Shown here one piece after another: positions 1-64,000 of a DNA stretch of 64,000 nucleotides (within the stretch, counting starts at the first letter, position 1; the number at the start of each line of letters is the position of its first letter). The stretch is from Natronosalvus rutilus (GTDB lineage Archaea; Halobacteriota; Halobacteria; Halobacteriales; Natrialbaceae), in NCBI RefSeq assembly GCF_024204665.1, contig NZ_CP100355.1, forward strand, positions 372,001 through 436,000. The letters run 5' to 3'. A model generated the notes under the pieces. That model made no database searches. It was not told where the DNA came from and saw only the letters and a program-made list of their open reading frames with translations. A program made the translations under genes and the position numbers.

Positions 1-635
1 TTCCCTGACGCGGACGCAGTGGCGGTCCCCGAGAACGAACCGACCAGGTGTTCGAGCAGTCGATCGACGGCCGCCTCGAGTTCGTCGGTGTAGGCCGACC
101 CGGTGACCGCCTCGAGGTCGTCGACGAGCGTCTCTCGCACCGCCGTGCGCTCGACGGCCAGCCGACGAGCGACGGGCGCTCTGGAGTGGCGCCCAAGACG
201 CCGCTCGAGCGCCCGTCGCTGGTAGTGCTCGAGCAGCGGCTCGAGCGTCTCCCGGCGGCGAAGGTCGCAGCGGTGGGTGTCGATCGAGTTCGTTCCGGCG
301 AGCAACACCGCCTCGCGGCCGTTAGTGTAGATCGCTCGATCGACCCCGGTTTCGGCGAGGCACGTCCCGAGCGCTGAGAGGCGATCGCTCGAGGGAAACG
401 CGCTCGCCGAGTCGACGGCCACGAACAGTGCGGGGGTCGCCTCGATCGAACAGACGTACTCGAGTGTGGTTCCCGCCACCGAGACGTTCCGCCGGCAGTC
501 CTGGATGGTGTCCCAGCCGAGGGCGCTCAACAGCATGTCGACGATCGGCGTCGTTTCGGTCAGTGTCTCCGGCGGCGCGGCTTCACACAGGAGCCGTGTC
601 CGGGTAACGAACGTCTCGAGAGAATGGGGAGGCAT
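1..635 (-). CDS. Restriction-endonuclease-fold (HsdR_N-like) protein, C-terminus cut by window edge
   Basis: The frame is open from an ATG at 635 to the left edge, about 211 residues, so the C-terminus is missing. Near residue 35 it reads MLLSALGWD, then a strand pair ending in LFVAVDSA, and later the segment IYTNGRE. This is the layout of the N-terminal nuclease domain of type I restriction subunits and related stand-alone haloarchaeal proteins (pLLealGWd, then a catalytic strand, then LTNGr). The usual E-x-K of the catalytic strand is replaced by V-D-S, and the expected D-Y reads E-Y, so nuclease activity is doubtful. The C-terminal part is Arg/Leu-rich and looks helical. The gene diverges from the transducer gene. 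Possible TATA-like elements lie at 661-668 and 680-688. No methylase or specificity subunit is visible beside it, so I do not call a restriction system. Confidence 0.6.
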   Translation of the reverse strand, partial: MPPHSLETFVTRTRLLCEAAPPETLTETTPIVDMLLSALGWDTIQDCRRNVSVAGTTLEYVCSIEATPALFVAVDSASAFPSSDRLSALGTCLAETGVDRAIYTNGREAVLLAGTNSIDTHRCDLRRRETLEPLLEHYQRRALERRLGRHSRAPVARRLAVERTAVRETLVDDLEAVTGSAYTDELEAAVDRLLEHLVGSFSGTATASASG

Positions 636-738
636 GTGCGCTCAGTGGGGAATACTCGGGTAGATATCCCGGGCTGACAACTTAAACGACACTGTTCGTC
701 GAAGACCTGTTCTCAGTCGTGATAATCACGGGAGAGGA

Positions 739-744
739 TTTATT
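739..744 (+). promoter_or_regulatory. TATA-like box of the transducer gene
   Basis: TTTATT lies about 28 nt before the ATG at 770, the spacing expected for a leaderless haloarchaeal transcript. It supports 770 over the upstream in-frame GTG at 719, because 719 would lie upstream of the box. Confidence 0.5.
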
Positions 745-769
745 GTGGGTGATAGCTGTCTATGACCGT

Positions 770-3379
770 ATGTTAGGTCCGGTCCGAAAAGTCATTCCCA
801 AATTCATCAGACGCCGATACGCACTCAAGTTCGCTATAGTGCTTCTCGTCATCGGTCTGTCTGTGGGTGCAATGGGGTATCTAGGGACGAATCAAATCGC
901 GAGTGAAGTACAGTCGCAGGTGCAGAACGATTCCGCAGAGTTGGCACAGCAAGAGGCTCGGAACGTCGACAAGTGGAATCAACTGAACATACAGGAACAC
1001 CAGTCACTGGAGTCCTCGGTGGGAACGGGCGAACAGGTACGGCTGGTCGCCGCCCGGAATTCCATCTCAGGCGGCCATAGCGTCCACTACGTCAACCTAA
1101 ACGACAACGTGACGAACAGTACGGTTGATGCGCTTCACGGAAAGGCACCGGCAGAGATTGCCCAGGAGCACAAGACCGAGGACGGTGGGATTGCCTGGGC
1201 AGCAGAGCTGGGCAGAATCGAACCCAACTACGAGAGCAACCGCGATACGCTGCAATCAGGCGGACAGGTATTCGGAGAGCCGGTTTCGAACTTCGACACC
1301 AACGTCGCGGTCGTGCCACACGTTTCGACCGACGGGACGCCGGTGTTGAGCTACGTTTCGAGCGTTGACGGGAAAAACGAGTTCCTGGTAGTGTCGCTCG
1401 AGATGAGCGCGTACGCAGAGGAGATGATCCACACCGAAAACGAGGGTCGAATCTCGTTCATCGTCAGGGAGACTGGCGACGGCGCCCAGGTCGTCATGGA
1501 CCCGAGCGAAAACGCCTACTTCGAGGACTACTCGACGAAAGATATCAACTTCAGTGCAGTCGGAACCGAGGGCGAGCACTTCTCGACCGAGGAGCCAAAC
1601 GACGCACTGGCGTCCGCCGTTGGCGGCGATTACGGAAACGAACCGTACATCGGCGCGACGGCTCGTGTCACTGAGGGCAGTCCGTTCCTCGTCGTCGTCC
1701 ACACGCCCGAATCCGAGGCGTTCGGCTTCGTGCAGGACGTTCAGCAGTACGGTATCTACGCCTCCATCGGTGGCATCCTGTTCGTGATGCTCATCGGCGG
1801 CGTCATCGGGCGCAACACCTCGCGCTCGATCGACCGACTCACGACGAAAGCCGAGCGGATGGAAGAAGGCGACCTCGACGTCGAGTTCGAGACCCAGCGC
1901 GTCGACAGCATCGGTCGGCTCTACGCCGGATTCGCCAACATGCGCGACTCGCTGAAAAACCAGATCCAGAACGCTCAGAATGCCCGCGAGGAAGCCGAAC
2001 AGGCCCGCGCGGAGACCGAGGCGATCAACCGCCACCTCGAGGCGAAAGCCGACGAGTACCGCGCGGTCATGCAAGAGACCGCCGAAGGTGACCTCACTGC
2101 CCGGATGGACGCCGACACAGACAACGAGGCGATGGAAGACATCGCCCTCGAGTTCAACGCGATGGTCGCCGAACTCGAAGAGACCACCGCCGGCGTCAAA
2201 GCCTTCGCGACGGACGTCGCGACCGCCAGCGAGCAGGTCACCGCCTCGAGCGAGGAAGTTCGCTCCGCCAGCGAACAGGTCACCGAATCCGTCCAGGAGA
2301 TTTCCGACGGCGCCGAGCGCCAGAACCAGAGCCTCCAGTCGGTCAACCACGAGATGAACGGCCTCTCGACGACGATCGAACAGATCGCGGCCTCCTCGAA
2401 CCAGGTGGCCGACATCGCCGAACGTACCGCCCAGACGGGCAAACGTGGGCGCGATGCCGCCCAGGACGCTATCGAGGGGATGGCCGAGATCGAATCTGAG
2501 TCCCAGTCCGCAGTCGAGGAGATCGAACGACTCGAGGCGGAGATGGAACAGATCGACGAACTCATCGAGTTCATCACCGAGGTCGCCGAGCAGACCAACA
2601 TGCTGGCGCTGAACGCCAACATCGAGGCCGCTCGCTCGGGCGACTCCGGCGAGGGATTCTCCGTGGTCGCTGGCGAGGTCAAAGAACTGGCCGAGGAGAC
2701 GAAGACCGCGGCCGAAGACATCGAGGAGCGACTCGAGGCGATCCAGAACCAGACCGAGCAGACGGCGACCGAGGTGCAGTTGACCAGCGACCGGGTGGCC
2801 GAACACACCGACTCGGTACAGCGGGCGGCCACTGCGCTGGACGAGATCGCCGACTACGCCGGCGAGACCAACGTGGGCGTCCAAGAGATTTCGGCGGCGA
2901 GTGAAGAACAGGCGGCGTCGACCCAGGAAGTTGTCTCGATGGTCGACGAGGCGGCGACCATCTCCGAGGAGACAACCGCCGAGAGCGAGAACGTCGCTGC
3001 TGCGGCCGAAGAGCAGACCACGGCCCTGACCGAGGTCTCTCGCAGCGCGAGCGACCTTGCGAACCAGGCGGCACAGCTCTCGGAGGCGCTCGACCGGTTC
3101 GACACCGAGATTGGACCGGGCCAGGTGGTCGACGCCGAGACGGCGGTCCCTGTCGCGGGGACTGACGACCCGACACCGCTTCCCGAGACCGGATCGGAAC
3201 CATCGCTCGAGGACGAATCGACATCTGAACCGGTCGACGATGCGTCCGAGTCCCTCGAAGACCAGCGAGTCGACGCCGACGAAACTGACGACGTCGAACG
3301 AGCGGACGACACTGCGTCGGGCGAGGGCCAGGGCGATGACGACCCGTCGGACGTCTTCACCTTTGGCGGGGAGAACTAG
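770..3379 (+). CDS. Methyl-accepting chemotaxis transducer (Htr-type)
   Basis: This is a membrane receptor of 869 residues. The first transmembrane helix is at about residues 14-36, followed by an external sensor region to about residue 320 that probably has a Cache-like fold. A second helix lies near 326-347, then a HAMP domain starting at [20 protein letters not shown], a second HAMP-like unit, and a long coiled-coil signalling domain. The conserved hairpin tip is at about residues 601-640 and includes [22 protein letters not shown]. The C-terminal 90 residues are acidic and probably disordered. I prefer the ATG at 770 because of the TATA element at 739-744; a GTG at 719 would add 17 residues. 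The gene faces the che operon tail to tail, so it is a likely receptor for the CheA encoded here. The first ~700 nt are visibly richer in A+T than the signalling half. The ligand cannot be read from the sequence. Confidence 0.9.
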
Positions 3380-3472
3380 CGGAACGTCACGTTCGAGGCC
3401 CCGCTCCAGTGCCGTGGCGATACGCTCGAACACCGCGGCGATGCGGTCGGACCATTGATAGAGCTATTGTAG

Positions 3473-3619
3473 TGTTTGGAATTGTTCAGTGAACAGGAGC
3501 CTGGTGGCCGTGTGTCTGGGAGCGATACCAGAACGACCGCCAGATCGGCCTCCCTCGTCATCGACGACGTCGAGGCGTTCGTCGAGACGAACACGTCAGT
3601 CCGGACGTTGCTTCGGTAG
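3473..3619 (+). other. Possible gene remnant between the transducer and cheR
   Basis: An open frame of 48 codons lacks an ATG but ends with a run of typical haloarchaeal codons (residues ASLVIDDVEAFVETNTSVRTLLR, stop at 3617-3619). It looks like the tail of a degraded gene rather than random sequence. The rest of the 3380-3640 interval is more A+T-rich and has no convincing gene. I do not recognise the family. Confidence 0.15.
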
Positions 3620-3640
3620 CCAGCTCGACACCGGAAGAGG

Positions 3641-4489
3641 TCAGTTGGTCGACTCGGAGTTCATCGAGATCCCCACCGGGCCCTCTCGCTGGTAGATCCG
3701 AAGTCTGCCGTCGGTAATCGCGAACGCGGACTTGAGCGTCGGCGGGATCGTCTCTGCCTTGCCGATGACGAGGTAGCCGTCGGCCCGAAGCGATCGGGCG
3801 ATGGTCTCGAGCATCGACTGCTTGTACGCGTTGTCGATGTAGATAAACAGATTCCGGCAGATTACGAGGTCGAATCCTGACTTCGCCTCGCCGTTGATGA
3901 GGTCGTGTCGATCGAACGTGATCGGCCGGGCGACGGACTCGCGCACCCGGTAGGTCTCGTTCGACGGGTCGTGGTCGACGTACCGATGGTAGTCGTTCAA
4001 AAACTCGAGCTGGTCGCCAAGGTCGACCGTCCTGGATTCGGTGTACGTCCGTTCGCGCGCGGTCTCGAGGGCCGGCTCGCTGATGTCGGTCGCAAGGATG
4101 TGGATCGACGATTCGTCGATCTGGTCGTCGTCGTGGGCGAGCATCGACAGCGAGTACGGTTCGCGGCCGTCGGCACACGCGGCGCTCCAGATGTGGACGC
4201 TCTCGTGGCGCTCGGTCAGCGTCCGGAGCACGTCGCGGATCCCCTCCCAGACGTCAGGGTTACGAAAGAAGCCGGTGACATTGATGCTCAGCGAGTCGAG
4301 CAGCGCCCGTTGCTCGTCCGCCTCCGACCGCAGCAATTCGAAGTACTCCTCGTAGCTGTCACTGCCGGTTCGGCGCATCCGCGAGGAGACCCGCCGGTCG
4401 AGGTAACTCGTGTTGTAGTGGCTCGTCGCGAAAGCCAGCTCCGCCTCGACGTACTCGAGGAGGCGTTCGAACGCCGGGTCGGTGCTCAC
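3641..4489 (-). CDS. cheR: Chemotaxis protein methyltransferase CheR
   Basis: It transfers methyl groups from S-adenosylmethionine to glutamates of transducers during adaptation. The protein has 282 residues, normal for the family. The N-terminal helical CheR_N region (about 1-75) has the receptor-facing Arg-rich stretch YLDRRVSSRMRR. The SAM-binding domain carries WSAACADGREPYS (family consensus SAGCSTGEEPYS), the ATDIS strand and VICRNLFIYI. The start overlaps the end of cheD by 4 nt (ATGA), and it is the last gene of the operon. Confidence 0.95.
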   Translation of the reverse strand: MSTDPAFERLLEYVEAELAFATSHYNTSYLDRRVSSRMRRTGSDSYEEYFELLRSEADEQRALLDSLSINVTGFFRNPDVWEGIRDVLRTLTERHESVHIWSAACADGREPYSLSMLAHDDDQIDESSIHILATDISEPALETARERTYTESRTVDLGDQLEFLNDYHRYVDHDPSNETYRVRESVARPITFDRHDLINGEAKSGFDLVICRNLFIYIDNAYKQSMLETIARSLRADGYLVIGKAETIPPTLKSAFAITDGRLRIYQREGPVGISMNSESTN

Positions 4490-5001
4490 AACTCGGTCAC
4501 TCCGTGCTCACCGTTGGCCGTCCGAACGATAAGTGCACCGGTTCCGGGAGTGAATTCAACCGTCCGACCGTGTTTTCCGCCGACATCTTCGGCGATCAAG
4601 GGGACGCCGAGTTTCTCGAGTTCGATCTTCGCGGCGTAGACGTTTCGCTGGCCGACGCCGTCGCCGAAGCTCTCGAACTGGAACATGTCGCTCCCGCCGG
4701 CGATCTTGGCCTCGACGGAGGTGTAGCTGGCACCGCGTTCGACCATCCGCCGCAGGAGGGCTCGGATGGCCGTGTCAGCGTACTTACCGGGCTTGACGTC
4801 GCTATTGTCGGCGGTGTCACCGTCCGGGAGCATAACGTGCGCGAGACCGCCGATGTCGGAGTCCGGATCGTACAGCGCGACGGCGAGACACGAACCCAGT
4901 CCGTAGGATTTCAGCGTGTCCTCGCCCTCGCTGACGACGAGTTCAGAGATACCGACCTGCACCGGTTCGGGGACCCCCGGTTCGGTTCCGTACGTCTTCA
5001 T
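4486..5001 (-). CDS. cheD: Chemoreceptor glutamine deamidase CheD
   Basis: CheD converts receptor glutamines to glutamates and forms a complex with CheC in archaeal and Bacillus-type adaptation. The 171-residue protein has the catalytic Cys38 in GLGSC and His55 in GLAHVMLP, then KYADTAI and the C-terminal GGKHGRT motif, all typical. It overlaps the upstream double CheC and the downstream cheR by 4 nt each, so translation is probably coupled. Confidence 0.95.
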   Translation of the reverse strand: MKTYGTEPGVPEPVQVGISELVVSEGEDTLKSYGLGSCLAVALYDPDSDIGGLAHVMLPDGDTADNSDVKPGKYADTAIRALLRRMVERGASYTSVEAKIAGGSDMFQFESFGDGVGQRNVYAAKIELEKLGVPLIAEDVGGKHGRTVEFTPGTGALIVRTANGEHGVTEL

Positions 5002-6230
5002 TCTACGTCTCCGAATTCGGCCGTCGTCGGCGTCTCCTCGATGCGGTCGACGTCGAGGTCGTTCAGTGCACGTTCCAGGTCTCGCTCGTCGGGGATGGCG
5101 TAGATGTCACAGTCGAACTCGCGCCCGTCGGCCATCACCTGGGTATCGAAGACGAACGCGAACTCCTGGTTCTCGCCCAGCTGGATGATGACAGGGTCGA
5201 CGGCGGCGGCGCCGATGTCGTGGATGAACTCCGGCGGCGAGTGATCGATCGTCGTGTCGAGGACGTTCGCCCAGCCGTCGAGGAAGCCACTGGCCATGAT
5301 GTTCCCGAGTTCCGTGATGGCGCTTCGTTCCATCTCGCCGAATCCCTCCTCGTCGTCGGTCTCCATCGGCACCATCGCGTCGACGATCTCGTGTGCGGAC
5401 TCCTCGTCGAACAGGAACAGGAGGTACCCACTCGGCGTACCGTCGAACTCGAAGGCAACCCCGACGAGGCGCTCGTTCGGGACGGACGCGGGAATAGCCT
5501 CGAGCGAGACGAAGTTCAGGCGTCGAATCTCGACGCTCGTCTCGATGCCGGTGAGCGTCGTCGCCGTCTTCGCCACCTCCTCGGCGCCCTGCTCGGCCAT
5601 CCGGTCGAAGCCGTCGAGCTTGTCGTACTCGATCCCGTCGCTGGTGCGCAGTCGCTCGAGCAGGCTCGCCATGGAGTCGCGAGCGGGGAACAGGTAGTGG
5701 CTGAAACTGAGTTCGGTGCCGACGGCGTTGATGTGACTCTGGAAGAGCAGGGCCATGTCACCCTTGCCAGGAGCCTCGTCGATGTCGCCGAAGAAGGGCT
5801 CGGCGGTCGCCCCCTCGATGAACTGCGGCGTCGAGACGTCGATCACGGTCTCGAGGACGTCGGCCCAGCCGTCGATGAACCCGCTGTTCATCACCTGCCC
5901 GACCTCGGTGGCGGCGCTCACGCTCATCTCGTCGAACTCCTCGACGTCGGCCTCGGCGATCAGCATCTCGACGATGCGGAGCGCGCTGTTGCGATCGAAG
6001 ACGACGACCGAGTGGCCGTCGAGGCCGCCGCTGAGTCTGACGCGAATCCCGACCTTCTCGGTGCCGTCCTCGAAGTCGTGGCGAATCTCCTCGCCGCGCA
6101 TGAAGTTGAGCTTCGTGACGCCGACTTGCGTCTCGACGCCGGTCATCTTCGTCAGCCGACCGGCCGCCAGCCCGGCGCCTTCTCGGGCCATCCGGTAGAA
6201 CGTGCCGAGAGCGTTGACGTCGAGTTTCAT
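4998..6230 (-). CDS. cheC: CheC-family chemotaxis protein with two CheC domains
   Basis: The 410-residue protein has two tandem CheC/FliY-like repeats of about 200 residues, each roughly as long as the single-domain CheC encoded next to it. CheC proteins dephosphorylate CheY-P and bind CheD. The active-site signature is E-x-x-N. The second repeat has it intact (TELGNIMASGF near residue 305). In the first repeat the matching place reads TEVGQVMNSGF, with Gln in place of Asn, so that half may be inactive or may only bind. The gene overlaps both neighbours by 4 nt. Haloarchaea often carry several CheC paralogues, and this one resembles the long form. Confidence 0.9.
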   Translation of the reverse strand: MKLDVNALGTFYRMAREGAGLAAGRLTKMTGVETQVGVTKLNFMRGEEIRHDFEDGTEKVGIRVRLSGGLDGHSVVVFDRNSALRIVEMLIAEADVEEFDEMSVSAATEVGQVMNSGFIDGWADVLETVIDVSTPQFIEGATAEPFFGDIDEAPGKGDMALLFQSHINAVGTELSFSHYLFPARDSMASLLERLRTSDGIEYDKLDGFDRMAEQGAEEVAKTATTLTGIETSVEIRRLNFVSLEAIPASVPNERLVGVAFEFDGTPSGYLLFLFDEESAHEIVDAMVPMETDDEEGFGEMERSAITELGNIMASGFLDGWANVLDTTIDHSPPEFIHDIGAAAVDPVIIQLGENQEFAFVFDTQVMADGREFDCDIYAIPDERDLERALNDLDVDRIEETPTTAEFGDVE

Positions 6231-6832
6231 GCGGGGTGCACGTCAATGCCGTTGACCATCTCGACGAACTCCTCGAGCTCCGGGAAGGCGTAGATTTCCG
6301 CCTCGATCTGATAGCTCGGCACCGAGAGATCGGAGTCGAAGAAGAGCGCGAGGTCGTCCCCGCCGAGCCCGGCCGTTCGAACGACGATGTCGCCGGCCGG
6401 CGCGTAGACGAGTTGTGGGGCGGCGATGTCGATCGCGCGCCCGAGCACGTCGGCCCAGCCGTCGATGAACCCGCTGGCCATCATGTTGCCCATCTCCTCG
6501 ACGGCGCTTCGGGCCATCTTCCCGGAGACGTTCGACATGTCGTCGACGACGTCGCGAAGCATGATCGCGGTGATCTTCTTCGCACTCGCCTCGGGAAAGA
6601 GGATGAGGATGTGTCCGTGGGGCGGGTCGAGCAACCGAACCCGGACGCCGACGCGCTTGCCTGGCTCGAGCTGGCTCTGGATGTCATCGACGTCGATGAA
6701 GTTCGTCTTCGTGACCTCCATCTGGGCGTCTTCGCCAGTTAGTTTGCTCATGTTGTCGGCGACGCCGTTCGTTCCGACCTTCGCCATTTCGTTGATAAAG
6801 CTCAGCTTCCGAATGTCGACCATCATCGTCAT
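6227..6832 (-). CDS. cheC: Chemotaxis protein CheC, single domain
   Basis: This is a probable CheY-P phosphatase and CheD partner of 201 residues. The signature SAVEEMGNMMASGFIDGWADVL contains an intact E-x-x-N. A strong Shine-Dalgarno GGAGGT lies about 9 nt before the ATG at 6832 and sits inside the last codons of the preceding 40-aa ORF, whose stop is only 3 nt upstream. Starting at the third residue Met (6826) is also possible. It overlaps the double CheC downstream by 4 nt. Confidence 0.92.
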   Translation of the reverse strand: MTMMVDIRKLSFINEMAKVGTNGVADNMSKLTGEDAQMEVTKTNFIDVDDIQSQLEPGKRVGVRVRLLDPPHGHILILFPEASAKKITAIMLRDVVDDMSNVSGKMARSAVEEMGNMMASGFIDGWADVLGRAIDIAAPQLVYAPAGDIVVRTAGLGGDDLALFFDSDLSVPSYQIEAEIYAFPELEEFVEMVNGIDVHPA

Positions 6833-6835
6833 AGA

Positions 6836-6958
6836 TTAGGTACCTCCGTGTGCGTTGTCGAGTTCGTTCGTCGTGTCCGTAGCCGGTGTCTCTTTCGAGA
6901 GGGGGTTCGCGCCCGACCGTCCGTCACTCTCGGTGTAGGTGTGTATGCTCATGCTCAT
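6836..6958 (-). CDS. Small 40-residue ORF between cheA and cheC
   Basis: Its ATG overlaps the cheA stop as ATGA, it runs 40 codons, and it ends with TAA three bases before the cheC ATG. It therefore exactly fills the only gap in the operon. The predicted peptide starts MSMSIHTYTESDGRSGANPL and is hydrophilic, rich in Thr, Asn and Glu, with no membrane segment. Its final codons GGA GGT form the Shine-Dalgarno sequence of cheC. It could be a real microprotein or a translational coupler that carries ribosomes from cheA to cheC. Only the sequence layout supports it. Confidence 0.45.
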   Translation of the reverse strand: MSMSIHTYTESDGRSGANPLSKETPATDTTNELDNAHGGT

Positions 6959-9900
6959 AGTGTATTGACGTCGAGGATCGTAACCACTTCCCCCCGGCCA
7001 CGAACCGTCGCCCCGCTCAAACCTGGAAGCCCACCCATGAACCCCTCGAACGGCTTGATGACGACCTCCTGTTGTCCATGGACGACGTCGCAGTGAAGGG
7101 CGACCGACCGGACGTCGTCCCGGATTCGGATCACCATTCCGTCGTCGGGGTCGGACGACTCCGGCGTCTCGAGTCGCTCCGCGAGTTCCACGACGGGAAC
7201 GGGCGAGTCGCTCGAGGGAATCACCGGATTGCCATCGACGGTCTCGACGGTCCGCGCGTCGTCGATGTCCTGGACGGCCTTGATCGGGACGCCGAACTCC
7301 TCGCCGCCGATCTCGAAGAACAGGACGTCGGCGATGGCGACCGTCACGGGGAGTTCCATCGTGATCGTCGTCCCCTCGCCGGGGTCGCTGTCGACCGAGA
7401 CGGTGCCGTCGAGGTCCTCGATCGTCCGCTTGACGACGTCCATCCCGACGCCACGGCCGCTCACGTCCGTCACCTCCGTCGCCGTCGAGAGACCGGGGTG
7501 GAACACCAGGTCGTAGACCTCGTCGTCGTCCAGGTCCGCGGCCTCGTCGGCCGCGAGGACGTCGGCGTCGACGGCCGCCTCTCGCAACTCCTCGGCGTCG
7601 AGGCCGCGACCGTCGTCGTGAATCCGAATCTGCACGCGGTCGCGGGCCCGCTCGGCCGTGAGTCGGACCGTCCCCTCACGGGGTTTTCCGACCTCCTCAC
7701 GGACCGACGGCGCCTCGATACCGTGATCGACCGCGTTCCGAACCAGGTGGATGAGCGGGTCGCCGATCCGGTCGAGGATACTGCGGTCGAGTTCGACCGA
7801 CTCGCCCTCGGTCTCGAAAGTGACTGCCTTGTCCTGGTCGCGCGCGATGTCCCGAACCGTCCGGGGCAATCGGTTGGCGACCGTCTCGAGAGGGACCAGT
7901 CGGACGTCCATCACCGTGTCCTGGAGTTCGGCGGTGATGTCGTCCAGGTCGTCGAGCTCTCGACGCAGCGTCTTCGGGTCGTCGTCCTGCTCGATGGTGT
8001 GACGGAGGCGAACACGGGCGGTGACGAGTCCCTCGACGAGGTTGAGGAGCGTGTCGACCTGATCGATGTCGACGCGGATCGACTGCGCCTGCTCGGCGTT
8101 CGATTCCGAATCCGCCTCCTCGTCCGTTTCGGGCACGCCGACGTCCGGAATCGGCATCGTCGGAACGTCCTCGTAGACGCGGTTTGATTCCGCGGCGGTC
8201 GCGTCCCCACCGTCTCTGTTCTCTGCAGCGCCGAACGCAGCGGTACTCGACGCGTCCGCACCGGCCGCGATGCCATCCCCCGGAGCGGAGTCGACGGCTT
8301 CGACGTCGAGATCGTCGGGATCGCCAAGGTCGTCGGCGTCGCCAAGGTCATCGAGAGTATCGAAATCGTCGAAGTCCTCGAGGTCGTCGGCGTCCATCGC
8401 AGACGCCTCGAGTCCACCGTCGTCCTCGAACGCGTACGCGTCGTCCGCATCCGCGTCGACGTCGAACGCCGTCGGTGCCGGCTGGTCGCCCACGAACGCG
8501 GTATCGTCCGGCGTCTCGAGGTCTCCGTCCAGGTCGTGGTCGTGGTCCTCATCGACGTCGACGTCGGCCTCGAGCGCCGAGTCGTCCAACGAGACGTCCT
8601 GTTCGTCCTCGAGTGCCGAATCGTCGACCGGATCGAATCCGAAGTCGACCGCGAAGTCGTCCTCGACTTCGTCTCGATCGATCGACTCGAGTCCCAGGTC
8701 GTTCTCGAGGTCCAGATCCTCATCCTCCAAGCCCAGAGCATCATCTTCGAGGCTCATTTCCTCGTCTTCGAGGTCCAGATCCTCATCCTCGAGAGCAACA
8801 CCCTCGACATCCCGATCCGTTCCAGAATCGTCAACTGCGGAATCGTCGCCGAAACTCGATTCGGAATCGTCCGTCCCGTCGTCCGTTTCACCGAAGTCGA
8901 CGCCGTCGAGGGCGGCAACGTCGGCCTCCTCGAGTTCGTCGGCTCCCTCGGCGTCCGTCGCTCGCGGCTCGAGCGAATCGGTGTCGGACGCCTCGACGGG
9001 TTGTTCTGCGGCGCTGTCGTCCGCGTCCAGGTCGAGGTCCGCATCGTCGAACGCGAACGCCTCGAAGTCGTCGTCAGTTGGGACGATCGAGTCGTCGGCG
9101 CCAGCCGGTGTCGAACCCGTCTCCGTTCCCGTCTCCGTCTCCTCATCTGACTGTGCTTCCGCATCCGATTCCACACCCACATCCGACGACAGCTCCACCG
9201 GAGCGTCGTCCAGGTCGGACGACTTGGCGGCCGCCACCTCGCTATCGGCGTCCGTCCGTTCGACGCCCTCATCACTGGTCTCCTCGGCGTCGCTCCCGAG
9301 GTCCACGTCGTCGAACTCTTCGTCAAATTCGGCCCCGAACTCGTCTTCGACCTCGAGGAAACTATTGTCGTCGACGTCGACGTCGTCGCCGAGCAATTCG
9401 TCCATGTCGACCTCGTCGTCGCTGTCGAACTCGTCGAACTCGAGTTCCTCGAGTTCGTCCTGGAGTTCGTCGAAGCCGACCATCTCGACCTCGTTTTTGA
9501 GTTCGGCGAACACCGCACTGGCGTCGTCGGCGTCGTCAGCATCGTCAGCGTCGGCTACCTCTTCGCGATCGTCCACACCGCCACCGCTCGCGGACTCCGC
9601 ATCCGCTGACTCGGCGGCGATAGCCCTGTCGGTGGGGCCCGATTCCGCCTCCGAATCGTCGGCGTCGCCTTCCGGTGGGGCGTCCGCCGATGCCGATTCG
9701 CCGAGCAGGTCGTCGAACGACCCCGCATCGCCCATCTCGTCGAACGCATCGAGGTCCTCGCCCTCGACCTCCTCGACCATCGCGTCGAGATCGTCGAACT
9801 CGTCGAACTCCTCGAGCAGTTCGTCGACCGAGAGGTTCTGCGCGTCGGTCGAGGAAAGGCCCTCGACGTCGTCTGCGGTGAGCGACTCGTCGACCGCGTC

Positions 9901-10665
9901 GACTGCGTTGGCCCCGAGACCGGGCGTGTCACTGCTCGACACGAGCCGGTCCGTCACTTCGACGATCTCGAACGCGTCGACCGCAACGACCGGCTCGAGG
10001 GCCGCACTGATCGCGTCCTTGCCAACGGCGCTTCCGAATACGGCGTCGAAGGCCGTGCCGTACTCGCCGTTTTCGATCGCCTCGCGAGAAGGGGCAGTTC
10101 CGACGAGGTCGAACGCGTCGACGAGCGCCTCGACGACGAGTTGGCCGTTGTTGACCCGTGGGTCGTCGGTGATCGCGAGCCGAACGAGAAACGCGTCGTG
10201 GTCGGCGTCCTGCGGGGGATCGAACCGGGCCAGGATGTCGTCGATTTCGGCATCCGTCGGCGTCGAAACGTCCTCGCTCGTCCTCGTCGTCGAACCGTCC
10301 AGAAAGCTCCGGAGCGTCTCGATCTCCGCCGCCGGATCGCGATCGATTTCGCCGTTCGGGGGTGCTTCCTCGAGCATCGCCTCGAGTTCGTCGACGCCGT
10401 CGAAGATGGCGTCCATGACCTCGGGCGTAATCTCGAGGTCGTCCCGTCGGACGGCATCGAGGACCTCCTCGATGGCGTGTGCGAGGTCGCTCGCACGGGC
10501 GAGACCCATCGCGCCGCAGTTCCCCTTGAGGGTGTGAGCGGTCCGGAAGATGGCCTCCATCGCGTCGTCGTCGTCCGGGTCTCGCTCGAGCGTGAGCAGG
10601 GAGTTGTTCAGTTCCGTGATCTGTTCGTCGCTCTCCTGGGCGAAGTCCGTCCAGTACTCACTCAT
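6955..10665 (-). CDS. cheA: Chemotaxis histidine kinase CheA with very long acidic linker
   Basis: This is the central kinase that autophosphorylates and passes phosphate to CheY and CheB. The start is the ATG at 10665 (MSEYWTDFAQES), which overlaps cheB by 8 nt; the Arg-rich frame upstream is antisense-like and non-native. In order, the 1236 residues contain an HPt domain with phospho-acceptor His44 (RTAHTLKG), a possible response-regulator-binding P2-like domain at about 135-240, and about 600 residues dominated by Asp, Glu and Ser. The dimerisation domain follows from about 862, then the ATPase with HLVRNAVDHGIE, DDGRGLD and SGRGVGMDVV, then a CheW-like P5 domain from about 1108 to the end. 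The linker includes short repeats such as LEDEDLDLE. It is longer than the typical family member because of this linker. Confidence 0.95.
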   Translation of the reverse strand: MSEYWTDFAQESDEQITELNNSLLTLERDPDDDDAMEAIFRTAHTLKGNCGAMGLARASDLAHAIEEVLDAVRRDDLEITPEVMDAIFDGVDELEAMLEEAPPNGEIDRDPAAEIETLRSFLDGSTTRTSEDVSTPTDAEIDDILARFDPPQDADHDAFLVRLAITDDPRVNNGQLVVEALVDAFDLVGTAPSREAIENGEYGTAFDAVFGSAVGKDAISAALEPVVAVDAFEIVEVTDRLVSSSDTPGLGANAVDAVDESLTADDVEGLSSTDAQNLSVDELLEEFDEFDDLDAMVEEVEGEDLDAFDEMGDAGSFDDLLGESASADAPPEGDADDSEAESGPTDRAIAAESADAESASGGGVDDREEVADADDADDADDASAVFAELKNEVEMVGFDELQDELEELEFDEFDSDDEVDMDELLGDDVDVDDNSFLEVEDEFGAEFDEEFDDVDLGSDAEETSDEGVERTDADSEVAAAKSSDLDDAPVELSSDVGVESDAEAQSDEETETGTETGSTPAGADDSIVPTDDDFEAFAFDDADLDLDADDSAAEQPVEASDTDSLEPRATDAEGADELEEADVAALDGVDFGETDDGTDDSESSFGDDSAVDDSGTDRDVEGVALEDEDLDLEDEEMSLEDDALGLEDEDLDLENDLGLESIDRDEVEDDFAVDFGFDPVDDSALEDEQDVSLDDSALEADVDVDEDHDHDLDGDLETPDDTAFVGDQPAPTAFDVDADADDAYAFEDDGGLEASAMDADDLEDFDDFDTLDDLGDADDLGDPDDLDVEAVDSAPGDGIAAGADASSTAAFGAAENRDGGDATAAESNRVYEDVPTMPIPDVGVPETDEEADSESNAEQAQSIRVDIDQVDTLLNLVEGLVTARVRLRHTIEQDDDPKTLRRELDDLDDITAELQDTVMDVRLVPLETVANRLPRTVRDIARDQDKAVTFETEGESVELDRSILDRIGDPLIHLVRNAVDHGIEAPSVREEVGKPREGTVRLTAERARDRVQIRIHDDGRGLDAEELREAAVDADVLAADEAADLDDDEVYDLVFHPGLSTATEVTDVSGRGVGMDVVKRTIEDLDGTVSVDSDPGEGTTITMELPVTVAIADVLFFEIGGEEFGVPIKAVQDIDDARTVETVDGNPVIPSSDSPVPVVELAERLETPESSDPDDGMVIRIRDDVRSVALHCDVVHGQQEVVIKPFEGFMGGLPGLSGATVRGRGEVVTILDVNTL

Positions 10666-11866
10666 CGGTCTCACCGTCCGTGACGAATGCGCCGACGATC
10701 CGATCGACGAGCGCCGACGCGGGAACGACCTCGTCGACGCGACCCGTCCGTATCGCCTGCTGGGGGATACCGAAGACGGGGCTCGTCGCCTCGTCCTGGG
10801 CGATCGTGTGGCCGCCGGCGTCGGCGATGGCCTCGATGCCCGCGGCACCGTCCCGGCCCATTCCGGTCAGGACGACGCCACAGAGCGGGTCGACCACGCG
10901 CTGTGCGGCGGTCTCCATCGTTACGTCGATCGCCGGGCGGACCCCGTGAACGCGCTCGCCGTCGTCGAGGCGAACGCGGAGCGATCCGTTGACGTTGTTC
11001 ACGACCCGGAGATGCTGGCCGCCTCTGGCGATGGCGACGTCGCCGGCGTCGATCCGGTCGCCGTCGCTCGCCTCGAACACGTCGTAGGCACAGATCGCAT
11101 CTAACCGAGTGGCGAGTCGCCGGGTGAAATCCGCCGGCATGTGCTGGACGATCAGCACCTTTGCCTCGAGGTCGGCCGGCAGGTGCGCTAGCAGTTGCTC
11201 GATGATCTTTGGTCCGCCGGTCGACGCACCGATCACGACGGTCGGGTGGTCGAGGGACGTGCCGTCGACAGGGGCCGGCGCGTCCATCGTCGGCGGGGTA
11301 GACGGACCACGAGCAGTTAGCGTGCCCGCGTTTCCAGATTCGAGGACCTCGGTGGTCCCGGTCCCGGTCCCGGCACTGGCGCGAACGCCGCTCGCCGACT
11401 GCGTCGCGTTCACCTGCCGGCGTTCGGTCGCCGTGACCGCGGCCGTCGCGCGCGCGAGCGCCAGCGCCGACACCGGGGCCGCCGAGAGCTCGTCGACCTT
11501 CGCGACGACGGCATCCGTGAGGTGACCGAGGTTCTGCGTCCCCGTACCGTCGGGTTTCTGGAGGACGTCGAGCGCTCCGCAATCGAGTGCTTCGAGGGTC
11601 GCATCTGCCCCGGCCTCTGTGTGTGCACTGAGCACGAGAATCGGCGTGGGATCGTGCGTCATGATGCGCTCGACGGCTTCGATGCCGCCCATGCCCGGCA
11701 TTTCGACGTCCATCGTGATCACGTCGATTGCATCGTCCGACGCGACGGCTTCGATGGCCGCCTCGCCAGTGTCGGCGGTCCGTACGTCGTACCCGGCGTT
11801 GTCGAGCGCGTTACCGACGACTGTTCGCATGAACTGCGAGTCGTCGACAACGAGTACGCCCGTCAT
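10658..11866 (-). CDS. cheB: Protein-glutamate methylesterase/deamidase CheB
   Basis: CheB removes methyl groups from transducers when phosphorylated by CheA. The 402-residue protein has a receiver domain (1-120) with acidic DD at 8-9 and phosphorylation site Asp53 in TMDVEMPGMGG. A linker of about 80 residues rich in Ala, Thr and Gly follows. The esterase domain has Ser215 in GASTGGP, His242 in VQHM and the Asp in TGMGRDGAAG, so the catalytic triad is complete. It overlaps cheY by 4 nt and cheA by 8 nt. Confidence 0.96.
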   Translation of the reverse strand: MTGVLVVDDSQFMRTVVGNALDNAGYDVRTADTGEAAIEAVASDDAIDVITMDVEMPGMGGIEAVERIMTHDPTPILVLSAHTEAGADATLEALDCGALDVLQKPDGTGTQNLGHLTDAVVAKVDELSAAPVSALALARATAAVTATERRQVNATQSASGVRASAGTGTGTTEVLESGNAGTLTARGPSTPPTMDAPAPVDGTSLDHPTVVIGASTGGPKIIEQLLAHLPADLEAKVLIVQHMPADFTRRLATRLDAICAYDVFEASDGDRIDAGDVAIARGGQHLRVVNNVNGSLRVRLDDGERVHGVRPAIDVTMETAAQRVVDPLCGVVLTGMGRDGAAGIEAIADAGGHTIAQDEATSPVFGIPQQAIRTGRVDEVVPASALVDRIVGAFVTDGETDE

Positions 11867-12225
11867 GCCGCAACGACGTCAGCCAGTGCCTTCCGTACGC
11901 TTGGTTCCTCGAACGGCTTCGTGACGTAGCCGTCAGCACCAGCCTTTACGGCGAGTTTCATCTTCTCTCGTTGCCCGACACTCGTACACATGATGACCCG
12001 CGACCGGGGATCGAGTTTCTTGATCGCCGCGGTCGCCTTGATGCCGTTACACTTCGGCATCACGATGTCCATCATGACGATGTCGGGGTTCTGTTCCTTG
12101 TAAAGTTTTACCGCCTCAGCGCCGTTCGACGCCTCTCCAACGATATGGTAATCCTGCTCGAGAATCTGTCGCAGTAGATTACGCATAAAATGGGAGTCGT
12201 CTACGATGAGCACCCCTGTCGACAT
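11863..12225 (-). CDS. cheY: Chemotaxis response regulator CheY
   Basis: This single receiver domain of 120 residues relays the CheA signal to the archaellum switch. The acidic pair Asp9-Asp10, phosphorylation site Asp53 (MMDIVMP), Thr81 and Lys103 (VTKPFE) are all present. It is the first gene of the overlapping che block and has its own promoter-like sequence upstream. The CheF adaptor that links archaeal CheY to the archaellum is not in this window. Confidence 0.96.
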   Translation of the reverse strand: MSTGVLIVDDSHFMRNLLRQILEQDYHIVGEASNGAEAVKLYKEQNPDIVMMDIVMPKCNGIKATAAIKKLDPRSRVIMCTSVGQREKMKLAVKAGADGYVTKPFEEPSVRKALADVVAA

Positions 12226-12262
12226 TTAATTGTACACCAAATTCCGATAGAGATACAACTAC

Positions 12263-12269
12263 CATAAAT
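12263..12269 (-). promoter_or_regulatory. TATA-like box upstream of cheY
   Basis: On the minus strand this reads ATTTATG, about 40 nt before the cheY ATG, which would leave a leader of roughly 12 nt. The surrounding 12226-12300 segment is much more A+T-rich than its flanks. Confidence 0.4.
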
Positions 12270-12373
12270 GCTGTCTCTCGATTATCAGACGTGATAACCG
12301 ACGCCATCGGCCGAATCCTCCGGGTTTTCGGGCGAATACGAATAGGTCTACCGGCCGTTCGGTATCGTGTTTC

Positions 12374-13180
12374 TTACGCTTCGGTTCCGGCTGCTAACAA
12401 AAGCGCCGGCACGTCGAGGATTCCGGTCGCCTCGATCACGACCGTCCCCTCCGTTCGAGACGGCGTCCTGGACGCCTCGTCGTCCTCGTCCTCGAGGACG
12501 AACTCGTCGCTTACGACGGATTCGTCTGAATCCGCGCCAGCGTCCGTTTCCGCAGCCGCCGAACGACGGCGCGAAATTCCCCCCACCGCGGCGGACGAAG
12601 CCGACCCCGAGCCCGGCTTCGACCGACTCCTCGAGAACCGCGACGACCGGTTCCCGCGCCGCGCTCGAGACTCCTGGCGCGGGCGGCGCACGCGTTCGAC
12701 GAGCCCGCAGACGAGCGGGTGGTCGATGGCGCCGCCGGCGACCCCGGGGTCCTCGACCTCGTCGGGTTCCAGGACGTCGTCCTCGGCGACGTTGTGGACG
12801 CCGAGCACTTCGTCGACACGAAGCGCCGCTGGCTGCTGGTCGGTGGGTCGGTCGAGCACGACGAGTCGCTGTGCGGCCGGCGCCGGCCCGACGGGGAAAT
12901 GGACGCGAGTGTCGACGACCGCCGTGATCTCCCCGCGGAGGTCGACCAGCCCCTCGACGGCCGCCGGCGACCGCGGCACCCGCGTGAGGTCCGCGTCTGC
13001 CGGCGGATCCGTGACCGTCTTCACTTCGTCGACGGGAATCGCCAGGCGGTGCTCGCCCAGTCGGACGAAGATGAATCGGACGTGCTCTTCTTCCCTGGCC
13101 GTCGTCTCGTCGGTCGACTGTCGCTCGCTCGGGTCCTCGATGCTGATCCCGAGGAGTCTGTCGGGTAACTCCGGAGCCAT
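12374..13180 (-). CDS. cheW: Chemotaxis adaptor CheW with a charged insertion
   Basis: CheW couples transducers to CheA. The CheW fold begins at about residue 33 (VRFIFVRLGEHRLAIPVDEV) with VEGLVDLRGEITAVVD in the middle, as in the family. Near residue 163, after PLVCGLVER, about 80 residues rich in Arg and Ser and then in Asp and Glu interrupt the fold. The last strand and helix (GTVVIEATGILDVPALL) resume at 245. Total length is 268, against roughly 150-200 usual. The gene has its own promoter and is separated from cheY by about 150 nt, so it may be transcribed separately from the same strand. Confidence 0.93.
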   Translation of the reverse strand: MAPELPDRLLGISIEDPSERQSTDETTAREEEHVRFIFVRLGEHRLAIPVDEVKTVTDPPADADLTRVPRSPAAVEGLVDLRGEITAVVDTRVHFPVGPAPAAQRLVVLDRPTDQQPAALRVDEVLGVHNVAEDDVLEPDEVEDPGVAGGAIDHPLVCGLVERVRRPRQESRARRGNRSSRFSRSRSKPGSGSASSAAVGGISRRRSAAAETDAGADSDESVVSDEFVLEDEDDEASRTPSRTEGTVVIEATGILDVPALLLAAGTEA

Positions 13181-13206
13181 TGTCTGGTCGACTATCTCAG
13201 TCCACC

Positions 13207-13231
13207 ATTAAAACGTTGCCTCTCCGAGAGG
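13207..13231 (-). promoter_or_regulatory. cheW promoter with adjacent inverted repeat
   Basis: On the minus strand TTTTAAT (13207-13213) lies about 30 nt before the cheW ATG, fitting a leaderless start. Just upstream, 13219-13231 is the short inverted repeat CCTCT-CCG-AGAGG, a possible regulator site or chance. Confidence 0.4.
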
Positions 13232-13533
13232 TCACTCGAGGTCGGCGGCTCGAGGAGGTTCCTCGTCGAGATCGATAGGCCGTTACATCGGTCGTAGGGC
13301 GGTCTGAGTGGAGGTTCGGTTTTCGGTTGCCAGACGCCCGATGCCAGATTCCAGATCTCGAATTCGAGAACGCCACCAACTCGAGCGACTGGGTACTCGC
13401 GGACTCGATGGCGGAGGCAAGAACGAGAGCAAGAACCAGAACGGCAGTGCGGGTGAGGGTAAGGGTGAGGATGAGAACAAAAAAACGAGAACGAGAGACG
13501 AAAGGGCCTTAAGTCACGGTCGACTATCCAGAT
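13232..13533. other. Intergenic region without a convincing gene
   Basis: Between the cheW promoter and the SRP RNA the sequence is partly purine-rich (about 13410-13505, GA-rich with a run of seven A). It has several short open frames with non-native composition. A TATA-like CCTTAAGT at 13508-13515 lies about 25 nt before the SRP RNA and is its probable promoter. I see nothing else. Confidence 0.5.
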
Positions 13534-13844
13534 GTGGACTAGGTCGGGCAGTTAGGCCCTGCTCACAACCCACGGTATGGCCTTCAGTGGGGACCGAAGC
13601 CCGCGGGCGTCCGGTCAGACCGCCCGGGGCCCCGGGAGCCAACGTGGAAGCCTCGTCCGTCGGGGACAGCGGTCGACCATGACCGTCCGCAGGGACGACT
13701 CATCGTCGTTAGCCGGCGACAGCCCATCAGGCGCGGAAGCGAGCAGTGGACCGCCGGACACCTGTCGCTCGACGGGTTGCGGGGTGGAGGAGGCAACCAG
13801 GATTCCCCCGGCCGGAACGCCGGGCAACCGCGGGGTCCAACACT
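13534..13844 (+). ncRNA. Archaeal signal recognition particle 7S RNA
   Basis: The hallmark helix 8 is present: TCAGG at 13727-13731, GGAAG at 13735-13739 and AGCAG at 13742-13746. This is the SRP54-binding site seen in SRP RNAs from bacterial 4.5S to human 7S. The 5' part (GGTCGGGCAGTTAGGCCCTGCTCAC) resembles the Alu-like loop region of haloarchaeal 7S RNA. The 5' end GTGGAC can pair with GTCCAACAC at the 3' end. The implied length of about 310 nt matches the family. Ends are approximate. A CCTTTT run at 13853-13858 may end transcription. Confidence 0.88.
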
Positions 13845-13870
13845 CATAACGACCTTTTGTGCTGCGTTGA

Positions 13871-13904
13871 AGCGAGACGCAGAGCGATCACTCTGCGTCT
13901 CGCT
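13871..13904. repeat. Perfect 14-bp inverted repeat (hairpin) after the SRP RNA
   Basis: AGCGAGACGCAGAG (13871-13884) and CTCTGCGTCTCGCT (13891-13904) are exact reverse complements around a 6-nt loop. There is no T-run after it. It could be a processing or termination structure for the SRP transcript. The remaining 13905-14165 region has CGCTCGCTCACTGCGTTCACTCG-like low-complexity sequence common in haloarchaeal intergenic DNA, and no gene. Confidence 0.6.
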
Positions 13905-14165
13905 GTTACTCGGCAAAAGTTCGACCAAAAGCACTCCTCGTTCCCCTCACTACATTCGGGTCACTCGTCGGCCCGCTCGCTCACTGCGTTCACTCGCGGT
14001 AGCAAACTGGTGACCGCCTGCCCTCCCCCGGGTCGCGCCCCGCTCGAGGAACTCGCGGGACGCTCCCGGCCACATACCGTGGGCACAGCTCGAGAGTCAA
14101 CGGGGAACTCGAGTCTCGAGCAGGAGAGCTGCCGAAGCAGTCGAGGCGATCGAAACCTCGTCGAG

Positions 14166-15095
14166 TCAGTCGTCGGCCGTCTCGAGTATCGCCGGATTAC
14201 TGACCTGCAGGCCTCCCTCGAGCGTTCGGATGGGGTAGGGGATGTCGATACCCGCCTCGTCGAATCGCTCCTTGACGCTGGTGACGTACTCTGCACGGGT
14301 ACGGACGAAGTCGGCCCGCGAGGGGTTCGCGATCCAGAACCGCGACTGGAGGCCGACGTCGGAGTCCCCGAGTTCGGTGAGTCGCACCGAGGGGGCGGGG
14401 TTGTCCATGATGTCGGGGTGGTTCTCGGCTTCCTCGACGATGATGTCCGTCGCCTCCTGGATGTCGTCGCCGTAGCCGATTCCGAAGACGAACTTCAGGC
14501 GGAGTTTGTCCGCCTCGACGGGATTTTTCAGGACGCCCTCGGTGAGAAGGCTGTTCGGCACCGTCAGCAGTTCGTTGTCGAATGTGCGAATCCGGGTGAC
14601 GCGCAGGCTGATGTCTTCGACGACGCCCGAATAGGTGCCGTCCTCCCACTCGATCCAGTCCCCGATGCGGAACGGTTTGTCGGTGTAGATGAAGATCCCA
14701 GCGACGAAGTTCGAGATGACGTTCTGGAGCGCGAGACCGACTGCGAGCGCCCCCGCGGCGGCGATTCCGGCCATCGACACGAGGAAGTTTCCGTAGTCGG
14801 CGGCGCCAAACGCGATGGCGACGCCGAGGAAGAGGACCGCGAACCTGGTGACCACCAGCAACGGCTTCTGGGCGTGCCGGTCGAGGCCGCGGCGATCCAT
14901 CGCCCGCTCGACCAGCGGAACGACGACCGCCCGGCCGACGAACCAGACGAGGAGCAGCGTCACCAGGAAGACCAGGCCGCTCTCGAGGGTCGCCGCGAGC
15001 GTCTCGTCGACCCCGGAGAGCCGGTCGAGTTGCTGGCCGATTGGCCCGAGGCCGTCCTGTAGGAGCGTTCTCGCCCCGACCTCGCCGCCGATCAT
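14166..15095 (-). CDS. MscS-family mechanosensitive ion channel
   Basis: This is a small-conductance mechanosensitive channel that releases solutes on hypo-osmotic shock. The 309-residue protein has three N-terminal transmembrane helices (about 40-60, 80-100 and 105-130). The pore helix and beta domain signature GLALQNVISNFVAGIFIYTDKPF is followed by RIGDWIEW and the cytoplasmic vestibule domain. Its ATG overlaps the stop of the YhbY-like gene by 4 nt, so it belongs to the rnp4-yhbY operon even though the functions differ. A second MscS gene lies at 41.3-42.4 kb. Confidence 0.92.
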   Translation of the reverse strand: MIGGEVGARTLLQDGLGPIGQQLDRLSGVDETLAATLESGLVFLVTLLLVWFVGRAVVVPLVERAMDRRGLDRHAQKPLLVVTRFAVLFLGVAIAFGAADYGNFLVSMAGIAAAGALAVGLALQNVISNFVAGIFIYTDKPFRIGDWIEWEDGTYSGVVEDISLRVTRIRTFDNELLTVPNSLLTEGVLKNPVEADKLRLKFVFGIGYGDDIQEATDIIVEEAENHPDIMDNPAPSVRLTELGDSDVGLQSRFWIANPSRADFVRTRAEYVTSVKERFDEAGIDIPYPIRTLEGGLQVSNPAILETADD

Positions 15096-15346
15096 CGATG
15101 GATCACTGCCGTGTGTCCTCGCGTGTCGATCAACTGGGCGTTGACCCGCTCGGCGAGGTCGGCCGCCTTCTCCTCCGTGGAACTGCCCGCTCGAGCCGCC
15201 CGGAGGAACTTGACTTTGACGAGGTTCTCGTTCGCAAGCTGGTCGTTGAGTTCGTCGACCACCGCGTCGACGCCGCTCTTCCCGACCCAGACAGTGACGT
15301 CGAGGTCGTGTGCGCGACGTTTGAGTTCCTGCTCGTGATCGTTCAT
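15092..15346 (-). CDS. YhbY/CRM-domain RNA-binding protein
   Basis: This 84-residue protein is a single CRM domain, a fold that binds RNA and is tied to ribosome assembly. VWVGKSGVDAVVDELNDQL with the loop G-K-S-G, then KVKFLRA and a terminal strand, match the family. The frame is open further upstream, but the ATG at 15346 (MNDHEQELKRRA) gives the standard length. Its position downstream of an RNase P subunit gene fits a role in RNA maturation. Confidence 0.9.
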   Translation of the reverse strand: MNDHEQELKRRAHDLDVTVWVGKSGVDAVVDELNDQLANENLVKVKFLRAARAGSSTEEKAADLAERVNAQLIDTRGHTAVIHR

Positions 15347-15410
15347 GGACCGCTCTATGAGGGCGGGCGGTTTCAATGTTCGCGATTCGAAAAACGCCTC
15401 GACTCCCCCG

Positions 15411-15686
15411 TCACTCGTACGGATAGCGCGCCTGGCTCCCGCAGTCGCAGGTGACGACGACGTGGCCGTCGCGCAGACGAACCCGGGCGTTCTTCCCCGG
15501 GCGAAGGTAGGCGTCACAGGCGTCGCAGGTGAATCGCTTGAACTGTCGCGGAAGTTCGAGCCGATTGCGTTCGGCGATTCGGCGAGCGAGCCTGACGTAG
15601 GCGCTCGCTCGCTCGTCGTCGCCGTCGGCGGCGGCCGCTCGAGCGAGGGCGTGGAGGCGGTCGATTCGCTCGGCGGCGACGCTCAT
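15411..15686 (-). CDS. rnp4: Ribonuclease P protein component 4
   Basis: This is a subunit of archaeal RNase P (Rpr2/Rpp21 family), which trims tRNA 5' ends. The 91-residue protein has an N-terminal helical pair (AAERIDRLHALARAA...YVRLARRIAERNRLELP). A zinc ribbon follows with FTCDACDAYLRPG and VTCDCGSQ, giving four metal-binding cysteines (CxxC and CxC). The ATG at 15686 is chosen because the upstream frame is Arg/Pro-rich and has no similarity. Confidence 0.93.
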   Translation of the reverse strand: MSVAAERIDRLHALARAAAADGDDERASAYVRLARRIAERNRLELPRQFKRFTCDACDAYLRPGKNARVRLRDGHVVVTCDCGSQARYPYE

Positions 15687-15912
15687 CGTCGGGTCGTTCG
15701 GCCGTCTCCTGTAATTAGGTACCGAAATCCGGCGACCTCGAGAGCGATGCGGGCACGGCGTCGGCCGTGACTTCGGTCGCGGCGGAAAGGCGACGACCGC
15801 ATCCGCGTGTCGATGCCGCAATACTGTTATACGGGCCCCGGTGAACTACTCGTGAGAACAGACCGTGATTCCCAGTGGGACAGCGACCGCCGACGGCGGA
15901 GATGCGACCGCG

Positions 15913-17721
15913 ATGGACCGACGCTCCCTGCTCGCGGCGACCGCCGCCGGCTGCTCGCTGTCGCTGAGTGGCTGCGTCCGCGAGATACGAAGCGCCGTCA
16001 ACCGGGACCGACTCGAGCCGCTCTCGGTGACGATCACGACCCAGCCGGCCGACGGCGATCGGCAGTCGATTCGACTCAGCCGGGAAATCGCCGCCAACCT
16101 CGAGGCGGTCGGAATCGACGTCCACGTCGAACTCCGGTCGCCCCAGGAACTCCGCCGGCAAGTCCTGGTCAACCACGACTTCGACCTGGTGGTCGATCGC
16201 CACCCCGGCGGCGCGGACCCCGATTTCCTGTACGAAGCGCTCTACTCCCGGTACGCCGAGGAGTCGGGCTGGCAGAACCCGTTCGGCGTCACGAACATAG
16301 CGATCGACGACCTGCTCGAGCGCCAGCGTCGGGTCGCGGATGCGGACCGACGCGAGGTAGTCGAGCAACTGGCGACGCTGGTCGCCCGCGAACAGCCGTT
16401 CGTCCCCATCTGTCGGCCCGACGAAGTTCGGCTGGTCCGCACCAGTCGATTCGACGGCTGGCGCGCCGAGGACATCACGACCCGCCTCGGCTACCTCGGG
16501 CTCGAACCAGTCGGCGAGGGCGGAGCGTTGCGCGGTGCGATCATGGACGCCGCCCCGTCCCAGAACGTCAACCCGCTCTCGGCACCGTACCGAGGGCCGG
16601 ACCCGGTCGTCGACCTCGTGTACGATCCACTCGCCATCGAGCCGCCGGGTGATGACGAGGTCGTGGCGTGGCTCGCCGAGGACTGGACCTGGGACGGTGG
16701 TGAGGGCGATGGCGACGGTGACGGTAACGATGGGGGCAATGGCAACGACAGCGGCGATAGCGACGACAGCGAAACCGGCACCGGCACCCTCGAGGTCACC
16801 CTCCGCGAGCACGCCTTTCACGACGGCGAGCCGGTGACAGCGGACGACGTCCGGTTCACCTACGAATTCCTCGCGGACACCTCAATGGGCTCGAGCGACG
16901 TTCCGGCCCCCTCGCCGCGATACCGGGGACGGACCTCGGTCGTCCAGTCGATCGACGTGCTCGACGAGCGAACGCTCGAGTTCGTCGTCGACGGCACCGA
17001 AGCCATCGCCGAACGAGCGCTCGTGGCACCCATCCTCCCGCGACACGTCTGGGAATCGCGATCCGACCCGCCGAACGTCCCTGGGGTTCGCCTCGCGCAG
17101 GGAACGACCGAGGCTCTCGTCGCGACCAATTTCCCGCCGATCGGCAGCGGCCCCTACCAGTACGCCGACCACGTGGATCGCCAGCACCTCACGCTCGAGC
17201 GCTACGCCGACCACTTCACGACTCGCGAGGACGTGAACCTGCCGGCGCCGACCGCCGAGTCGTTCCGGGCCCAGATCGACCCGCGGAGTACCTCCGCGAT
17301 CGCGTTGATCCGGGATGGCGACGCCGACGTGACGATTTCGCCGCTCGAGACGTACGTCCTGGACGACCTCGAGGCCGAGGGCGACGTCGAGCGGATCGAG
17401 TCGGAGACGGCGGCGTTCTACCACCTCGGGTTCAACGTCCGGCGCGCGCCGTTCGGCGACCCGTACTTCCGTCAGGCGGTCGCCGGCGTGATCGACGAGG
17501 CGTGGCTCGCCGAGACGGTGTTTCACGGCCACGCCGACCCGATCGCGACGCCGCTGTCCCCCGAGTGGACGCCGTCGTCGCTGGCGTTCGACGACGAAAA
17601 CGAAGACCCCGTCGTCCCGTTCCACGGCTCTGACGGCGATCTCGACGTCGAGGCCGCTCGAGCGGCGTTCGAGGACGCGGGGTACCACTACGACGGCGAC
17701 GCCCTGGTGGTGAGGCAATAA
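15913..17721 (+). CDS. Tat lipoprotein, peptide/nickel-type substrate-binding protein (SBP_bac_5) with permuted domain order
   Basis: This is a predicted exported lipoprotein: Arg-Arg followed by a hydrophobic stretch and lipobox LSGC within the first 25 residues. ATG 15913 (MDRRSLLAAT) is preferred; GTG 15865 would add 16 residues. The family binds peptides or metal chelates for ABC import. Residues of about 36-195 match the part that normally ends such proteins: ANLEAVGIDVHVEL, then a DFDLVV and DPDFL segment, a GxxNPFG segment, and R-x-x-V-E-Q-L with QPFVPI. The family's usual N-terminal half begins only at about residue 200 (GGALRGAIMDAAPSQNVNPL, later FHDGEPVTADDVRFTYEF). The protein stops after AAFEDAGYHYDGDALVV, exactly where the first segment would normally continue. 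An Asp/Gly/Asn/Ser-rich insert lies at about 261-291. A PAP2 phosphatase gene follows with a TAATG overlap; no ABC permease or ATPase is adjacent. Confidence 0.85.
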   Translation: MDRRSLLAATAAGCSLSLSGCVREIRSAVNRDRLEPLSVTITTQPADGDRQSIRLSREIAANLEAVGIDVHVELRSPQELRRQVLVNHDFDLVVDRHPGGADPDFLYEALYSRYAEESGWQNPFGVTNIAIDDLLERQRRVADADRREVVEQLATLVAREQPFVPICRPDEVRLVRTSRFDGWRAEDITTRLGYLGLEPVGEGGALRGAIMDAAPSQNVNPLSAPYRGPDPVVDLVYDPLAIEPPGDDEVVAWLAEDWTWDGGEGDGDGDGNDGGNGNDSGDSDDSETGTGTLEVTLREHAFHDGEPVTADDVRFTYEFLADTSMGSSDVPAPSPRYRGRTSVVQSIDVLDERTLEFVVDGTEAIAERALVAPILPRHVWESRSDPPNVPGVRLAQGTTEALVATNFPPIGSGPYQYADHVDRQHLTLERYADHFTTREDVNLPAPTAESFRAQIDPRSTSAIALIRDGDADVTISPLETYVLDDLEAEGDVERIESETAAFYHLGFNVRRAPFGDPYFRQAVAGVIDEAWLAETVFHGHADPIATPLSPEWTPSSLAFDDENEDPVVPFHGSDGDLDVEAARAAFEDAGYHYDGDALVVRQ

Positions 17722-18557
17722 TGTTCCTCCAGACGCTCGCACAGGTGATCGTCGTCGTCGCCGCCATGATCGTCGTCTCGACGGCGGCGTTCGCGGGTCG
17801 CCAGCGACTGGTCGAAACCACCGGAGACTTCCGCCGGCGGGTGGCAGCGATCCTCCCGATAGTGCTCGTCCTCGTGTCCGTGTTGTTGTTCAACAGCGTC
17901 GCCAGGGACCTCGCCCCCGAGGTGTCCTGGATGATCGGCTGGGAACTCACCGGGATGATCTACGACATCGAGGGTGACTTCATCGTCTGGCTGCAAGCCC
18001 AGGCGACCCCCGAGCTGACGGCGTACTTCTCGTTCATCTACATCTACGGCTACGTCTTCGTCCTCGTGTTTCCGGTGATCGCCTACTTCTTGCTCCCAAA
18101 CACGCGCCCGATCCGGGAACTGCTCGCGGCCTACACCCTCAACTACACCCTCGGCCTCGTCTGCTACGTGTTCGTCATCGCCTACGGTCCCCGAAACATG
18201 ATGCCCGAACTCATCCAGGCGCTACTGTACGATACGTACCCGCAGTACCAGCACCTCACCCGACAGGTCAACCGCAACACCAACGTCTTCCCCTCGCTCC
18301 ACGCCTCGCTCTCGACGACGGTCGCCTTGCTCGCCTACCGAACCCGCGAGGTCTACCGCGGCTGGTTCTGGCTGGCAGTCTGGCTGGCCGTCAGCGTCTC
18401 CCTCTCGACGATGTACCTGGGCATCCACTGGGCTATCGACGTGGTCGCGGGCATCGGCCTCGCCTGGCTCGCCGTCGAGCTCTCGACGCACCTCGTGGGT
18501 CGCTGGTCGGTCTACGACGGACTCGAGCGTCGTGGGCTGTGGAATCGGAGCCGCTGA
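17721..18557 (+). CDS. PAP2-superfamily membrane phosphatase
   Basis: This is an integral membrane protein of 278 residues with about six transmembrane helices. It has the acid-phosphatase motifs C2 (VFPSLHAS, near residue 190) and C3 (YLGIHWAIDVVAG, near 231-244), with the catalytic histidines present. Such enzymes dephosphorylate lipid phosphates or transfer phosphoinositol head groups; the substrate cannot be told here. The ATG shares one base with the stop of the binding-protein gene (TAATG), so the two are translationally coupled. Confidence 0.9.
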   Translation: MFLQTLAQVIVVVAAMIVVSTAAFAGRQRLVETTGDFRRRVAAILPIVLVLVSVLLFNSVARDLAPEVSWMIGWELTGMIYDIEGDFIVWLQAQATPELTAYFSFIYIYGYVFVLVFPVIAYFLLPNTRPIRELLAAYTLNYTLGLVCYVFVIAYGPRNMMPELIQALLYDTYPQYQHLTRQVNRNTNVFPSLHASLSTTVALLAYRTREVYRGWFWLAVWLAVSVSLSTMYLGIHWAIDVVAGIGLAWLAVELSTHLVGRWSVYDGLERRGLWNRSR

Positions 18558-18702
18558 GCGACTTCAGGGGAACGGGTTCAGGAAGCGCATCCGGGAAGGC
18601 GACTCCAGAGAATCGGGAGGCCTGGACGACATCTCGCTGACGCCGACGTCGAACCTGTCGCTCTCGAACCGGAAATCGCAAAAGAACCGGCGAAACCGGC
18701 GT

Positions 18703-19122
18703 TCAGTCGTCCTCGAGCGCGTCGGCGATACGGTTGAGTGCGCGGGTCTGATCGCGCAGCTCGTCGCGGACCTGTCGAACCTCGCGGACGAGTTCTTCGT
18801 TGCCGACCTCGTCACCGCCGCGACCACCGGGGCCGCCTGCTCCTGCTCCTGGCCCGCCGGGTCCGCCACCCATCATACCGCCCATCATCTGGGCGAGGGG
18901 GTTGCCGCCCATGCCACCGGGGCCGCCGCCACCGCCACCGCCGAAGGGGCTCTCCGGCGGTCCCTCACCCTCTTCGGCCTCCGCCTCGCGCTTTTCGCGG
19001 ATCTCTTCGACGCGCTCGCGGAAGGATTTCTCCTCGCCGTCGCTGTCGCCGTCTCCGTTGCTATCGACGTCGACGTCGGCCTCCTCCCCCGCGTCGGCGT
19101 CGTTGTCGTGATCGTCTGCCAT
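18703..19122 (-). CDS. Conserved haloarchaeal protein, Gly/Met-rich centre
   Basis: This 139-residue protein has a very acidic N-terminus, then a charged helix (FRERVEEIREKREAEAEE). A central low-complexity block of Gly, Met and Pro follows (NPLAQMMGGMMGGGPGG). The C-terminal helix VREVRQVRDELRDQTRALNRIADALE looks like a coiled coil for oligomerisation. The start at 19122 (MADDHDND) gives a coherent protein; upstream sequence in this frame is not protein-like. I do not know its function. Confidence 0.7.
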   Translation of the reverse strand: MADDHDNDADAGEEADVDVDSNGDGDSDGEEKSFRERVEEIREKREAEAEEGEGPPESPFGGGGGGGPGGMGGNPLAQMMGGMMGGGPGGPGAGAGGPGGRGGDEVGNEELVREVRQVRDELRDQTRALNRIADALEDD

Positions 19123-19213
19123 ACTCGTCCTTCTCGAGCGCGGCGGAAAAGGATTGTTATCTCGGGAGTTTTGACGCCGGAACGCCGATCGAGCACGACC
19201 ACGACTGGTGCGG

Positions 19214-20092
19214 TCACCCCCGAGTGGCGAACGACCCGAGCGACGACTGGAGTCGCCGACCCTCGGTATCGGCGGCCTCGAGTTCGTACCCCACCAGATC
19301 CCGCATGTCGACCACGTAGGTCGTCCCGCCGCGCTCCAGGACGAGCAGTCGACCCTTCGTGCCGACGACGGTTCCCGCGGCGATGGTCTCCTGGACGGGG
19401 CGATGATCGAGGTCGAGGCCGTACACGAAGTCGAACCGATCGATGACGTCGAACGCGTCGCGGGCGAGCAGCGCGTCCCAGGCGTCGCCGTCGACCGCGC
19501 TGCCCAGCGTCTCGATCTTCGCGTCGGTCCGTACACGGTCGACCAGCCCCTGCTCGTGGGCGATCTGAGCCTCGAGTTCGCGGGCGATGCGGCCATTCGA
19601 GACGGTGTGAACGTGAGCGCCGCGGTCGGCCCCCTGCTCGCGAAGCCGTGTCTCGAGGCGCCACGAGCGGGTGACGCCGACCTTGAACGTCGCCGGCGCG
19701 AACGCCGCGAGGTAGACCGCGTGCTCCTCGTAGCAGTCCATCTCGTCTTTCAGGCAGGTGCCGGTACACCGGGCGCAGACCCAGGTGTTCGTGTGGTACT
19801 CGCAGTAGGGTGCCTCCGGGCGGTCACAGGGGTGGTGGACGTCGCCCTCGAGCGAGCCGGCGCAGTGGCGGGTTCCGAGGGCGTACTCGAGGACGGTGCC
19901 CGGCTCGAGAGTGAGTGAGGTGACGGTTCGGTCGTCCCCCACGGTCGCTTCGGGGTCGCTGAGCAGCAAGACGGCGTCGTTCAGGGGCGTCGTGTCGGTC
20001 GTTTCGTCGGTTGCACTCGAGGCCGTGCCCGACGACTCTGCATCGACCGCCGCCGACACCGGGCGGCGAGGTCTGTACCCGACGACTTGCAC
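19214..20092 (-). CDS. DUF2797 family protein
   Basis: The 292-residue protein has a cysteine/histidine cluster in the middle (RHCAGSLEG, HPCDRPEAPYCEYH, CARCTGTCLKDEMDCYEEH) that probably binds zinc. The DUF2797 signature YLAAFAPATFKVGVTRSWRLETRLREQGA follows. The C-terminal third has GTKGRLLVLERGGTTYVVDMRDLVGYEL. The KVGVTR-RxxxRxxEQGA layout resembles GIY-YIG-type folds, but I see no proof of nuclease activity. It probably shares a strand and operon with the Gly-rich gene downstream (gap about 90 nt). Confidence 0.85.
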   Translation of the reverse strand: MQVVGYRPRRPVSAAVDAESSGTASSATDETTDTTPLNDAVLLLSDPEATVGDDRTVTSLTLEPGTVLEYALGTRHCAGSLEGDVHHPCDRPEAPYCEYHTNTWVCARCTGTCLKDEMDCYEEHAVYLAAFAPATFKVGVTRSWRLETRLREQGADRGAHVHTVSNGRIARELEAQIAHEQGLVDRVRTDAKIETLGSAVDGDAWDALLARDAFDVIDRFDFVYGLDLDHRPVQETIAAGTVVGTKGRLLVLERGGTTYVVDMRDLVGYELEAADTEGRRLQSSLGSFATRG

Positions 20093-20138
20093 GGTCGTCC
20101 TTTGGACCCACGATAGAAAGCCGTGACGCTCGCCCTCG

Positions 20139-20315
20139 TCAGGGCCACTCGCACGCGGCGCCGACAGTCAACGCCTGTTCGTCGATGTACGCTGCGAGAC
20201 ACGCGTAGTTGCAGAACTGGCCCGCCCGTTCGCGGCCGTCGTCCGTCGCCTCGCTCACGAAGACGGGGTCGTGGCGCTCCACGTCGCTGCCGCAGTAGGT
20301 GCAGTCGGTTCCCAT
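20139..20315 (-). CDS. Small zinc-finger protein, 58 residues
   Basis: MGTDCTYCGSDVERHDPVFVSE is followed by GQFCNYACLAAYIDEQALTVGAACEWP. CxxC and CxxxC pairs form a treble-clef or MYM/TRASH-like zinc site. The start is the ATG at 20315; the frame runs open far upstream, but that part looks like antisense of the BsuPI gene. Small one-finger proteins like this are common and conserved in haloarchaea; function unknown. Confidence 0.75.
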   Translation of the reverse strand: MGTDCTYCGSDVERHDPVFVSEATDDGRERAGQFCNYACLAAYIDEQALTVGAACEWP

Positions 20316-20407
20316 ACCTATCCATCGACCGGCGAAGAGGAAGGTGTTACCCCGCCGTACTCGCCAGGAGCCGACAGCCGTCCCGCAACAACCAGGCCGG
20401 AACGGAC

Positions 20408-20442
20408 GACTATATTTCGTCGATAGCACAAGGAATATAGTC
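20408..20442 (+). promoter_or_regulatory. Inverted repeat containing the TATA box of the BsuPI gene
   Basis: GACTATATT (20408-20416) and AATATAGTC (20434-20442) are perfect 9-bp reverse complements. The right arm contains AATATA centred 27-28 nt before the ATG at 20464, so it is a suitable leaderless TATA box. The left arm could serve the divergent zinc-finger gene. A repressor bound to both arms would cover the promoter. Confidence 0.5.
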
Positions 20443-20463
20443 CAAGGGGCGGAACCACCGGTC

Positions 20464-20796
20464 ATGACACTCGAGGGCACGCTCGACGTGACCGTAACGG
20501 ACGGCGTTCCGACGTTCGAACTGACGGTCGAGAACACCGGTCCGGACGACGTCACGCTCCAGTTTCGAAACGGCTGCAAGGCCGACTTCGCGGTCGAAGA
20601 CAGCGAGACCGAGCGCTGGCGACTCACGAACACCCGCATGTTCACGCAGGTGCTCTCCCAAGCCGATCTCGACGCCGGCGAGACCACCACGTTCGAGGCG
20701 ACGGGCGACGAACTCGAACCCGGAAAGTACACGGCCGTCGGCGAGTTGAACGCGGCGAACCACGACTGTACGGCTCGAGCCGAGTTCTCGGTCTGA
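20464..20796 (+). CDS. BsuPI-type proteinase-inhibitor domain protein
   Basis: This 110-residue protein is a single beta-sandwich domain. LDVTVTDGVPTFELTVENTGPDDVTLQFRNGCKADFAV is followed by AGETTTFEATGDELEPGKYTAVGELN, the pattern of the intracellular proteinase inhibitor BsuPI. There is no signal peptide, so it is probably cytoplasmic. The ATG at 20464 is supported by the TATA box 28 nt upstream. The target protease is unknown. Confidence 0.8.
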   Translation: MTLEGTLDVTVTDGVPTFELTVENTGPDDVTLQFRNGCKADFAVEDSETERWRLTNTRMFTQVLSQADLDAGETTTFEATGDELEPGKYTAVGELNAANHDCTARAEFSV

Positions 20797-20853
20797 GGCG
20801 ACGGACACGGGCGACGCCACAGGCTTATGCCCGTTCCGCCCCCAGCCCAGACA

Positions 20854-21870
20854 GTGAGCGAGTTTGCGTTCGAGCTCGAGCTGTGTGCGGCCCTCGAGGC
20901 GCGTCGAGAGGGAATTCTCGCCCGCCAGCTCGGCGGGAGTGTCGCCAGTCCCGGTTCCCGTATCCTCGACGTCGTCTACATCGAGCCGGGCCCCGAGTTC
21001 GACCGGCGCACGACGATTACCGCCGATTCGATCCCCGACGCGGCGCTCGAGGCCGACGTGGGTACGGGCCGGGCGCGCTACTGGAAGGACTGCTTCGACT
21101 GCCACCCCAAACGGGCTCGTCGGGCGGTCGAACGCGCCGTCGAGATCGGGTTCTTCGAGTCCGAGCGTCGAAATGGGCGGGAGTATGTCCGGCAAGTGGC
21201 TCGCTATCCCGACTGGTACGGGAAACTGGTGGGAATCGAGAACAAGCCCGATCTGGGGCGGCCGGGCGACCTCGAGGCCCAGTTGCGCCTCGACGCGAGC
21301 CTCGCGCTGGTCGACGAGGCAGTGCTGGCAACGGAGAGTTACGTGACGCGAGCGCACCTCAACCGGATCCCCGAGGCGGTGGGCGTCTGGCGGGTGCACC
21401 GCGACGAGACGGCACCAACGGGTGGCGATACGGGCCCGGTAGACGATGCTATAGAAATTGAAGTGATACGCGATCCCGCTCCGTTACCGAACATGACGGC
21501 CGGTATCGAACCCCTCGAGTATCACCCCGGACGGACCGACATCGCGGTGGTTTCGCCGGAACGGAAGGCTCGAGCCAGGCGTCGACTTGCCGAGCGAGCG
21601 TACGGAAAGGGGTGGCGAACCTACGAGTTTCCCGCGTGTGCGGCCTGTGCGCCGCTCGAGCGGGACGGTGCGACCCTACCCCACTGCCGGTGGGCCGACC
21701 GCGTCGTGGACGCGAGTTCGGAGTGTGGGCCGGCGTGTCCGGGCTACGAGCCGGTCGAGGAGCCTACTATCCGGGTCGACCTCGAGGCCGAGCGCGACGA
21801 GCGGACGGCGTGGGTGGCCGATCCGGCGGGCAAGCGGCGCCGACAGTCGGGACTTGATCGGTTCTCCTGA
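20854..21870 (+). CDS. DUF5787 family protein, possible nuclease fold
   Basis: This is a haloarchaeal protein of 338 residues if the GTG at 20854 (SEFAFELELCAALEARREG) is used. A TATA-like CTTATG at about 20824-20829 lies about 28 nt upstream and overlaps the alternative ATG at 20827, which argues against 20827. Early segments (EFAFELELCAALE, SRILDVVYIEPGPEFDRR) are followed by KLVGIENKPDLG and LEAQLRLDASLALVDEAVLATE. The E-x-K with a downstream Q resembles PD-(D/E)XK nucleases. The C-terminus has a Cys-rich cluster (CAACAPLE, CRWAD, CGPACPGYEP) that may bind metal. The nuclease idea is inference. Confidence 0.75.
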   Translation: MSEFAFELELCAALEARREGILARQLGGSVASPGSRILDVVYIEPGPEFDRRTTITADSIPDAALEADVGTGRARYWKDCFDCHPKRARRAVERAVEIGFFESERRNGREYVRQVARYPDWYGKLVGIENKPDLGRPGDLEAQLRLDASLALVDEAVLATESYVTRAHLNRIPEAVGVWRVHRDETAPTGGDTGPVDDAIEIEVIRDPAPLPNMTAGIEPLEYHPGRTDIAVVSPERKARARRRLAERAYGKGWRTYEFPACAACAPLERDGATLPHCRWADRVVDASSECGPACPGYEPVEEPTIRVDLEAERDERTAWVADPAGKRRRQSGLDRFS

Positions 21871-21928
21871 TCACTGGACGGGTGGCGGGTGATCACCGAG
21901 TGAGCGCGGACGCTCGAGGAGGGGAAGA

Positions 21929-22753
21929 CTACAGCGAGTACCGCTCGCCGTCCACCGCTAGCGGCTCCTCGAAGGCCTCTTCGGCCGGGTAGAAGTGCGC
22001 GAGGTGCACCAGCCGCGTACGCTCGGCCGCGAGTTCGTCGGCCAGCGCGAGCGCCCCCTCGCGCGTCATGTGCTTCGTACCGAACGTCCGCGGAACCCCG
22101 TCCGGACCCTCGTGGCGGCCACCGATGGGGTGCTTGTCGGCGAGGTGTGCCGGAACGATGGCCTCCGCGAGCAGGAGGTCGGGGTCGGCGAGGACGGCCC
22201 GCGAGTCGTCCGGGATCGCGTAGCTGGTATCGCCCGTGATCGACAGCTTCGCGCCCGTCTCCGGGTCCTCGACCGCCAGCCCGTAACAGACCAGCGGCGG
22301 ATGGACGACTGGAACCAGCGTGACCTCGAGCCCGCAGGTCGAGAAGGACTCGAGCGGCGTCCGCGGGTGGACGGTCACCGCGTCGAGGTAGTGGTAGTCC
22401 GCGTCGACGGTCTCGGCGACGCTCTTTCCGGTCTCGGGGTCGGTTTCGTCGGCCGCATAGACGTCGAGGTGACGGAGCAGGCGGAAGACGTTGCCCAGCC
22501 CGTCAAGGTGATCGAAGTGAATGTGGGTGATGATCGCCGCATCGGGTAGGAGAACCTCGTCGCGGAGAAACTGGTAGCGAAAGTCGGGACTGGCGTCGAT
22601 CAGGAGGGACTCGCCCGTGCGCTCGTTTTCGACGTGGACCGAGAATCGAGTGCGCTCGAGTCCACGGTCGCGGGCCAGCCGACAGGTCTCGCAGTCACAG
22701 CCGACGGTGGGCGTTCCGGTGGTGTCGCCCGTGCCGAGCAGCGTCACCTCCAC
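21929..22753 (-). CDS. PhnP-like MBL-fold metal-dependent hydrolase
   Basis: The beta-lactamase-fold hydrolase has 274 residues. It has the N-terminal GTGDTTGTPTVGCDCETC, the cysteine feature of PhnP phosphodiesterases. The metal motif THIHFDHLDG lies near residue 75. Further ligands are in HPPL, SITGDTSY and the final HLAHF. PhnP acts on cyclic ribose phosphates; activity here is inferred from family. I chose GTG 22753 because GGAGGTG lies 9 nt before it; GTG 22765 is the alternative. It converges with the DUF5787 gene. Confidence 0.85.
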   Translation of the reverse strand: MEVTLLGTGDTTGTPTVGCDCETCRLARDRGLERTRFSVHVENERTGESLLIDASPDFRYQFLRDEVLLPDAAIITHIHFDHLDGLGNVFRLLRHLDVYAADETDPETGKSVAETVDADYHYLDAVTVHPRTPLESFSTCGLEVTLVPVVHPPLVCYGLAVEDPETGAKLSITGDTSYAIPDDSRAVLADPDLLLAEAIVPAHLADKHPIGGRHEGPDGVPRTFGTKHMTREGALALADELAAERTRLVHLAHFYPAEEAFEEPLAVDGERYSL

Positions 22754-22922
22754 GGTCAGGGACACCTCCGGGACCGGGCGCTCGAGGGAGGGAACGTCAT
22801 TGGCGGGAGATACGGCCGTGGGGGATAAGGGTGTTACCCGCTCCCGTTCAGGGATTCGTCGATCGGCCTCCGGGCACCCTCGAGCGCACCCGGTCCGAAG
22901 GCCTCGAGCGCTCTCGAGGGGG

Positions 22923-25013
22923 TCAGAGCGACGTGTCGAGACCAACCACGGTGACCGACGCCGCGGTCCCGTCCGCACTCGCCCAGAGGTCGCCGCTCGC
23001 GCTGTACTCGAGCGGTCCGAACTCGTGCTCGCCTGTCTCGGCGGGGACCTCCGCGTAGTAGCGCACCGATTCTCCGCCAGCAAGGGAGTCGTCGAACTCG
23101 ACGTACGTCGTCCCCTCGACCTCGGTGATCGAGTGGTCGTCGCCGCCCACCACCGTCCAGCCGTCGGGGAGGCGGTCGCGAACCAGGGTCGCCTCGGTCG
23201 TCGACTCGACGGTGAGGTCGATCCTTGCCGTCTGACCGGCGGTGTAGGCCGACGAATCCTGCTCCCGCGAGAAGGTTGCGGTCGGGAACGTCGGCGCGTC
23301 GAGGCCCTCGGCGATGGCGTCGAACCGGAGACACGACTCCGAGAGGACGACCCGGTTCGTCGACTCGTTGTCGGGGTCGTGTCTGACCCAGTCGGCGTTG
23401 TCGGAGGCGACGACGACGCCGAGTCGGGAATCGGCCTCGAGCGTCCAGTCGATGTCCCAGCACGCGAGCGGGACGCGGTAGGCCCGGTCGGTCGGCGTCG
23501 AGGACTCCTCGTTGATCCCGGTATGGAATCGCGAGTTCCAGAAGCCTCGAGCAAAAGGCCGGGTGCTACCGTCGGATCGACGCTCGTAGACGACGGCCGT
23601 GAACCAGGTGTCGTCGCTCGAGGCGACCAGCAGGTCCGCGGTGACGTGCCCGGCGACTCGCACCGATTCCTCGAGGCGCGGGCTCTCGAACATGAGGTGG
23701 TCGGGCCCGGACGACCGTTCGGCGAACATCTCGTCCTCGCTGATCGGCGGCGAGGCGTCCTCGAAACTCGAGACGCCGGTCCCCAGCAACTCGAGTTCGC
23801 CGGCTGCGGGGTCGTCGCGGACGAGCGGGAACGCCGTCTTCTCGGCGGCGGCCGGCGGCCAGACGTCGAACTGCGTCCGCGGAGACGACGCCGACTGGAC
23901 GTCGACCGGTGGCAGGTCCATTACGTCAGTCTCGACGCCGTCGACCAGCCAGTGGTCGAACCAGGCGTGATACAGCGCCGGGCTGTCGGGGTACTGTCCG
24001 GCGGCGTGACCCCAGTCGCCGATCACGAGCCGTTTCGAGTGGTCGTCGGGGAGCGCCTCGTAGAACCGGGTCGATCCCCAGCGCTTGACGTTGCGGTCCT
24101 CCCAGCCGGCTTCCATCATGACGGCGCACTCGACGCTGTCGGCGCGTCGGCGGTAGTCGCGCTCGATCCAGAACTCGTCGTAGTTCGGATCGTACTCGTA
24201 GGATCGGATCTCGTGCTCGAGGCGCTCGCCGGGTTCGATTCGGGTCGTGAGCGAGTCGAGCAGTTCTTCGGGATACTCGACGGCCGCCGGCGGGATGAGC
24301 CCGAAGCTGAAGTCGAACAGCGTCGGCGTCCCGTAGGTGTCCCACGGGCAGGCGTCGTGGAAGCGGTAGTCGTACCAGCGGTCGATGGCGACCTGTGGAA
24401 CGATGGCCTGCAGGTGCTCGGGGGCCTCGATAGCGGCCGCCAGCTGGGTCGTCCCGTCGTAAGAGCCGCCGATCATTCCAATGTTTCCGTTGGTCCAGTC
24501 CGCCTCGCCGAGCGCATCGATCAGTTCCCGCCCGCTGAGGCGCTCGCGGATGCCGCCGTAGTCGTAGTAGCCCCCCGAGTTGCGCGTCCCGATGAGGTCG
24601 AACTGGGCTCGAGCGTAGCCCCGAGGCACGAAGAAATCGGCGATGCCGCCTTTCGCTGGACTCTCCCCGCCGTTGAGCGCCTGGTAGAGGTCGTTGTACG
24701 GCGAGTACGTGAGGATCACCGGTACGTCGGAAACGGGCTCGCCGCTCGCGTCGACGGGGCGAATGACTTCGCCGTACAGCGACGGCGACTCGGTCACCTC
24801 CTCGCCGTCGCGATTCTCGAAAGTGAACTCCACCTCGATGGAGTGTGACTCGGGGTCGCCGAGGTCGTAGCGCGGTTCGGTCTCCCCGCTGGTGGTTTCG
24901 ATCCCGTCTGTCGTCGCGACGGGTGTGGACCCGAGTAGACCGAGTACGCTCGCTCCGGCGAGGGCGCCGGACGCTTTCAGAACCGATCGCCGATCAACTG
25001 GCTGGCGTGACAT
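22923..25013 (-). CDS. Tat-exported S15/CocE-family alpha/beta hydrolase (X-Pro dipeptidyl-peptidase-like)
   Basis: A 696-residue secreted hydrolase starts with a Tat signal (VDRRSVLKASGALAGASVLGLLG). The alpha/beta-hydrolase core carries the nucleophile motif GMIGGSYDG near residue 185. The catalytic His is probably in GDWGHAAG near 335. A beta-rich C-terminal domain follows, typical of S15 and cocaine-esterase-like enzymes (PLVRDDPAAG... VAGHVTADLLVASSDDTWF), and then a tail with an additional beta domain. The ATG at 25013 is supported by CTTTAG about 26 nt upstream; GTG 25025 is less likely. The substrate could be proline peptides or esters. It is transcribed in the same direction as the PhnP-like gene, with a 169-nt gap. 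Confidence 0.88.
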   Translation of the reverse strand: MSRQPVDRRSVLKASGALAGASVLGLLGSTPVATTDGIETTSGETEPRYDLGDPESHSIEVEFTFENRDGEEVTESPSLYGEVIRPVDASGEPVSDVPVILTYSPYNDLYQALNGGESPAKGGIADFFVPRGYARAQFDLIGTRNSGGYYDYGGIRERLSGRELIDALGEADWTNGNIGMIGGSYDGTTQLAAAIEAPEHLQAIVPQVAIDRWYDYRFHDACPWDTYGTPTLFDFSFGLIPPAAVEYPEELLDSLTTRIEPGERLEHEIRSYEYDPNYDEFWIERDYRRRADSVECAVMMEAGWEDRNVKRWGSTRFYEALPDDHSKRLVIGDWGHAAGQYPDSPALYHAWFDHWLVDGVETDVMDLPPVDVQSASSPRTQFDVWPPAAAEKTAFPLVRDDPAAGELELLGTGVSSFEDASPPISEDEMFAERSSGPDHLMFESPRLEESVRVAGHVTADLLVASSDDTWFTAVVYERRSDGSTRPFARGFWNSRFHTGINEESSTPTDRAYRVPLACWDIDWTLEADSRLGVVVASDNADWVRHDPDNESTNRVVLSESCLRFDAIAEGLDAPTFPTATFSREQDSSAYTAGQTARIDLTVESTTEATLVRDRLPDGWTVVGGDDHSITEVEGTTYVEFDDSLAGGESVRYYAEVPAETGEHEFGPLEYSASGDLWASADGTAASVTVVGLDTSL

Positions 25014-25035
25014 ACGCTCGAGCACAACAGTCGCT

Positions 25036-25041
25036 CTAAAG
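25036..25041 (-). promoter_or_regulatory. TATA-like box of the S15 hydrolase gene
   Basis: On the minus strand this reads CTTTAG, centred about 26 nt before the ATG at 25013, consistent with a leaderless mRNA. Confidence 0.45.
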
Positions 25042-25198
25042 AGGGTGTTGACAATCCCGTCAAAACGTTCGTGACGATTCTCGAGGGTCGATTGGGGCCG
25101 CGAGCACCGCGCCGGAGCGGCCGCTCACACGTCGACACGCGGTTCGGTATCTCGAGTCGGAATAGGTTCGCGGTCAGTAATTGTGGTCGCAGTCGCAG

Positions 25199-26650
25199 TC
25201 AGTGGTCGTGGTTGTGATCGTGCGAGTGCCCACCGTCGCTCGCCGCACCCAGGTCCCCGCCTGCGACCAGCGCCTCGTGATCGCCATCGATCATATCCAT
25301 GTTCTTCAGGTTGTCTCGTTCCTCGAAGTCCTGGACGGCCTCGAGCAGGTCCTTCTGGGTGAGCGTCGTCCGGTTCTCGGTTAGCGCCTCGAGGACGGCC
25401 TCCCGCATGACCATCCGGAGGTCGCTCCCGGTCATCCCCTCGGTTGCGTCGGCGACGGCGTCGGGGTCGAACTCGTCGATGTCCATCGCGTGGGTGATGA
25501 CCCGGAGGATGTCCGAGCGCATCCCGGTGTCGGGTTTGGGGAAGTTGACGATCTCGTCGAACCGTCGCCACGCTGCGGCGTCGAGCTGGTCGGGGTGGTT
25601 CGTCGCCCCGATCAGGAGGACATCGTCCTGGATGAGCGAAACGTTGTCGATGCTCTTGAGCAGGGTGTTGACTGCCCGCTTGAGTGCGGCGTGTTCGTCG
25701 CTTCGGCGGGTCTTGGCGACGAAGTCGAACTCGTCGATAAACAGGATACACGGCGAGAGCCGCTTAGCGACCTCGAAGGTCTTGTCGACGTTTTTGGCCG
25801 TCTCACCGAGGTACTGGCTGGTGATCATCGAGAGTTTGACCTCGACGAACGGGAGGTCCATGTCGTGAGCCAGCGCGCGCGCCGTCGACGTCTTCCCGGT
25901 ACCCGGCGGCCCGACGAACAGCAGTTTCCCGATCTCGCGCAGCCCGATTTGGGCGAGGTAGTCGCGGTGCTCGATCGCCTTGGCGATCTTCTCGATTTCG
26001 GACTCCTGGTTCGGCGTCAACACCAGGTCGTCGAGCGTGATGTCGACCTCCTCGGGCGCACGCACTTCCACGAGATCGAGCATCTCCTCGTCTTCCTCGT
26101 CCTCGAAGTACTCCTGGAGCAGGCCGTCGATCCAGACGCGGTCGGCCTGGATCGGGCGGTTCTGCTCGCGGGCAGCCTCGTAATCCACGTCGAAAGCGAG
26201 GTCCTCGTGCCCCTCGAAGTGCTTCGCGAGCGTCGGGTTCGCCTGGATGCGGTCGGCGTCGGTTCGCTCGAGGTACCAGCGCTCGGCCAGGTCGCGCTCG
26301 GTGAGCGAGATCGACCCCGAGAAGTCGTCGCGCTCGGTGAACATGAGGTCGCTGACGGCGTTCCACGGGCGGTCGACACCGGTGGCTTCGCGGATGGTCG
26401 TGTTGGTCGCCGACAGCGGGCGGGAGATGCCGCCGCGGTGGCGTCGTCCGCGGCCGAAACCCGCGCCTGTGCTCGCGGCGTCGCCCGTTTCGGACGCGTC
26501 GTCGGTGTCGTCGTTGGTCCCACCAGCGGCGCCCGTCCAGAAGACCCGGCGGATCGCCGGCGGGAGGTCGTTTTCGTCGAGAGAACGGTCGTTCGAGTAG
26601 ATGCTCGCCGTGAGCAGGAACTCGACGACCTCGAGCGCCGGAGTACTCAT
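25199..26650 (-). CDS. AAA-family ATPase with histidine-rich tail
   Basis: The 483-residue protein has a unique N-terminal half of about 215 residues, including a Gly/Arg-rich segment near 65-75 and a very acidic stretch. A single AAA module follows with Walker A GPPGTGKTS (about residue 248), Walker B ILFIDEFD, sensor 1 IGATNHP and arginine-finger segment AAWRRFDEI. The lid domain is at the end. It resembles proteasome-ATPase/katanin-like AAA remodelers, but no substrate-docking domain is evident. The last ten residues contain five histidines (HSHDHNHDH), a possible metal-binding tail. A TATA-like GATTAAGG lies about 27 nt before the ATG. The partner is unknown. Confidence 0.88.
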   Translation of the reverse strand: MSTPALEVVEFLLTASIYSNDRSLDENDLPPAIRRVFWTGAAGGTNDDTDDASETGDAASTGAGFGRGRRHRGGISRPLSATNTTIREATGVDRPWNAVSDLMFTERDDFSGSISLTERDLAERWYLERTDADRIQANPTLAKHFEGHEDLAFDVDYEAAREQNRPIQADRVWIDGLLQEYFEDEEDEEMLDLVEVRAPEEVDITLDDLVLTPNQESEIEKIAKAIEHRDYLAQIGLREIGKLLFVGPPGTGKTSTARALAHDMDLPFVEVKLSMITSQYLGETAKNVDKTFEVAKRLSPCILFIDEFDFVAKTRRSDEHAALKRAVNTLLKSIDNVSLIQDDVLLIGATNHPDQLDAAAWRRFDEIVNFPKPDTGMRSDILRVITHAMDIDEFDPDAVADATEGMTGSDLRMVMREAVLEALTENRTTLTQKDLLEAVQDFEERDNLKNMDMIDGDHEALVAGGDLGAASDGGHSHDHNHDH

Positions 26651-26796
26651 TCGCGGAACCTAGTCACCACACGCCCTTAATCCCGTCGTCACGGCTCCGA
26701 CGCGACGGTCGTGGTCGAGGCCCGGGCGGTTCGTTCCCGTCGTCGACGGTCCGAGAGCCTGCGAGCGCCGTCGCTCGAGGAACGTGACGGTGTCAA

Positions 26797-26840
26797 AATG
26801 CCCTTCATAGCTCTATCTTGTGACCAGAACCACTTAAAGG
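26797..26840 (+). repeat. 44-bp promoter-like direct repeat, copy 1
   Basis: It starts AATGCCCTTCATAGCTCTAT and ends ACTTAAAGG. It matches copy 2 at 41 of 44 positions. Each copy ends with a TATA-like CTTAAAGG, so each could drive a transcript toward mptA. On the other strand CTTTAAG is followed by an ATG about 30 nt later. Confidence 0.85.
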
Positions 26841-26907
26841 CGAGAGAGGTGCTATCGAGGTGCACGGATTGGCCCGGCGCAGTGGCTCGAGAGGCGGAAC
26901 GACGGCA

Positions 26908-26951
26908 GAATGCCCTTCATAGCTCTACCTTGTGACCAGAAGTACTTAAAG
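26908..26951 (+). repeat. 44-bp promoter-like direct repeat, copy 2
   Basis: This second copy lies 111 bp after copy 1, between the AAA ATPase and mptA genes, and ends at a TATA-like TTAAAGG 123 nt before the mptA ATG. The 26651-27073 interval (423 nt) holds these repeats and no gene that I can support. A separate weak TATA-like CCTAAT lies at about 27043-27049. Confidence 0.85.
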
Positions 26952-27073
26952 GAACGACCGGGGACATCGCTCACCCGAACGCGAGGGGTCGAGAGTACCG
27001 GAGTCCCGTCCGTGAGTTCGACAGATGAGCCCCTTCCGAAAGGCCTAATCGCGTTCTGGCCCGAGTGCGACCA

Positions 27074-28009
27074 ATGAGTCACCAGTTGCCCGACGTCCAG
27101 GCGAGCGCGCCCGACGTCACCGTCGGACTGAGCCAGGTCGGCGTCACCGGCGTCGAGAAACTCGTCAAGATCGCCCGCGAGGACAAGCGCCCGCTCGTGT
27201 TCACGGCGGAGTTCGAGGTCTTCGTCGACCTCCCTGCCTGGCGCAAGGGCGCGGACATGAGCCGAAACATGGAGGTCATCGACGAGACCCTCGAGGAGGC
27301 GACCCGCGAGGAGGCCTACCGCGTCGAGGACGTCTGCGGCGACGCTGCCGAGCGCCTCCTCGAGAAACACGACTACACCTCCCGCGCGGAAGTCTCGATG
27401 GAAGCCGAGTTCATGCGCCGGGAACAGACGCCGGCGAGCGACCGCGAGACCCAGCACACCGTCGACGTCATCGCCTCCGCGACGGCCACCGAGGAGGGAA
27501 CCCGCGAGGAGGTCGGCGCCCGCGTCGTCGGCATGACCGTCTGCCCGTGCTCCCAGGGCATGTCCGTCGCGCGGGCGAAGCAGAAACTCGAGGACCTCGA
27601 CGTCCCCGAGGCGAAGATTACGGAGTTCTTAGACGAGGTGCCCCAGCCGGGCCACTCCCAACGCGGGCACGCGACGCTCACGATCGAGTCCGAGGGTGCC
27701 CCGGACGTCGACCTGAACGACGTCATCGACATCGCCCGGGACTCGATGAGCGCGCACATCTACAACCTCGCGAAGCGCCCCGACGAGGATCACATGACCT
27801 ACGAGGCCCACAGCGACGCGAAGTTCGTCGAGGACTGCGTCCGCGCGATGGCCGAGGGCGTCCTCGAGGAGTTCGGCCACCTGCCGGACGACGCGGTCGT
27901 CCGCATGTCCCAGTCGAACGACGAGTCGATCCACCAGCACAACGCTCATGCCGAGCGCGTCGTCGATTTCGCGACCCTGCGAGCGGAAGCAAACGGCGAC
28001 GGTCAGTAG
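27074..28009 (+). CDS. mptA: GTP cyclohydrolase MptA (type IV, FolE2-like)
   Basis: MptA opens the GTP ring to start pterin synthesis. In haloarchaea this feeds folate-type cofactors and 7-deazaguanine tRNA modification. The 311-residue protein starts at [23 protein letters not shown]. It has the family Cys motif [12 protein letters not shown] near residue 160, the HSQRGHATL segment and the C-terminal [15 protein letters not shown] with metal-binding histidines. The start at 27074 is preferred to the in-frame codon at 27065. It lies downstream of the duplicated 44-bp element. Confidence 0.95.
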
Positions 28010-28223
28010 CGAGGTGACAGCGGACCGAACGATTTACGCGGGCAGCCTGCACAGGGGGACCTATGTGCCGCCCCCTGATTCGTAACCCACTCCGGAGGCC
28101 ACTCGAGGCGAGTTCTCGGTCGGTCGGTCCGGAACCCCACCCGAACGAGGCAGGACCCTGTGCGCTCGAGCCGGGACCTCATCCGAACGAGACGGGCCCC
28201 CGTTCGCTCGAGGTGACGATCTG

Positions 28224-29888
28224 ATGGGGTTCGTCCCCGCCACGATCGCCGCGACTGAGTACCGGCGAACGGTTCGCACGGTCGTCGGCGACCGAACGAA
28301 GCTCCTCCTGAGCGTCGGAATCCTCCTGGTCGCGCTCGGCCCAATGATGGCCGTCGGCCTCCTCCTGTTACCGGTCGCGGGCGAAGCGCTGGCCGCGGGG
28401 CCGGTCGAGCCAATCGCCGGGTTCACCGTCGCGGACGTCGTCACCGGCGGCGTCGCGATGGCGTGGATCGGACTGGTCGCGTTCGCGACGATCCGCGTCG
28501 TCACGACGGTGGCCGACCTGGACGAGCCCGCACTCGTCCTGACGGCGACCCCGATTCGAACGCTCGTCGTCGGCCTCGTCGGTTCGGAGCTGCTGGCCTT
28601 CGGGACCTGGTTGCTCCCAGTTTCGCTGCTGCTGTCTGGCGCGTTCGCCTACGGGACGGGTACGATCTGGCCCGTCCTCGTCGCCCCGGCGACGGTCGCC
28701 GTGCTGTTCCTGTCCGCGTTCCCGGTCGGGTTCGCTCTCGGCGTCGGAATCCGCCACCTCATCACCGTCTACGAGCCGATCGCGCGCTACCGCACCCCGA
28801 TTCTCGTCCTCGTCGGCGCGGCCTACTTCGGGTCGATCGCCCTCGGCTGGTTCGACCAGGTCACCGGCGTCCTGTTCGACCTCCTCGACGGGACGCCTCT
28901 CGGCTGGCCCGGCCACCTCCTGCTGGCGGGGCTCCCGAACGTCACGTTCTCGATGCCCCACGCCGTCGCCGGCGTCGTCGGTTCGGTGGCACTCGCCGCG
29001 CTCGCCATCGTCGTCGGCACCCGTCTCGCCGCCGTCCACTGGCGGTCCGACCCCTTCCGCGAGGACGAAGACGAGCGCGTCGTCGCGGAACACGCCGGCG
29101 AGAGCCGACTCGCGAGCCTGCTCGAGCCAGGCCTGAGCCAGCCGGTTCGAACCGTCGCCGTGACAGCGCTTCGCCGGACGAAACGCGCGCCCATCCGCCT
29201 GCTGTACGTCGCCTACCCGCTGTTCATGGCGGCCTTCTTCGTCCAGGAGATCGCCCGAGCGGGGACGATTCCGTCCTACATCGCCGTGCTCACCTGCCTG
29301 TACGTCGTCTGGGGCGCCGGCGCGTTCGTCTCGCTCAATCCGCTGGGCGACCTCGGACCGGCGCTGCCAGCCGTCCTCACGTCGACGGTCTCGGGTCGAC
29401 AGGTGGTCGCCGGTCGAATCGTCGCGAGCGCCCTCGTCGCCGTCCCCGTCGCCGTCGTCGTCAGCCTCGCCGTCGGTCTCGTGAGTCCGCTGTCGCTCGA
29501 GCGGGTCGCCATGCTGGTTCCCGCGACGGCGGTCGGCGCCGTCGCCGCGCCCGCGTTAGCCGTCGGCATCGGCTCGCTGTTCCCCCGATTCGGCAGCGTC
29601 ACCATCTCCTCGAACCGGGAGGCGGTCATGCCGAGCAAGTCCGCGTTCGTCACCTACACGCTCGCGCTCGTGATTCCGATCGGGGCGTTCGGTATCATCT
29701 ACACCGACGCCGCCGACCCGGTCGCGTCAGTCGCGACGTCGCTGGTCGCGATGGCACCGGTCGTGACGTTCACCATCCCGGGCGCCGCCGTCCTCGCACT
29801 CGCCTGGGTCGCGCTCCTCGTGGGGCTCGCCGGGCCGGCGCTGTCGGCGGGCTACGCGGTTCGTACGTTCGACGGGTACGTCCGTTGA
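28224..29888 (+). CDS. ABC-2-type transporter permease
   Basis: A 554-residue membrane protein with about twelve hydrophobic segments begins with the cytoplasmic helix GFVPATIAATEYRRTVRTVVGDR, typical of ABC-2 export permeases fused as two halves. An SD-like GAGGTGA lies about 8 nt before the ATG. The ATPase gene that follows lies on the opposite strand, converging with an 18-nt gap, so the two halves of the transporter are not in one operon. The upstream 28010-28223 interval has a TATA-like GATTTACG and two tandem 40-bp imperfect repeats (28131-28170, 28173-28212). Substrate unknown. Confidence 0.8.
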   Translation: MGFVPATIAATEYRRTVRTVVGDRTKLLLSVGILLVALGPMMAVGLLLLPVAGEALAAGPVEPIAGFTVADVVTGGVAMAWIGLVAFATIRVVTTVADLDEPALVLTATPIRTLVVGLVGSELLAFGTWLLPVSLLLSGAFAYGTGTIWPVLVAPATVAVLFLSAFPVGFALGVGIRHLITVYEPIARYRTPILVLVGAAYFGSIALGWFDQVTGVLFDLLDGTPLGWPGHLLLAGLPNVTFSMPHAVAGVVGSVALAALAIVVGTRLAAVHWRSDPFREDEDERVVAEHAGESRLASLLEPGLSQPVRTVAVTALRRTKRAPIRLLYVAYPLFMAAFFVQEIARAGTIPSYIAVLTCLYVVWGAGAFVSLNPLGDLGPALPAVLTSTVSGRQVVAGRIVASALVAVPVAVVVSLAVGLVSPLSLERVAMLVPATAVGAVAAPALAVGIGSLFPRFGSVTISSNREAVMPSKSAFVTYTLALVIPIGAFGIIYTDAADPVASVATSLVAMAPVVTFTIPGAAVLALAWVALLVGLAGPALSAGYAVRTFDGYVR

Positions 29889-29906
29889 CCGCGGTCGAGG
29901 CCAGGC

Positions 29907-30713
29907 TCAGACTCGTTTTTCGGTACCTCGAACCGCGGCCTCGCTGTCGTCGGTGATCTCGAGGAAGGCGTCCTCGAGGCTCCCGCTCTCGCCGGTTTCG
30001 GCCCGGGACTTCAGCGTCTCGGGGTCGCCCTCGGCGACGAGGGTCCCCTCGTGGAGGACGCCGATGGTGTCGGCGAGTTCGTCGACGACCGAGAGGATGT
30101 GCGTCGAGAGGAAGATGGTCATCTCCTGGTCGGCCAGGTCCGCGATGGTGTCTCGCATCGTTCGGGCCGCCCGCGGGTCGAGGCCGCTGGTCGGTTCGTC
30201 GAGGAAGGCGACGGCGGGTTCGTGGAGGACCGCCTGGATCACGCCGACTTTCTGGCGCATCCCTTTCGAATAGGCGTCGATGCGCTTGTCGGCGTCCTCG
30301 AGCAGGTCGAAGCGCTCGAGGAGGGACTCGATGCGATCGCTCGCCTCCGCTTTCGGGAGGTTTCTGAGGCCCGCAACGTACTCGAGTTGCTCGCGGCCGC
30401 TGAGTTCGTCGTAGATCGGCGGCTCCTCGGGCAGGTAGCCGATGTGCGGAGTGACGGCGTTCCGGTCGGTGACGTCGTGACCGGCGACGCGAGCCGTCCC
30501 GGAGGTAGGGCGGGTGAGCGTCGTCAACATTCGCATCGTCGTCGTCTTGCCGGCCCCGTTCGGCCCGAGAAAGCCGTAGACGGTGCCGCGGGCGATTTCG
30601 AGGTCGAGGTCCGAGACGGCGGTCTCGTCGCCGTACCGTTTGGTCAGGCCTCGAGCCTCGATTGCGGGGGCAGAGGTAGAGATCGACGAGTCGGCGGGCG
30701 ACGCAGGGGACAT
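29907..30713 (-). CDS. ABC transporter ATP-binding protein
   Basis: The 268-residue ATPase subunit has Walker A FLGPNGAGKTTT, signature YSKGMRQKVGVIQA and Walker B VAFLDEPTSGLD. The H-loop THILS is also present. The arrangement matches ABC-2 export and antibiotic-resistance type ATPases (CcmA-like). It probably drives the permease encoded convergently next to it. CTTTAGG about 28 nt before the ATG suggests a leaderless mRNA. Confidence 0.93.
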   Translation of the reverse strand: MSPASPADSSISTSAPAIEARGLTKRYGDETAVSDLDLEIARGTVYGFLGPNGAGKTTTMRMLTTLTRPTSGTARVAGHDVTDRNAVTPHIGYLPEEPPIYDELSGREQLEYVAGLRNLPKAEASDRIESLLERFDLLEDADKRIDAYSKGMRQKVGVIQAVLHEPAVAFLDEPTSGLDPRAARTMRDTIADLADQEMTIFLSTHILSVVDELADTIGVLHEGTLVAEGDPETLKSRAETGESGSLEDAFLEITDDSEAAVRGTEKRV

Positions 30714-30796
30714 ACGCCGGGGTTCGAGCGTTCGGTCCTAAAGTGTTGCTACCGTGACCCGATTCCGACGTGGCAATGATGCTTCTCTCACGCGAC

Positions 30797-31600
30797 TCAG
30801 AACGAGAGCGGCGTCGCCTCCTCCCACCGAGGGAGGAACTTCTCGTGGACGTCGGCGGCGAACTCCGGATCCTTGAGGTCGATCATGCCGAACGCCTCGC
30901 CTGATCCGAGCGGATTCGGCACCTGGATCACCACCTCGACGTCGTCGATGACGTTGAACGACCCGCGGACGTCCTCGTTCGTCCGCACCGCGAAGTCCTC
31001 GCGCTCTTGCAGGGCCTCCTGGTACCGACGCCCGACGGTCGGCGAGAGGGCGTTGACCAGGCTCCGACTCATCAGGACGTTCACCGAGACGCCCCTGTCG
31101 AGGGCCGCCTCGAGGTGAGCCAGCACCTCGTCGCCGATCGTCCGGATGTCCACCTGCGGGGAGGGGTCGGCGGCGACCATCACGATGTCCCGGTCGGCCG
31201 CAGCCAGGCGTTCGAGCAGGAGGTCGATCGTCTCGTCGGGACCGACCGCGGCCGTCCAGAACTGCTCTTCGACGGGTTCGGCCGCGTCGAGTTCGTTCGC
31301 GAGATCGTCGACGATGGACTCGTACTGCTCGGCCTTCTCCTCGAGTTCGCGCTTCTTGTCGTCGAGCAGGCGGTCGAGGGCTGTCGCCGGTTCGACGGCG
31401 ACGTACTTCTTGGGTCGACTAGCCGTCTGGCTTCGCACGAGATTGTACTGTTCGATGCTGTTGAGGACATCGTAGATCCGTCCCATCGGCACGTCGCTCG
31501 CGCGCGACAACTCCTTCGCCGTTGTGGGACCGGTGTTGAGCAGGGCCCGGTACGCCCGTGCCTCGTACTCCGAGAGGCCGAGGTCCCTGAGTGTGGCCAT
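30797..31600 (-). CDS. TrmB-family transcriptional regulator
   Basis: The 267-residue protein has an N-terminal winged HTH (LGLSEYEARAYRALLNTGPTTAKELSRASDVPMGRIYDVLNSIE). A coiled-coil linker (LLDDKKRELEEKAEQYESI) and a TrmB-type effector domain with a PLD-like fold follow. TrmB proteins in haloarchaea sense sugars or other metabolites. The frame is open upstream, but ATG 31600 fits the family and a TTTATGG box lies about 27 nt before it. Its targets are unknown; neighbours are the ABC ATPase downstream and the DUF255 gene upstream on the same strand. Confidence 0.9.
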   Translation of the reverse strand: MATLRDLGLSEYEARAYRALLNTGPTTAKELSRASDVPMGRIYDVLNSIEQYNLVRSQTASRPKKYVAVEPATALDRLLDDKKRELEEKAEQYESIVDDLANELDAAEPVEEQFWTAAVGPDETIDLLLERLAAADRDIVMVAADPSPQVDIRTIGDEVLAHLEAALDRGVSVNVLMSRSLVNALSPTVGRRYQEALQEREDFAVRTNEDVRGSFNVIDDVEVVIQVPNPLGSGEAFGMIDLKDPEFAADVHEKFLPRWEEATPLSF

Positions 31601-31679
31601 ACTACTCTCTCGAGAGGCGACGTCCATAAACGCTTGGATAGTTTGACCGCACGGCGAGTTCCCCCAAAAGATCGAGAAC

Positions 31680-33377
31680 CTACACCAGGAGGTTCGAGAC
31701 GTGATCACTCAACTCCGCAGGTGTTGTCGCGGGCTCGGTCGTTCGCGACCCGCGTTCGGCGACCGCCGCTCCCTCGGGCACGTCCGAGACGCCCTGGACG
31801 CCAGGGACGACGACCTTCTCGTGATCCGCGATGCGACAGGCCGCCCGATGGAGGTCCGACCCGGCCGGCGTTCCGATCCTGATCACGAGCGAGCCCTCGA
31901 GCACGCGCGTTGCCACGCTCGCGTAGCGGGCGACCTGTACCGAAAAGCGATCGCTCGCCCCGGCGAATGCCTCGAGCGTCTCGCGAGCGACCCGTTCGTA
32001 CCGATCTTCGCCCGTGATCGCCGCGAGGTCGAGCAGCGCGTCCGCGAGTTCGACGTTCGCGTCGAGCGGCCGCAGGGGGTGCTCGAGCAGCCCTGCGCCG
32101 GATCGAGGCCCGTCGACGAACGAGTCGCCGACCCGAAGCCGGTCGATCGTCGCGTCCGCGACGGCGACCGCGTCGTCCACTGTGTCGGCGCCGAGGATCG
32201 ATCGCGCGTTCGTCAGCGCCTGCAGAACTCGGGCCTGGTCGGCGAGCAGTCCGCGCTCGCTCTCGACGGCCCATCCACTGTCGGCCCCGGCCGGTCGATA
32301 GTGGGTGACGACGCCATCCTCGAGCATCGCGTCTCGAAGCGTCTCGAGGGCACGTTCGGCGTACCGCCCGGCGCGCTCGTCGTCGGTGTAGGCCCGGTAG
32401 GTGCACAGGGCGTCGATCGCGAGCGCGTTCGCTCCCGCGAAGACGGTTTCGTCGACGGGGGGCTGGTCGACCGCCTCGCGGTCGCTCGCCTCGAGGACGT
32501 GGGATTCCGGGTCGCCGGGGGCCTGGCTCCCGGCGAAGGCGCCGCCGTGGGACCGGTCGTCTCCATCCTCGCCGCTTTCTGGCACCCACAGCGTCGTCGT
32601 CAGATACTCGAGCGCGCGCTCGGCCGGCTTTCGGTAGCTGTCCTCGCCCGTGTAGAGGTAGGCGTTGGCGAACGCCCGAAGGAGCGCCGCGTTCGAGTCC
32701 AGGAGCTTCTCGTGCTGGAGGCCCGACCAGTCCTGGCCCGTCGCGAAGCGGTAGAAGCCCCCCTCGTACTCGTCGAGCAGGTTCGCCGAGACGGCGTCGA
32801 AGCACCGCAACGCCATCTCCCGGTCGCGCTTGAGCGCGAACTCGAGGGCGTCCGGCAACGGGAACTTCGGTTCCTCGCCCCAGCCGCCGGCAACCTCGTC
32901 GTACTGGTCGGTGAGCTGGCCGAGCATCTGTCGTTCGACATCCGCCGTGAGCTGCCCCGCTGGCGGTTCGGTGTCCTGTAACGGCCGTGGAATCGACCCC
33001 GCCTCGGCACCCTTCGTCTCCCATACCGAGCGAACGCGCTCGAGCACCTGGCGAAGGCCGTCGTGACCGAGGTAGCCCGCGCCCGTCAGGATGGAACCGT
33101 CGGGGGCGAGAAAGACCGTCGAAGGAAAGCCGCCCATGTTGTACCGGTCGCGCACCCGCGGGTGGCGGTCGACGTCGACGCGGACGGGGACGAACCCGTC
33201 GTTGACGTTGGCCGCGAGCGTCGGCACGGCGTAGGTCTCGGCGTCCATCTCGTGACAGTGGTCACACCAGGTCGCCGTGAGCGAGAGCAAGACCGGGACG
33301 TCCCGGTCGGCCGCCTCGTCGAAGGCGTCGGCTCCCCACTCGCGCCACTCGACCCGCGTGACGTCGTCCGTTTCCAT
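31680..33377 (-). CDS. Thioredoxin-fold DUF255 (YyaL/SSP411-like) protein
   Basis: The 565-residue protein has an N-terminal thioredoxin-like domain with TATWCDHCHEMD (CxxC active-site pattern), GFPSTVFLAPDG and GYLGHDGL. A long alpha/alpha-toroid region similar to glycoside-hydrolase-like six-hairpin folds follows (GGWGEEPKFP, GGFYRFATGQDWSGLQHEKLL, FAGANALAIDAL). The biochemical role of the family is not settled. The start is ATG 33377 with CCTTACAC about 25 nt upstream. It has its own promoter and precedes the TrmB gene by 79 nt. Confidence 0.88.
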   Translation of the reverse strand: METDDVTRVEWREWGADAFDEAADRDVPVLLSLTATWCDHCHEMDAETYAVPTLAANVNDGFVPVRVDVDRHPRVRDRYNMGGFPSTVFLAPDGSILTGAGYLGHDGLRQVLERVRSVWETKGAEAGSIPRPLQDTEPPAGQLTADVERQMLGQLTDQYDEVAGGWGEEPKFPLPDALEFALKRDREMALRCFDAVSANLLDEYEGGFYRFATGQDWSGLQHEKLLDSNAALLRAFANAYLYTGEDSYRKPAERALEYLTTTLWVPESGEDGDDRSHGGAFAGSQAPGDPESHVLEASDREAVDQPPVDETVFAGANALAIDALCTYRAYTDDERAGRYAERALETLRDAMLEDGVVTHYRPAGADSGWAVESERGLLADQARVLQALTNARSILGADTVDDAVAVADATIDRLRVGDSFVDGPRSGAGLLEHPLRPLDANVELADALLDLAAITGEDRYERVARETLEAFAGASDRFSVQVARYASVATRVLEGSLVIRIGTPAGSDLHRAACRIADHEKVVVPGVQGVSDVPEGAAVAERGSRTTEPATTPAELSDHVSNLLV

Positions 33378-33529
33378 ACTCGAGGGTGGCCCGTCGTGCG
33401 TGTAAGGGCTTCGAAGGCGGGTGGGCGGGTCGTTCGCGGAGAGCGAGCGAACGGAGAACGGCCAGTGAGACGAAAACGACACCGAAACGCACAACCCCCA
33501 TCGGTGGCAATCCTCGAGTTGCCTTCTGT

Positions 33530-33613
33530 GCGAGGGTAGCCAAGCAGGCCAACGGCGGTGGGCTTAAGACCCGCTCTCGTAGGAGTCCTTGGGTTCAAAT
33601 CCCAACCCTCGCA
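33530..33613 (+). tRNA. tRNA-Leu (anticodon TAA)
   Basis: The 84-nt class II tRNA has acceptor stem GCGAGGG pairing with CCCTCGC and discriminator A. The D-arm is TAGCCAAGCAGGCCAACGGC-like, the anticodon stem GGGCTTAAGACCC has loop CTTAAGA with anticodon TAA, and a long variable arm follows. The T-arm is TGGGTTCAAATCCCA. The CCA end is not encoded. Its 3' end is repeated at 33715-33735. Confidence 0.95.
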
Positions 33614-33714
33614 TTGCTGTTGCGAGCAATCCGCGAGCAACAGCGATTGAGCAGTTGAGATTTGAATTAGAGAAGTCTCAACGCCGAGAAACGCGGGGCG
33701 ACCGTCTTTGCGTA

Positions 33715-33735
33715 GTTCAAATCCTAACCCTCGCA
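33715..33735 (+). repeat. Duplicated 3' end of tRNA-Leu (attachment-site-like)
   Basis: GTTCAAATCCTAACCCTCGCA matches the last 21 bases of the tRNA-Leu gene at 20 positions. The first copy ends at 33613. Such duplication is the usual trace of tyrosine-recombinase integration at a tRNA 3' end. The 101 nt between the copies contain no integrase, so only a scar is left. The rest of 33736-33886 has no gene. Confidence 0.7.
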
Positions 33736-33886
33736 CCCGTCACGAGCGCTGGCGAGTGACGAGTGCGAAACGCAGGTTTGAATCGGAGAGCACGGTCCCC
33801 AGTTTCGTTGAGATCATCGTGCAGTGTCGGAGTTCGACGGTCGGACCGAATACGATCTGTAAACCCGGCAGTCGCGACATACCATT

Positions 33887-35230
33887 ATGGAACGACCGAT
33901 TGAACAACCGATCATGAGCGACCTGTCGACACCGCCGACTCCGGACGGAGGGGCCCTACTCGGCCACACGCGCGCGTTCTCCCGCGATCCGTTCGGAGCG
34001 CTTGAACGGTGGGCCGATCACGGCGACGTCGTGCGACTCGAGTTCCCGGGGGAGACGTTCTACCTGGTCTCCGATCCCGCGCTCATCGAGAGGGTTCTCC
34101 ACGACGCCGACGGTCGATTCGTGATCGCGGAACAACAACGCCGGGCGTTCGCCGACGTCGAGGACCACGCCGTGACGACTGCGGTTGGCGATCGATGGCG
34201 GCGACTCCGCACGGCGCTCCAGCCGGCGTTCGCCCGGAATACGATCGATCGGTACGCCGACGGGATGGTCGAGCAAACTGTTTCACGAGTCGAGGCGTGG
34301 GACGACGGCGAGGAGATCGATCTCCATCGCGAGATGCGATACCTGACGCTCGACATCCTCGCCGAGACGCTCCTCGGCGTCGACATCGGCGGGAACGAAG
34401 ACGTCGTACTGGACGCCACCGACGCGCTCGTGGATAGAGCCGACCCCAGACGACCCGCTCAACTCCTCCCGGACTGGGTTCCGACCCCGACTGACCGCCG
34501 GTTCCGACGGAAAGTGGCCGCGCTCGATTCGTACGTCGATCGGTGTCTCGCCGCCAGGCAGGAGGGGTCCCGTGGGGACGACGCCTGTTCGGTGCTACTC
34601 GACGCCCACGACCGTGGCGAGTTGACGGGAGAAGAGGTTCGTCACAATCTCGTCGCCCTGTTGCTCGCCGGCTCTGACACCTCCGCGCTCGGTCTGACCT
34701 ACTGCTGGTACCTGCTGAGTACACACCCCGACGCGTACAGCGCGCTCGTTGCAGAGTACGACGAACACGTCGAGTCGAAGCGACCGACCGCCGAGTCCCG
34801 CGAACGCCTCGACGGACTTCGAAACGCCGTCTCGGAGACGCTGCGACTCTATCCGCCGACGTGGAACACCATGCGCCAGGCGGTTCGACCGGTTATGCTC
34901 GGCGGCTATCGGCTTCCGGAGGGTGCAGAACTCATGCTTTCGCAGTGGGTGCTCCACCGAGACGAACGGTTCTGGGAGTCCCCGTCGGCGTTCCGACCGT
35001 CGCGATGGGAGGATGAACGCGATCGGCCGGAATACGCCTACTTCCCGTTCAGCGGCGGCCCGCGTCACTGCATCGGCATGCATTTCGCCTGGCTGGAACT
35101 ACACCTCGCACTGGCGACCATGATCGGCCGCGTCGAACTGGACGTAACTATCGACGAAACGTTGACCTTCGCTCCGACGCTCTCTCTTCGGCCCGAAGCG
35201 GAGATATCTGCGATCGTTCGACATCGATAA
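33887..35230 (+). CDS. Cytochrome P450
   Basis: This heme monooxygenase of 447 residues has the I-helix motif AGSDTS (about residue 261), ETLR (E-x-x-R), and the heme-binding loop FSGGPRHCIG with ligand Cys395. There is no signal peptide or membrane anchor, so it is soluble, and it needs separate redox partners not seen nearby. ATG 33887 is supported by TGTAAACC about 27 nt upstream; ATG 33914 (MSDLSTPPTPDGG) is an alternative. It lies just beyond the tRNA-Leu scar, so acquisition by integration is possible but unproven. Substrate unknown. Confidence 0.93.
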   Translation: MERPIEQPIMSDLSTPPTPDGGALLGHTRAFSRDPFGALERWADHGDVVRLEFPGETFYLVSDPALIERVLHDADGRFVIAEQQRRAFADVEDHAVTTAVGDRWRRLRTALQPAFARNTIDRYADGMVEQTVSRVEAWDDGEEIDLHREMRYLTLDILAETLLGVDIGGNEDVVLDATDALVDRADPRRPAQLLPDWVPTPTDRRFRRKVAALDSYVDRCLAARQEGSRGDDACSVLLDAHDRGELTGEEVRHNLVALLLAGSDTSALGLTYCWYLLSTHPDAYSALVAEYDEHVESKRPTAESRERLDGLRNAVSETLRLYPPTWNTMRQAVRPVMLGGYRLPEGAELMLSQWVLHRDERFWESPSAFRPSRWEDERDRPEYAYFPFSGGPRHCIGMHFAWLELHLALATMIGRVELDVTIDETLTFAPTLSLRPEAEISAIVRHR

Positions 35231-35353
35231 GGGTGCCGAGACCGAGCTATCGAAACTCCCGGCGAGACAGTCACCATTCGAACACATATCAGGAAGCCAC
35301 TACGACGTGGTAGCGACGACATAACAACGACCCGAACGCCGAATGCCGTTCGT

Positions 35354-37222
35354 ATGTGTGGCATCGTTGGTGCGTACGGTCGGGTCGACGAGGAGACGCT
35401 CTCGTTGATGCTCGAGTGGATCGAACATCGAGGACCCGACGACGAAGGACGCTACATCGACCGAGACGCAGGAGTAATGCTGGGGGCGCGACGCCTCGCC
35501 ATCGTCGACCTCGAGGGCGGTTCCCAACCGAAGTGGAACGAGGACGAGACGGTGGGCGTCGTCTTCAACGGCGAAATCTACAACCACGACGAGTTACGAG
35601 GGTCCCTCCAGCAGGACGGCCACCGATTCGAAAGCCAGTCCGACACCGAGGTCCTGGTCCACCTCTGGGAGGCGTACGGCCACCGAATGGTCGACCACCT
35701 CGAGGGCATGTTCGCCTTCTCCATCTGGGACGCTGAATCGGAAACGATCTTTCTGGCTCGCGACCGGATGGGCATCAAGCCGCTGTACTACGGGCGAACG
35801 GACACGGGGTACGTCTGGGGGAGCGAACTCCCGGCGCTGCTGATCGGCGGCGTGAATCGATCCATCGACCCCGCGGCCGTCTTCAACCACTTCTCGCTCG
35901 AGTACGCGCCGGGCTCCCAGACGCTGCTTCGAGACGTCCGGAAGGTAAAGCCGGGACATACCGTAGAGATCGGCCCCGACGGCGTTCGAGAGCGCGAGTA
36001 CTGGAGTTTCCTCGACGTCGAAACCGGCAGCGCGACGACGAGTTTCGCGGACGCTGCCGATCGACTGTCGACTCTGCTCGAGCGATCCGTCGAGCAGCGC
36101 CTCATGGCGGACGTCCCCGTCGGGGCGTTCCTCTCGGGTGGCCTCGACTCCTCAGCGATCGTCGGCATCGCCTCGAACCTCCGGGACGAGCCGCTCGACA
36201 CCTACTCCGTCGCATTCAGCGACGAACGTTTCGACGAGAGCGCGGAGGCCCGCCTCGTCGCGGATCACTTCGGGACGAACCACCACGAGGTGCACGTCGA
36301 CCTCTCCTCGATGGACGTGTTCGACGACATGATTCGCCACCTCGGCGAACCGACCGGGCACCTGCAGATGCTACCGCTCTTCTTGCTCTCTCAACGCGCC
36401 CGCGAAGACGTAAAGGTCGCCCTGGCTGGCGAGGGCGCCGACGAATTGTTCGCCGGCTACTCGCGGTACCAGCAGGCGCCCCAGTACAAGCGGAAGGTCG
36501 ACTTCCTCCCGAAGTTCACCCACGACGTCGCCGGCGCCGTCGCCACGGTGGCGCCCGTCGGTTCCAAACACCTGCAGTACTACTCCTGGCTGAAGGACAA
36601 CACCGAACTCGTCCTCCACAACACCTGTGGGTTCATGCCGTTCCGTCCCGAGCCGGACGATTTCCTCACGACGGGCGAAACCGCCGAGACGTCGGGCCTT
36701 CGCTCGAGCGTGAGCCAGGTGACGAGTCGGGTCGAGGATCCAACGCCCGAACAGCACATCTCGGCGTTCGAGACGAGCCAGACACTTCCGAACTTCCACC
36801 TGTTCAAGGCCGACCACACGAGCATGGCCCAGTCGCTCGAGCTCCGGGTTCCGTTCCTGTCCGCCGACATCGTGGAGTTCGCCCACTCGCTCCCGATCGA
36901 GTACAAGGCGACCGACCAGGACGTCAAGCGCGTGCTCAAACGCGCCGTCGGTGACCTGCTCCCCAGGGAGATCCTCGAGCGCGAGAAGATGGGGATGCGA
37001 CCGCCCGTCGAGGACTGGTTCCGGGGGGACCACGACGCGATCGAGCGGTGGTTCGACCGCGGGCGCCTCGAGCGGACGCCGTACGTCGACGCGGACAGAG
37101 CCGCGGGGTTGCGGGATCGCCACCGTCGCGGCGAGGAATCGGTCGGGCGAACGCTCTGGCTGATCCTCACCTACGTCGCGTGGTATCACACGTTCATCGA
37201 CGAGGAGACGGCCATCGTCTGA
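35354..37222 (+). CDS. asnB: Asparagine synthase (glutamine-hydrolysing)
   Basis: It converts aspartate, ATP and glutamine to asparagine. The 622-residue protein starts MCGIVGAYG, so Cys2 is the class II glutaminase nucleophile after Met removal. RRLAIVDLEGG, VVFNGEIYNH and the SDTEVL segment complete that domain. The synthetase domain has the PP-loop AFLSGGLDSSAI and LAGEGADELFAGYSRY. The length matches AsnB. It stands alone, downstream of the P450 gene on the same strand with a 123-nt gap. Related AsnB-like proteins also act in surface glycan amidation, which cannot be excluded. Confidence 0.93.
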   Translation: MCGIVGAYGRVDEETLSLMLEWIEHRGPDDEGRYIDRDAGVMLGARRLAIVDLEGGSQPKWNEDETVGVVFNGEIYNHDELRGSLQQDGHRFESQSDTEVLVHLWEAYGHRMVDHLEGMFAFSIWDAESETIFLARDRMGIKPLYYGRTDTGYVWGSELPALLIGGVNRSIDPAAVFNHFSLEYAPGSQTLLRDVRKVKPGHTVEIGPDGVREREYWSFLDVETGSATTSFADAADRLSTLLERSVEQRLMADVPVGAFLSGGLDSSAIVGIASNLRDEPLDTYSVAFSDERFDESAEARLVADHFGTNHHEVHVDLSSMDVFDDMIRHLGEPTGHLQMLPLFLLSQRAREDVKVALAGEGADELFAGYSRYQQAPQYKRKVDFLPKFTHDVAGAVATVAPVGSKHLQYYSWLKDNTELVLHNTCGFMPFRPEPDDFLTTGETAETSGLRSSVSQVTSRVEDPTPEQHISAFETSQTLPNFHLFKADHTSMAQSLELRVPFLSADIVEFAHSLPIEYKATDQDVKRVLKRAVGDLLPREILEREKMGMRPPVEDWFRGDHDAIERWFDRGRLERTPYVDADRAAGLRDRHRRGEESVGRTLWLILTYVAWYHTFIDEETAIV

Positions 37223-37249
37223 CCCGAAACGGGCCCCAGGGCCCGTTCG

Positions 37250-39208
37250 TCACTCCTCGGCTGCTGGAAGCGTAAACGAGAACGTCGAGCCCTCGCCAGG
37301 CTCGGACTCGACCCAGAGGCGCCCGCCGTGGCGTTCGACGATCCGTTGACAGAGCGCGAGGCCGATCCCCGTTCCGGCCTGTTCGTCGCGGCTGTGGAGG
37401 CGCTGGAACACCTCGAAGACCAGATCCTGGTCCTCGGGATCGATGCCGATTCCCTCGTCACGAACGGAGATCAGCCATCGCTGGCCGCGTCGATCGGCCG
37501 TCACTCGAATGCTCGGGGGTTCGTCACCACTGTAGGCGATCGCGTTCGTGAGGAGATTCTGGAACACCTGTCGTAACTGGCTGGCGTCGCCCTCGACGCG
37601 GGGCAGCGAGCCGACCGCGATCTCGGCGCCGCTCTCCTCGATCTGGAGCTGGAGATCCTCGATCACGTCGTCGACGACGTCGTCCAGGTCGACCGGTTCG
37701 AGCGGGTCGCCCTGCGTATCCACCCGGGAGTACTGAAGGAGGCCGTCGATCATCTCGCGCATGCGGTCGGCGCCGTCGACGGCGTACTCGAGGAACTCCT
37801 CGCCGTCCTCGTCGAGGTCGTCGCCGTAGCGCCGTTCGATCAGCTGGAGGTAACTCGAGACCATCCGCAGGGGCTCCTGGAGGTCGTGGCTGGCGGCGTA
37901 GGCGAACTGCTCGAGGCGTTCGTTCGAAGCCTCGAGTTTTCGCTGGCGCTCGACCTGTTCGGTGACGTCCTGGGCGATGGTCATTCCGCCGAACACTGTG
38001 CCGTCGTCGTCGGTGAGCGGAACGACGCGAATAATCCACTCCCGGTGGGCGTACTCTACTTCGACCGTTCGTGTCTCGCCCTCGAGGGCGTCCCGGAACG
38101 CCGACTCGAGCGTCTCGCCGACTTCGTCCGGCCACGCTTCCCTGACGAACTGTCCCTCGAGGTCGCTCGAGGAGACGGGCAGATCGTCGAAGGCCAGTCC
38201 TGCAGCGAGCGTGTACCGGAGGTCGTCGTCGAACATCGTGACGATCCCGTTCGGAAAGTTCTCGGCGAGGGTGCGGTGGCGCTGTTCGGACTTCCTGAGC
38301 CGTCGTTCGTGTCGCTTCCGTTCGGTGACGTCTCGATCGGAGACGATGATCGAGACGACGTCGCCGTCGTCGTCCGTCACCGGTCTGAAGGTCCCGTTGA
38401 GGGTGTATCGCTCGCCATCTGGCCGGGTGAGGTCGGCCTCGAATTCGACGTACTCGCCCGCTGCGGCGCGTTCGGTCCATTCCTTTACGTCGGCCCGGAC
38501 GTCGTCTCCCTCGCCCCACCACGGCGTCTCCCAGAATATCTCGCCCGTCACGTCGTCGAGGTCGGCGTCGATGTACTCCATCGCCGTCTGGTTGATGTCC
38601 ATCACCGTCCCGTCCGGCTCGAGCAGCCCGACCAGGATGTTGGGGTCCTCGAAGACCGCCTGGAATCGCCGCTGCGTCCGCGTGTTTTCGATCGCCGTTG
38701 CAAGCACGTTGGCGACGCTCTGGACGAAGGTCGCGTCGTGCTCGGTGAACTCGCGTGCTTCGGTCGTGTGGACGCCCAGGATACCCCACGGGTCGTCCAC
38801 CGACCCGATGATGACGCTCACGCCGCTTCGGACGCCGTGATCGGTTAGCAGGTCGGGCCCGGAGAACCGCTCCTCCGTGCGAAGGTCGTCGACCACGACC
38901 GGCTCTTCCGTCAGGAGGGTGAAGCCGGCCTGTGAGTCCTGGTCGGTCGGCACCGTCGCGGTTCCTACCAGCCCGTCGTCCCAGCCGACACCCTGTCGAA
39001 GGAAGACCGCCTCTTCGTCAGGAAGCAACTCGAGGACCTTGGCGTAGTCGGCGTCGAGCGTCTCGACGACCGTCACCGTCGTGTCGTGGATTAGCTGATC
39101 GAGGTCGTCAGTCTCGAGCCCCTGTTGGCCGAGTTCGGCGATGGTTTCCTGTTGGCGGGTGTAGGCGGCAAGTGCCGGATCTGCGTCTCCGTACGGAGAT
39201 GGCGGCAT
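37250..39208 (-). CDS. Sensor histidine kinase with GAF and two PAS domains
   Basis: The 652-residue protein has no membrane helix. The order is a GAF domain (about 30-190), a PAS domain (195-320, with TERKRHERRLRKSEQRHR at its end), and a second PAS domain (325-430). The dimerisation domain has the phospho-acceptor His near residue 440 in ASHDLQEPLRMV. The ATPase has N box NLLTNAIAYS, RDEGIGIDPE and GTGIGLALCQRIVE. No response regulator gene is adjacent. A GTATTTTTACG element about 27 nt before the ATG (39230-39240) is its likely promoter. The signal is unknown. Confidence 0.93.
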   Translation of the reverse strand: MPPSPYGDADPALAAYTRQQETIAELGQQGLETDDLDQLIHDTTVTVVETLDADYAKVLELLPDEEAVFLRQGVGWDDGLVGTATVPTDQDSQAGFTLLTEEPVVVDDLRTEERFSGPDLLTDHGVRSGVSVIIGSVDDPWGILGVHTTEAREFTEHDATFVQSVANVLATAIENTRTQRRFQAVFEDPNILVGLLEPDGTVMDINQTAMEYIDADLDDVTGEIFWETPWWGEGDDVRADVKEWTERAAAGEYVEFEADLTRPDGERYTLNGTFRPVTDDDGDVVSIIVSDRDVTERKRHERRLRKSEQRHRTLAENFPNGIVTMFDDDLRYTLAAGLAFDDLPVSSSDLEGQFVREAWPDEVGETLESAFRDALEGETRTVEVEYAHREWIIRVVPLTDDDGTVFGGMTIAQDVTEQVERQRKLEASNERLEQFAYAASHDLQEPLRMVSSYLQLIERRYGDDLDEDGEEFLEYAVDGADRMREMIDGLLQYSRVDTQGDPLEPVDLDDVVDDVIEDLQLQIEESGAEIAVGSLPRVEGDASQLRQVFQNLLTNAIAYSGDEPPSIRVTADRRGQRWLISVRDEGIGIDPEDQDLVFEVFQRLHSRDEQAGTGIGLALCQRIVERHGGRLWVESEPGEGSTFSFTLPAAEE

Positions 39209-39385
39209 TCACCCTAGAGACCGCCGCGAAGCGTAAAAATACTTGCATCAACGACAGAACCTGTCAGTTTCGGGCACCGGGAGGCGAACCGCTGGATCGG
39301 AAATCGAGACCGCAGCCGGAACCTGCAGGGGCTACGGTTTCACGGCCTCCGTGTCTATCTCCACACCGAAACGAGTCGAGACGCC

Positions 39386-39649
39386 ATGGCCGACCGAAAC
39401 AGGGGATCAAAGCGGACGGCGAGCGCGAATCGAATCCGTGACAACCGACTCGCTGTCGCCGTCGTGGGGATCGCGCTCGCCGTCGTCGTCGCGAGCTGGC
39501 TGCTCGACCAGGTCGGCGTGTTCGATCTCACCGACCTTCGACCGCCAGGACTCGAGGACTTCCCGCTGCTCGTCGTGTTCGGCGGCATCATCGTCGTGAT
39601 AGTCGTCTGGAGCCTCTGGCGGCTCGGATCAATACTCGAGCTCAGGTGA
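39386..39649 (+). CDS. Small two-helix membrane protein
   Basis: This 87-residue protein has a basic N-terminus, then the transmembrane segments LAVAVVGIALAVVVASWLL and LLVVFGGIIVVIVVWSLW separated by an acidic/proline loop. It is conserved-looking but I do not recognise a family. It is followed by the acetyltransferase gene 53 nt later on the same strand. Confidence 0.65.
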   Translation: MADRNRGSKRTASANRIRDNRLAVAVVGIALAVVVASWLLDQVGVFDLTDLRPPGLEDFPLLVVFGGIIVVIVVWSLWRLGSILELR

Positions 39650-39702
39650 CCGCCCGGGGGCGATTCGACGGCTCTTTCTGCACTCCTGACCGTACCTCGA
39701 GT

Positions 39703-40218
39703 ATGTCCCGTCTCGACATCCGACGGGCGACGGGCGCGGACGCCCCCGCCATCGCGCGGCTCTATCGGCAGGCCTACGCGAGCGCCGCCCAGCTCGGCTA
39801 CCCCTCGCGAATGACCGAGATCGACGCCGAAACCGTCGCGGAGTGGCTCGAGCGCGAGGCCGTGACGCTGGTCGCGAGCGCCGACGGCGCGGGAGTCGCC
39901 ATCGATGACGTTCAAACCGCTACTGACGAAGACGAGTTCGTCGGCACCGTCCGTCTCCTCGAGGAGCGCGACGAACCGTACCTCGAGCGGCTGGCGGTCC
40001 ACCCCGACTGGCAGGGCGAAGGGGTGGCGACCACGCTCGTCGACCGCGTCGAGGAACTCGCACGCGGGCGCGAGTACGACTGCGTCCAGTTGACGACGTT
40101 CGACGAACACCCGTTCCTCCTGAAGTGGTACCGCGAACGCGGATACGAGCCAACCGAGTATCACGAGTCTTCGCGTCACGACTACGCGTTCGTCTCGATG
40201 GAAAAGTCCCTCGAGTGA
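39703..40218 (+). CDS. GNAT-family N-acetyltransferase
   Basis: The 171-residue protein is one GNAT domain: IRRATGADAPAIARLYRQAY at the start, then LAVHPDWQGEGVATTLVDRVEEL with acetyl-CoA binding Q-G-E-G-V-A at about residues 103-108, and KWYRERGYEP near the end. The acceptor is unknown. ATG 39703 gives the standard start; the longer frame from 39646 overlaps the upstream stop. Confidence 0.9.
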   Translation: MSRLDIRRATGADAPAIARLYRQAYASAAQLGYPSRMTEIDAETVAEWLEREAVTLVASADGAGVAIDDVQTATDEDEFVGTVRLLEERDEPYLERLAVHPDWQGEGVATTLVDRVEELARGREYDCVQLTTFDEHPFLLKWYRERGYEPTEYHESSRHDYAFVSMEKSLE

Positions 40219-40250
40219 GTGCTTGCGGGCCACCCGTTTTGGAACCGGCC

Positions 40251-41099
40251 CTACTGGCCGGTCCGAAAGGAGAGGTCGAGCGACGGCGCGGAGTGCGTCA
40301 GCGACCCCATCGAAATCACGTCGACGCCCGTCGTCGCATACGCGGGCACGGTCTCGAGGGTGATCCCGCCGCTCGCTTCGGTTAGCACGCGGTCGGCACC
40401 TGTACTGTCACGGCTAGCTCGGAACTCGCCGTCCTCGAGCGCCGCCAGCGCCTCCTCGACGGTTTCGGGTGCCATGTTATCGAGCAAGACGATGTCGGCC
40501 CCAGCCTCGGCTGCCCGAACCGCCTGGGCAGGTGACTCGACCTCCACCTCGATCTGCGTGGCGAAGGAGACGCGCTCGCGGAAGTGGGAGACGGCCGCCT
40601 CGAGCCCCATCTCGGCGACGTGGTTGTCCTTGACCATGACCATGTGCGAGAGGTCGAGGCGGTGGGTGTCGCCCCCGCCGGCGACGACAGCGCGTTTCTC
40701 GAGCCCACGGAAGCCGGGCGTCGTCTTCCGGGTCGCCGCGACCCGAACGTGCTCGGATTCCTGGCGAGCGGCGGCGACGGCCCCGGCCGTTCGGGTGGCG
40801 ATTCCCGAGGCGTGACCGGCGAGGTTGATGGCGACTCGCTCGCCGCGCAACACGTCCCGTGCCGAGCCCTCGACGCGGAGAACGACGTCGCCGACGTCGA
40901 CCTCGGTGCCGTCCTCGAGAGCCTCGAGGACGTCGACGTCGAGGTACTCGAACACGGCGCACGCGGCCTCGAGCCCCGCGACGGTCCCCTTCTCCTTGGT
41001 GACGAGACGACCGGTCGTCTCGCCCGGAACGTCGTTCGTCACGTCGTGGTGGCCGAGGTCCTCGCGGAGCCAGCGTTCGATCTGCAGGTCGGAGATCAT
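40251..41099 (-). CDS. nadC: Nicotinate-nucleotide pyrophosphorylase, carboxylating
   Basis: NadC converts quinolinate and PRPP to nicotinate mononucleotide, the last dedicated step of de novo NAD synthesis. The 282-residue protein has ERWLREDLGHHDVTND at the start, RVAINLAGHASGIATRT, RKTTPGFRGLEKRAVVAGGG and HMVMVKDNH. It lies on the same strand as nadB and nadA but is separated from them by an oppositely oriented mscS gene. A TATA-like ATTTATT lies 34-40 nt before the ATG, so it has its own promoter. Confidence 0.96.
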   Translation of the reverse strand: MISDLQIERWLREDLGHHDVTNDVPGETTGRLVTKEKGTVAGLEAACAVFEYLDVDVLEALEDGTEVDVGDVVLRVEGSARDVLRGERVAINLAGHASGIATRTAGAVAAARQESEHVRVAATRKTTPGFRGLEKRAVVAGGGDTHRLDLSHMVMVKDNHVAEMGLEAAVSHFRERVSFATQIEVEVESPAQAVRAAEAGADIVLLDNMAPETVEEALAALEDGEFRASRDSTGADRVLTEASGGITLETVPAYATTGVDVISMGSLTHSAPSLDLSFRTGQ

Positions 41100-41291
41100 G
41101 CGAGTGTCGTTCGCGGCTGCGCGTTCCTGGCGAATAAATGCGCCCGTTTTCGGCGGGTCGGCAGTCTCGTCGACAGGTCGAGGATTGGCGATTCCATCAC
41201 TATCTCAGAGCCGACGACCCCGTCGACAACTCGAGAACCCTGACGTTCAGGGTAGGGAAACAGTTACGTCCATTACCGCCCAGTCTCTGTC

Positions 41292-42431
41292 ATGATAGAC
41301 GCGCTCCTCGGTTCGCTCGCCGCGCTGTTCGAGGAGGTCCCCGCCTGGCAGGCGACCCTCCTGCTCGTCGGCATCTCGTTCGGGATCGCCGCCCTCCTCG
41401 AGGTCGTGATCCTCCGGACGCTCCTTCGGTACACCAGTCGAACGAAGACCCAGTACGACAACATCCTCGTCCAGGAACTCCGGGCACCGGTCGTCCTGAC
41501 GGCCGCGATGGCGGGCGTTTACGTGCTCACGCAGATCCCGTCGGTCACTGAGAACGTCCTGCTCACGACGGCACAACTCGACACGTTCTTCGGGAAGCCG
41601 TCGCTGTCCGTCATCGTCGTCGCCTGGGCGCTGGCCTCGAATCGCCTCGTCAACCGGTTCGTCGAGGAGGTCAAGGACAAGGGCTCGCGATTCGACTTCG
41701 CGCCGGTCTTCTCGAACGTCTGGACGCTGATCGTGTTCGTTGGCACCATCGGCATCCTGCTGTCGCTGTGGGAGTACAGCATCTCGCCGCTGCTCGGTGC
41801 AGCGGGCGTCGCTGGCATCGCCGTCGGGTTCGCCGCCCGGGACACCGTCGCCAACTTCTTCGGCGGGATCGCGCTGTACTTCGACGACACGTACAAGCTC
41901 GGCGATTACATCGAACTGGATACCGGCGAGGCCGGCACCGTCGTCAAAGTCGGCGTCAGGTCGACGACGCTGATGATGCGCGACGAGGTGCTGGTCACGG
42001 TGCCGAACGCGGCGCTGAACGCCGCGAAGGTTATCAACCAGTCGGCCCCCAGCCGTCGGCGACGGCTCAAAGTCCCGATCGGCGTCGCCTACGGGACGGA
42101 CATTGACGCGTTCGAGGAACTCGTCCTGGAACTGGCGGACGAGGAACCGCTCGTCCTCGAGTCGCCGAAACCGCGGATGCGATTTCGATCGTTCGGCGAT
42201 TCGGCGCTCGAGTACGAACTCCTGTGCTGGGTGGCGTCACCGACTCGCGCCAACAAGGCCCGACACAAACTCAATCGAGCGATGTACAAGGCGCTGACCG
42301 CGGCGGAGATCGAGATTCCGTTCCCCCAGCGCGATGTCACCGTCCACACGGCCGCCGTTCCAGACGACGGCGACGTGCCGGAGCCATCGTCGGCCGCGAG
42401 CGGCTCCAGGGCGGTCGCTTCGGAACGGTAG
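41292..42431 (+). CDS. MscS-family mechanosensitive ion channel
   Basis: This 379-residue channel has about four N-terminal transmembrane helices, then the pore-lining signature GVAGIAVGFAARDTVANFFGGIALYFDDTYKLGDYIEL, the beta domain (VLVTVPNAALNAAKVINQS) and the vestibule domain. It differs clearly from the 309-residue MscS protein at 14.2-15.1 kb. It sits between nadC (divergent) and nadB (convergent, 39-nt gap). AGTTACG about 27 nt upstream may be its TATA box. Confidence 0.93.
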   Translation: MIDALLGSLAALFEEVPAWQATLLLVGISFGIAALLEVVILRTLLRYTSRTKTQYDNILVQELRAPVVLTAAMAGVYVLTQIPSVTENVLLTTAQLDTFFGKPSLSVIVVAWALASNRLVNRFVEEVKDKGSRFDFAPVFSNVWTLIVFVGTIGILLSLWEYSISPLLGAAGVAGIAVGFAARDTVANFFGGIALYFDDTYKLGDYIELDTGEAGTVVKVGVRSTTLMMRDEVLVTVPNAALNAAKVINQSAPSRRRRLKVPIGVAYGTDIDAFEELVLELADEEPLVLESPKPRMRFRSFGDSALEYELLCWVASPTRANKARHKLNRAMYKALTAAEIEIPFPQRDVTVHTAAVPDDGDVPEPSSAASGSRAVASER

Positions 42432-42470
42432 GCGTCGGACTCGAGGCAGAGATTTTCGAGAACGCGTCGA

Positions 42471-43985
42471 CTACCGTGCGAGCGGTGCGTCGTCGACGAC
42501 GTAGTGACACCCCGCCGACTCGGGATTCTCCCGGGCCGCACGGGCGATCAGGAGCGCGGTCACGCTCGCGTTCCGGAGTTCGTACAGGTCTCGTGCCGTG
42601 CGCGTCCGGACGTAGGCGTCGACCTCGCCCTTGAGCCGCCGGAGGACGCCGGCGGCGCGGGCGACGTCCTCGAGGTCGCGCTCGAGGCCCAGGTACTCGT
42701 CCATCGTCCGCTGTAGGCGGGCGAACTTCTCGGCGGCGAACCGTGGCGGGAGGTCGGGGTCGCTGTTGCGGAGGGTCGGTGCCTCGACGGTTTCCGGTTC
42801 GGCGTCAACGTCGAGCCCCGCCGCGTGCTCGCCCGCCCGGAGCCCCCAGACCAGTCCCTCGAGCAGGCTGGTGCTCGCCAGTCGATTCGCGCCGTGGACG
42901 CCCGTTCTGGCGCACTCGCCGGCGGCGTAGAGGCGCTCGAGCGACGTTCGCCCGCGGTCGTCGACGTCGATCCCGCCGCAGAGGAAGTGTTCGCAGGGGG
43001 CGACGGGAATCTCGTGGGCCTCGATGCCGCGGTCGCGACACGCCGCGGCGAGTGCGGGGAACTCGGATTCGAACGCGATCGGACCCACGTCCAGGAAGAC
43101 CTCGCCCGTGGCCTCGCGTTCGGTGGCGATGGCGCGGGCGACGACGTCTCGTGGCGCGAGTTCGGCGTCGGGGTGGTAGTCGGGCATGAACCGCTCGCCG
43201 TCGCCGTTTCGCAACAGTGCGCCCTCGCCGCGGAGGGCTTCAGAGAGGAGGAACGGCTCCCCACTTCCCGCGTACGCCGTCGGGTGAAACTGGACGTACT
43301 CGAGGTCGTCGACGTCGGCCCCCGCGAGGGCGGCCATCGCGATGCCGTCGCCGGTCGCCCCCTCGGGGTTCGTCGAGCGGGCGTACAGCGAGCCGATGCC
43401 GCCGGTGGCGAGGATCGTGGTGCCGGCGTAGACCGGGTGGCCCTCGGGGTCGCTGTCGGTGACGACGCCGTGGACCCGCCCCTCGTGGGTGAGCAGCTCG
43501 AGGGCGGCGGTGTCGTCCCGGACCTCGATGCGCTCGTGGTCGTCGACGTACTGCAGGAACGGCCGGAGGATGTGCGTTCCCGTCGCGGCGTCGACGTGCA
43601 GGATCCGCTCCTCGGAGTGAGCGGCCTCGCGAGCGTAGTCGAACGCGCCGTCGCCCGTCGAGTCGAAGCCAATCTCCAGGGTCTCGAGCAGCACGTCCTC
43701 GACCGCGGCGTCGGCGTTTTCGACCAGCACGTCGACCGCGTCGGGATCGGCGGTGCCGTCGCTGGTCTCGAGAATATCGGCTTTCAGTGCCCGGGGGTCG
43801 CCGCGCGTCGTCGAGATACCGCCCTGGGCCCGGTCGGTGCTGGCCTCGTCGGGACGGGCGGCCTTGGTCACGAGAAAAACGTCGGCACCCTCCCGTGCTG
43901 CGGAGAGGGCGGCCGCACAGCCTGCGATACCGCTGCCGACGACGAGGACGTCCGCGGCGTCCGGTGTCCCTGGTTCGTCACCCAT
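42471..43985 (-). CDS. nadB: L-aspartate oxidase
   Basis: This flavoenzyme oxidises aspartate to iminoaspartate for quinolinate synthesis. The 504-residue protein has the FAD-binding VLVVGSGIAGCAAALSAAREG, ARPDEASTDRAQGGIS, ILATGGIGSLYARSTNPEGATGDG and the active-site region EHFLCGGIDVD with GANRLASTSLLEGLVWG. The C-terminal helical domain is complete. It begins 3 nt after the nadA stop, so the two form an operon. Confidence 0.96.
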   Translation of the reverse strand: MGDEPGTPDAADVLVVGSGIAGCAAALSAAREGADVFLVTKAARPDEASTDRAQGGISTTRGDPRALKADILETSDGTADPDAVDVLVENADAAVEDVLLETLEIGFDSTGDGAFDYAREAAHSEERILHVDAATGTHILRPFLQYVDDHERIEVRDDTAALELLTHEGRVHGVVTDSDPEGHPVYAGTTILATGGIGSLYARSTNPEGATGDGIAMAALAGADVDDLEYVQFHPTAYAGSGEPFLLSEALRGEGALLRNGDGERFMPDYHPDAELAPRDVVARAIATEREATGEVFLDVGPIAFESEFPALAAACRDRGIEAHEIPVAPCEHFLCGGIDVDDRGRTSLERLYAAGECARTGVHGANRLASTSLLEGLVWGLRAGEHAAGLDVDAEPETVEAPTLRNSDPDLPPRFAAEKFARLQRTMDEYLGLERDLEDVARAAGVLRRLKGEVDAYVRTRTARDLYELRNASVTALLIARAARENPESAGCHYVVDDAPLAR

Positions 43986-43988
43986 CGC

Positions 43989-45122
43989 TCACACCTCGAG
44001 CATCCGATCGAGGGCAACCTTCGCCAGGTCCTTCTCTTCGGGGGCCACCTCGATGACGTTGCGCTCGCGGCCCTCGACGAGTTCCTCGAGGACCCACGCG
44101 AGGTAGTTGGGGTCGATCTGGCGCATGGCGTTGCAGTCCATGCAGGCCTCGCCACACAGCGGGACGACGTTTACCTCGGGGTGCCAGCGCTGGAGGTGGT
44201 TCGTCAGGTGGATTTCGGTCCCGATGGCCCAGGTGTCGCCGGGGTCGGCCGCTTCGACCGTCCGGCAGATTTCCGCCGTGGAGCCCGCTTTGTCGGCTGC
44301 CTCGACGACCTCGCGGCGACACTCGGGGTGGACGATCACGTTCGCATCCGGGTACTCTGTGCGAACGTGCTCGATGTGCTCGACCCGGAAGCGCTCGTGC
44401 ACCTGGCAGTAGCCCTCCCAGAGGATGACGTCGCTCTCGGCGACCTCGGCCGGATCCTTCCCCTCAGGATCCCAGGGGTCCCACTCGGCGATCCGGTCTT
44501 CCATTCCTAGCCTGTGGGTCGTGTTCTCCCCAAGGTGCTTGTCCGGCAGGAAGAGCACCTTGTCGCCGCGCTCGAACGCCCACTCGAAGGCGCGGTGGGC
44601 GTTCGAGGATGTGCAGACGAGGCCGCCCTGGTCGGCGCAGAACGCCTTCAGGTCGGCGTAGGAGTTCATGTACGTGATCGGCACGATGTCGGCGTCGGGC
44701 GCGGCCGCGGTGATCTCCGCCCAGGCGGCGTCGACCTGGAGGGCTTCTGCCATCCCGGCCATCGGGCACGACGCTTCCATGCTCGGTAGGATGACAGTCT
44801 GGTCGTCGTCGGTAATGATGTCCGCGCTCTCGGCCATGAAGGTGACGCCGCCGAAGACGACGTACTTCGCGTCGCTCCCGGCGGCCTCGACCGATAGCTG
44901 GTAGGAATCGCCGACGAAATCGGCGTGTTCGACGATCTCTCGACGCTGGTAGTTGTGCCCGAGAACGACCACGTCGTCACCCAGTTCCTCGAGCGCCGCC
45001 TCGATCCGTGCCGTTCGCTCGTCGGCTTCGAGGTCGCGATACCTCGGTGGTAATTGCTCGAGGTTGTCGTACTTGAACAGGCTAAGTTCGGTATCGAGAT
45101 CCGCCGCATCTAGTGTAACCAT
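43989..45122 (-). CDS. nadA: Quinolinate synthase
   Basis: This is an iron-sulfur enzyme condensing iminoaspartate with dihydroxyacetone phosphate. The 377-residue protein carries VVVLGHNYQRREIVEHADFVGDS and cysteines in MEASCPMAG, GLVCTSSNA and CGEACMDCNAM, plus IVHPECRREV and FLPDKHLGEN. It is the first gene of the nad operon. A TATATA element 16-23 nt before the ATG is its promoter or part of it. Confidence 0.96.
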   Translation of the reverse strand: MVTLDAADLDTELSLFKYDNLEQLPPRYRDLEADERTARIEAALEELGDDVVVLGHNYQRREIVEHADFVGDSYQLSVEAAGSDAKYVVFGGVTFMAESADIITDDDQTVILPSMEASCPMAGMAEALQVDAAWAEITAAAPDADIVPITYMNSYADLKAFCADQGGLVCTSSNAHRAFEWAFERGDKVLFLPDKHLGENTTHRLGMEDRIAEWDPWDPEGKDPAEVAESDVILWEGYCQVHERFRVEHIEHVRTEYPDANVIVHPECRREVVEAADKAGSTAEICRTVEAADPGDTWAIGTEIHLTNHLQRWHPEVNVVPLCGEACMDCNAMRQIDPNYLAWVLEELVEGRERNVIEVAPEEKDLAKVALDRMLEV

Positions 45123-45135
45123 AGTCGTCTCTCGT

Positions 45136-45175
45136 ATCTATATAGAGCTCATACCCAAGTATTGAAAATATTTTT
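45136..45175 (-). promoter_or_regulatory. nadA promoter region with AT palindrome
   Basis: CTATATAGAT on the minus strand (about 45137-45146) lies about 16-24 nt before the nadA ATG. Just upstream, AAAATATTTT (45166-45175) is a perfect 10-bp palindrome in an otherwise G+C-rich genome and is a possible site for a regulator of NAD synthesis. No regulator gene is adjacent. Confidence 0.4.
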
Positions 45176-45304
45176 CCTTCAAACCGGTCGGATGCAGACC
45201 GGCAGACCGATGTTTCGATAGCGTTCGCCACCCCCGGCGACTGATCAGGCGTCGACCGGACACGAGGGCACTGCGCCTATTTCCCTGGCTCACCAACACC
45301 CGCC

Positions 45305-46383
45305 ATGGAACTCGAGGATCACTTCAGAGGGATCACCCGTCGCGACTGGGAGCAAGAATCGGTCGACGGTACGGTCAGGATCGCTATCGTCGGCGTGGGC
45401 GGGTTCGCGCGCAACCGAGCCCTCCCGGGAATCGAGGCTGGCGAGTACTGCGAGACGACTGTCCTGGTCACGAGTTCGCCGGAGACGGTGGCGACGGAAC
45501 CGATCGCCGCCGACGTCGACCACTGCATCGACTACGACGCTTTCAAGTCGGGCGACTACGCTGACGCCTACGACGCCGTCTACGTCTCGACGCCCAACGC
45601 ACTCCACGGCGAGTACGCCGTCCGGGCGCCGAGCAGGGCGCTCACGTCATCTGCGAGAAACCGCTCGAGACGAGCGTCGAGCGCGCCCAGGAGGTCGTCG
45701 ACGCCTGCGAGAACGTCGGCGTGACGCTCATGACCGCCTACCGTCACCAGACCGAGCCGATCGTTCGCCGTGCTCGAGAAGTCGTCGCCAACGGGGTGGT
45801 CGGCGACGTCGTCCAGATTCACGCCAGCTTCTCTCACCCGCTGCTCGAGGAAGCCGAGCCCGACACCTGGCGTCTCGACCCGGACCTGGCTGGCGGCGGC
45901 GCACTCGTCGATCTGGGCATCTATCCGCTGAACAGCATCCGGTTCCTGCTCGAGTGCGAACCCGTCTGCGTCTACGCGAACACCTACACCGAGCCCCCGT
46001 TCGAGCCCGTCGACCGGGACGTGGCCTTCCAGCTCGAGTTGCAGACCGGCGCGACGGCCTCCTGTAGCGCCAGCTACGACGCCCACGCGAGCAGTCAACT
46101 GAAACTGGTCGGCACGGACGGAATGGTCCTGGTTTCCTCGCCGTTCGGCGGCGTCGTCCCCCACGAGATTCGCGTCGAGTACGACGACGTGTGCATGGAG
46201 TACACCGGCGAACCCACCGACGAGGTTCGCGAGGAGTTCGATTACTTCGGCTACTGCGTGCTCACCGGGACGACGCCCGAACCCGACGGCCAGGACGGCG
46301 TGGCCGACCTCGCGGTGGTCGAGGCGGCCTACGAGTCCGTGGACGAGCGGTGTGAGGTTCCGGTCGACGTCGATCGGTCGTGA
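45305..46383 (+). pseudogene. Frameshifted D-xylose 1-dehydrogenase-like (XacA/Gfo6) gene
   Basis: The first frame (from ATG 45305) has the NAD(P)-binding IAIVGVGGFARNRALPGIEAG and VYVSTPNALHGEYAVRA. The match then jumps to another frame at about 45626-45630 and continues as ICEKPLETSVERAQEVV, LMTAYRHQTEPIVRRAREVV and DLGIYPLNSIRFLL to 46383. One extra base near GCGCCGAG would restore 359 residues, the length of haloarchaeal Gfo6/XacA. That enzyme starts oxidative D-xylose (and L-arabinose) breakdown. No other pentose genes are nearby. Either the gene is truly broken or the base is a sequencing error. Confidence 0.85.
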
Positions 46384-46510
46384 ATCCGTCACTCGAGCGC
46401 ACGTACGACTGCGATCGTGAGCGAAGCTCAGCCGCTCACTGACCATGTCGCGTCGACGCTCAGGCTCGAGTCGCCGAACGAAGCCGGCACGGGCCGTCGA
46501 CGATCCGCAG

Positions 46511-46870
46511 TCAGCGGTTTCGAAGTCGTGTGAGTACCCCGCTGGTCTCGGTCGTTCCGTCCTCGGCCGACTCCGCCCTTGAGTCGCCCCCCTCGCTCTC
46601 GACGGAAGATTCGTCGGTGCGACTAGGAGTTCGGCGCCGAATCCAGGTTCGCGAACCACCAGTGAGTCGCCCGATCCAGGTTCGCGGGCCCCCGACCCGT
46701 CGTAGGAGGAGATTCGGCGCAAAGAGTGCGGCGAGTCCGCAGACGAACACGAAGCCGCCGAACAGGTATCGCCCGTCGGTGACGAAGATAGCGCCGGCGA
46801 CGAACATCGGTCCGGAGAGCGAGAGGCCGAGGCCGACCTGCAGCATCCACAGGATGCCCGGGTTTTTCAT
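46511..46870 (-). CDS. Small membrane protein, two helices and charged tail
   Basis: The 119-residue protein begins MKNPGILWMLQVGLGLSLSG and has two transmembrane segments (about 6-30 and 37-55). A cytoplasmic tail of Arg-rich repeats (GPRTWIGRLT, GSRTWIRRRT) and then Ser/Glu-rich sequence follows. The RTWI repeat is encoded by near-duplicate 30-nt units. The start is ATG 46870; the longer open frame upstream is antisense-like. Family not recognised. Confidence 0.65.
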   Translation of the reverse strand: MKNPGILWMLQVGLGLSLSGPMFVAGAIFVTDGRYLFGGFVFVCGLAALFAPNLLLRRVGGPRTWIGRLTGGSRTWIRRRTPSRTDESSVESEGGDSRAESAEDGTTETSGVLTRLRNR

Positions 46871-46872
46871 CG

Positions 46873-46886
46873 CTCGAACGTTCGAG
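46873..46886. promoter_or_regulatory. 14-bp palindrome at the start of the small membrane protein gene
   Basis: CTCGAACGTTCGAG is perfectly palindromic and ends 2 nt before the ATG at 46870 (minus strand). It might be an operator overlapping the transcription start. CTCGAG-like sequence is common here, so chance is possible. Confidence 0.25.
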
Positions 46887-47059
46887 TCGAAGGTTCTTGA
46901 TCCTCTCGGCCCGCCGTCGAGGACGTCGGTGGAACTACAACGAATCGCCTCCAACGACGAACCGTTCACATCGACGAATCGCCCACAACGGCGAATCGGG
47001 CACAGGAGGTGCCAGGGGTTCGTCGGACCTCGGCATCCAACCGACACGTTATCGTCCAC

Positions 47060-47407
47060 ATGCCCTCGAGCCACCCACCCACGCCGACGCCGGTCGAGCG
47101 CTACTACGATGCTCTCGACCACCACGAGTACGACGCCCTCGAGTCGATCCTGAGCCAATCGTTCGTCCAGGGGCGGCCCGACCGTCGATTCGAGGGGCGG
47201 GACGCCTTCGTTCGGTTCATGCGCGAGGAGCGACCGAGCCCTGGCACCGCGCACGTCATCGACGACAGTACCGGCGACGGGAACACCGTCGTGGCCGAGG
47301 GACGCGTGCTCGAGGACGAGGGCGACGGCGACGCGCTGTTCGCGTTCGTCGACACGTTCACGATCGAGAACGGGTCGATCGTCCACCTCGAGACGCGGCT
47401 TCGGTGA
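47060..47407 (+). CDS. SnoaL/NTF2-like domain protein
   Basis: The 115-residue protein has the cone-shaped SnoaL-like fold pattern. VERYYDALDHHEYDALESILSQSFVQGRP is followed by FEGRDAFVRFMREERP, then beta strands ending in DALFAFVDTFTIENGSIVHLETRL. Such proteins may be enzymes or binding proteins; nothing identifies the ligand. ATG 47060 is chosen because the upstream extension is not conserved-looking. Confidence 0.8.
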   Translation: MPSSHPPTPTPVERYYDALDHHEYDALESILSQSFVQGRPDRRFEGRDAFVRFMREERPSPGTAHVIDDSTGDGNTVVAEGRVLEDEGDGDALFAFVDTFTIENGSIVHLETRLR

Positions 47408-47501
47408 CGCGGTGCGGTCGGTCGCTCGTCGAATCTGTCCTGCTCGCCTCTCGAGGTGCTGACTCCGAGACGCCCCCTCCAACGCGCTCACTCCGAGAGA
47501 C

Positions 47502-48635
47502 TCACTCGTAGGTCGGCACGCGCGCGGATCGTTCCGATCCCTCCACGAACGGGAGCGCCGTCGATGTCGCGTCTACTTCCTCGCCGTCCACCCGAACCGA
47601 GAGGTCGGGGTCCTCGAGGTCGTATTCGACGAGCGCGAGTGCGATTGGCTCCTCGAGCACGGGGCTGACCCCGGCTCGGGTGATCTCGCCGACGGTGGCG
47701 TCGCCGTCGAAGACGGTCGCCCCCGCTGTCGGCAGGGCGTCGGTCGGCGATTCGGGCTCGGGTCCGGAATCGACGTCGCCCTCGAGAACCAACCCGATCA
47801 ACTTGCGACTCGGCTGTCCCCGGTTCTCGACCCGGGAGACGACCTCCTGGCCGACGTAACACCCCTTCTCGAAGTCCAGCGCCAGGTCCAGGCCGAGCAC
47901 GTTCGGAATCGTCCCCTCGAGTTCCGACTCGAACAGCGGAGTGCCGGCCTCGAGCGTGAGGGTGTCCCAGGTCCGGTAGCCGAACGGGGCCGCGTTGAGC
48001 CCCTGGATCGAGAGGATCTCGTAGACGTCGGACGCGACGTCGGCGCCGCAGACGACCTCGTAGCTCTCCTCTCCCGCGAGGTCGTCGGTTCGCACGACGC
48101 TCACCCCGGCGTCGCCCATCGAGCCTCGGACGAACGTAAACCGGTCCTCGGGGGCGGCAGCCCCGTTGAGCACGCTCGCGATCTTTTCGGTCGCATTCGG
48201 GCCGTGAACCCCAAAGATGGCGAACTCGTCGGTTGCGTCTCGGATTTCGACGTCCTGAATGAACACCTTCTCGGACCAGTCGGCCGCGATGTCCGCGGCG
48301 TGGCCGGGCGGCGTAACGAGGAGCAGGCGCTCGCCCGCGTTGTAGACGTAGAGGTCGGACTCGATCCGGCCCTGGGGGTCGAGCAACAGGGCGTAGCACC
48401 CCTCGCCGTCGGCGCCCGGGACCCGGTTCGAGACGACGTTGTCGACGTACTCGAGGCGGTCGTCGCCCTCGACGACGATCACGCCGGAGGCGGTCTCGAT
48501 CAGCCCGACGCCGTTCCTGACGGCACGGTGGGCGCGTTCGGGTCGCCCGTAGTGGTCGACGACCTGGCGCCCGCCGCGCTCGGTGAACGTCGCGCCGTGG
48601 TCTTCGTGGATCGACTCGATGACGCTCGCGTGCAT
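47502..48635 (-). CDS. YgfZ/GcvT-domain folate-binding protein
   Basis: The 377-residue protein has an aminomethyltransferase-like fold. It carries the YgfZ signature KGCYVGQEVVSR (K-G-C-Y-x-G-Q-E) near residue 260, which marks tetrahydrofolate-dependent proteins of iron-sulfur cluster assembly rather than glycine cleavage T-protein. The N-terminal part (GVGLIETASGVIVVEGDDRLEYVDNVVSNRV) and FAIFGVHGPNA also fit. No gcvH or gcvP genes are nearby, which agrees with the YgfZ reading. Databases often label it aminomethyltransferase. Confidence 0.85.
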   Translation of the reverse strand: MHASVIESIHEDHGATFTERGGRQVVDHYGRPERAHRAVRNGVGLIETASGVIVVEGDDRLEYVDNVVSNRVPGADGEGCYALLLDPQGRIESDLYVYNAGERLLLVTPPGHAADIAADWSEKVFIQDVEIRDATDEFAIFGVHGPNATEKIASVLNGAAAPEDRFTFVRGSMGDAGVSVVRTDDLAGEESYEVVCGADVASDVYEILSIQGLNAAPFGYRTWDTLTLEAGTPLFESELEGTIPNVLGLDLALDFEKGCYVGQEVVSRVENRGQPSRKLIGLVLEGDVDSGPEPESPTDALPTAGATVFDGDATVGEITRAGVSPVLEEPIALALVEYDLEDPDLSVRVDGEEVDATSTALPFVEGSERSARVPTYE

Positions 48636-48755
48636 ACCGGTACGAGGCGGCGCGGCCCTACGGCCGTTTCGGTCTCGGACGCACTCGAGGGGCGAATGGT
48701 CGGTGCTAGCGTGGCACGAAAAGTTTCAACAGGTCAGCCTCGAGATACCAGCAAA

Positions 48756-49427
48756 ATGGTCGAGAGAGATGCCGTTCGCCGGAGCTACGACGAGTTGGCC
48801 CCGGTTTACGCAGCCAAGCGATCGGACGACGGCCCCGGGACGAGGGTCCTCAAGCGCTTCCTGGGCTCGCTCGAGGACCCCGAACGCGTTCTCGACGCAG
48901 GGTGTGGCCAGGGGACCCCAGTGCTGTCGCGGCTGGCCGAGACGACGACCGCGGTCGGGCTCGACTTCTCGCGCGAGCAGCTGGGACTGGCGACGGCGAA
49001 CGCGCCAGAAGCCGGGCACGTACAAGGCGACATGACGGCACTCCCGTTCGAGCGGTCGGCGTTCGACGCGGTCGTCGCCTACTGGTCGCTGATCCACGTC
49101 CCGCTCGACGAGCACCGGGCGGTGATCGACGACTTCGCACGCGTCCTCCGTCCAGGCGGGCGACTCCTCCTGTGTGAGGGGACGAACGCCTGGACCGGCG
49201 AGAACCCGGACTGGCTCGAGAGCGGCGTCGAGATGGCCTGGGAGATCGCGGGCGCGGAGGCGACACGGGATCAGTTGCAGGAGGCGGGATTCGCGGTGCT
49301 CGAGGAGTGGGGTGTGCCGGAGGAATTCGCCGACGACGAGGAAGAAGGGAAAGACGGGGACGACAGCGAGAACGGGGACGAAGACCACCCGTGGACGTTC
49401 TTCGTCGCACGACTCGAGCGGGACTGA
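48756..49427 (+). CDS. Class I SAM-dependent methyltransferase
   Basis: The 223-residue protein has SAM motif I VLDAGCGQGTPVLSRL, then GLDFSREQL, GDMTALPFERSAFDAVVAYWSLIHVP and VLRPGGRLLLCEG, the order of small-molecule methyltransferases. The start is ATG 48756 (MVERDAVRRSYDELAPVYA); the frame upstream of it overlaps the YgfZ gene on the other strand. An acidic loop (EEEGKDGDDSENGDEDHP) sits near the C-terminus. AAAAGTTTC about 30 nt upstream may be the TATA element. Substrate unknown. Confidence 0.9.
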   Translation: MVERDAVRRSYDELAPVYAAKRSDDGPGTRVLKRFLGSLEDPERVLDAGCGQGTPVLSRLAETTTAVGLDFSREQLGLATANAPEAGHVQGDMTALPFERSAFDAVVAYWSLIHVPLDEHRAVIDDFARVLRPGGRLLLCEGTNAWTGENPDWLESGVEMAWEIAGAEATRDQLQEAGFAVLEEWGVPEEFADDEEEGKDGDDSENGDEDHPWTFFVARLERD

Positions 49428-49466
49428 GCCGTCGGGTTGTCCGTCCCCTCCCTCTGAAATCCGCGA

Positions 49467-51113
49467 TCAGCTCGACTTGAGCCCCGCGTCGTGGACCACC
49501 TCCCCGTCGACCAGCGTCATCGCAACGTCGATCTCGTCGATTTGCACCGTCTGATCCCACGGCGACGCCTCGAGAACCGTGATATCCGCCTTCTTGCCGA
49601 CCTCGAGCGTCCCCAGTCGGTCCTCGTCGAACCCGGCGTAGGCCGCGCCCGCGGTGTACGCCCGCAGCGCTGCCGTCACCGAGAGCCGCTGGGCTTCGAC
49701 GGGCGCGTTCACCGCGTGGTGAACCCCCAGCAGCGGATCGAGAGGCATGCAGTCCGAACCGAACGCCAGCGGGACGCCCGCCTCGAGCATCGACCGGTAG
49801 CGGTTCGACCGTTCGCGGCGCTCGACGCCGAGGCGCTGGTCGTAGAGGCCGCCCTCGCCCGCCCACTGGAGGAAGTTCGGCTGGACGGAGGCGACGATGC
49901 CCGCCTCGGCCATCCGCTCGAGGTGGTCGTCGGTCGCGAGTTCGGCGTGCTCGACGCGGTGGCGTGCCGTCTCCGTGTTGGGCGTCGCCTCGAACGCCGA
50001 AATCGTCTCTTCGATGGCTTCGTCACCGATGGCGTGGACGGTGAGCTGGTAGTCGCCCTCGTTGGCGGCTTTCGTGGCGGTTTCCTCGAGTTCGGCGGGG
50101 TCGACGACCCACTGGCCGCGGCCCGCTTCGGGGCTGTCGTCGTTGCTGTCGCCGTCGCCGTCGCCGTCACCGTGGCCGTCGCCCCCACCACCCGGCAGAT
50201 CCGCGTACGGCTCGAACAGCTTCGCCGTCCGGCCGCCGAAACTCCCGTCGGTGAACGACTTGATCCCGCCCATCTCCACGAACTCACTCCCGCCGTTCGT
50301 CGCGAGGCCGGCGTCTAGGAGGCTCTCGAGGTGGTCGCTCCAGTAATCCAGTCGTACCCGGCAGGTCAGTTCGCTCGCGGCCTCGAGGTCCCGGTAGACC
50401 CGCGGGGCGTGGGACTGGCGAACCTTGTCGTGGACCCCGGTCACGCCGAGCGCGTTCGCGTGCTCGAGGGCGGCAGTGACGAGGTCGTGCGTCTCCGCGT
50501 AGTCGGGTTCGATGGCGTCCCAGACGGCCTCGGTCGCTTCCTCGACGACGACGCCGGTCGGCTCGCCGCCCTCGGTTTCGACGTCCGCAGCGGGCATCGA
50601 TCCTGTCAGGCGCTCGAGCGCGACCGAGTTCAGCGACGCGGTGTGCATGTCGACGCGCATCGCGACGACGGGGCGGTCCTCGCTGACGGCGTCCAGATCT
50701 GTCGCGGTGAGATAGCGGTTCTCGGGCCACTCGCTCTCGTCGTAGCCGAACCCGAGGAGCCACTCGCGGTCGCTCGCGTCGTCGGCATGGGTCGCGAGCG
50801 CGTCGAGGGCGCCCTCGAGCGTCTCGGCAGCGGAGAGGTCGGCGTGGACGAGGTACTGGCCCAGATTCTCTACGTGCGTGTGCGCGTCGATAAAGCCCGG
50901 AAGAACGGGGCGGCCCTCGCAGTCGATCACGTCAGTTTCGACGCCCTCGAGGAAGCGGACCTCGTACTCGCGGCCGACGCGGACGATCTCGCCGTCGCGG
51001 ATCGCCAGCGCCTCCGCCGGATCGGGTTCGGGTGCGTCGGGGTCGGTCCCATCTACGTCCGCCAGCGAATAGACGCGGGCGTCGACGAGCACCGTGTCGG
51101 CAGCGTCGGTCAT
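49467..51113 (-). CDS. Amidohydrolase (YtcJ-like, amidohydrolase_3 family)
   Basis: The 548-residue metal-dependent hydrolase has the HxH metal motif GFIDAHTHVENL near residue 80. YDESEWPENRYLTATDLDAVS, the histidines of VHAIGDEAIE and HRVEHAELA, and FGSDCMPLDPLLGVHHAV complete the family pattern. Substrates of this family vary. A Gly/Asp repeat encoded at about 50131-50192 interrupts the barrel. ATG 51113 is the likely start. It converges with the methyltransferase gene. Confidence 0.9.
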   Translation of the reverse strand: MTDAADTVLVDARVYSLADVDGTDPDAPEPDPAEALAIRDGEIVRVGREYEVRFLEGVETDVIDCEGRPVLPGFIDAHTHVENLGQYLVHADLSAAETLEGALDALATHADDASDREWLLGFGYDESEWPENRYLTATDLDAVSEDRPVVAMRVDMHTASLNSVALERLTGSMPAADVETEGGEPTGVVVEEATEAVWDAIEPDYAETHDLVTAALEHANALGVTGVHDKVRQSHAPRVYRDLEAASELTCRVRLDYWSDHLESLLDAGLATNGGSEFVEMGGIKSFTDGSFGGRTAKLFEPYADLPGGGGDGHGDGDGDGDSNDDSPEAGRGQWVVDPAELEETATKAANEGDYQLTVHAIGDEAIEETISAFEATPNTETARHRVEHAELATDDHLERMAEAGIVASVQPNFLQWAGEGGLYDQRLGVERRERSNRYRSMLEAGVPLAFGSDCMPLDPLLGVHHAVNAPVEAQRLSVTAALRAYTAGAAYAGFDEDRLGTLEVGKKADITVLEASPWDQTVQIDEIDVAMTLVDGEVVHDAGLKSS

Positions 51114-51320
51114 GCTCGAGTGCGCGCGCGGAGAGGGCAAAACGGTTGGGAAAGCGGGCGACCTCGTCGCGACCAGCGAGCGGGTCAGAGGAGGTGATGG
51201 GTCACGAGTTCTGGACCGGCTATCGCACGTCGAGCGAGACCAGTTCGTTGGCGACTCGAGTCGAGCGCTCGCGGTGACGAATCAGCAACCCTTAGCACCC
51301 GCCGCCTCGATTCCCCGCAC

Positions 51321-52553
51321 ATGACCGACGCCGAAACCCTCGCCGAGCGCGTCCGGACGGGCGAGTTGCGACTGCACGAACTCGAGGAGCACGCCGACCA
51401 CGATACCGCGGCCGCGGCCCGCCGGGTCTTGCTCGAGGCCGAGACCGACGCCGACCTCGAGACGGTCGGCGACTACGCCTTCGACGCCGAGGTCGCCGAC
51501 TCGGCCATCGAGAACATGATCGGCGCGGCCCAGGTGCCGATGGGCGTCGCCGGCCCCGTCACCGTCGACGGCGGCGCCGCGAACGGGCAGTACCGCCTGC
51601 CGCTGGCGACGAGCGAGGGCGCGCTCCTGGCCTCGGTCAACCGCGGCCTCTCAGTGATCGAGTCGGCCGGCGGCGCGAGCGCCCGCGTGACGAAAAACGG
51701 AATGACCCGCGCTCCCGTGTTTCGCGTCGAGGGCGTCGTCCAGGCCGCCGAGACCGTCGAGTGGGTCGGCGAGAACCTCGAGGCCCTGCGCGAGGCTGCC
51801 GAGTCCACGACGAGTCACGGCGAGTTGCTCGACGTCGAGCCGTACGTCGTCGGCGATTCGGTCTTCCTGCGGTTCGCCTACGACACCAAGGACGCGATGG
51901 GGATGAACATGGCGACGATCGCGACGGGCGAGGCGTGTTCAGTCGTCGAGGAGCACACCCCCGCCTCGCTGGTCGCCCTCTCGGGGAACCTCTGTTCGGA
52001 CAAGAAGCCCGCGGCGATCAACGCCGTCGAGGGCCGCGGTCGCTCGGTCACGGCCGACGTCGTCATCCCCGGCGAGGTCGTCGAGGAGCGTCTGCACACC
52101 ACCGCCGACGCCATCGCGGAGGCCAACACCCGGAAGAACCTGATCGGGAGCGCCAAGGCGGGCAGCCTGGGGTTCAACGCCCACGCGGCCAACGTCGTCG
52201 GCGCGGCCTTCCTCGCGACCGGTCAGGACGAGGCCCAGGTCGTCGAGGGCGCGAACGCGATTACGACGATGGACGCCCGCCCGAGTGAGGACGAGAACGG
52301 CTCGAGCGACCTCTACGCCTCCGTCTCGCTCGCTTCCCTCGAGGTCGGCACCGTCGGCGGCGGCACGAAACTCCCGACCCAGTCGGAGGCGCTCGACGTA
52401 CTGGGCCTGCGCGGGGGCGGCGATCCGGCGGGGAGCAACGCCGACGCGCTCGCGGAGGTCATCGCGGTCGGTGCGCTGGCTGGCGAACTCTCGCTCCTGG
52501 CGGCGCTGGCTTCGCGGCATCTCGCGAGCGCGCACGCGGATCTGGGTCGGTAG
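51321..52553 (+). CDS. hmgA: 3-hydroxy-3-methylglutaryl-CoA reductase
   Basis: This NADPH-dependent enzyme makes mevalonate for the isoprenoid chains of archaeal lipids. The 410-residue class I type protein has ENMIGAAQVPMGVAGP, the Lys motif SDKKPAAINAVEGRGRSVTAD, DAMGMNMATIATGEAC and GTVGGGTKLPTQ. The HAAN segment lies near 295. CCTTAGC about 27 nt before the ATG indicates a leaderless mRNA. Confidence 0.97.
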   Translation: MTDAETLAERVRTGELRLHELEEHADHDTAAAARRVLLEAETDADLETVGDYAFDAEVADSAIENMIGAAQVPMGVAGPVTVDGGAANGQYRLPLATSEGALLASVNRGLSVIESAGGASARVTKNGMTRAPVFRVEGVVQAAETVEWVGENLEALREAAESTTSHGELLDVEPYVVGDSVFLRFAYDTKDAMGMNMATIATGEACSVVEEHTPASLVALSGNLCSDKKPAAINAVEGRGRSVTADVVIPGEVVEERLHTTADAIAEANTRKNLIGSAKAGSLGFNAHAANVVGAAFLATGQDEAQVVEGANAITTMDARPSEDENGSSDLYASVSLASLEVGTVGGGTKLPTQSEALDVLGLRGGGDPAGSNADALAEVIAVGALAGELSLLAALASRHLASAHADLGR

Positions 52554-52602
52554 TCGGACGAAGCGCTTCAGTATTCGGTCGGGATTCTGTTCTCCGCTCG
52601 AG

Positions 52603-54000
52603 TCAGGCGTACGCCTCGAACTCCTCGCCGAAGACGAGGAAGTAACCTGTTCCAACGAGGCCGATGACGGTCGCGATGGTAAAGGCGAGGACCGGATCGC
52701 CGGCCAGGATCGTCTCCCCCGTCAGGGGATTCGACAGTCCCGCCCAGAGGAATCCTCCGAGGGCGGCGCTGGGGATGACGATCACGTTCCGCAGGAGGTA
52801 GTACGCGCCCGAGACTCGCCCCCCGGCGCCCATCTCCGCGGGGCCGACGATCAGCGCCTTGTGGGCCGGCAGACCCGCGAATCGGAGTCCGGAGAAGGCA
52901 AACAGCACCGCGAGGACCCCCGCTGTGGAGAGCGCACCGACCCCGCCCTCGGGCACCGAAATTAGCATGATCGGGAACACCGCGTAAACGAGGAAGCCAA
53001 GCGCGACCACGGGCTTGAGCCCAACGCGCTCGGCGGCTTTCGCGGCCGGAATCATCACCAGCAGGGCGACTGCCATCTCGAGGCTCAGGAGGAGACCGAA
53101 GTACGCCTGTGGGGAGAGCGAGTCGCCGACCCCGGGTACCGAAGTCGGGAGCGCGAGGCCCACCGCGAGAAAGTCGGTGACCACGAGGACGAAGAAGACG
53201 TAGACCATCCCGTTGGCGAATCGGACGAGGGTGTCGCCGACCAGCAGCGGCCGTAGCGGGTCGGGGAGGTTCCGGAGGTCCGCGAGGAGCTGGGAGACCC
53301 CCTCGAACTCCTTGCCGAAGGAGTCATCGCTCGAGTCGTACAGCCGGTGTTGTACAAGGGTCCCGAAGATTCCGAAGGCGACGGCTACGACGAGAATCAC
53401 CTGGAAGGCGAAGATCACCTCGTCGCTGGCGCTGGTGAAGGGGGCGAAGACGATTGCGGCGATCAGCGGGCCGACGAGGAAGGCGGTGCGCCGGAAGCTC
53501 TCGGTGCTGGCGAATCCCGCCGCCAGCTGTGAGGGCGGGACGGCTTGCTTGACGATGGCGTAGGTGGCCCCGAGGCCGAAGGACTTCCAGGCCTGGGCGA
53601 GGATCAGTCCGAGGAAGATACCGACGATGGCGAGATTGGTGGGGCCGACGGCGACGTCGGCGAGGAGGGGCGCCGCGAGCCAGACGCCGAACCCGATGGT
53701 GGCGAGAAGGCCGAACGCGGTGAGCGCGTACCGGGAACCGATACGGTCCGAAATCGCCCCGCCGGGGTAGGGATAGACGGCGCTAATCACGTTCCCAGCG
53801 GTTCCGAAGAGTCCGACGGCGACGCCCGTCGCCCCCAGTGCGACCATGTACTCGGCCATGTAGCGACTCGTCATCTGGAAGCTCAGGCTGAACGCGAACA
53901 TGGCGAGTGAGAGGACGATCACGTCCCGCTCGAGGGCGAAGAACTGGCGCCAGGCGTCGAGCGGGTCGGCCGCGTCCGCCTGCGAGTCCTCGAGGCTCAT
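52603..54000 (-). CDS. MFS transporter
   Basis: This is a 465-residue carrier with about twelve transmembrane segments. The MFS loop motif GGAISDRIGSRYAL lies between helices 2 and 3, and a related AAKAAERVGLKP loop lies in the second half. A cytoplasmic charged loop (DSSDDSFGKEFEGVSQLLADLRN) is between helices 6 and 7. The substrate cannot be inferred. It is divergent from the desuccinylase-like gene. Confidence 0.9.
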   Translation of the reverse strand: MSLEDSQADAADPLDAWRQFFALERDVIVLSLAMFAFSLSFQMTSRYMAEYMVALGATGVAVGLFGTAGNVISAVYPYPGGAISDRIGSRYALTAFGLLATIGFGVWLAAPLLADVAVGPTNLAIVGIFLGLILAQAWKSFGLGATYAIVKQAVPPSQLAAGFASTESFRRTAFLVGPLIAAIVFAPFTSASDEVIFAFQVILVVAVAFGIFGTLVQHRLYDSSDDSFGKEFEGVSQLLADLRNLPDPLRPLLVGDTLVRFANGMVYVFFVLVVTDFLAVGLALPTSVPGVGDSLSPQAYFGLLLSLEMAVALLVMIPAAKAAERVGLKPVVALGFLVYAVFPIMLISVPEGGVGALSTAGVLAVLFAFSGLRFAGLPAHKALIVGPAEMGAGGRVSGAYYLLRNVIVIPSAALGGFLWAGLSNPLTGETILAGDPVLAFTIATVIGLVGTGYFLVFGEEFEAYA

Positions 54001-54139
54001 ACGGTCACGGTTCTGGCTCTACCGACAAGGACATTTCCGTCCCGACGAGTCGAACGCCGCGCACGCGAGGCGTCACGCCGTCTCCCGCCCGCATCGAAAG
54101 ACCGAACCAGTAAAGGCAGGCGGGCGCTTCGTCGGGCAC

Positions 54140-55105
54140 ATGACGACGACGCTCGGGACGGCGAGCGCGTCACCCGGTGAGATCGACACGGGCCGACTCG
54201 AGGTCGGCGAAACCCGAGACGGCAGCCCGTTCGGCCTCCCGGTCGCCGTGATCAACGGCGCCGAACCGGGGAAGACGCTCTACGTGCAGGCAGCCAGTGA
54301 CGGCGACGAGTTGAACGGCGTCGGCGTGCTCAGCCGCGCCGTTCCACGGATCGATCCTACCGAACTGTCGGGAACCATCCTGGCCGTGGGACTGGTCAAC
54401 TACCACGCCTTCCAGGTGGCCGAGCACCGAAACCCGATCGACGACACGAAGATGAACCGGACCTACCCCGGCAACGAGTCGGGCACCTCGAGCGAGCGTA
54501 TCGCCCACGCCACCTTCCAGATCGCCCGCGAGGCCGACCTCATCGTGGACCTCCACCAGGGGTCGACCAGCCGCATGATCGACGAGGTGCGGGTCCGCTG
54601 TGGCCACCGCCACCGCCTCCACGAGTCGTGCCTCGAACTCGCGCGCGTGTTCGCCCTCGAATGCGGGCACATTCTCGACCAGAAGGGGCCGGAGGGACAA
54701 CTCGCCCGCGCGGCGCCGAACGAGGGTATCCCGACCATCGACCCCGAACTCGGCGGAGCCGTCGGCTGGGACGAGGGCAGTATCGAGAAGGGCGTCGCGG
54801 GGCTGTTCAACGTCCTCCGGTACTACGGGTTCCTCGAGGACGAGGGCGAACTCGTCGAGCAGACGCGAGCGACCGGGTTCGACCAGTACGGGTCGCCGGT
54901 CGGCGGCCTCGTCCGCTTCGAGCCGTCGCTGGGCGAGCGCGTCGCGGCCGGCGACACCCTCTTCGAGGTGACGACGCCCTTCGGCGAGTCGAAGGCGACC
55001 GTGACGGCCGACAACGACGGCATCTTCTGGCGGAGTCGGCGCCTCCCGCAGGTCGCGACCGGCGAGTACGTCTGCTCGGTCGGGACCGACCTCGAGGTGA
55101 TCTGA
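54140..55105 (+). CDS. Succinylglutamate desuccinylase/aspartoacylase family protein
   Basis: This is a zinc carboxypeptidase-fold enzyme of 321 residues. It starts MTTTLGTASASPGEIDTGRLEVG, with AASDGDELNGVGVLSRA, NPIDDTKMNRTYPG (N-x-R substrate residues) and ADLIVDLHQG with metal ligands. The C-terminal beta domain resembles a barrel-sandwich hybrid (GGLVRFEPSLGERVAAGDTLFEV). The family removes acyl groups from amino acids. AGTAAAGG about 28 nt before ATG 54140 supports that start. The next gene begins two bases after its stop. Confidence 0.88.
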   Translation: MTTTLGTASASPGEIDTGRLEVGETRDGSPFGLPVAVINGAEPGKTLYVQAASDGDELNGVGVLSRAVPRIDPTELSGTILAVGLVNYHAFQVAEHRNPIDDTKMNRTYPGNESGTSSERIAHATFQIAREADLIVDLHQGSTSRMIDEVRVRCGHRHRLHESCLELARVFALECGHILDQKGPEGQLARAAPNEGIPTIDPELGGAVGWDEGSIEKGVAGLFNVLRYYGFLEDEGELVEQTRATGFDQYGSPVGGLVRFEPSLGERVAAGDTLFEVTTPFGESKATVTADNDGIFWRSRRLPQVATGEYVCSVGTDLEVI

Positions 55106-55106
55106 C

Positions 55107-56216
55107 GTGGGTACACCAAGCGACCTCGTCTGTCCCGATTGCGGGGCCGAGTACGCCGCCGGCCCGGACGAACCCTGGCGCTGTACCTGCGGACACGGCC
55201 TCGAGTTCGCGGCTCGCCCCCACCCCGAGGGGAACCCGTTGCCGCTCTCCCAGCTCGACACCACCGAGGGGCTGTGGACGTTCTTCGAGTTCCTCCCCAT
55301 CGAGAAACACGTCACGTTCCACGAGGGGTTCACCCCGCTCGTCGACGCTCCCGAGTGGGACGCCCAGTTCAAACTCGAGTACGTCTTTCCCACCGGTTCG
55401 TTCAAGGATCGCGGTGCGACGACGACCCTCTCGCGCGCGGTCGAACTCGGCGTCGAGAAGGTCGTCGAGGACTCCTCGGGCAACGCCGGGGCGGCCATCG
55501 CGACCTACGCGGCGAGAGCCGGCCTCGAGGCCGACATCTACGTCCCGGCGGACGTCAAGCAGTCGAAGCTGATGGCGATCCAGCGTGTCGACGCACGCCC
55601 TGTCCGCGTCGAAGGGAGTCGCGAGGACGTCACGGCAGCCTGTCTCGACGCCGTCGAGAGTGGTGAGGGGTGGTACGCCTCCCACGCCTGGAACCCGGCG
55701 TTCTACGCAGGGACGATGACCTTCGCGTTCGAAATCGCCGCCCAGCGCGGGTGGACCGTCCCGGACGCGCTCGTGCTCCCGATCGGCCACGGGACGCTCT
55801 TCTTGGGCGCCTACCGGGGATTCAAGTTGCTCAACGACGCCGGGATCGTCGAGTCGATGCCCCGCCTGCTGGGCGCCCAGGCGGCGGGCTACGCGCCCAT
55901 CGTCGCCGCCCTCGGCGGCGACACCACCGGCGAGGACGGGGAACGAACCGACATCGCCGACGGCATCCAGATCGCCGAACCCGCCCGCGGCACCCAGATC
56001 CTCGAGGCCATCGAGGCGACCGACGGCGACGCCATCGCCCTGGGGAGCAACGTCCTGGAGACGACCCTGGATCGGCTCCACCGGAACGGCTACTACGTCG
56101 AGCCGACGTGCGCGGCGGCCCCGGCGGCCCTCCGCCGGTACCGCGAGGCGGGCGTCCTGGACGACGACGATGACGTGGTCGTCCCGCTCACGGGAAGCGG
56201 CCTGAAGACGATGTAG
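55107..56216 (+). CDS. thrC: Threonine synthase-like PLP-dependent enzyme
   Basis: The 369-residue protein has an N-terminal zinc ribbon (CPDCGAEY and CTCGHG) as in archaeal threonine synthases. The PLP lysine is in FPTGSFKDRGATTTLSRAVELG. DSSGNAGAAIATYAARAG and the phosphate-binding PIGHGTLFLGAYRG follow. It starts with GTG two bases after the desuccinylase-like stop, so the two are co-translated. Haloarchaea have several such paralogues, so true threonine synthase activity is likely but not certain. The following 56217-56379 has no gene, only short repeated GGGTACCTG words. Confidence 0.8.
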   Translation: MGTPSDLVCPDCGAEYAAGPDEPWRCTCGHGLEFAARPHPEGNPLPLSQLDTTEGLWTFFEFLPIEKHVTFHEGFTPLVDAPEWDAQFKLEYVFPTGSFKDRGATTTLSRAVELGVEKVVEDSSGNAGAAIATYAARAGLEADIYVPADVKQSKLMAIQRVDARPVRVEGSREDVTAACLDAVESGEGWYASHAWNPAFYAGTMTFAFEIAAQRGWTVPDALVLPIGHGTLFLGAYRGFKLLNDAGIVESMPRLLGAQAAGYAPIVAALGGDTTGEDGERTDIADGIQIAEPARGTQILEAIEATDGDAIALGSNVLETTLDRLHRNGYYVEPTCAAAPAALRRYREAGVLDDDDDVVVPLTGSGLKTM

Positions 56217-56379
56217 GCCTGGGTACCTGTGCCCTCGAGTGTCCGAGTCCCCGGGTGTCTGGGTACCTGAGGACCAGCAACTGTCGACTAGCCAGACAAC
56301 GTCACGCTCGATCGTTCCCACGAGATGGGAACCGACGCGAGAGTCAGTATCGAGCGACTCCTGAGAAACGGAGATAGAC

Positions 56380-56616
56380 ATGGGGAGCCACTACAGGCCG
56401 GTCGATGGGGAATCGCCGACGCTCGCGGTCGTCCAGGCCGTTGCGACCGCTGCGGGTCGACAGCCAGAGGACCTCGAGCCGCTGTACGACTCCATCGATG
56501 GGGGTGCGTTGGACGGGGTTCTCGAGGGTGGTGGCGACGTTCGCGTCCGGTTCGAGTTCGCGGGCTTCGACGTCGATGTGACGCTGGAAGAGGTTCGCCT
56601 GACCGAGCGGGCATAG
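56380..56616 (+). CDS. HalOD1 domain protein
   Basis: The 78-residue protein is one HalOD1 output domain: SPTLAVVQAVATAAGRQPEDLEPLYDSIDGGALDGVL and VRFEFAGFDVDVTLEEVRL. The domain is common in haloarchaeal signalling, alone or at the end of receiver proteins. No partner is adjacent, and its binding target is unknown. Confidence 0.85.
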   Translation: MGSHYRPVDGESPTLAVVQAVATAAGRQPEDLEPLYDSIDGGALDGVLEGGGDVRVRFEFAGFDVDVTLEEVRLTERA

Positions 56617-56675
56617 CCTCGAAGCCCTCGCGAGCGACGATACCACTTTGAGGGTGCCCCTCGAGTGTCCACGTG

Positions 56676-56888
56676 ATGACGGATTCAGACGAGGCCCGCG
56701 TTCCGGTGGAGTGTTCCGCGTGCGAGACGCGAACCCGCGTGCCGCTGTCGGAACTCGCCGAATCGATCGAGCGCCACAACGAGACCGTTCACGACGGCGA
56801 ACCGATCGCGGAGGTCGACCCGGACCTCAAGGCGCAACTGGCCGACCTCGTGGTCGAGGACCTGGGGTTGCTCGAGGACGAGGGCTGA
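56676..56888 (+). CDS. Small C2H2-like zinc-binding protein
   Basis: The 70-residue acidic protein begins [28 protein letters not shown] CxxC pair is followed about 20 residues later by His-x4-His ([10 protein letters not shown]), a C2H2-type zinc site. The C-terminal half is helical and acidic ([17 protein letters not shown]). ATG 56676 is used; a GTG lies one codon upstream. It precedes pyrG by 76 nt. Function unknown. Confidence 0.7.
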
Positions 56889-56964
56889 TCGGCGACGACT
56901 GCCAGTCCGTGCCGCGGCAGGTCCGTCCCGAAATGGTTTTGATCCCCTCACCCGGACACTCGGT

Positions 56965-58650
56965 ATGCCGACGGAACCGGACACCCAATACGACTCCTCG
57001 CTGGGGAGCAAGTTCATTTTCGTCACCGGCGGGGTGATGTCAGGTCTCGGGAAGGGGATCACGGCCGCGAGCACCGGCCGGCTCCTGAAGAACGCGGGCT
57101 TCGACGTCACCGCGGTCAAGATCGACCCGTACCTGAACGTCGACGCCGGGACGATGAACCCCTACCAGCACGGGGAAGTGTACGTCCTCAAGGACGGCGG
57201 CGAGGTCGACCTCGACCTCGGGAACTACGAGCGCTTCCTTGGGATCGACATGCACTCCGATCACAACGTCACGACGGGCAAGACCTACAAGCACGTGATC
57301 GAGAAGGAGCGCGCGGGCGACTACCTCGGGAAGACGGTCCAGATCATCCCGCACATCACCGACGACATCAAGCGGCGCATCCGCGAGGCCGCCGAGGGAA
57401 CCGACGTCTGCCTCGTCGAGGTCGGCGGCACCGTCGGAGACATCGAGGGGATGCCCTACCTCGAGGCCCTGCGCCAGTTCGCCCACGAGGAACCTGAGGA
57501 GAACGTCCTGTTCGTCCACGTGACCCTGGTTCCGTACTCGAAAAACGGCGAGCAGAAGACGAAGCCGACCCAGCACTCGGTGAAGGAGGTTCGATCGATC
57601 GGCCTCCAGCCGGACGTGATCGTCGGCCGTTCGGACGACAAACTCGAGCCCAGTACCAAAGAGAAGATCGCACTCTTCTGTGACATTCCCACCGAGGCCG
57701 TCTTCTCGAACCCCGACGTCGAGGACGTCTACCACGTCCCGCTGGCCGTCGAGGAAGAAGGCCTCGACGAGTACGTCCTCGAGCACTTCGACCTGGCCGA
57801 CGAGGCGCTCCCGCCCGCCGAGCGTACTCGCGAGTGGCGCGAGGTCGTCACCACCGAGAAGACCGAGTCGGTCGACATCGCGCTGGTCGGCAAGTACGAC
57901 CTCGAGGACGCCTACATGTCGATCCACGAGTCGCTGAAACACGCCGGGTTCGAACTCGGCGCCGAGGTTAACGTCGAGTGGGTGTTCGCCGACGACCTCG
58001 CTGACGGCCACGACGGCCAGCTCGAGGGCGTCGACGGCGTCATCGTCCCTGGCGGGTTCGGAATGCGCGGCACCGAAGGCAAGATCGAGGCGATTCGGTA
58101 CGCCCGCGAGCACAACGTGGCCTTCCTCGGCCTCTGTCTGGGCTTCCAGATGGCCGTCGTCGAGTACGCCCGCCACGTCCTCGGCCTCGAGGGCGCACAC
58201 TCGACGGAGATGGACGCGGAGACGCCCCACCCCGTCATCGACATCCTGCCCGAACAGTACGAGGTCGAGAACCTGGGCGGAACGATGCGCCTGGGCGAAC
58301 ACACGACCGTCATCGAACCCGAGACGCTCGCTTACGACCTCTACCAGGATACGTCGTGTCAGGAGCGCCACCGCCACCGCTACGAGGTCAACCCCGAGTA
58401 CTTCGAGGCGTTCGCGGACGAACCCCTGACCTTCTCGGGGACTGCGGGTAACCGAATGGAGATCCTCGAACTCGAGGGCCACCCGTTCTTCCTCGGGACG
58501 CAGTACCACCCCGAGTACAGTTCGCGACCGGGCGACCCGAGCCCGCCGTTCGTGGGGTTGGTCGAGAGCGTACTCGAGGCGGGTCGAACGGACGGCGGAG
58601 ACGTACCGAGCGGTGCAGGCGACGCAGACGAAACCGAGGTGACTCACTGA
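56965..58650 (+). CDS. pyrG: CTP synthase
   Basis: It aminates UTP to CTP using glutamine. The 561-residue protein has the synthetase domain with [40 protein letters not shown] and [10 protein letters not shown]. The glutaminase domain has the catalytic Cys in [10 protein letters not shown] and [20 protein letters not shown]-like TTTTGAT lies about 26 nt before the ATG. The stop overlaps the guaA subunit B start by one base. Confidence 0.97.
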
Positions 58651-59567
58651 TGGTCGACACCGACACCTTCGTTCCCGAAGCAGTCGCAGAGATCGAGGAC
58701 GAAATCGGCGATGCGAACGCCGTCATCGCCCTCTCGGGCGGCGTCGACTCCTCGGTGGCCGCCGCACTGGCCTACGAGGCCATCGGCGACCGACTCACGC
58801 CGGTCTACGTCGACACCGGCCTGATGCGCAAGGGCGAGACCGACCAGATCCGCGAGACGTTCTCGTTCATGGAGAGTCTCGAGATCGTCGACGCGAAAGA
58901 CCGCTTCCTCGAGGCGCTCGCCGGCGTCACTGATCCCGAGGAGAAGCGCAAAATCATCGGCGAGCAGTTCATCCGCGAGTTCGAGCGCGAGGCCCTCGAG
59001 GCCGACGCCGACTACCTCGTCCAGGGGACGATCTACCCCGACCGGATCGAGAGCGAGGGTGGGATCAAGTCCCACCACAACGTCGGCGGCCTCCCCGAAG
59101 TCGTCGATTTCGACGGCATCGTCGAACCCGTTCGCGACCTCTACAAGGACGAGGTTCGCGAGGTCGCCCGCCACCTCGGCCTCGACGAACTGGTGGCCGA
59201 GCGGATGCCCTTCCCCGGTCCCGGTCTCGCCGTCCGCGTCATCGGCGAGGTCACCGAGGAGAAACTCGAGGTCGCCCGCGACGCCTGTCACGTCGTCGAG
59301 GAGGAACTCGAGGAGTACGACCCCTGGCAGGCCCTCGCCGCGGTCATCGGCAAGGCGACGGGCGTCAAGGGCGACAACCGCGTCCACGGCTGGGTGGTCT
59401 CTGTGCGGTCGGTCGACTCGCGAGACGGGATGACCGCTCGCGCCCAGGAACTCGACTGGGAGACGCTCCAGCGCATCCAGTCGCGAATCACCGGGCAAAA
59501 CGAGAACGTCGCACGCGTCGTCTACGACGTGACGCACAAGCCGCCGGCGACGATCGAGTACGAGTAA
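58650..59567 (+). CDS. guaAB: GMP synthase subunit B (ATP pyrophosphatase)
   Basis: It adenylates XMP and aminates it to GMP with ammonia from a separate glutaminase subunit, as usual in archaea. The 305-residue protein has the PP-loop [21 protein letters not shown], then [18 protein letters not shown] and the C-terminal dimerisation domain ending [13 protein letters not shown]. Subunit A is not in the window. The TGATG overlap with pyrG links the two nucleotide amination steps. Confidence 0.96.
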
Positions 59568-59673
59568 CGGCGGCCGCGGTTCCGGAGTCGTCAACTCGAA
59601 CAATCGGTTTTCGCGGCTCGAGCGACGACCCGTACGCTCCGCGAACGGAGCGTTCGTACATCGGTGCTCGCTC

Positions 59674-60078
59674 CTACGACTGTTCGTCCGACTCGAGCAC
59701 CGATTCGTACAGGTCGAGACGCCACGTCGGGACGACGAGTTCCTCCGTTTGATTGTAGACGAGGAGCCCGTACTCCTCGAGCAGCGGGAGGTGCGTCCGA
59801 CGCAGGGAGACGTGGACGCGCTGGCGGAGCTGGTGAATCGACGTCTCGACCGTCGGCTCGTGTTCGTCGTCGGCGAGCCAGCCGATCAGGGTGTGGACGT
59901 CGAGTGCCGTCCCCGCATCGAGCAGGTGCTCGAGGAGCGTCCGGCGACGGTCCGACGACAGCACGCGAGTGACCTCGGTACGAGCGAGAGTGTCGCGATT
60001 GCCAGCGCCAGGGTGCGTAGCGGCGGTCGTGCCGCGACCGCTCGAGTTCGCCGTCTTGGTCGGGACGCGGAACGTCAT
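59674..60078 (-). CDS. DUF7344-type winged-helix protein
   Basis: The 134-residue protein has an N-terminal Ser/Thr-rich tail, then a helical DNA-binding-like domain: LSSDRRRTLLEHLLDAG, ETSIHQLRQRVHVSLRRTHLPLLEEYGLLVYNQTEELVVP. The H-x2-H-L-P-x-L-x-x-x-G-x-V/L-x-Y pattern is that of the haloarchaeal wHTH family. ATG 60078 is supported by TTTATACC about 30 nt upstream. It probably regulates genes elsewhere. Confidence 0.85.
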   Translation of the reverse strand: MTFRVPTKTANSSGRGTTAATHPGAGNRDTLARTEVTRVLSSDRRRTLLEHLLDAGTALDVHTLIGWLADDEHEPTVETSIHQLRQRVHVSLRRTHLPLLEEYGLLVYNQTEELVVPTWRLDLYESVLESDEQS

Positions 60079-60387
60079 GGGTGATAACCACTCACTCGAG
60101 TAGGAGGTATAAAGCGCCGTAGTCGTTTCGTCGTTCGTCACCGATCGCAACTCGGTCGAATCGTTTAGCCGGCAGTAAAACGATATTACTCGCTGCAAGG
60201 GCCCGTCTGGGGGACCATTGCCACGCGTGAAAATCGACGCGCAGATCGCAAATTCGGGCTGAATTCGCCTCGAGTATCACGAACACTGATCAGTTATCTC
60301 GAGGGTAAGCGAACGCTCGTTGGCGTCACGTCTGTGCCGTTCCGAGCAACGGCCAGACACCGGGTATCGTTTCGGGAAACAGTCGGA
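60079..60387. other. Intergenic region with DUF7344 promoter and a duplicated gene tail
   Basis: GGTATAAAG at 60107-60115 is the minus-strand TATA box of the DUF7344 gene. At 60334-60357 lies a 22/24 match to 60396-60419, the last codons (LLLGTAPA) of the membrane protein gene that follows. No gene is visible in this 309-nt stretch. Confidence 0.5.
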
Positions 60388-60780
60388 TCACGCGGGTGCC
60401 GTCCCGAGCAACAGCCAGAGGTTCAAAATCGTGAATCCGACGATGACGGCGACGGTGTAGTACGCCACCGCGACCAGCGCCGCGAGTTTGTAGTCCAGGT
60501 CGTAGACGATCAGGATCGCGGTGTAGGCGACGGCGACCATGAACGGGACGACCACCAGCGGGCCCCACCGCTGGAGGACGACCGAGACGAGCGCCAGTAC
60601 CGGTCCGATGGTGAACGCGCGTTTGACCCGGACCGTCCCGAGCACGTACCGAGCAGCGATGTGGAGCGTAACGCCGTAGAAGACGGTCGCCAGCAGGAAG
60701 GTCCCGAGGTACGCCAGCGGGCCACCCCCGGCCGGATCGATCCCGCTGGGGATCTGTGCGAGAAACGGTGGAGCGTGCAT
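60388..60780 (-). CDS. Four-helix membrane protein (DUF7473-like)
   Basis: The 130-residue protein has about four transmembrane segments and begins MHAPPFLAQIPSGIDPAGGGPLAYLG. FLLATVFYGVTLHIAARYVLG is the most family-like part. It resembles a haloarchaeal membrane family annotated DUF7473; the name is from memory and the function unknown. It lies downstream of tbp on the same strand with a 92-nt gap. Confidence 0.75.
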   Translation of the reverse strand: MHAPPFLAQIPSGIDPAGGGPLAYLGTFLLATVFYGVTLHIAARYVLGTVRVKRAFTIGPVLALVSVVLQRWGPLVVVPFMVAVAYTAILIVYDLDYKLAALVAVAYYTVAVIVGFTILNLWLLLGTAPA

Positions 60781-60872
60781 ACTCGAGAGACGATATCACG
60801 TGGTTTGTGTGTGCCGAATTCGCGTCGCTCGAGGGGGAGATTTGATCGAAAGTCGGGTCTGCGAGTCGACCG

Positions 60873-61433
60873 CTACTCGAGCAGACCGAGGTCCTCGAGT
60901 CGGGAGACGATCTTGTCGACGGCGTGTTCGGCGTCGGCCGGTTTCTTCCCGCCGGTGATGACGAGTTTGCCCGAGCCGAACAGCAGCGCCACCACTTCCG
61001 GCTCGTCGAGGCGGTAGACCAGTCCGGGGAACTGCTCGGGTTCGTACTCGATGTTCTCGAGGCCGAGGCCGATAGCGATCGCGTTGAGATTGAGATTGCG
61101 GCCGAGGTCAGCCGAGGTGACGATGTTCTGGACGACGATTTCCGGATCCTCGTTCACCTGAATCTGGAGTTCGCGAAGTTTGTCGAAGACGATCCGTAGA
61201 CTCTCGTGGACGTCGTCGGTGCTCTTCGCGCCAGTACAGACGATCTTCCCCGAGCGGAAGATCAATGCGGCGGATTTCGGATTCTGGGTTCGGTAGACGA
61301 GACCGGGAAACTGCTCGGGGTCGTAGTCGGCCCCCTCGAGGTCCATCGCGACACTCTGGAGGTCGAGTTCTTGCCCGATGCCGGTCGACGCCACCACGTT
61401 TTCGATGTTGATGGTGTCCTTCGGATCCGTCAT
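60873..61433 (-). CDS. tbp: TATA-box-binding protein
   Basis: This general transcription factor recognises the TATA elements seen in this window. The 186-residue protein is two direct TBP repeats (INIENVVASTGIGQELDLQSVAMDLEGADYDPEQFPGLVYR and VQNIVTSADLGRNLNLNAIAIGLGLENIEYEPEQFPGLVYR). Each has the saddle strands and an F-x-S/G-GK-x-V motif (IFRSGKIVCTGAK and LFGSGKLVITGGK). Haloarchaea often have several tbp genes. An unusually A+T-rich promoter precedes it, suggesting strong expression or self-regulation. Confidence 0.98.
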   Translation of the reverse strand: MTDPKDTINIENVVASTGIGQELDLQSVAMDLEGADYDPEQFPGLVYRTQNPKSAALIFRSGKIVCTGAKSTDDVHESLRIVFDKLRELQIQVNEDPEIVVQNIVTSADLGRNLNLNAIAIGLGLENIEYEPEQFPGLVYRLDEPEVVALLFGSGKLVITGGKKPADAEHAVDKIVSRLEDLGLLE

Positions 61434-61439
61434 AAGTCG

Positions 61440-61470
61440 CTTAAAAAGACGTATTTAAGGTTTATAAAGC
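61440..61470 (-). promoter_or_regulatory. Stacked TATA-like boxes upstream of tbp
   Basis: On the minus strand three elements lie in 31 nt: GCTTTATAAA (61461-61470), CCTTAAATAC (61451-61460) and CTTTTTAAG (61440-61448). The middle one is at the right distance for a leaderless start at ATG 61433. The others may be competing or autoregulatory TBP sites. Confidence 0.55.
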
Positions 61471-61597
61471 TTGGTACTGCGTGCTGATTTGTCCGGTTCT
61501 TTGAGTGTGTCAGACGAGTGGATGACGGTCGCGGCCCAGGAACCGTCCCGCGAGTCGACCGACAGGATCATTGCTCGTCCAGCATCACTCGAGACAC

Positions 61598-62689
61598 GTG
61601 TATCTCCTCGAGTACGGCGGCGAAGACGATGCGTTCGCGGCGGTCGAGAGCCGCCACGCCGCCACCAGTGTCACCCGGGTCGCGCCGGGGCTGGCCGTCG
61701 CGAACGCCCTCGTCCCCGAGCGCGTCCGCGGACTGGCCTACACCCGCGCCGCGAGCGACCTCGTGGGTCGAACCGACGCCTCCGTCGCGAGCGCGCGAGC
61801 CCTGCTCGAGGCCGCTTCGATCGATCGGGAGGGAACGGTCGCCGTTCGCGCGACGGACGTCCACGGCTCGAGCGGCGTCTCCACGACGCACGCCGAACGC
61901 GAACTCGGGAGCGTCCTCGTCGACCGCGGGTTCGCCGTGGACCTCGAGGACCCCGACCACGCCCTCCGCGCGGTCTTCTCGGAGGGGCGCCTCGAATCCG
62001 ACGCGAACACCAACGCCGACGACGGCCGTGACGACCTCATCGAGTCGGTCGCGAGCGGCGAATCAGGGGAACGGGTTTCGGTCTGTGCCCTCGGCTGGCT
62101 CGCCGCCGAGAGCGTCCGCGACTTCGGCTCGCGAGCACCGACCGACAAGCCGTTCTTCCAGCCCGGAAGCATGGACCCGCTCCTGGCACGTGCGGTCGCC
62201 AACATCGCCGGCGCGGAACCCGGGCGAACGATCCTCGATCCGATGTGTGGAACCGGCGGCGTCCTCGTCGAGGCGGGACTGGTCGGGGCGGACGTCGTCG
62301 GAACCGACGCCCAGGCGAAGATGGTCGCCGGCGCGCGGACGAACCTCGCGCACTTCCTCGACCGCGAGGATCCGTCGCCGACCGGCGTCCCGCGCGGGTC
62401 GTGGCACGTCGCCCGCGGCGATGGGACCCGGCTTCCGCTCCGAGACGGCGCCATTGATGCCGTCGTCTTCGACGCGCCCTACGGCCGCCAGTCGAAGATC
62501 GAGACCCACCGGTTAGCGGATCTGGTCTCGGGCGCGCTCACGGAATCTCGCCGAGTGGCCGACCGGGCCGTCGTCGTCGCCGATCGCTCGTGGGCGAACG
62601 AGGCTCGAGATGCGGGCTGGACGCTCGAGGCGGCATTCGAACGCCGGGTGCACCGGTCGTTGACGCGATACGTGCTGGTTCTCTCCTGA
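61598..62689 (+). CDS. trmG10: tRNA (guanine(10)-N2)-methyltransferase, Trm-G10/Trm11 type
   Basis: It methylates G10 of tRNA. An N-terminal THUMP-like region (about 1-180) is followed by a SAM domain with DPMCGTGGVLVEAGL and the catalytic DAPYG (D/N-P/A-P-Y type), preceded by FFQPGSMDPLLARAVANIAG. The frame is open from a TTG at 61571, but the GTG at 61598 (YLLEYGGEDDAFAAVE) matches how haloarchaeal homologues begin, giving 363 residues. It is divergent from tbp. Confidence 0.9.
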   Translation: MYLLEYGGEDDAFAAVESRHAATSVTRVAPGLAVANALVPERVRGLAYTRAASDLVGRTDASVASARALLEAASIDREGTVAVRATDVHGSSGVSTTHAERELGSVLVDRGFAVDLEDPDHALRAVFSEGRLESDANTNADDGRDDLIESVASGESGERVSVCALGWLAAESVRDFGSRAPTDKPFFQPGSMDPLLARAVANIAGAEPGRTILDPMCGTGGVLVEAGLVGADVVGTDAQAKMVAGARTNLAHFLDREDPSPTGVPRGSWHVARGDGTRLPLRDGAIDAVVFDAPYGRQSKIETHRLADLVSGALTESRRVADRAVVVADRSWANEARDAGWTLEAAFERRVHRSLTRYVLVLS

Positions 62690-62771
62690 GGGGTGGGGTC
62701 GGCTCGAGGGCGCCGAGGGTGGCTCGAGGGCCCTGGTTCCTGGTTCCGCCGGTACAGCGCCGCCACTTGAG

Positions 62772-62785
62772 GCGGAAGATTCCGC
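62772..62785. promoter_or_regulatory. 14-bp inverted repeat before the MFS gene
   Basis: GCGGAA-GA-TTCCGC is a perfect inverted repeat ending 21 nt before the ATG at 62807. It is where a promoter-overlapping operator would be expected. No clear TATA box is visible with it. Confidence 0.3.
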
Positions 62786-62806
62786 TTTCGGAAGCCTTGA
62801 GACGGT

Positions 62807-63982
62807 ATGCAGAAAAGACTGACCGTGGCCCGCGCTCGTCTCTTCGGATCCCTTTGTGGACTCGTCTTTCTCATCAATCTCGCCAGAATCGTCTTCGCAC
62901 CGCTGCTGAACGTGTTTATCGGCGAGTTCGGGATCGGCGAAGCGACTGCGGGCCTCATCGTCACCCTCGTGTGGGTCGGGAGCGCGTTCCCCCGTCTGCC
63001 GACCGGGTGGGTGCTCACGAAGGTCCCGAGACACCACGTCGTGCTCGCCTCGGGCGTTATTCTCGCGATTTCGTCCGGGATCGCCGCGACCGCCACCTCG
63101 ATCACCCACCTCATGGGCGGTGCCTTCCTCATGGGGATCGCTTCGGGCGTGTACTTCGTCTCGGCGAACCCGCTCTTGAGCGAACTGTACCCCGATCGCG
63201 TCGGGCGCGTCATGGGAATCCACGGGGCGGCGAATCAGGTCGCCGCGGTGATCGCCGCCCCGTTCGTGGCGCTCACCCTCTTCGTCGACTGGCGCCTGTC
63301 GCTGTGGGCGATTGCCGTCGGCGGGGCCGTGGTCACGGCCTACACGTGGCTCACCGCGAGGCGAACCGAGATGCCGGACGCGGGGCGGTCCGATCGGGCC
63401 TTCGTCGCTGGCGCGCTCTCGGAGTGGCGACTCATCGTGACCGCGTTGGCAATCGCGGGCGTCGCCGTGTTCATCTGGCAGGGCGTGTTCAACTTCTACG
63501 AACTGTACATGCAGTCGAAGGGACTCTCAGACCGAGCGGCTGGGATGATGCTCACCGTCGTCTTCGCCGCCGGCGTCCCCGCGTTCTTCTTCGGCGGCGA
63601 CCTCGCCGATCGCCTCCCGAAGATCCCGTACCTGCTCGGCATCGTCGGCACGTTCGCCGCAGGCCTGTTCGCGCTGACGCTCGTCGAGGGGTTGATCCCG
63701 CTGGTCGCGCTCACCATCGTCGTCGGGTTCGTGATCCACGCGCTGTTTCCAGCCGTCGACACGTACCTCCTCGATACGCTCCCGGATTCGACTCGAGGGA
63801 GCGCCTACGCCGTGTTCAGCTCCGTCTGGATGCTCTCACAGTCGCTCGGCTCGTACGTCCTCGGCGTCTTCGTCGAAGGGAACTACACGTACGACGACGT
63901 GTTCGCCGTCGCCGCGCTGTTTCTCGGCGCGACGGTCGTCGCCCTCGTCGTCCTCGAGCGGGTCGGAAAGCTCCCGAGTTGA
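62807..63982 (+). CDS. MFS transporter
   Basis: A 391-residue carrier has twelve predicted transmembrane segments. The first (LCGLVFLINLARIVFAPLL) follows a short cytoplasmic N-terminus, and the motif-A position reads GSAFPRLPTGWVLTKVPR. A second-half copy reads FFGGDLADRLPKIPYLLG. The protein is complete. Substrate unknown; the 62690-62806 upstream interval holds only the inverted repeat noted. Confidence 0.9.
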   Translation: MQKRLTVARARLFGSLCGLVFLINLARIVFAPLLNVFIGEFGIGEATAGLIVTLVWVGSAFPRLPTGWVLTKVPRHHVVLASGVILAISSGIAATATSITHLMGGAFLMGIASGVYFVSANPLLSELYPDRVGRVMGIHGAANQVAAVIAAPFVALTLFVDWRLSLWAIAVGGAVVTAYTWLTARRTEMPDAGRSDRAFVAGALSEWRLIVTALAIAGVAVFIWQGVFNFYELYMQSKGLSDRAAGMMLTVVFAAGVPAFFFGGDLADRLPKIPYLLGIVGTFAAGLFALTLVEGLIPLVALTIVVGFVIHALFPAVDTYLLDTLPDSTRGSAYAVFSSVWMLSQSLGSYVLGVFVEGNYTYDDVFAVAALFLGATVVALVVLERVGKLPS

Positions 63983-64000
63983 GATCGCCGCCCTCGCCGG

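Follow-up and report, generated by a model that had tools for sequence, protein, structure and literature searches.

A circularly permuted family-5 solute-binding lipoprotein encoded together with a PAP2-type membrane protein in haloarchaea

The gene at 15913-17721 of the window (the whole stretch of 64,000 nucleotides of Natronosalvus rutilus DNA that was analysed) almost certainly encodes one complete family-5 (cluster C) solute-binding domain that is circularly permuted inside its second lobe, and the lipoprotein which it specifies is very probably coupled in function to a PAP2 protein encoded directly downstream. The features of the pair are as follows.

15913..17721, plus strand: gene for the permuted family-5 solute-binding lipoprotein (602 amino acids plus stop)
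15913..15975, plus strand: Tat lipoprotein signal, from the twin arginines at residues 3-4 (R3R4) to the lipobox cysteine (SG-C21)
16018..16503, plus strand: segment A, residues 36-197, corresponding to what is C-terminal in SBP_bac_5 proteins of normal order (profile 289-363 and beyond)
16504..16527, plus strand: new junction, residues 198-205 (EPVGEGGA), a short linker from the old C-terminus to the old N-terminus
16528..17718, plus strand: segment B, residues 206-602, equivalent to the normal N-terminal part (profile 1-282), with a short extra hairpin at its end
16705..16773, plus strand: acidic low-complexity insertion, residues 265-287, which varies between homologues (pLDDT <50)
17719..17723, plus strand: TGATG, in which the stop codon of the binding-protein gene overlaps the PAP2 start codon
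17721..18557, plus strand: PAP2_3 (Aur1-like) integral membrane protein of 278 amino acids (Pfam PF14378, E 1.8e-19)

PF00496 (SBP_bac_5) was the sole Pfam family found in the window protein, with no cluster B (sugar-binding) domain detected. Residues 249-595 aligned with profile positions 1-282 (the C part alone giving E 8.8e-42) and residues 39-113 with positions 289-363 (the first 201 residues alone giving E 0.002, short of Pfam's cut-off by itself), the two matches using the profile once, with zero overlap and in swapped order. These positions bear out an earlier note on this DNA, which had claimed that the protein starts with the segment that is normally C-terminal and carries the usual N-terminal half second; aligned separately, the N part fell on the C-terminal part of the profile and the C part on its N-terminal part. 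Against solved chains in the PDB (phmmer), the N part matched only C-terminal ends (6ofq 391-521, 6lzu 381-506) and the C part only N-terminal parts, and a normal-order paralogue from the same genome was matched in swapped blocks (query 301-558 to 168-387 and query 35-183 to 416-554), while that paralogue itself, as a control, spans profile 1-359 as one stretch. The break lies between a helix ending AGY (with the short extra C-terminal hairpin) and a strand beginning LSVTIT. The proposal in the earlier note that moving residues 36-195 would give the normal order holds in principle, for a segment of about 36-197, but the C-terminus does not end exactly where the first segment continues, as a hairpin of roughly 10 residues passes the normal break.

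Segment order was also scored with two HMMs, for head and tail, derived from five normal-order proteins in the N. rutilus genome, and this test found 95 ORFs permuted, 22 control ORFs normal and 0 mixed (counts which include many repeat copies of one gene under several locus ids). Every homologue of the window protein was scored as permuted, and so were all the proteins included afterwards from bacteria and from named haloarchaea. The earlier note had also suggested a search for haloarchaeal homologues with the same order, and full-length relatives of this kind were present in 119 of the 125 family genomes and in 263 of the 391 genomes sampled from the class. A chance or frameshift origin was rejected, since the same order is kept at 90% to 35% identity across genera. 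Because the segment order is swapped, the lipid anchor must sit before a segment that lies in the second lobe of normal members, and it follows from the known layout of the family, rather than from coordinates, that the anchored lobe would be opposite to the usual one. Residues G20 and C21 of the lipobox were invariant in 44 homologues of the window protein.

Structure prediction, another check proposed beforehand, gave a confident, compact AlphaFold model on 44 homologues (pLDDT 87, pTM 0.85), in which confidence was low only in the signal and the acidic insertion. By VIA-align, the part of the model from residue 198 to residue 602 corresponds to the opening ~330-350 residues of NikZ, AppA, DppA and their relatives (Z about 20-22), and the structural alignment ends at the last residue of the model. 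The window protein is thus modelled as a two-lobed clamshell, with the placement of segment A resting on sequence matches; the set of solved structures searched contained no permuted family-5 protein. In its coverage of the whole of PF00496, its modelled clamshell (Z 20-22) and its lipoprotein signal the protein resembles the SBP_bac_5/cluster C proteins (DppA, OppA, AppA, NikZ), but it differs from them in its swapped segments, in lacking an ABC permease and in having Gly99 at the position of the amine-binding aspartate of DppA. This is the residue which we take to contact the amino end of the peptide in DppA/OppA-type proteins, and its replacement by Gly99 suggests that ordinary peptides are not the obvious ligand and that the classical members are no guide to what is bound.

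Permuted proteins of this family are not confined to the PAP2-linked form. The N. rutilus genome carries a third permuted family-5 protein within a full Opp-type operon of a binding protein, two permeases and two ATPases:

L066:7520-9241 (contig C1, about 1,186,520-1,188,240), minus strand: third permuted family-5 protein, 573 amino acids

Similar Opp-type operons with a permuted protein were found in other haloarchaea (L100-L104, L113) and in bacteria (Nitratireductor, Ketogulonicigenium, Roseomonas, Neorhizobium and Maritalea), and permuted proteins with permeases nearby were found in other archaea of the phylum (L097-L099). A genome scan run with a narrow alignment added 69 more loci, of which all 67 testable ones were permuted; a permease lay within the flank at 66 of the 69 and a PAP2 gene at none of the 69. 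These loci are mostly from Alphaproteobacteria, with others from Betaproteobacteria, Deinococcota, Thermomicrobiota, Chloroflexota and Armatimonadota, several of the latter being metagenome bins. With a common break, the permuted form is found in normal Opp-type operons in N. rutilus, in other archaea and in about five bacterial phyla; in the ABC-linked proteins tested the break fell at Pfam positions 279-285 / 284-290 in archaea and bacteria alike. The ABC-linked relatives (L066 and those of Ketogulonicigenium, Roseomonas, Nitratireductor, Trueperaceae and Thermomicrobiales) share both segment order and break with the window protein, but they stand in operons of the order binding protein, permease, permease, ATPase, ATPase without PAP2, and they are annotated only as ordinary ABC substrate-binding proteins. 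No lipobox was seen in the signals of the bacterial permuted proteins inspected, so the permutation does not exist for the sake of lipid tethering. In a tree of re-ordered sequences, the free topology needs two changes, and a single origin was not rejected (AU p 0.2).

Some of the bacterial operons (L110, L114, L115, L116) adjoin genes for an M28 peptidase, an IclR regulator and hydantoinase/oxoprolinase, suggesting hydantoin- or pyroglutamyl-like ligands for their binding proteins. Longer permuted proteins (about 640-670 amino acids; L084-L088, L090, L093) also make up a separate clade in haloarchaea, with full tree support, and the one member checked (L104) lies in an ABC operon.

The normal-order family-5 proteins of N. 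rutilus generally lie close to permease genes, and the nearest BPD_transp match to the window gene lies about 145 kb off, so that no ABC permease accompanies it. What does accompany the binding-protein gene, in every locus examined, is a same-strand PAP2_3 gene of 270-300 residues directly downstream, and this also held in 8 of 8 distant genomes with coordinates for both genes. The TGATG stop/start overlap was present in 34 of 42 pairs, many genomes have two tandem pairs, and the pair also occurs on annotated plasmids of Natronorubrum, Halostagnicola, Haladaptatus, Halobaculum, Haloarcula, Salinigranum and Haloferax. N. rutilus itself has a second pair:

L039:7343-10243 (contig C1, about 3,158,340-3,161,240): second, diverged pair of binding-protein and PAP2 genes, with a 129-base gap and no TGATG

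Tight, overlapping coupling is thus not universal. The binding protein of this second pair has a large acidic insertion, and the permease nearest to this PAP2-linked copy is several kb off, in unrelated ABC clusters.

Across 391 haloarchaeal genomes both families were present in 263, neither in 128 and only one in 0, taking matches up to E 1e-25 for the binding-protein family and E <1e-40 for the PAP2 family; 13 further genomes, in which the PAP2 matches were all weak (E 1e-15 to 1e-20) and well separated from the strong ones, were scored as lacking it. The two family searches were independent, the PAP2 cut-off was set after the gap was visible, and an initial look had scored only a few candidates per genome. 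The distance matrices of the two families were correlated (Mantel r 0.88, with 0 of 2000 shuffles as high), a value inflated by tandem copies and shared descent. In the tree of re-ordered sequences the PAP2-linked binding proteins form one clade (SH-aLRT 100), and among the matches listed from 296 genomes of the phylum all PAP2-linked copies were haloarchaeal.

In the window the upstream side of the pair (14166-15821, minus strand) holds genes for an MscS-type channel, a YhbY-domain protein and RNase P component 4. Natronorubrum bangense (L112) has this set beside its pair as well, and many other loci include an MscS-like gene. In several loci outside the Natrialbaceae (L111, L121, L122, L123, L124, L125) an arylsulfotransferase gene lies just upstream, the pairs so flanked including those on plasmids of Haloferax, Halobaculum, Haloarcula, Salinigranum and Haladaptatus, which hints at surface sulfation or modification of a surface glycan or glycolipid. 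A link to the synthesis of glycocardiolipin or a sulfated glycolipid was weighed from the neighbouring genes, which gave it no direct support. In Salinigranum rubrum (L123:3658-4771) the binding-protein gene is annotated in two pieces (broken or misassembled), and the PAP2 gene is intact.

The PAP2 partner contains a PF14378 domain (70.7 bits against a cut-off of 27), and H194 (in FPSLH), H236 and D240, the His/His/Asp of the catalytic site, were invariant in an alignment of 41 sequences. Its model (pLDDT 89) was closest in fold to AUR1 inositol phosphorylceramide synthase (Z 17-18, the value of 18 being over 214 residues), followed by the LpxE phosphatase (Z 16.4), with soluble acid phosphatases near Z 13. 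Because AUR1 and then LpxE outscore the soluble acid phosphatases against this model, the partner is likely to carry out lipid-directed phosphotransfer or dephosphorylation. Kei1, the dedicated partner of AUR1, is to our knowledge not a binding protein of the family-5 kind. The AUR1-Kei1 enzyme (PDB 9ivc, 9vj4) shares with the haloarchaeal PAP2 protein its AUR1 fold and the FPSLH and H-x3-D catalytic residues, and it is an earlier instance of a PAP2_3 enzyme that has a partner of its own (PDB 9ivc being the complex).

We think it slightly better than an even chance that the product of the window gene is a lipoprotein which binds a ligand and has been put to a new use, as the external partner of a phosphotransferase or phosphatase of the PAP2 type, a biochemical role that we infer. 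The lipoprotein would fold as a clamshell on the outer face of the membrane, bind a small ligand there and dock on the PAP2 enzyme in place of an ABC permease, with the moved N-terminus setting the lipid anchor on the lobe opposite to the usual one. It might then present a soluble substrate or acceptor for transfer of a phospho-headgroup, or for dephosphorylation, at the outer leaflet; alternatively, the ligand-bound lipoprotein could switch the PAP2 enzyme on. More tentatively, a binding protein of an ABC importer may have been permuted and later taken over in haloarchaea by an Aur1-like lipid phosphotransferase as its dedicated external subunit, so that two genes would specify an enzyme of surface lipids or surface glycans that carries a receptor for its ligand.

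Other explanations were considered. The pair could be a phosphate-ester salvage unit, in which PAP2 dephosphorylates an external compound and the binding protein captures the substrate or product for later hand-on, and it would fit this that the closest structural matches include AccA-type proteins, whose ligands are phosphorylated opines (agrocinopine, for example), and that the PAP2 superfamily includes soluble acid phosphatases of similar fold. Nutrient scavenging of this kind seems unlikely, however, given that PAP2 matches best to AUR1, a lipid phosphotransferase, rather than to those soluble enzymes and that no importer gene adjoins the pair for uptake of the product. It is improbable, too, that the binding protein continues to supply an ABC importer whose genes lie elsewhere and that PAP2 is only co-regulated with it: the permuted relatives with ABC operons in the same genome do mean that a permease suited to permuted proteins is present, but such a spare permease was established for a minority of pair-bearing genomes at most, and the perfect co-occurrence with PAP2, the TGATG overlap and the separate clade all count against the idea.

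A different doubt concerns the permutation itself, as the N-terminal segment might have come from another gene and merely resemble the missing C-terminal part. The authors of the Tp0684 study weighed such an origin for their own permuted protein (PMC4990184), and the N segment of the window protein alone scores weakly, as given above. A fusion is nevertheless very improbable, as the pieces sum to one profile without overlap, the break is common to archaea and bacteria, and relatives give significant scores for the N segment (tail HMM E 2e-19 in L063; Pfam E 2.5e-08 in L115).

Tp0684 (TpMglB-2) of Treponema pallidum is a natural, circularly permuted lipoprotein whose structure has been solved and which binds glucose and changes conformation (PMC4990184). 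The window protein is like it in being a natural circular permutation of a two-lobed binding protein, in Tp0684 one that still binds its ligand, and in having homologues that are for the most part probably tethered. Tp0684 differs in being a cluster B sugar-binding fold rearranged in its N lobe (PMC4990184), as against family 5 here, and the permuted relatives in family 5 include untethered bacterial ones with ABC operons. The permutation thus adds another example to a type of rearrangement already known, this time in a fold family other than that of Tp0684 and across two domains of life; the pairing with PAP2 is the part for which the analysis knew of no close precedent. No report of permuted family-5 proteins or of the haloarchaeal pairing was found in the open-access library searched.

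The ABC-linked permuted relatives and the PAP2 partner, neither of which figured in the earlier note, weigh more than the permutation that was first noticed. Family-5 binding proteins rank with the most common importer components known, and a permuted branch of them, annotated without distinction, extends over archaea and several bacterial phyla. Nature has thereby set up an experiment on whether the starting point of the chain matters for lobe closure, anchoring and permease docking. The perfect co-occurrence of the haloarchaeal pair points to a membrane enzyme system, not yet described, throughout a class of archaea, and one that could be tested in the genetically tractable Haloferax.
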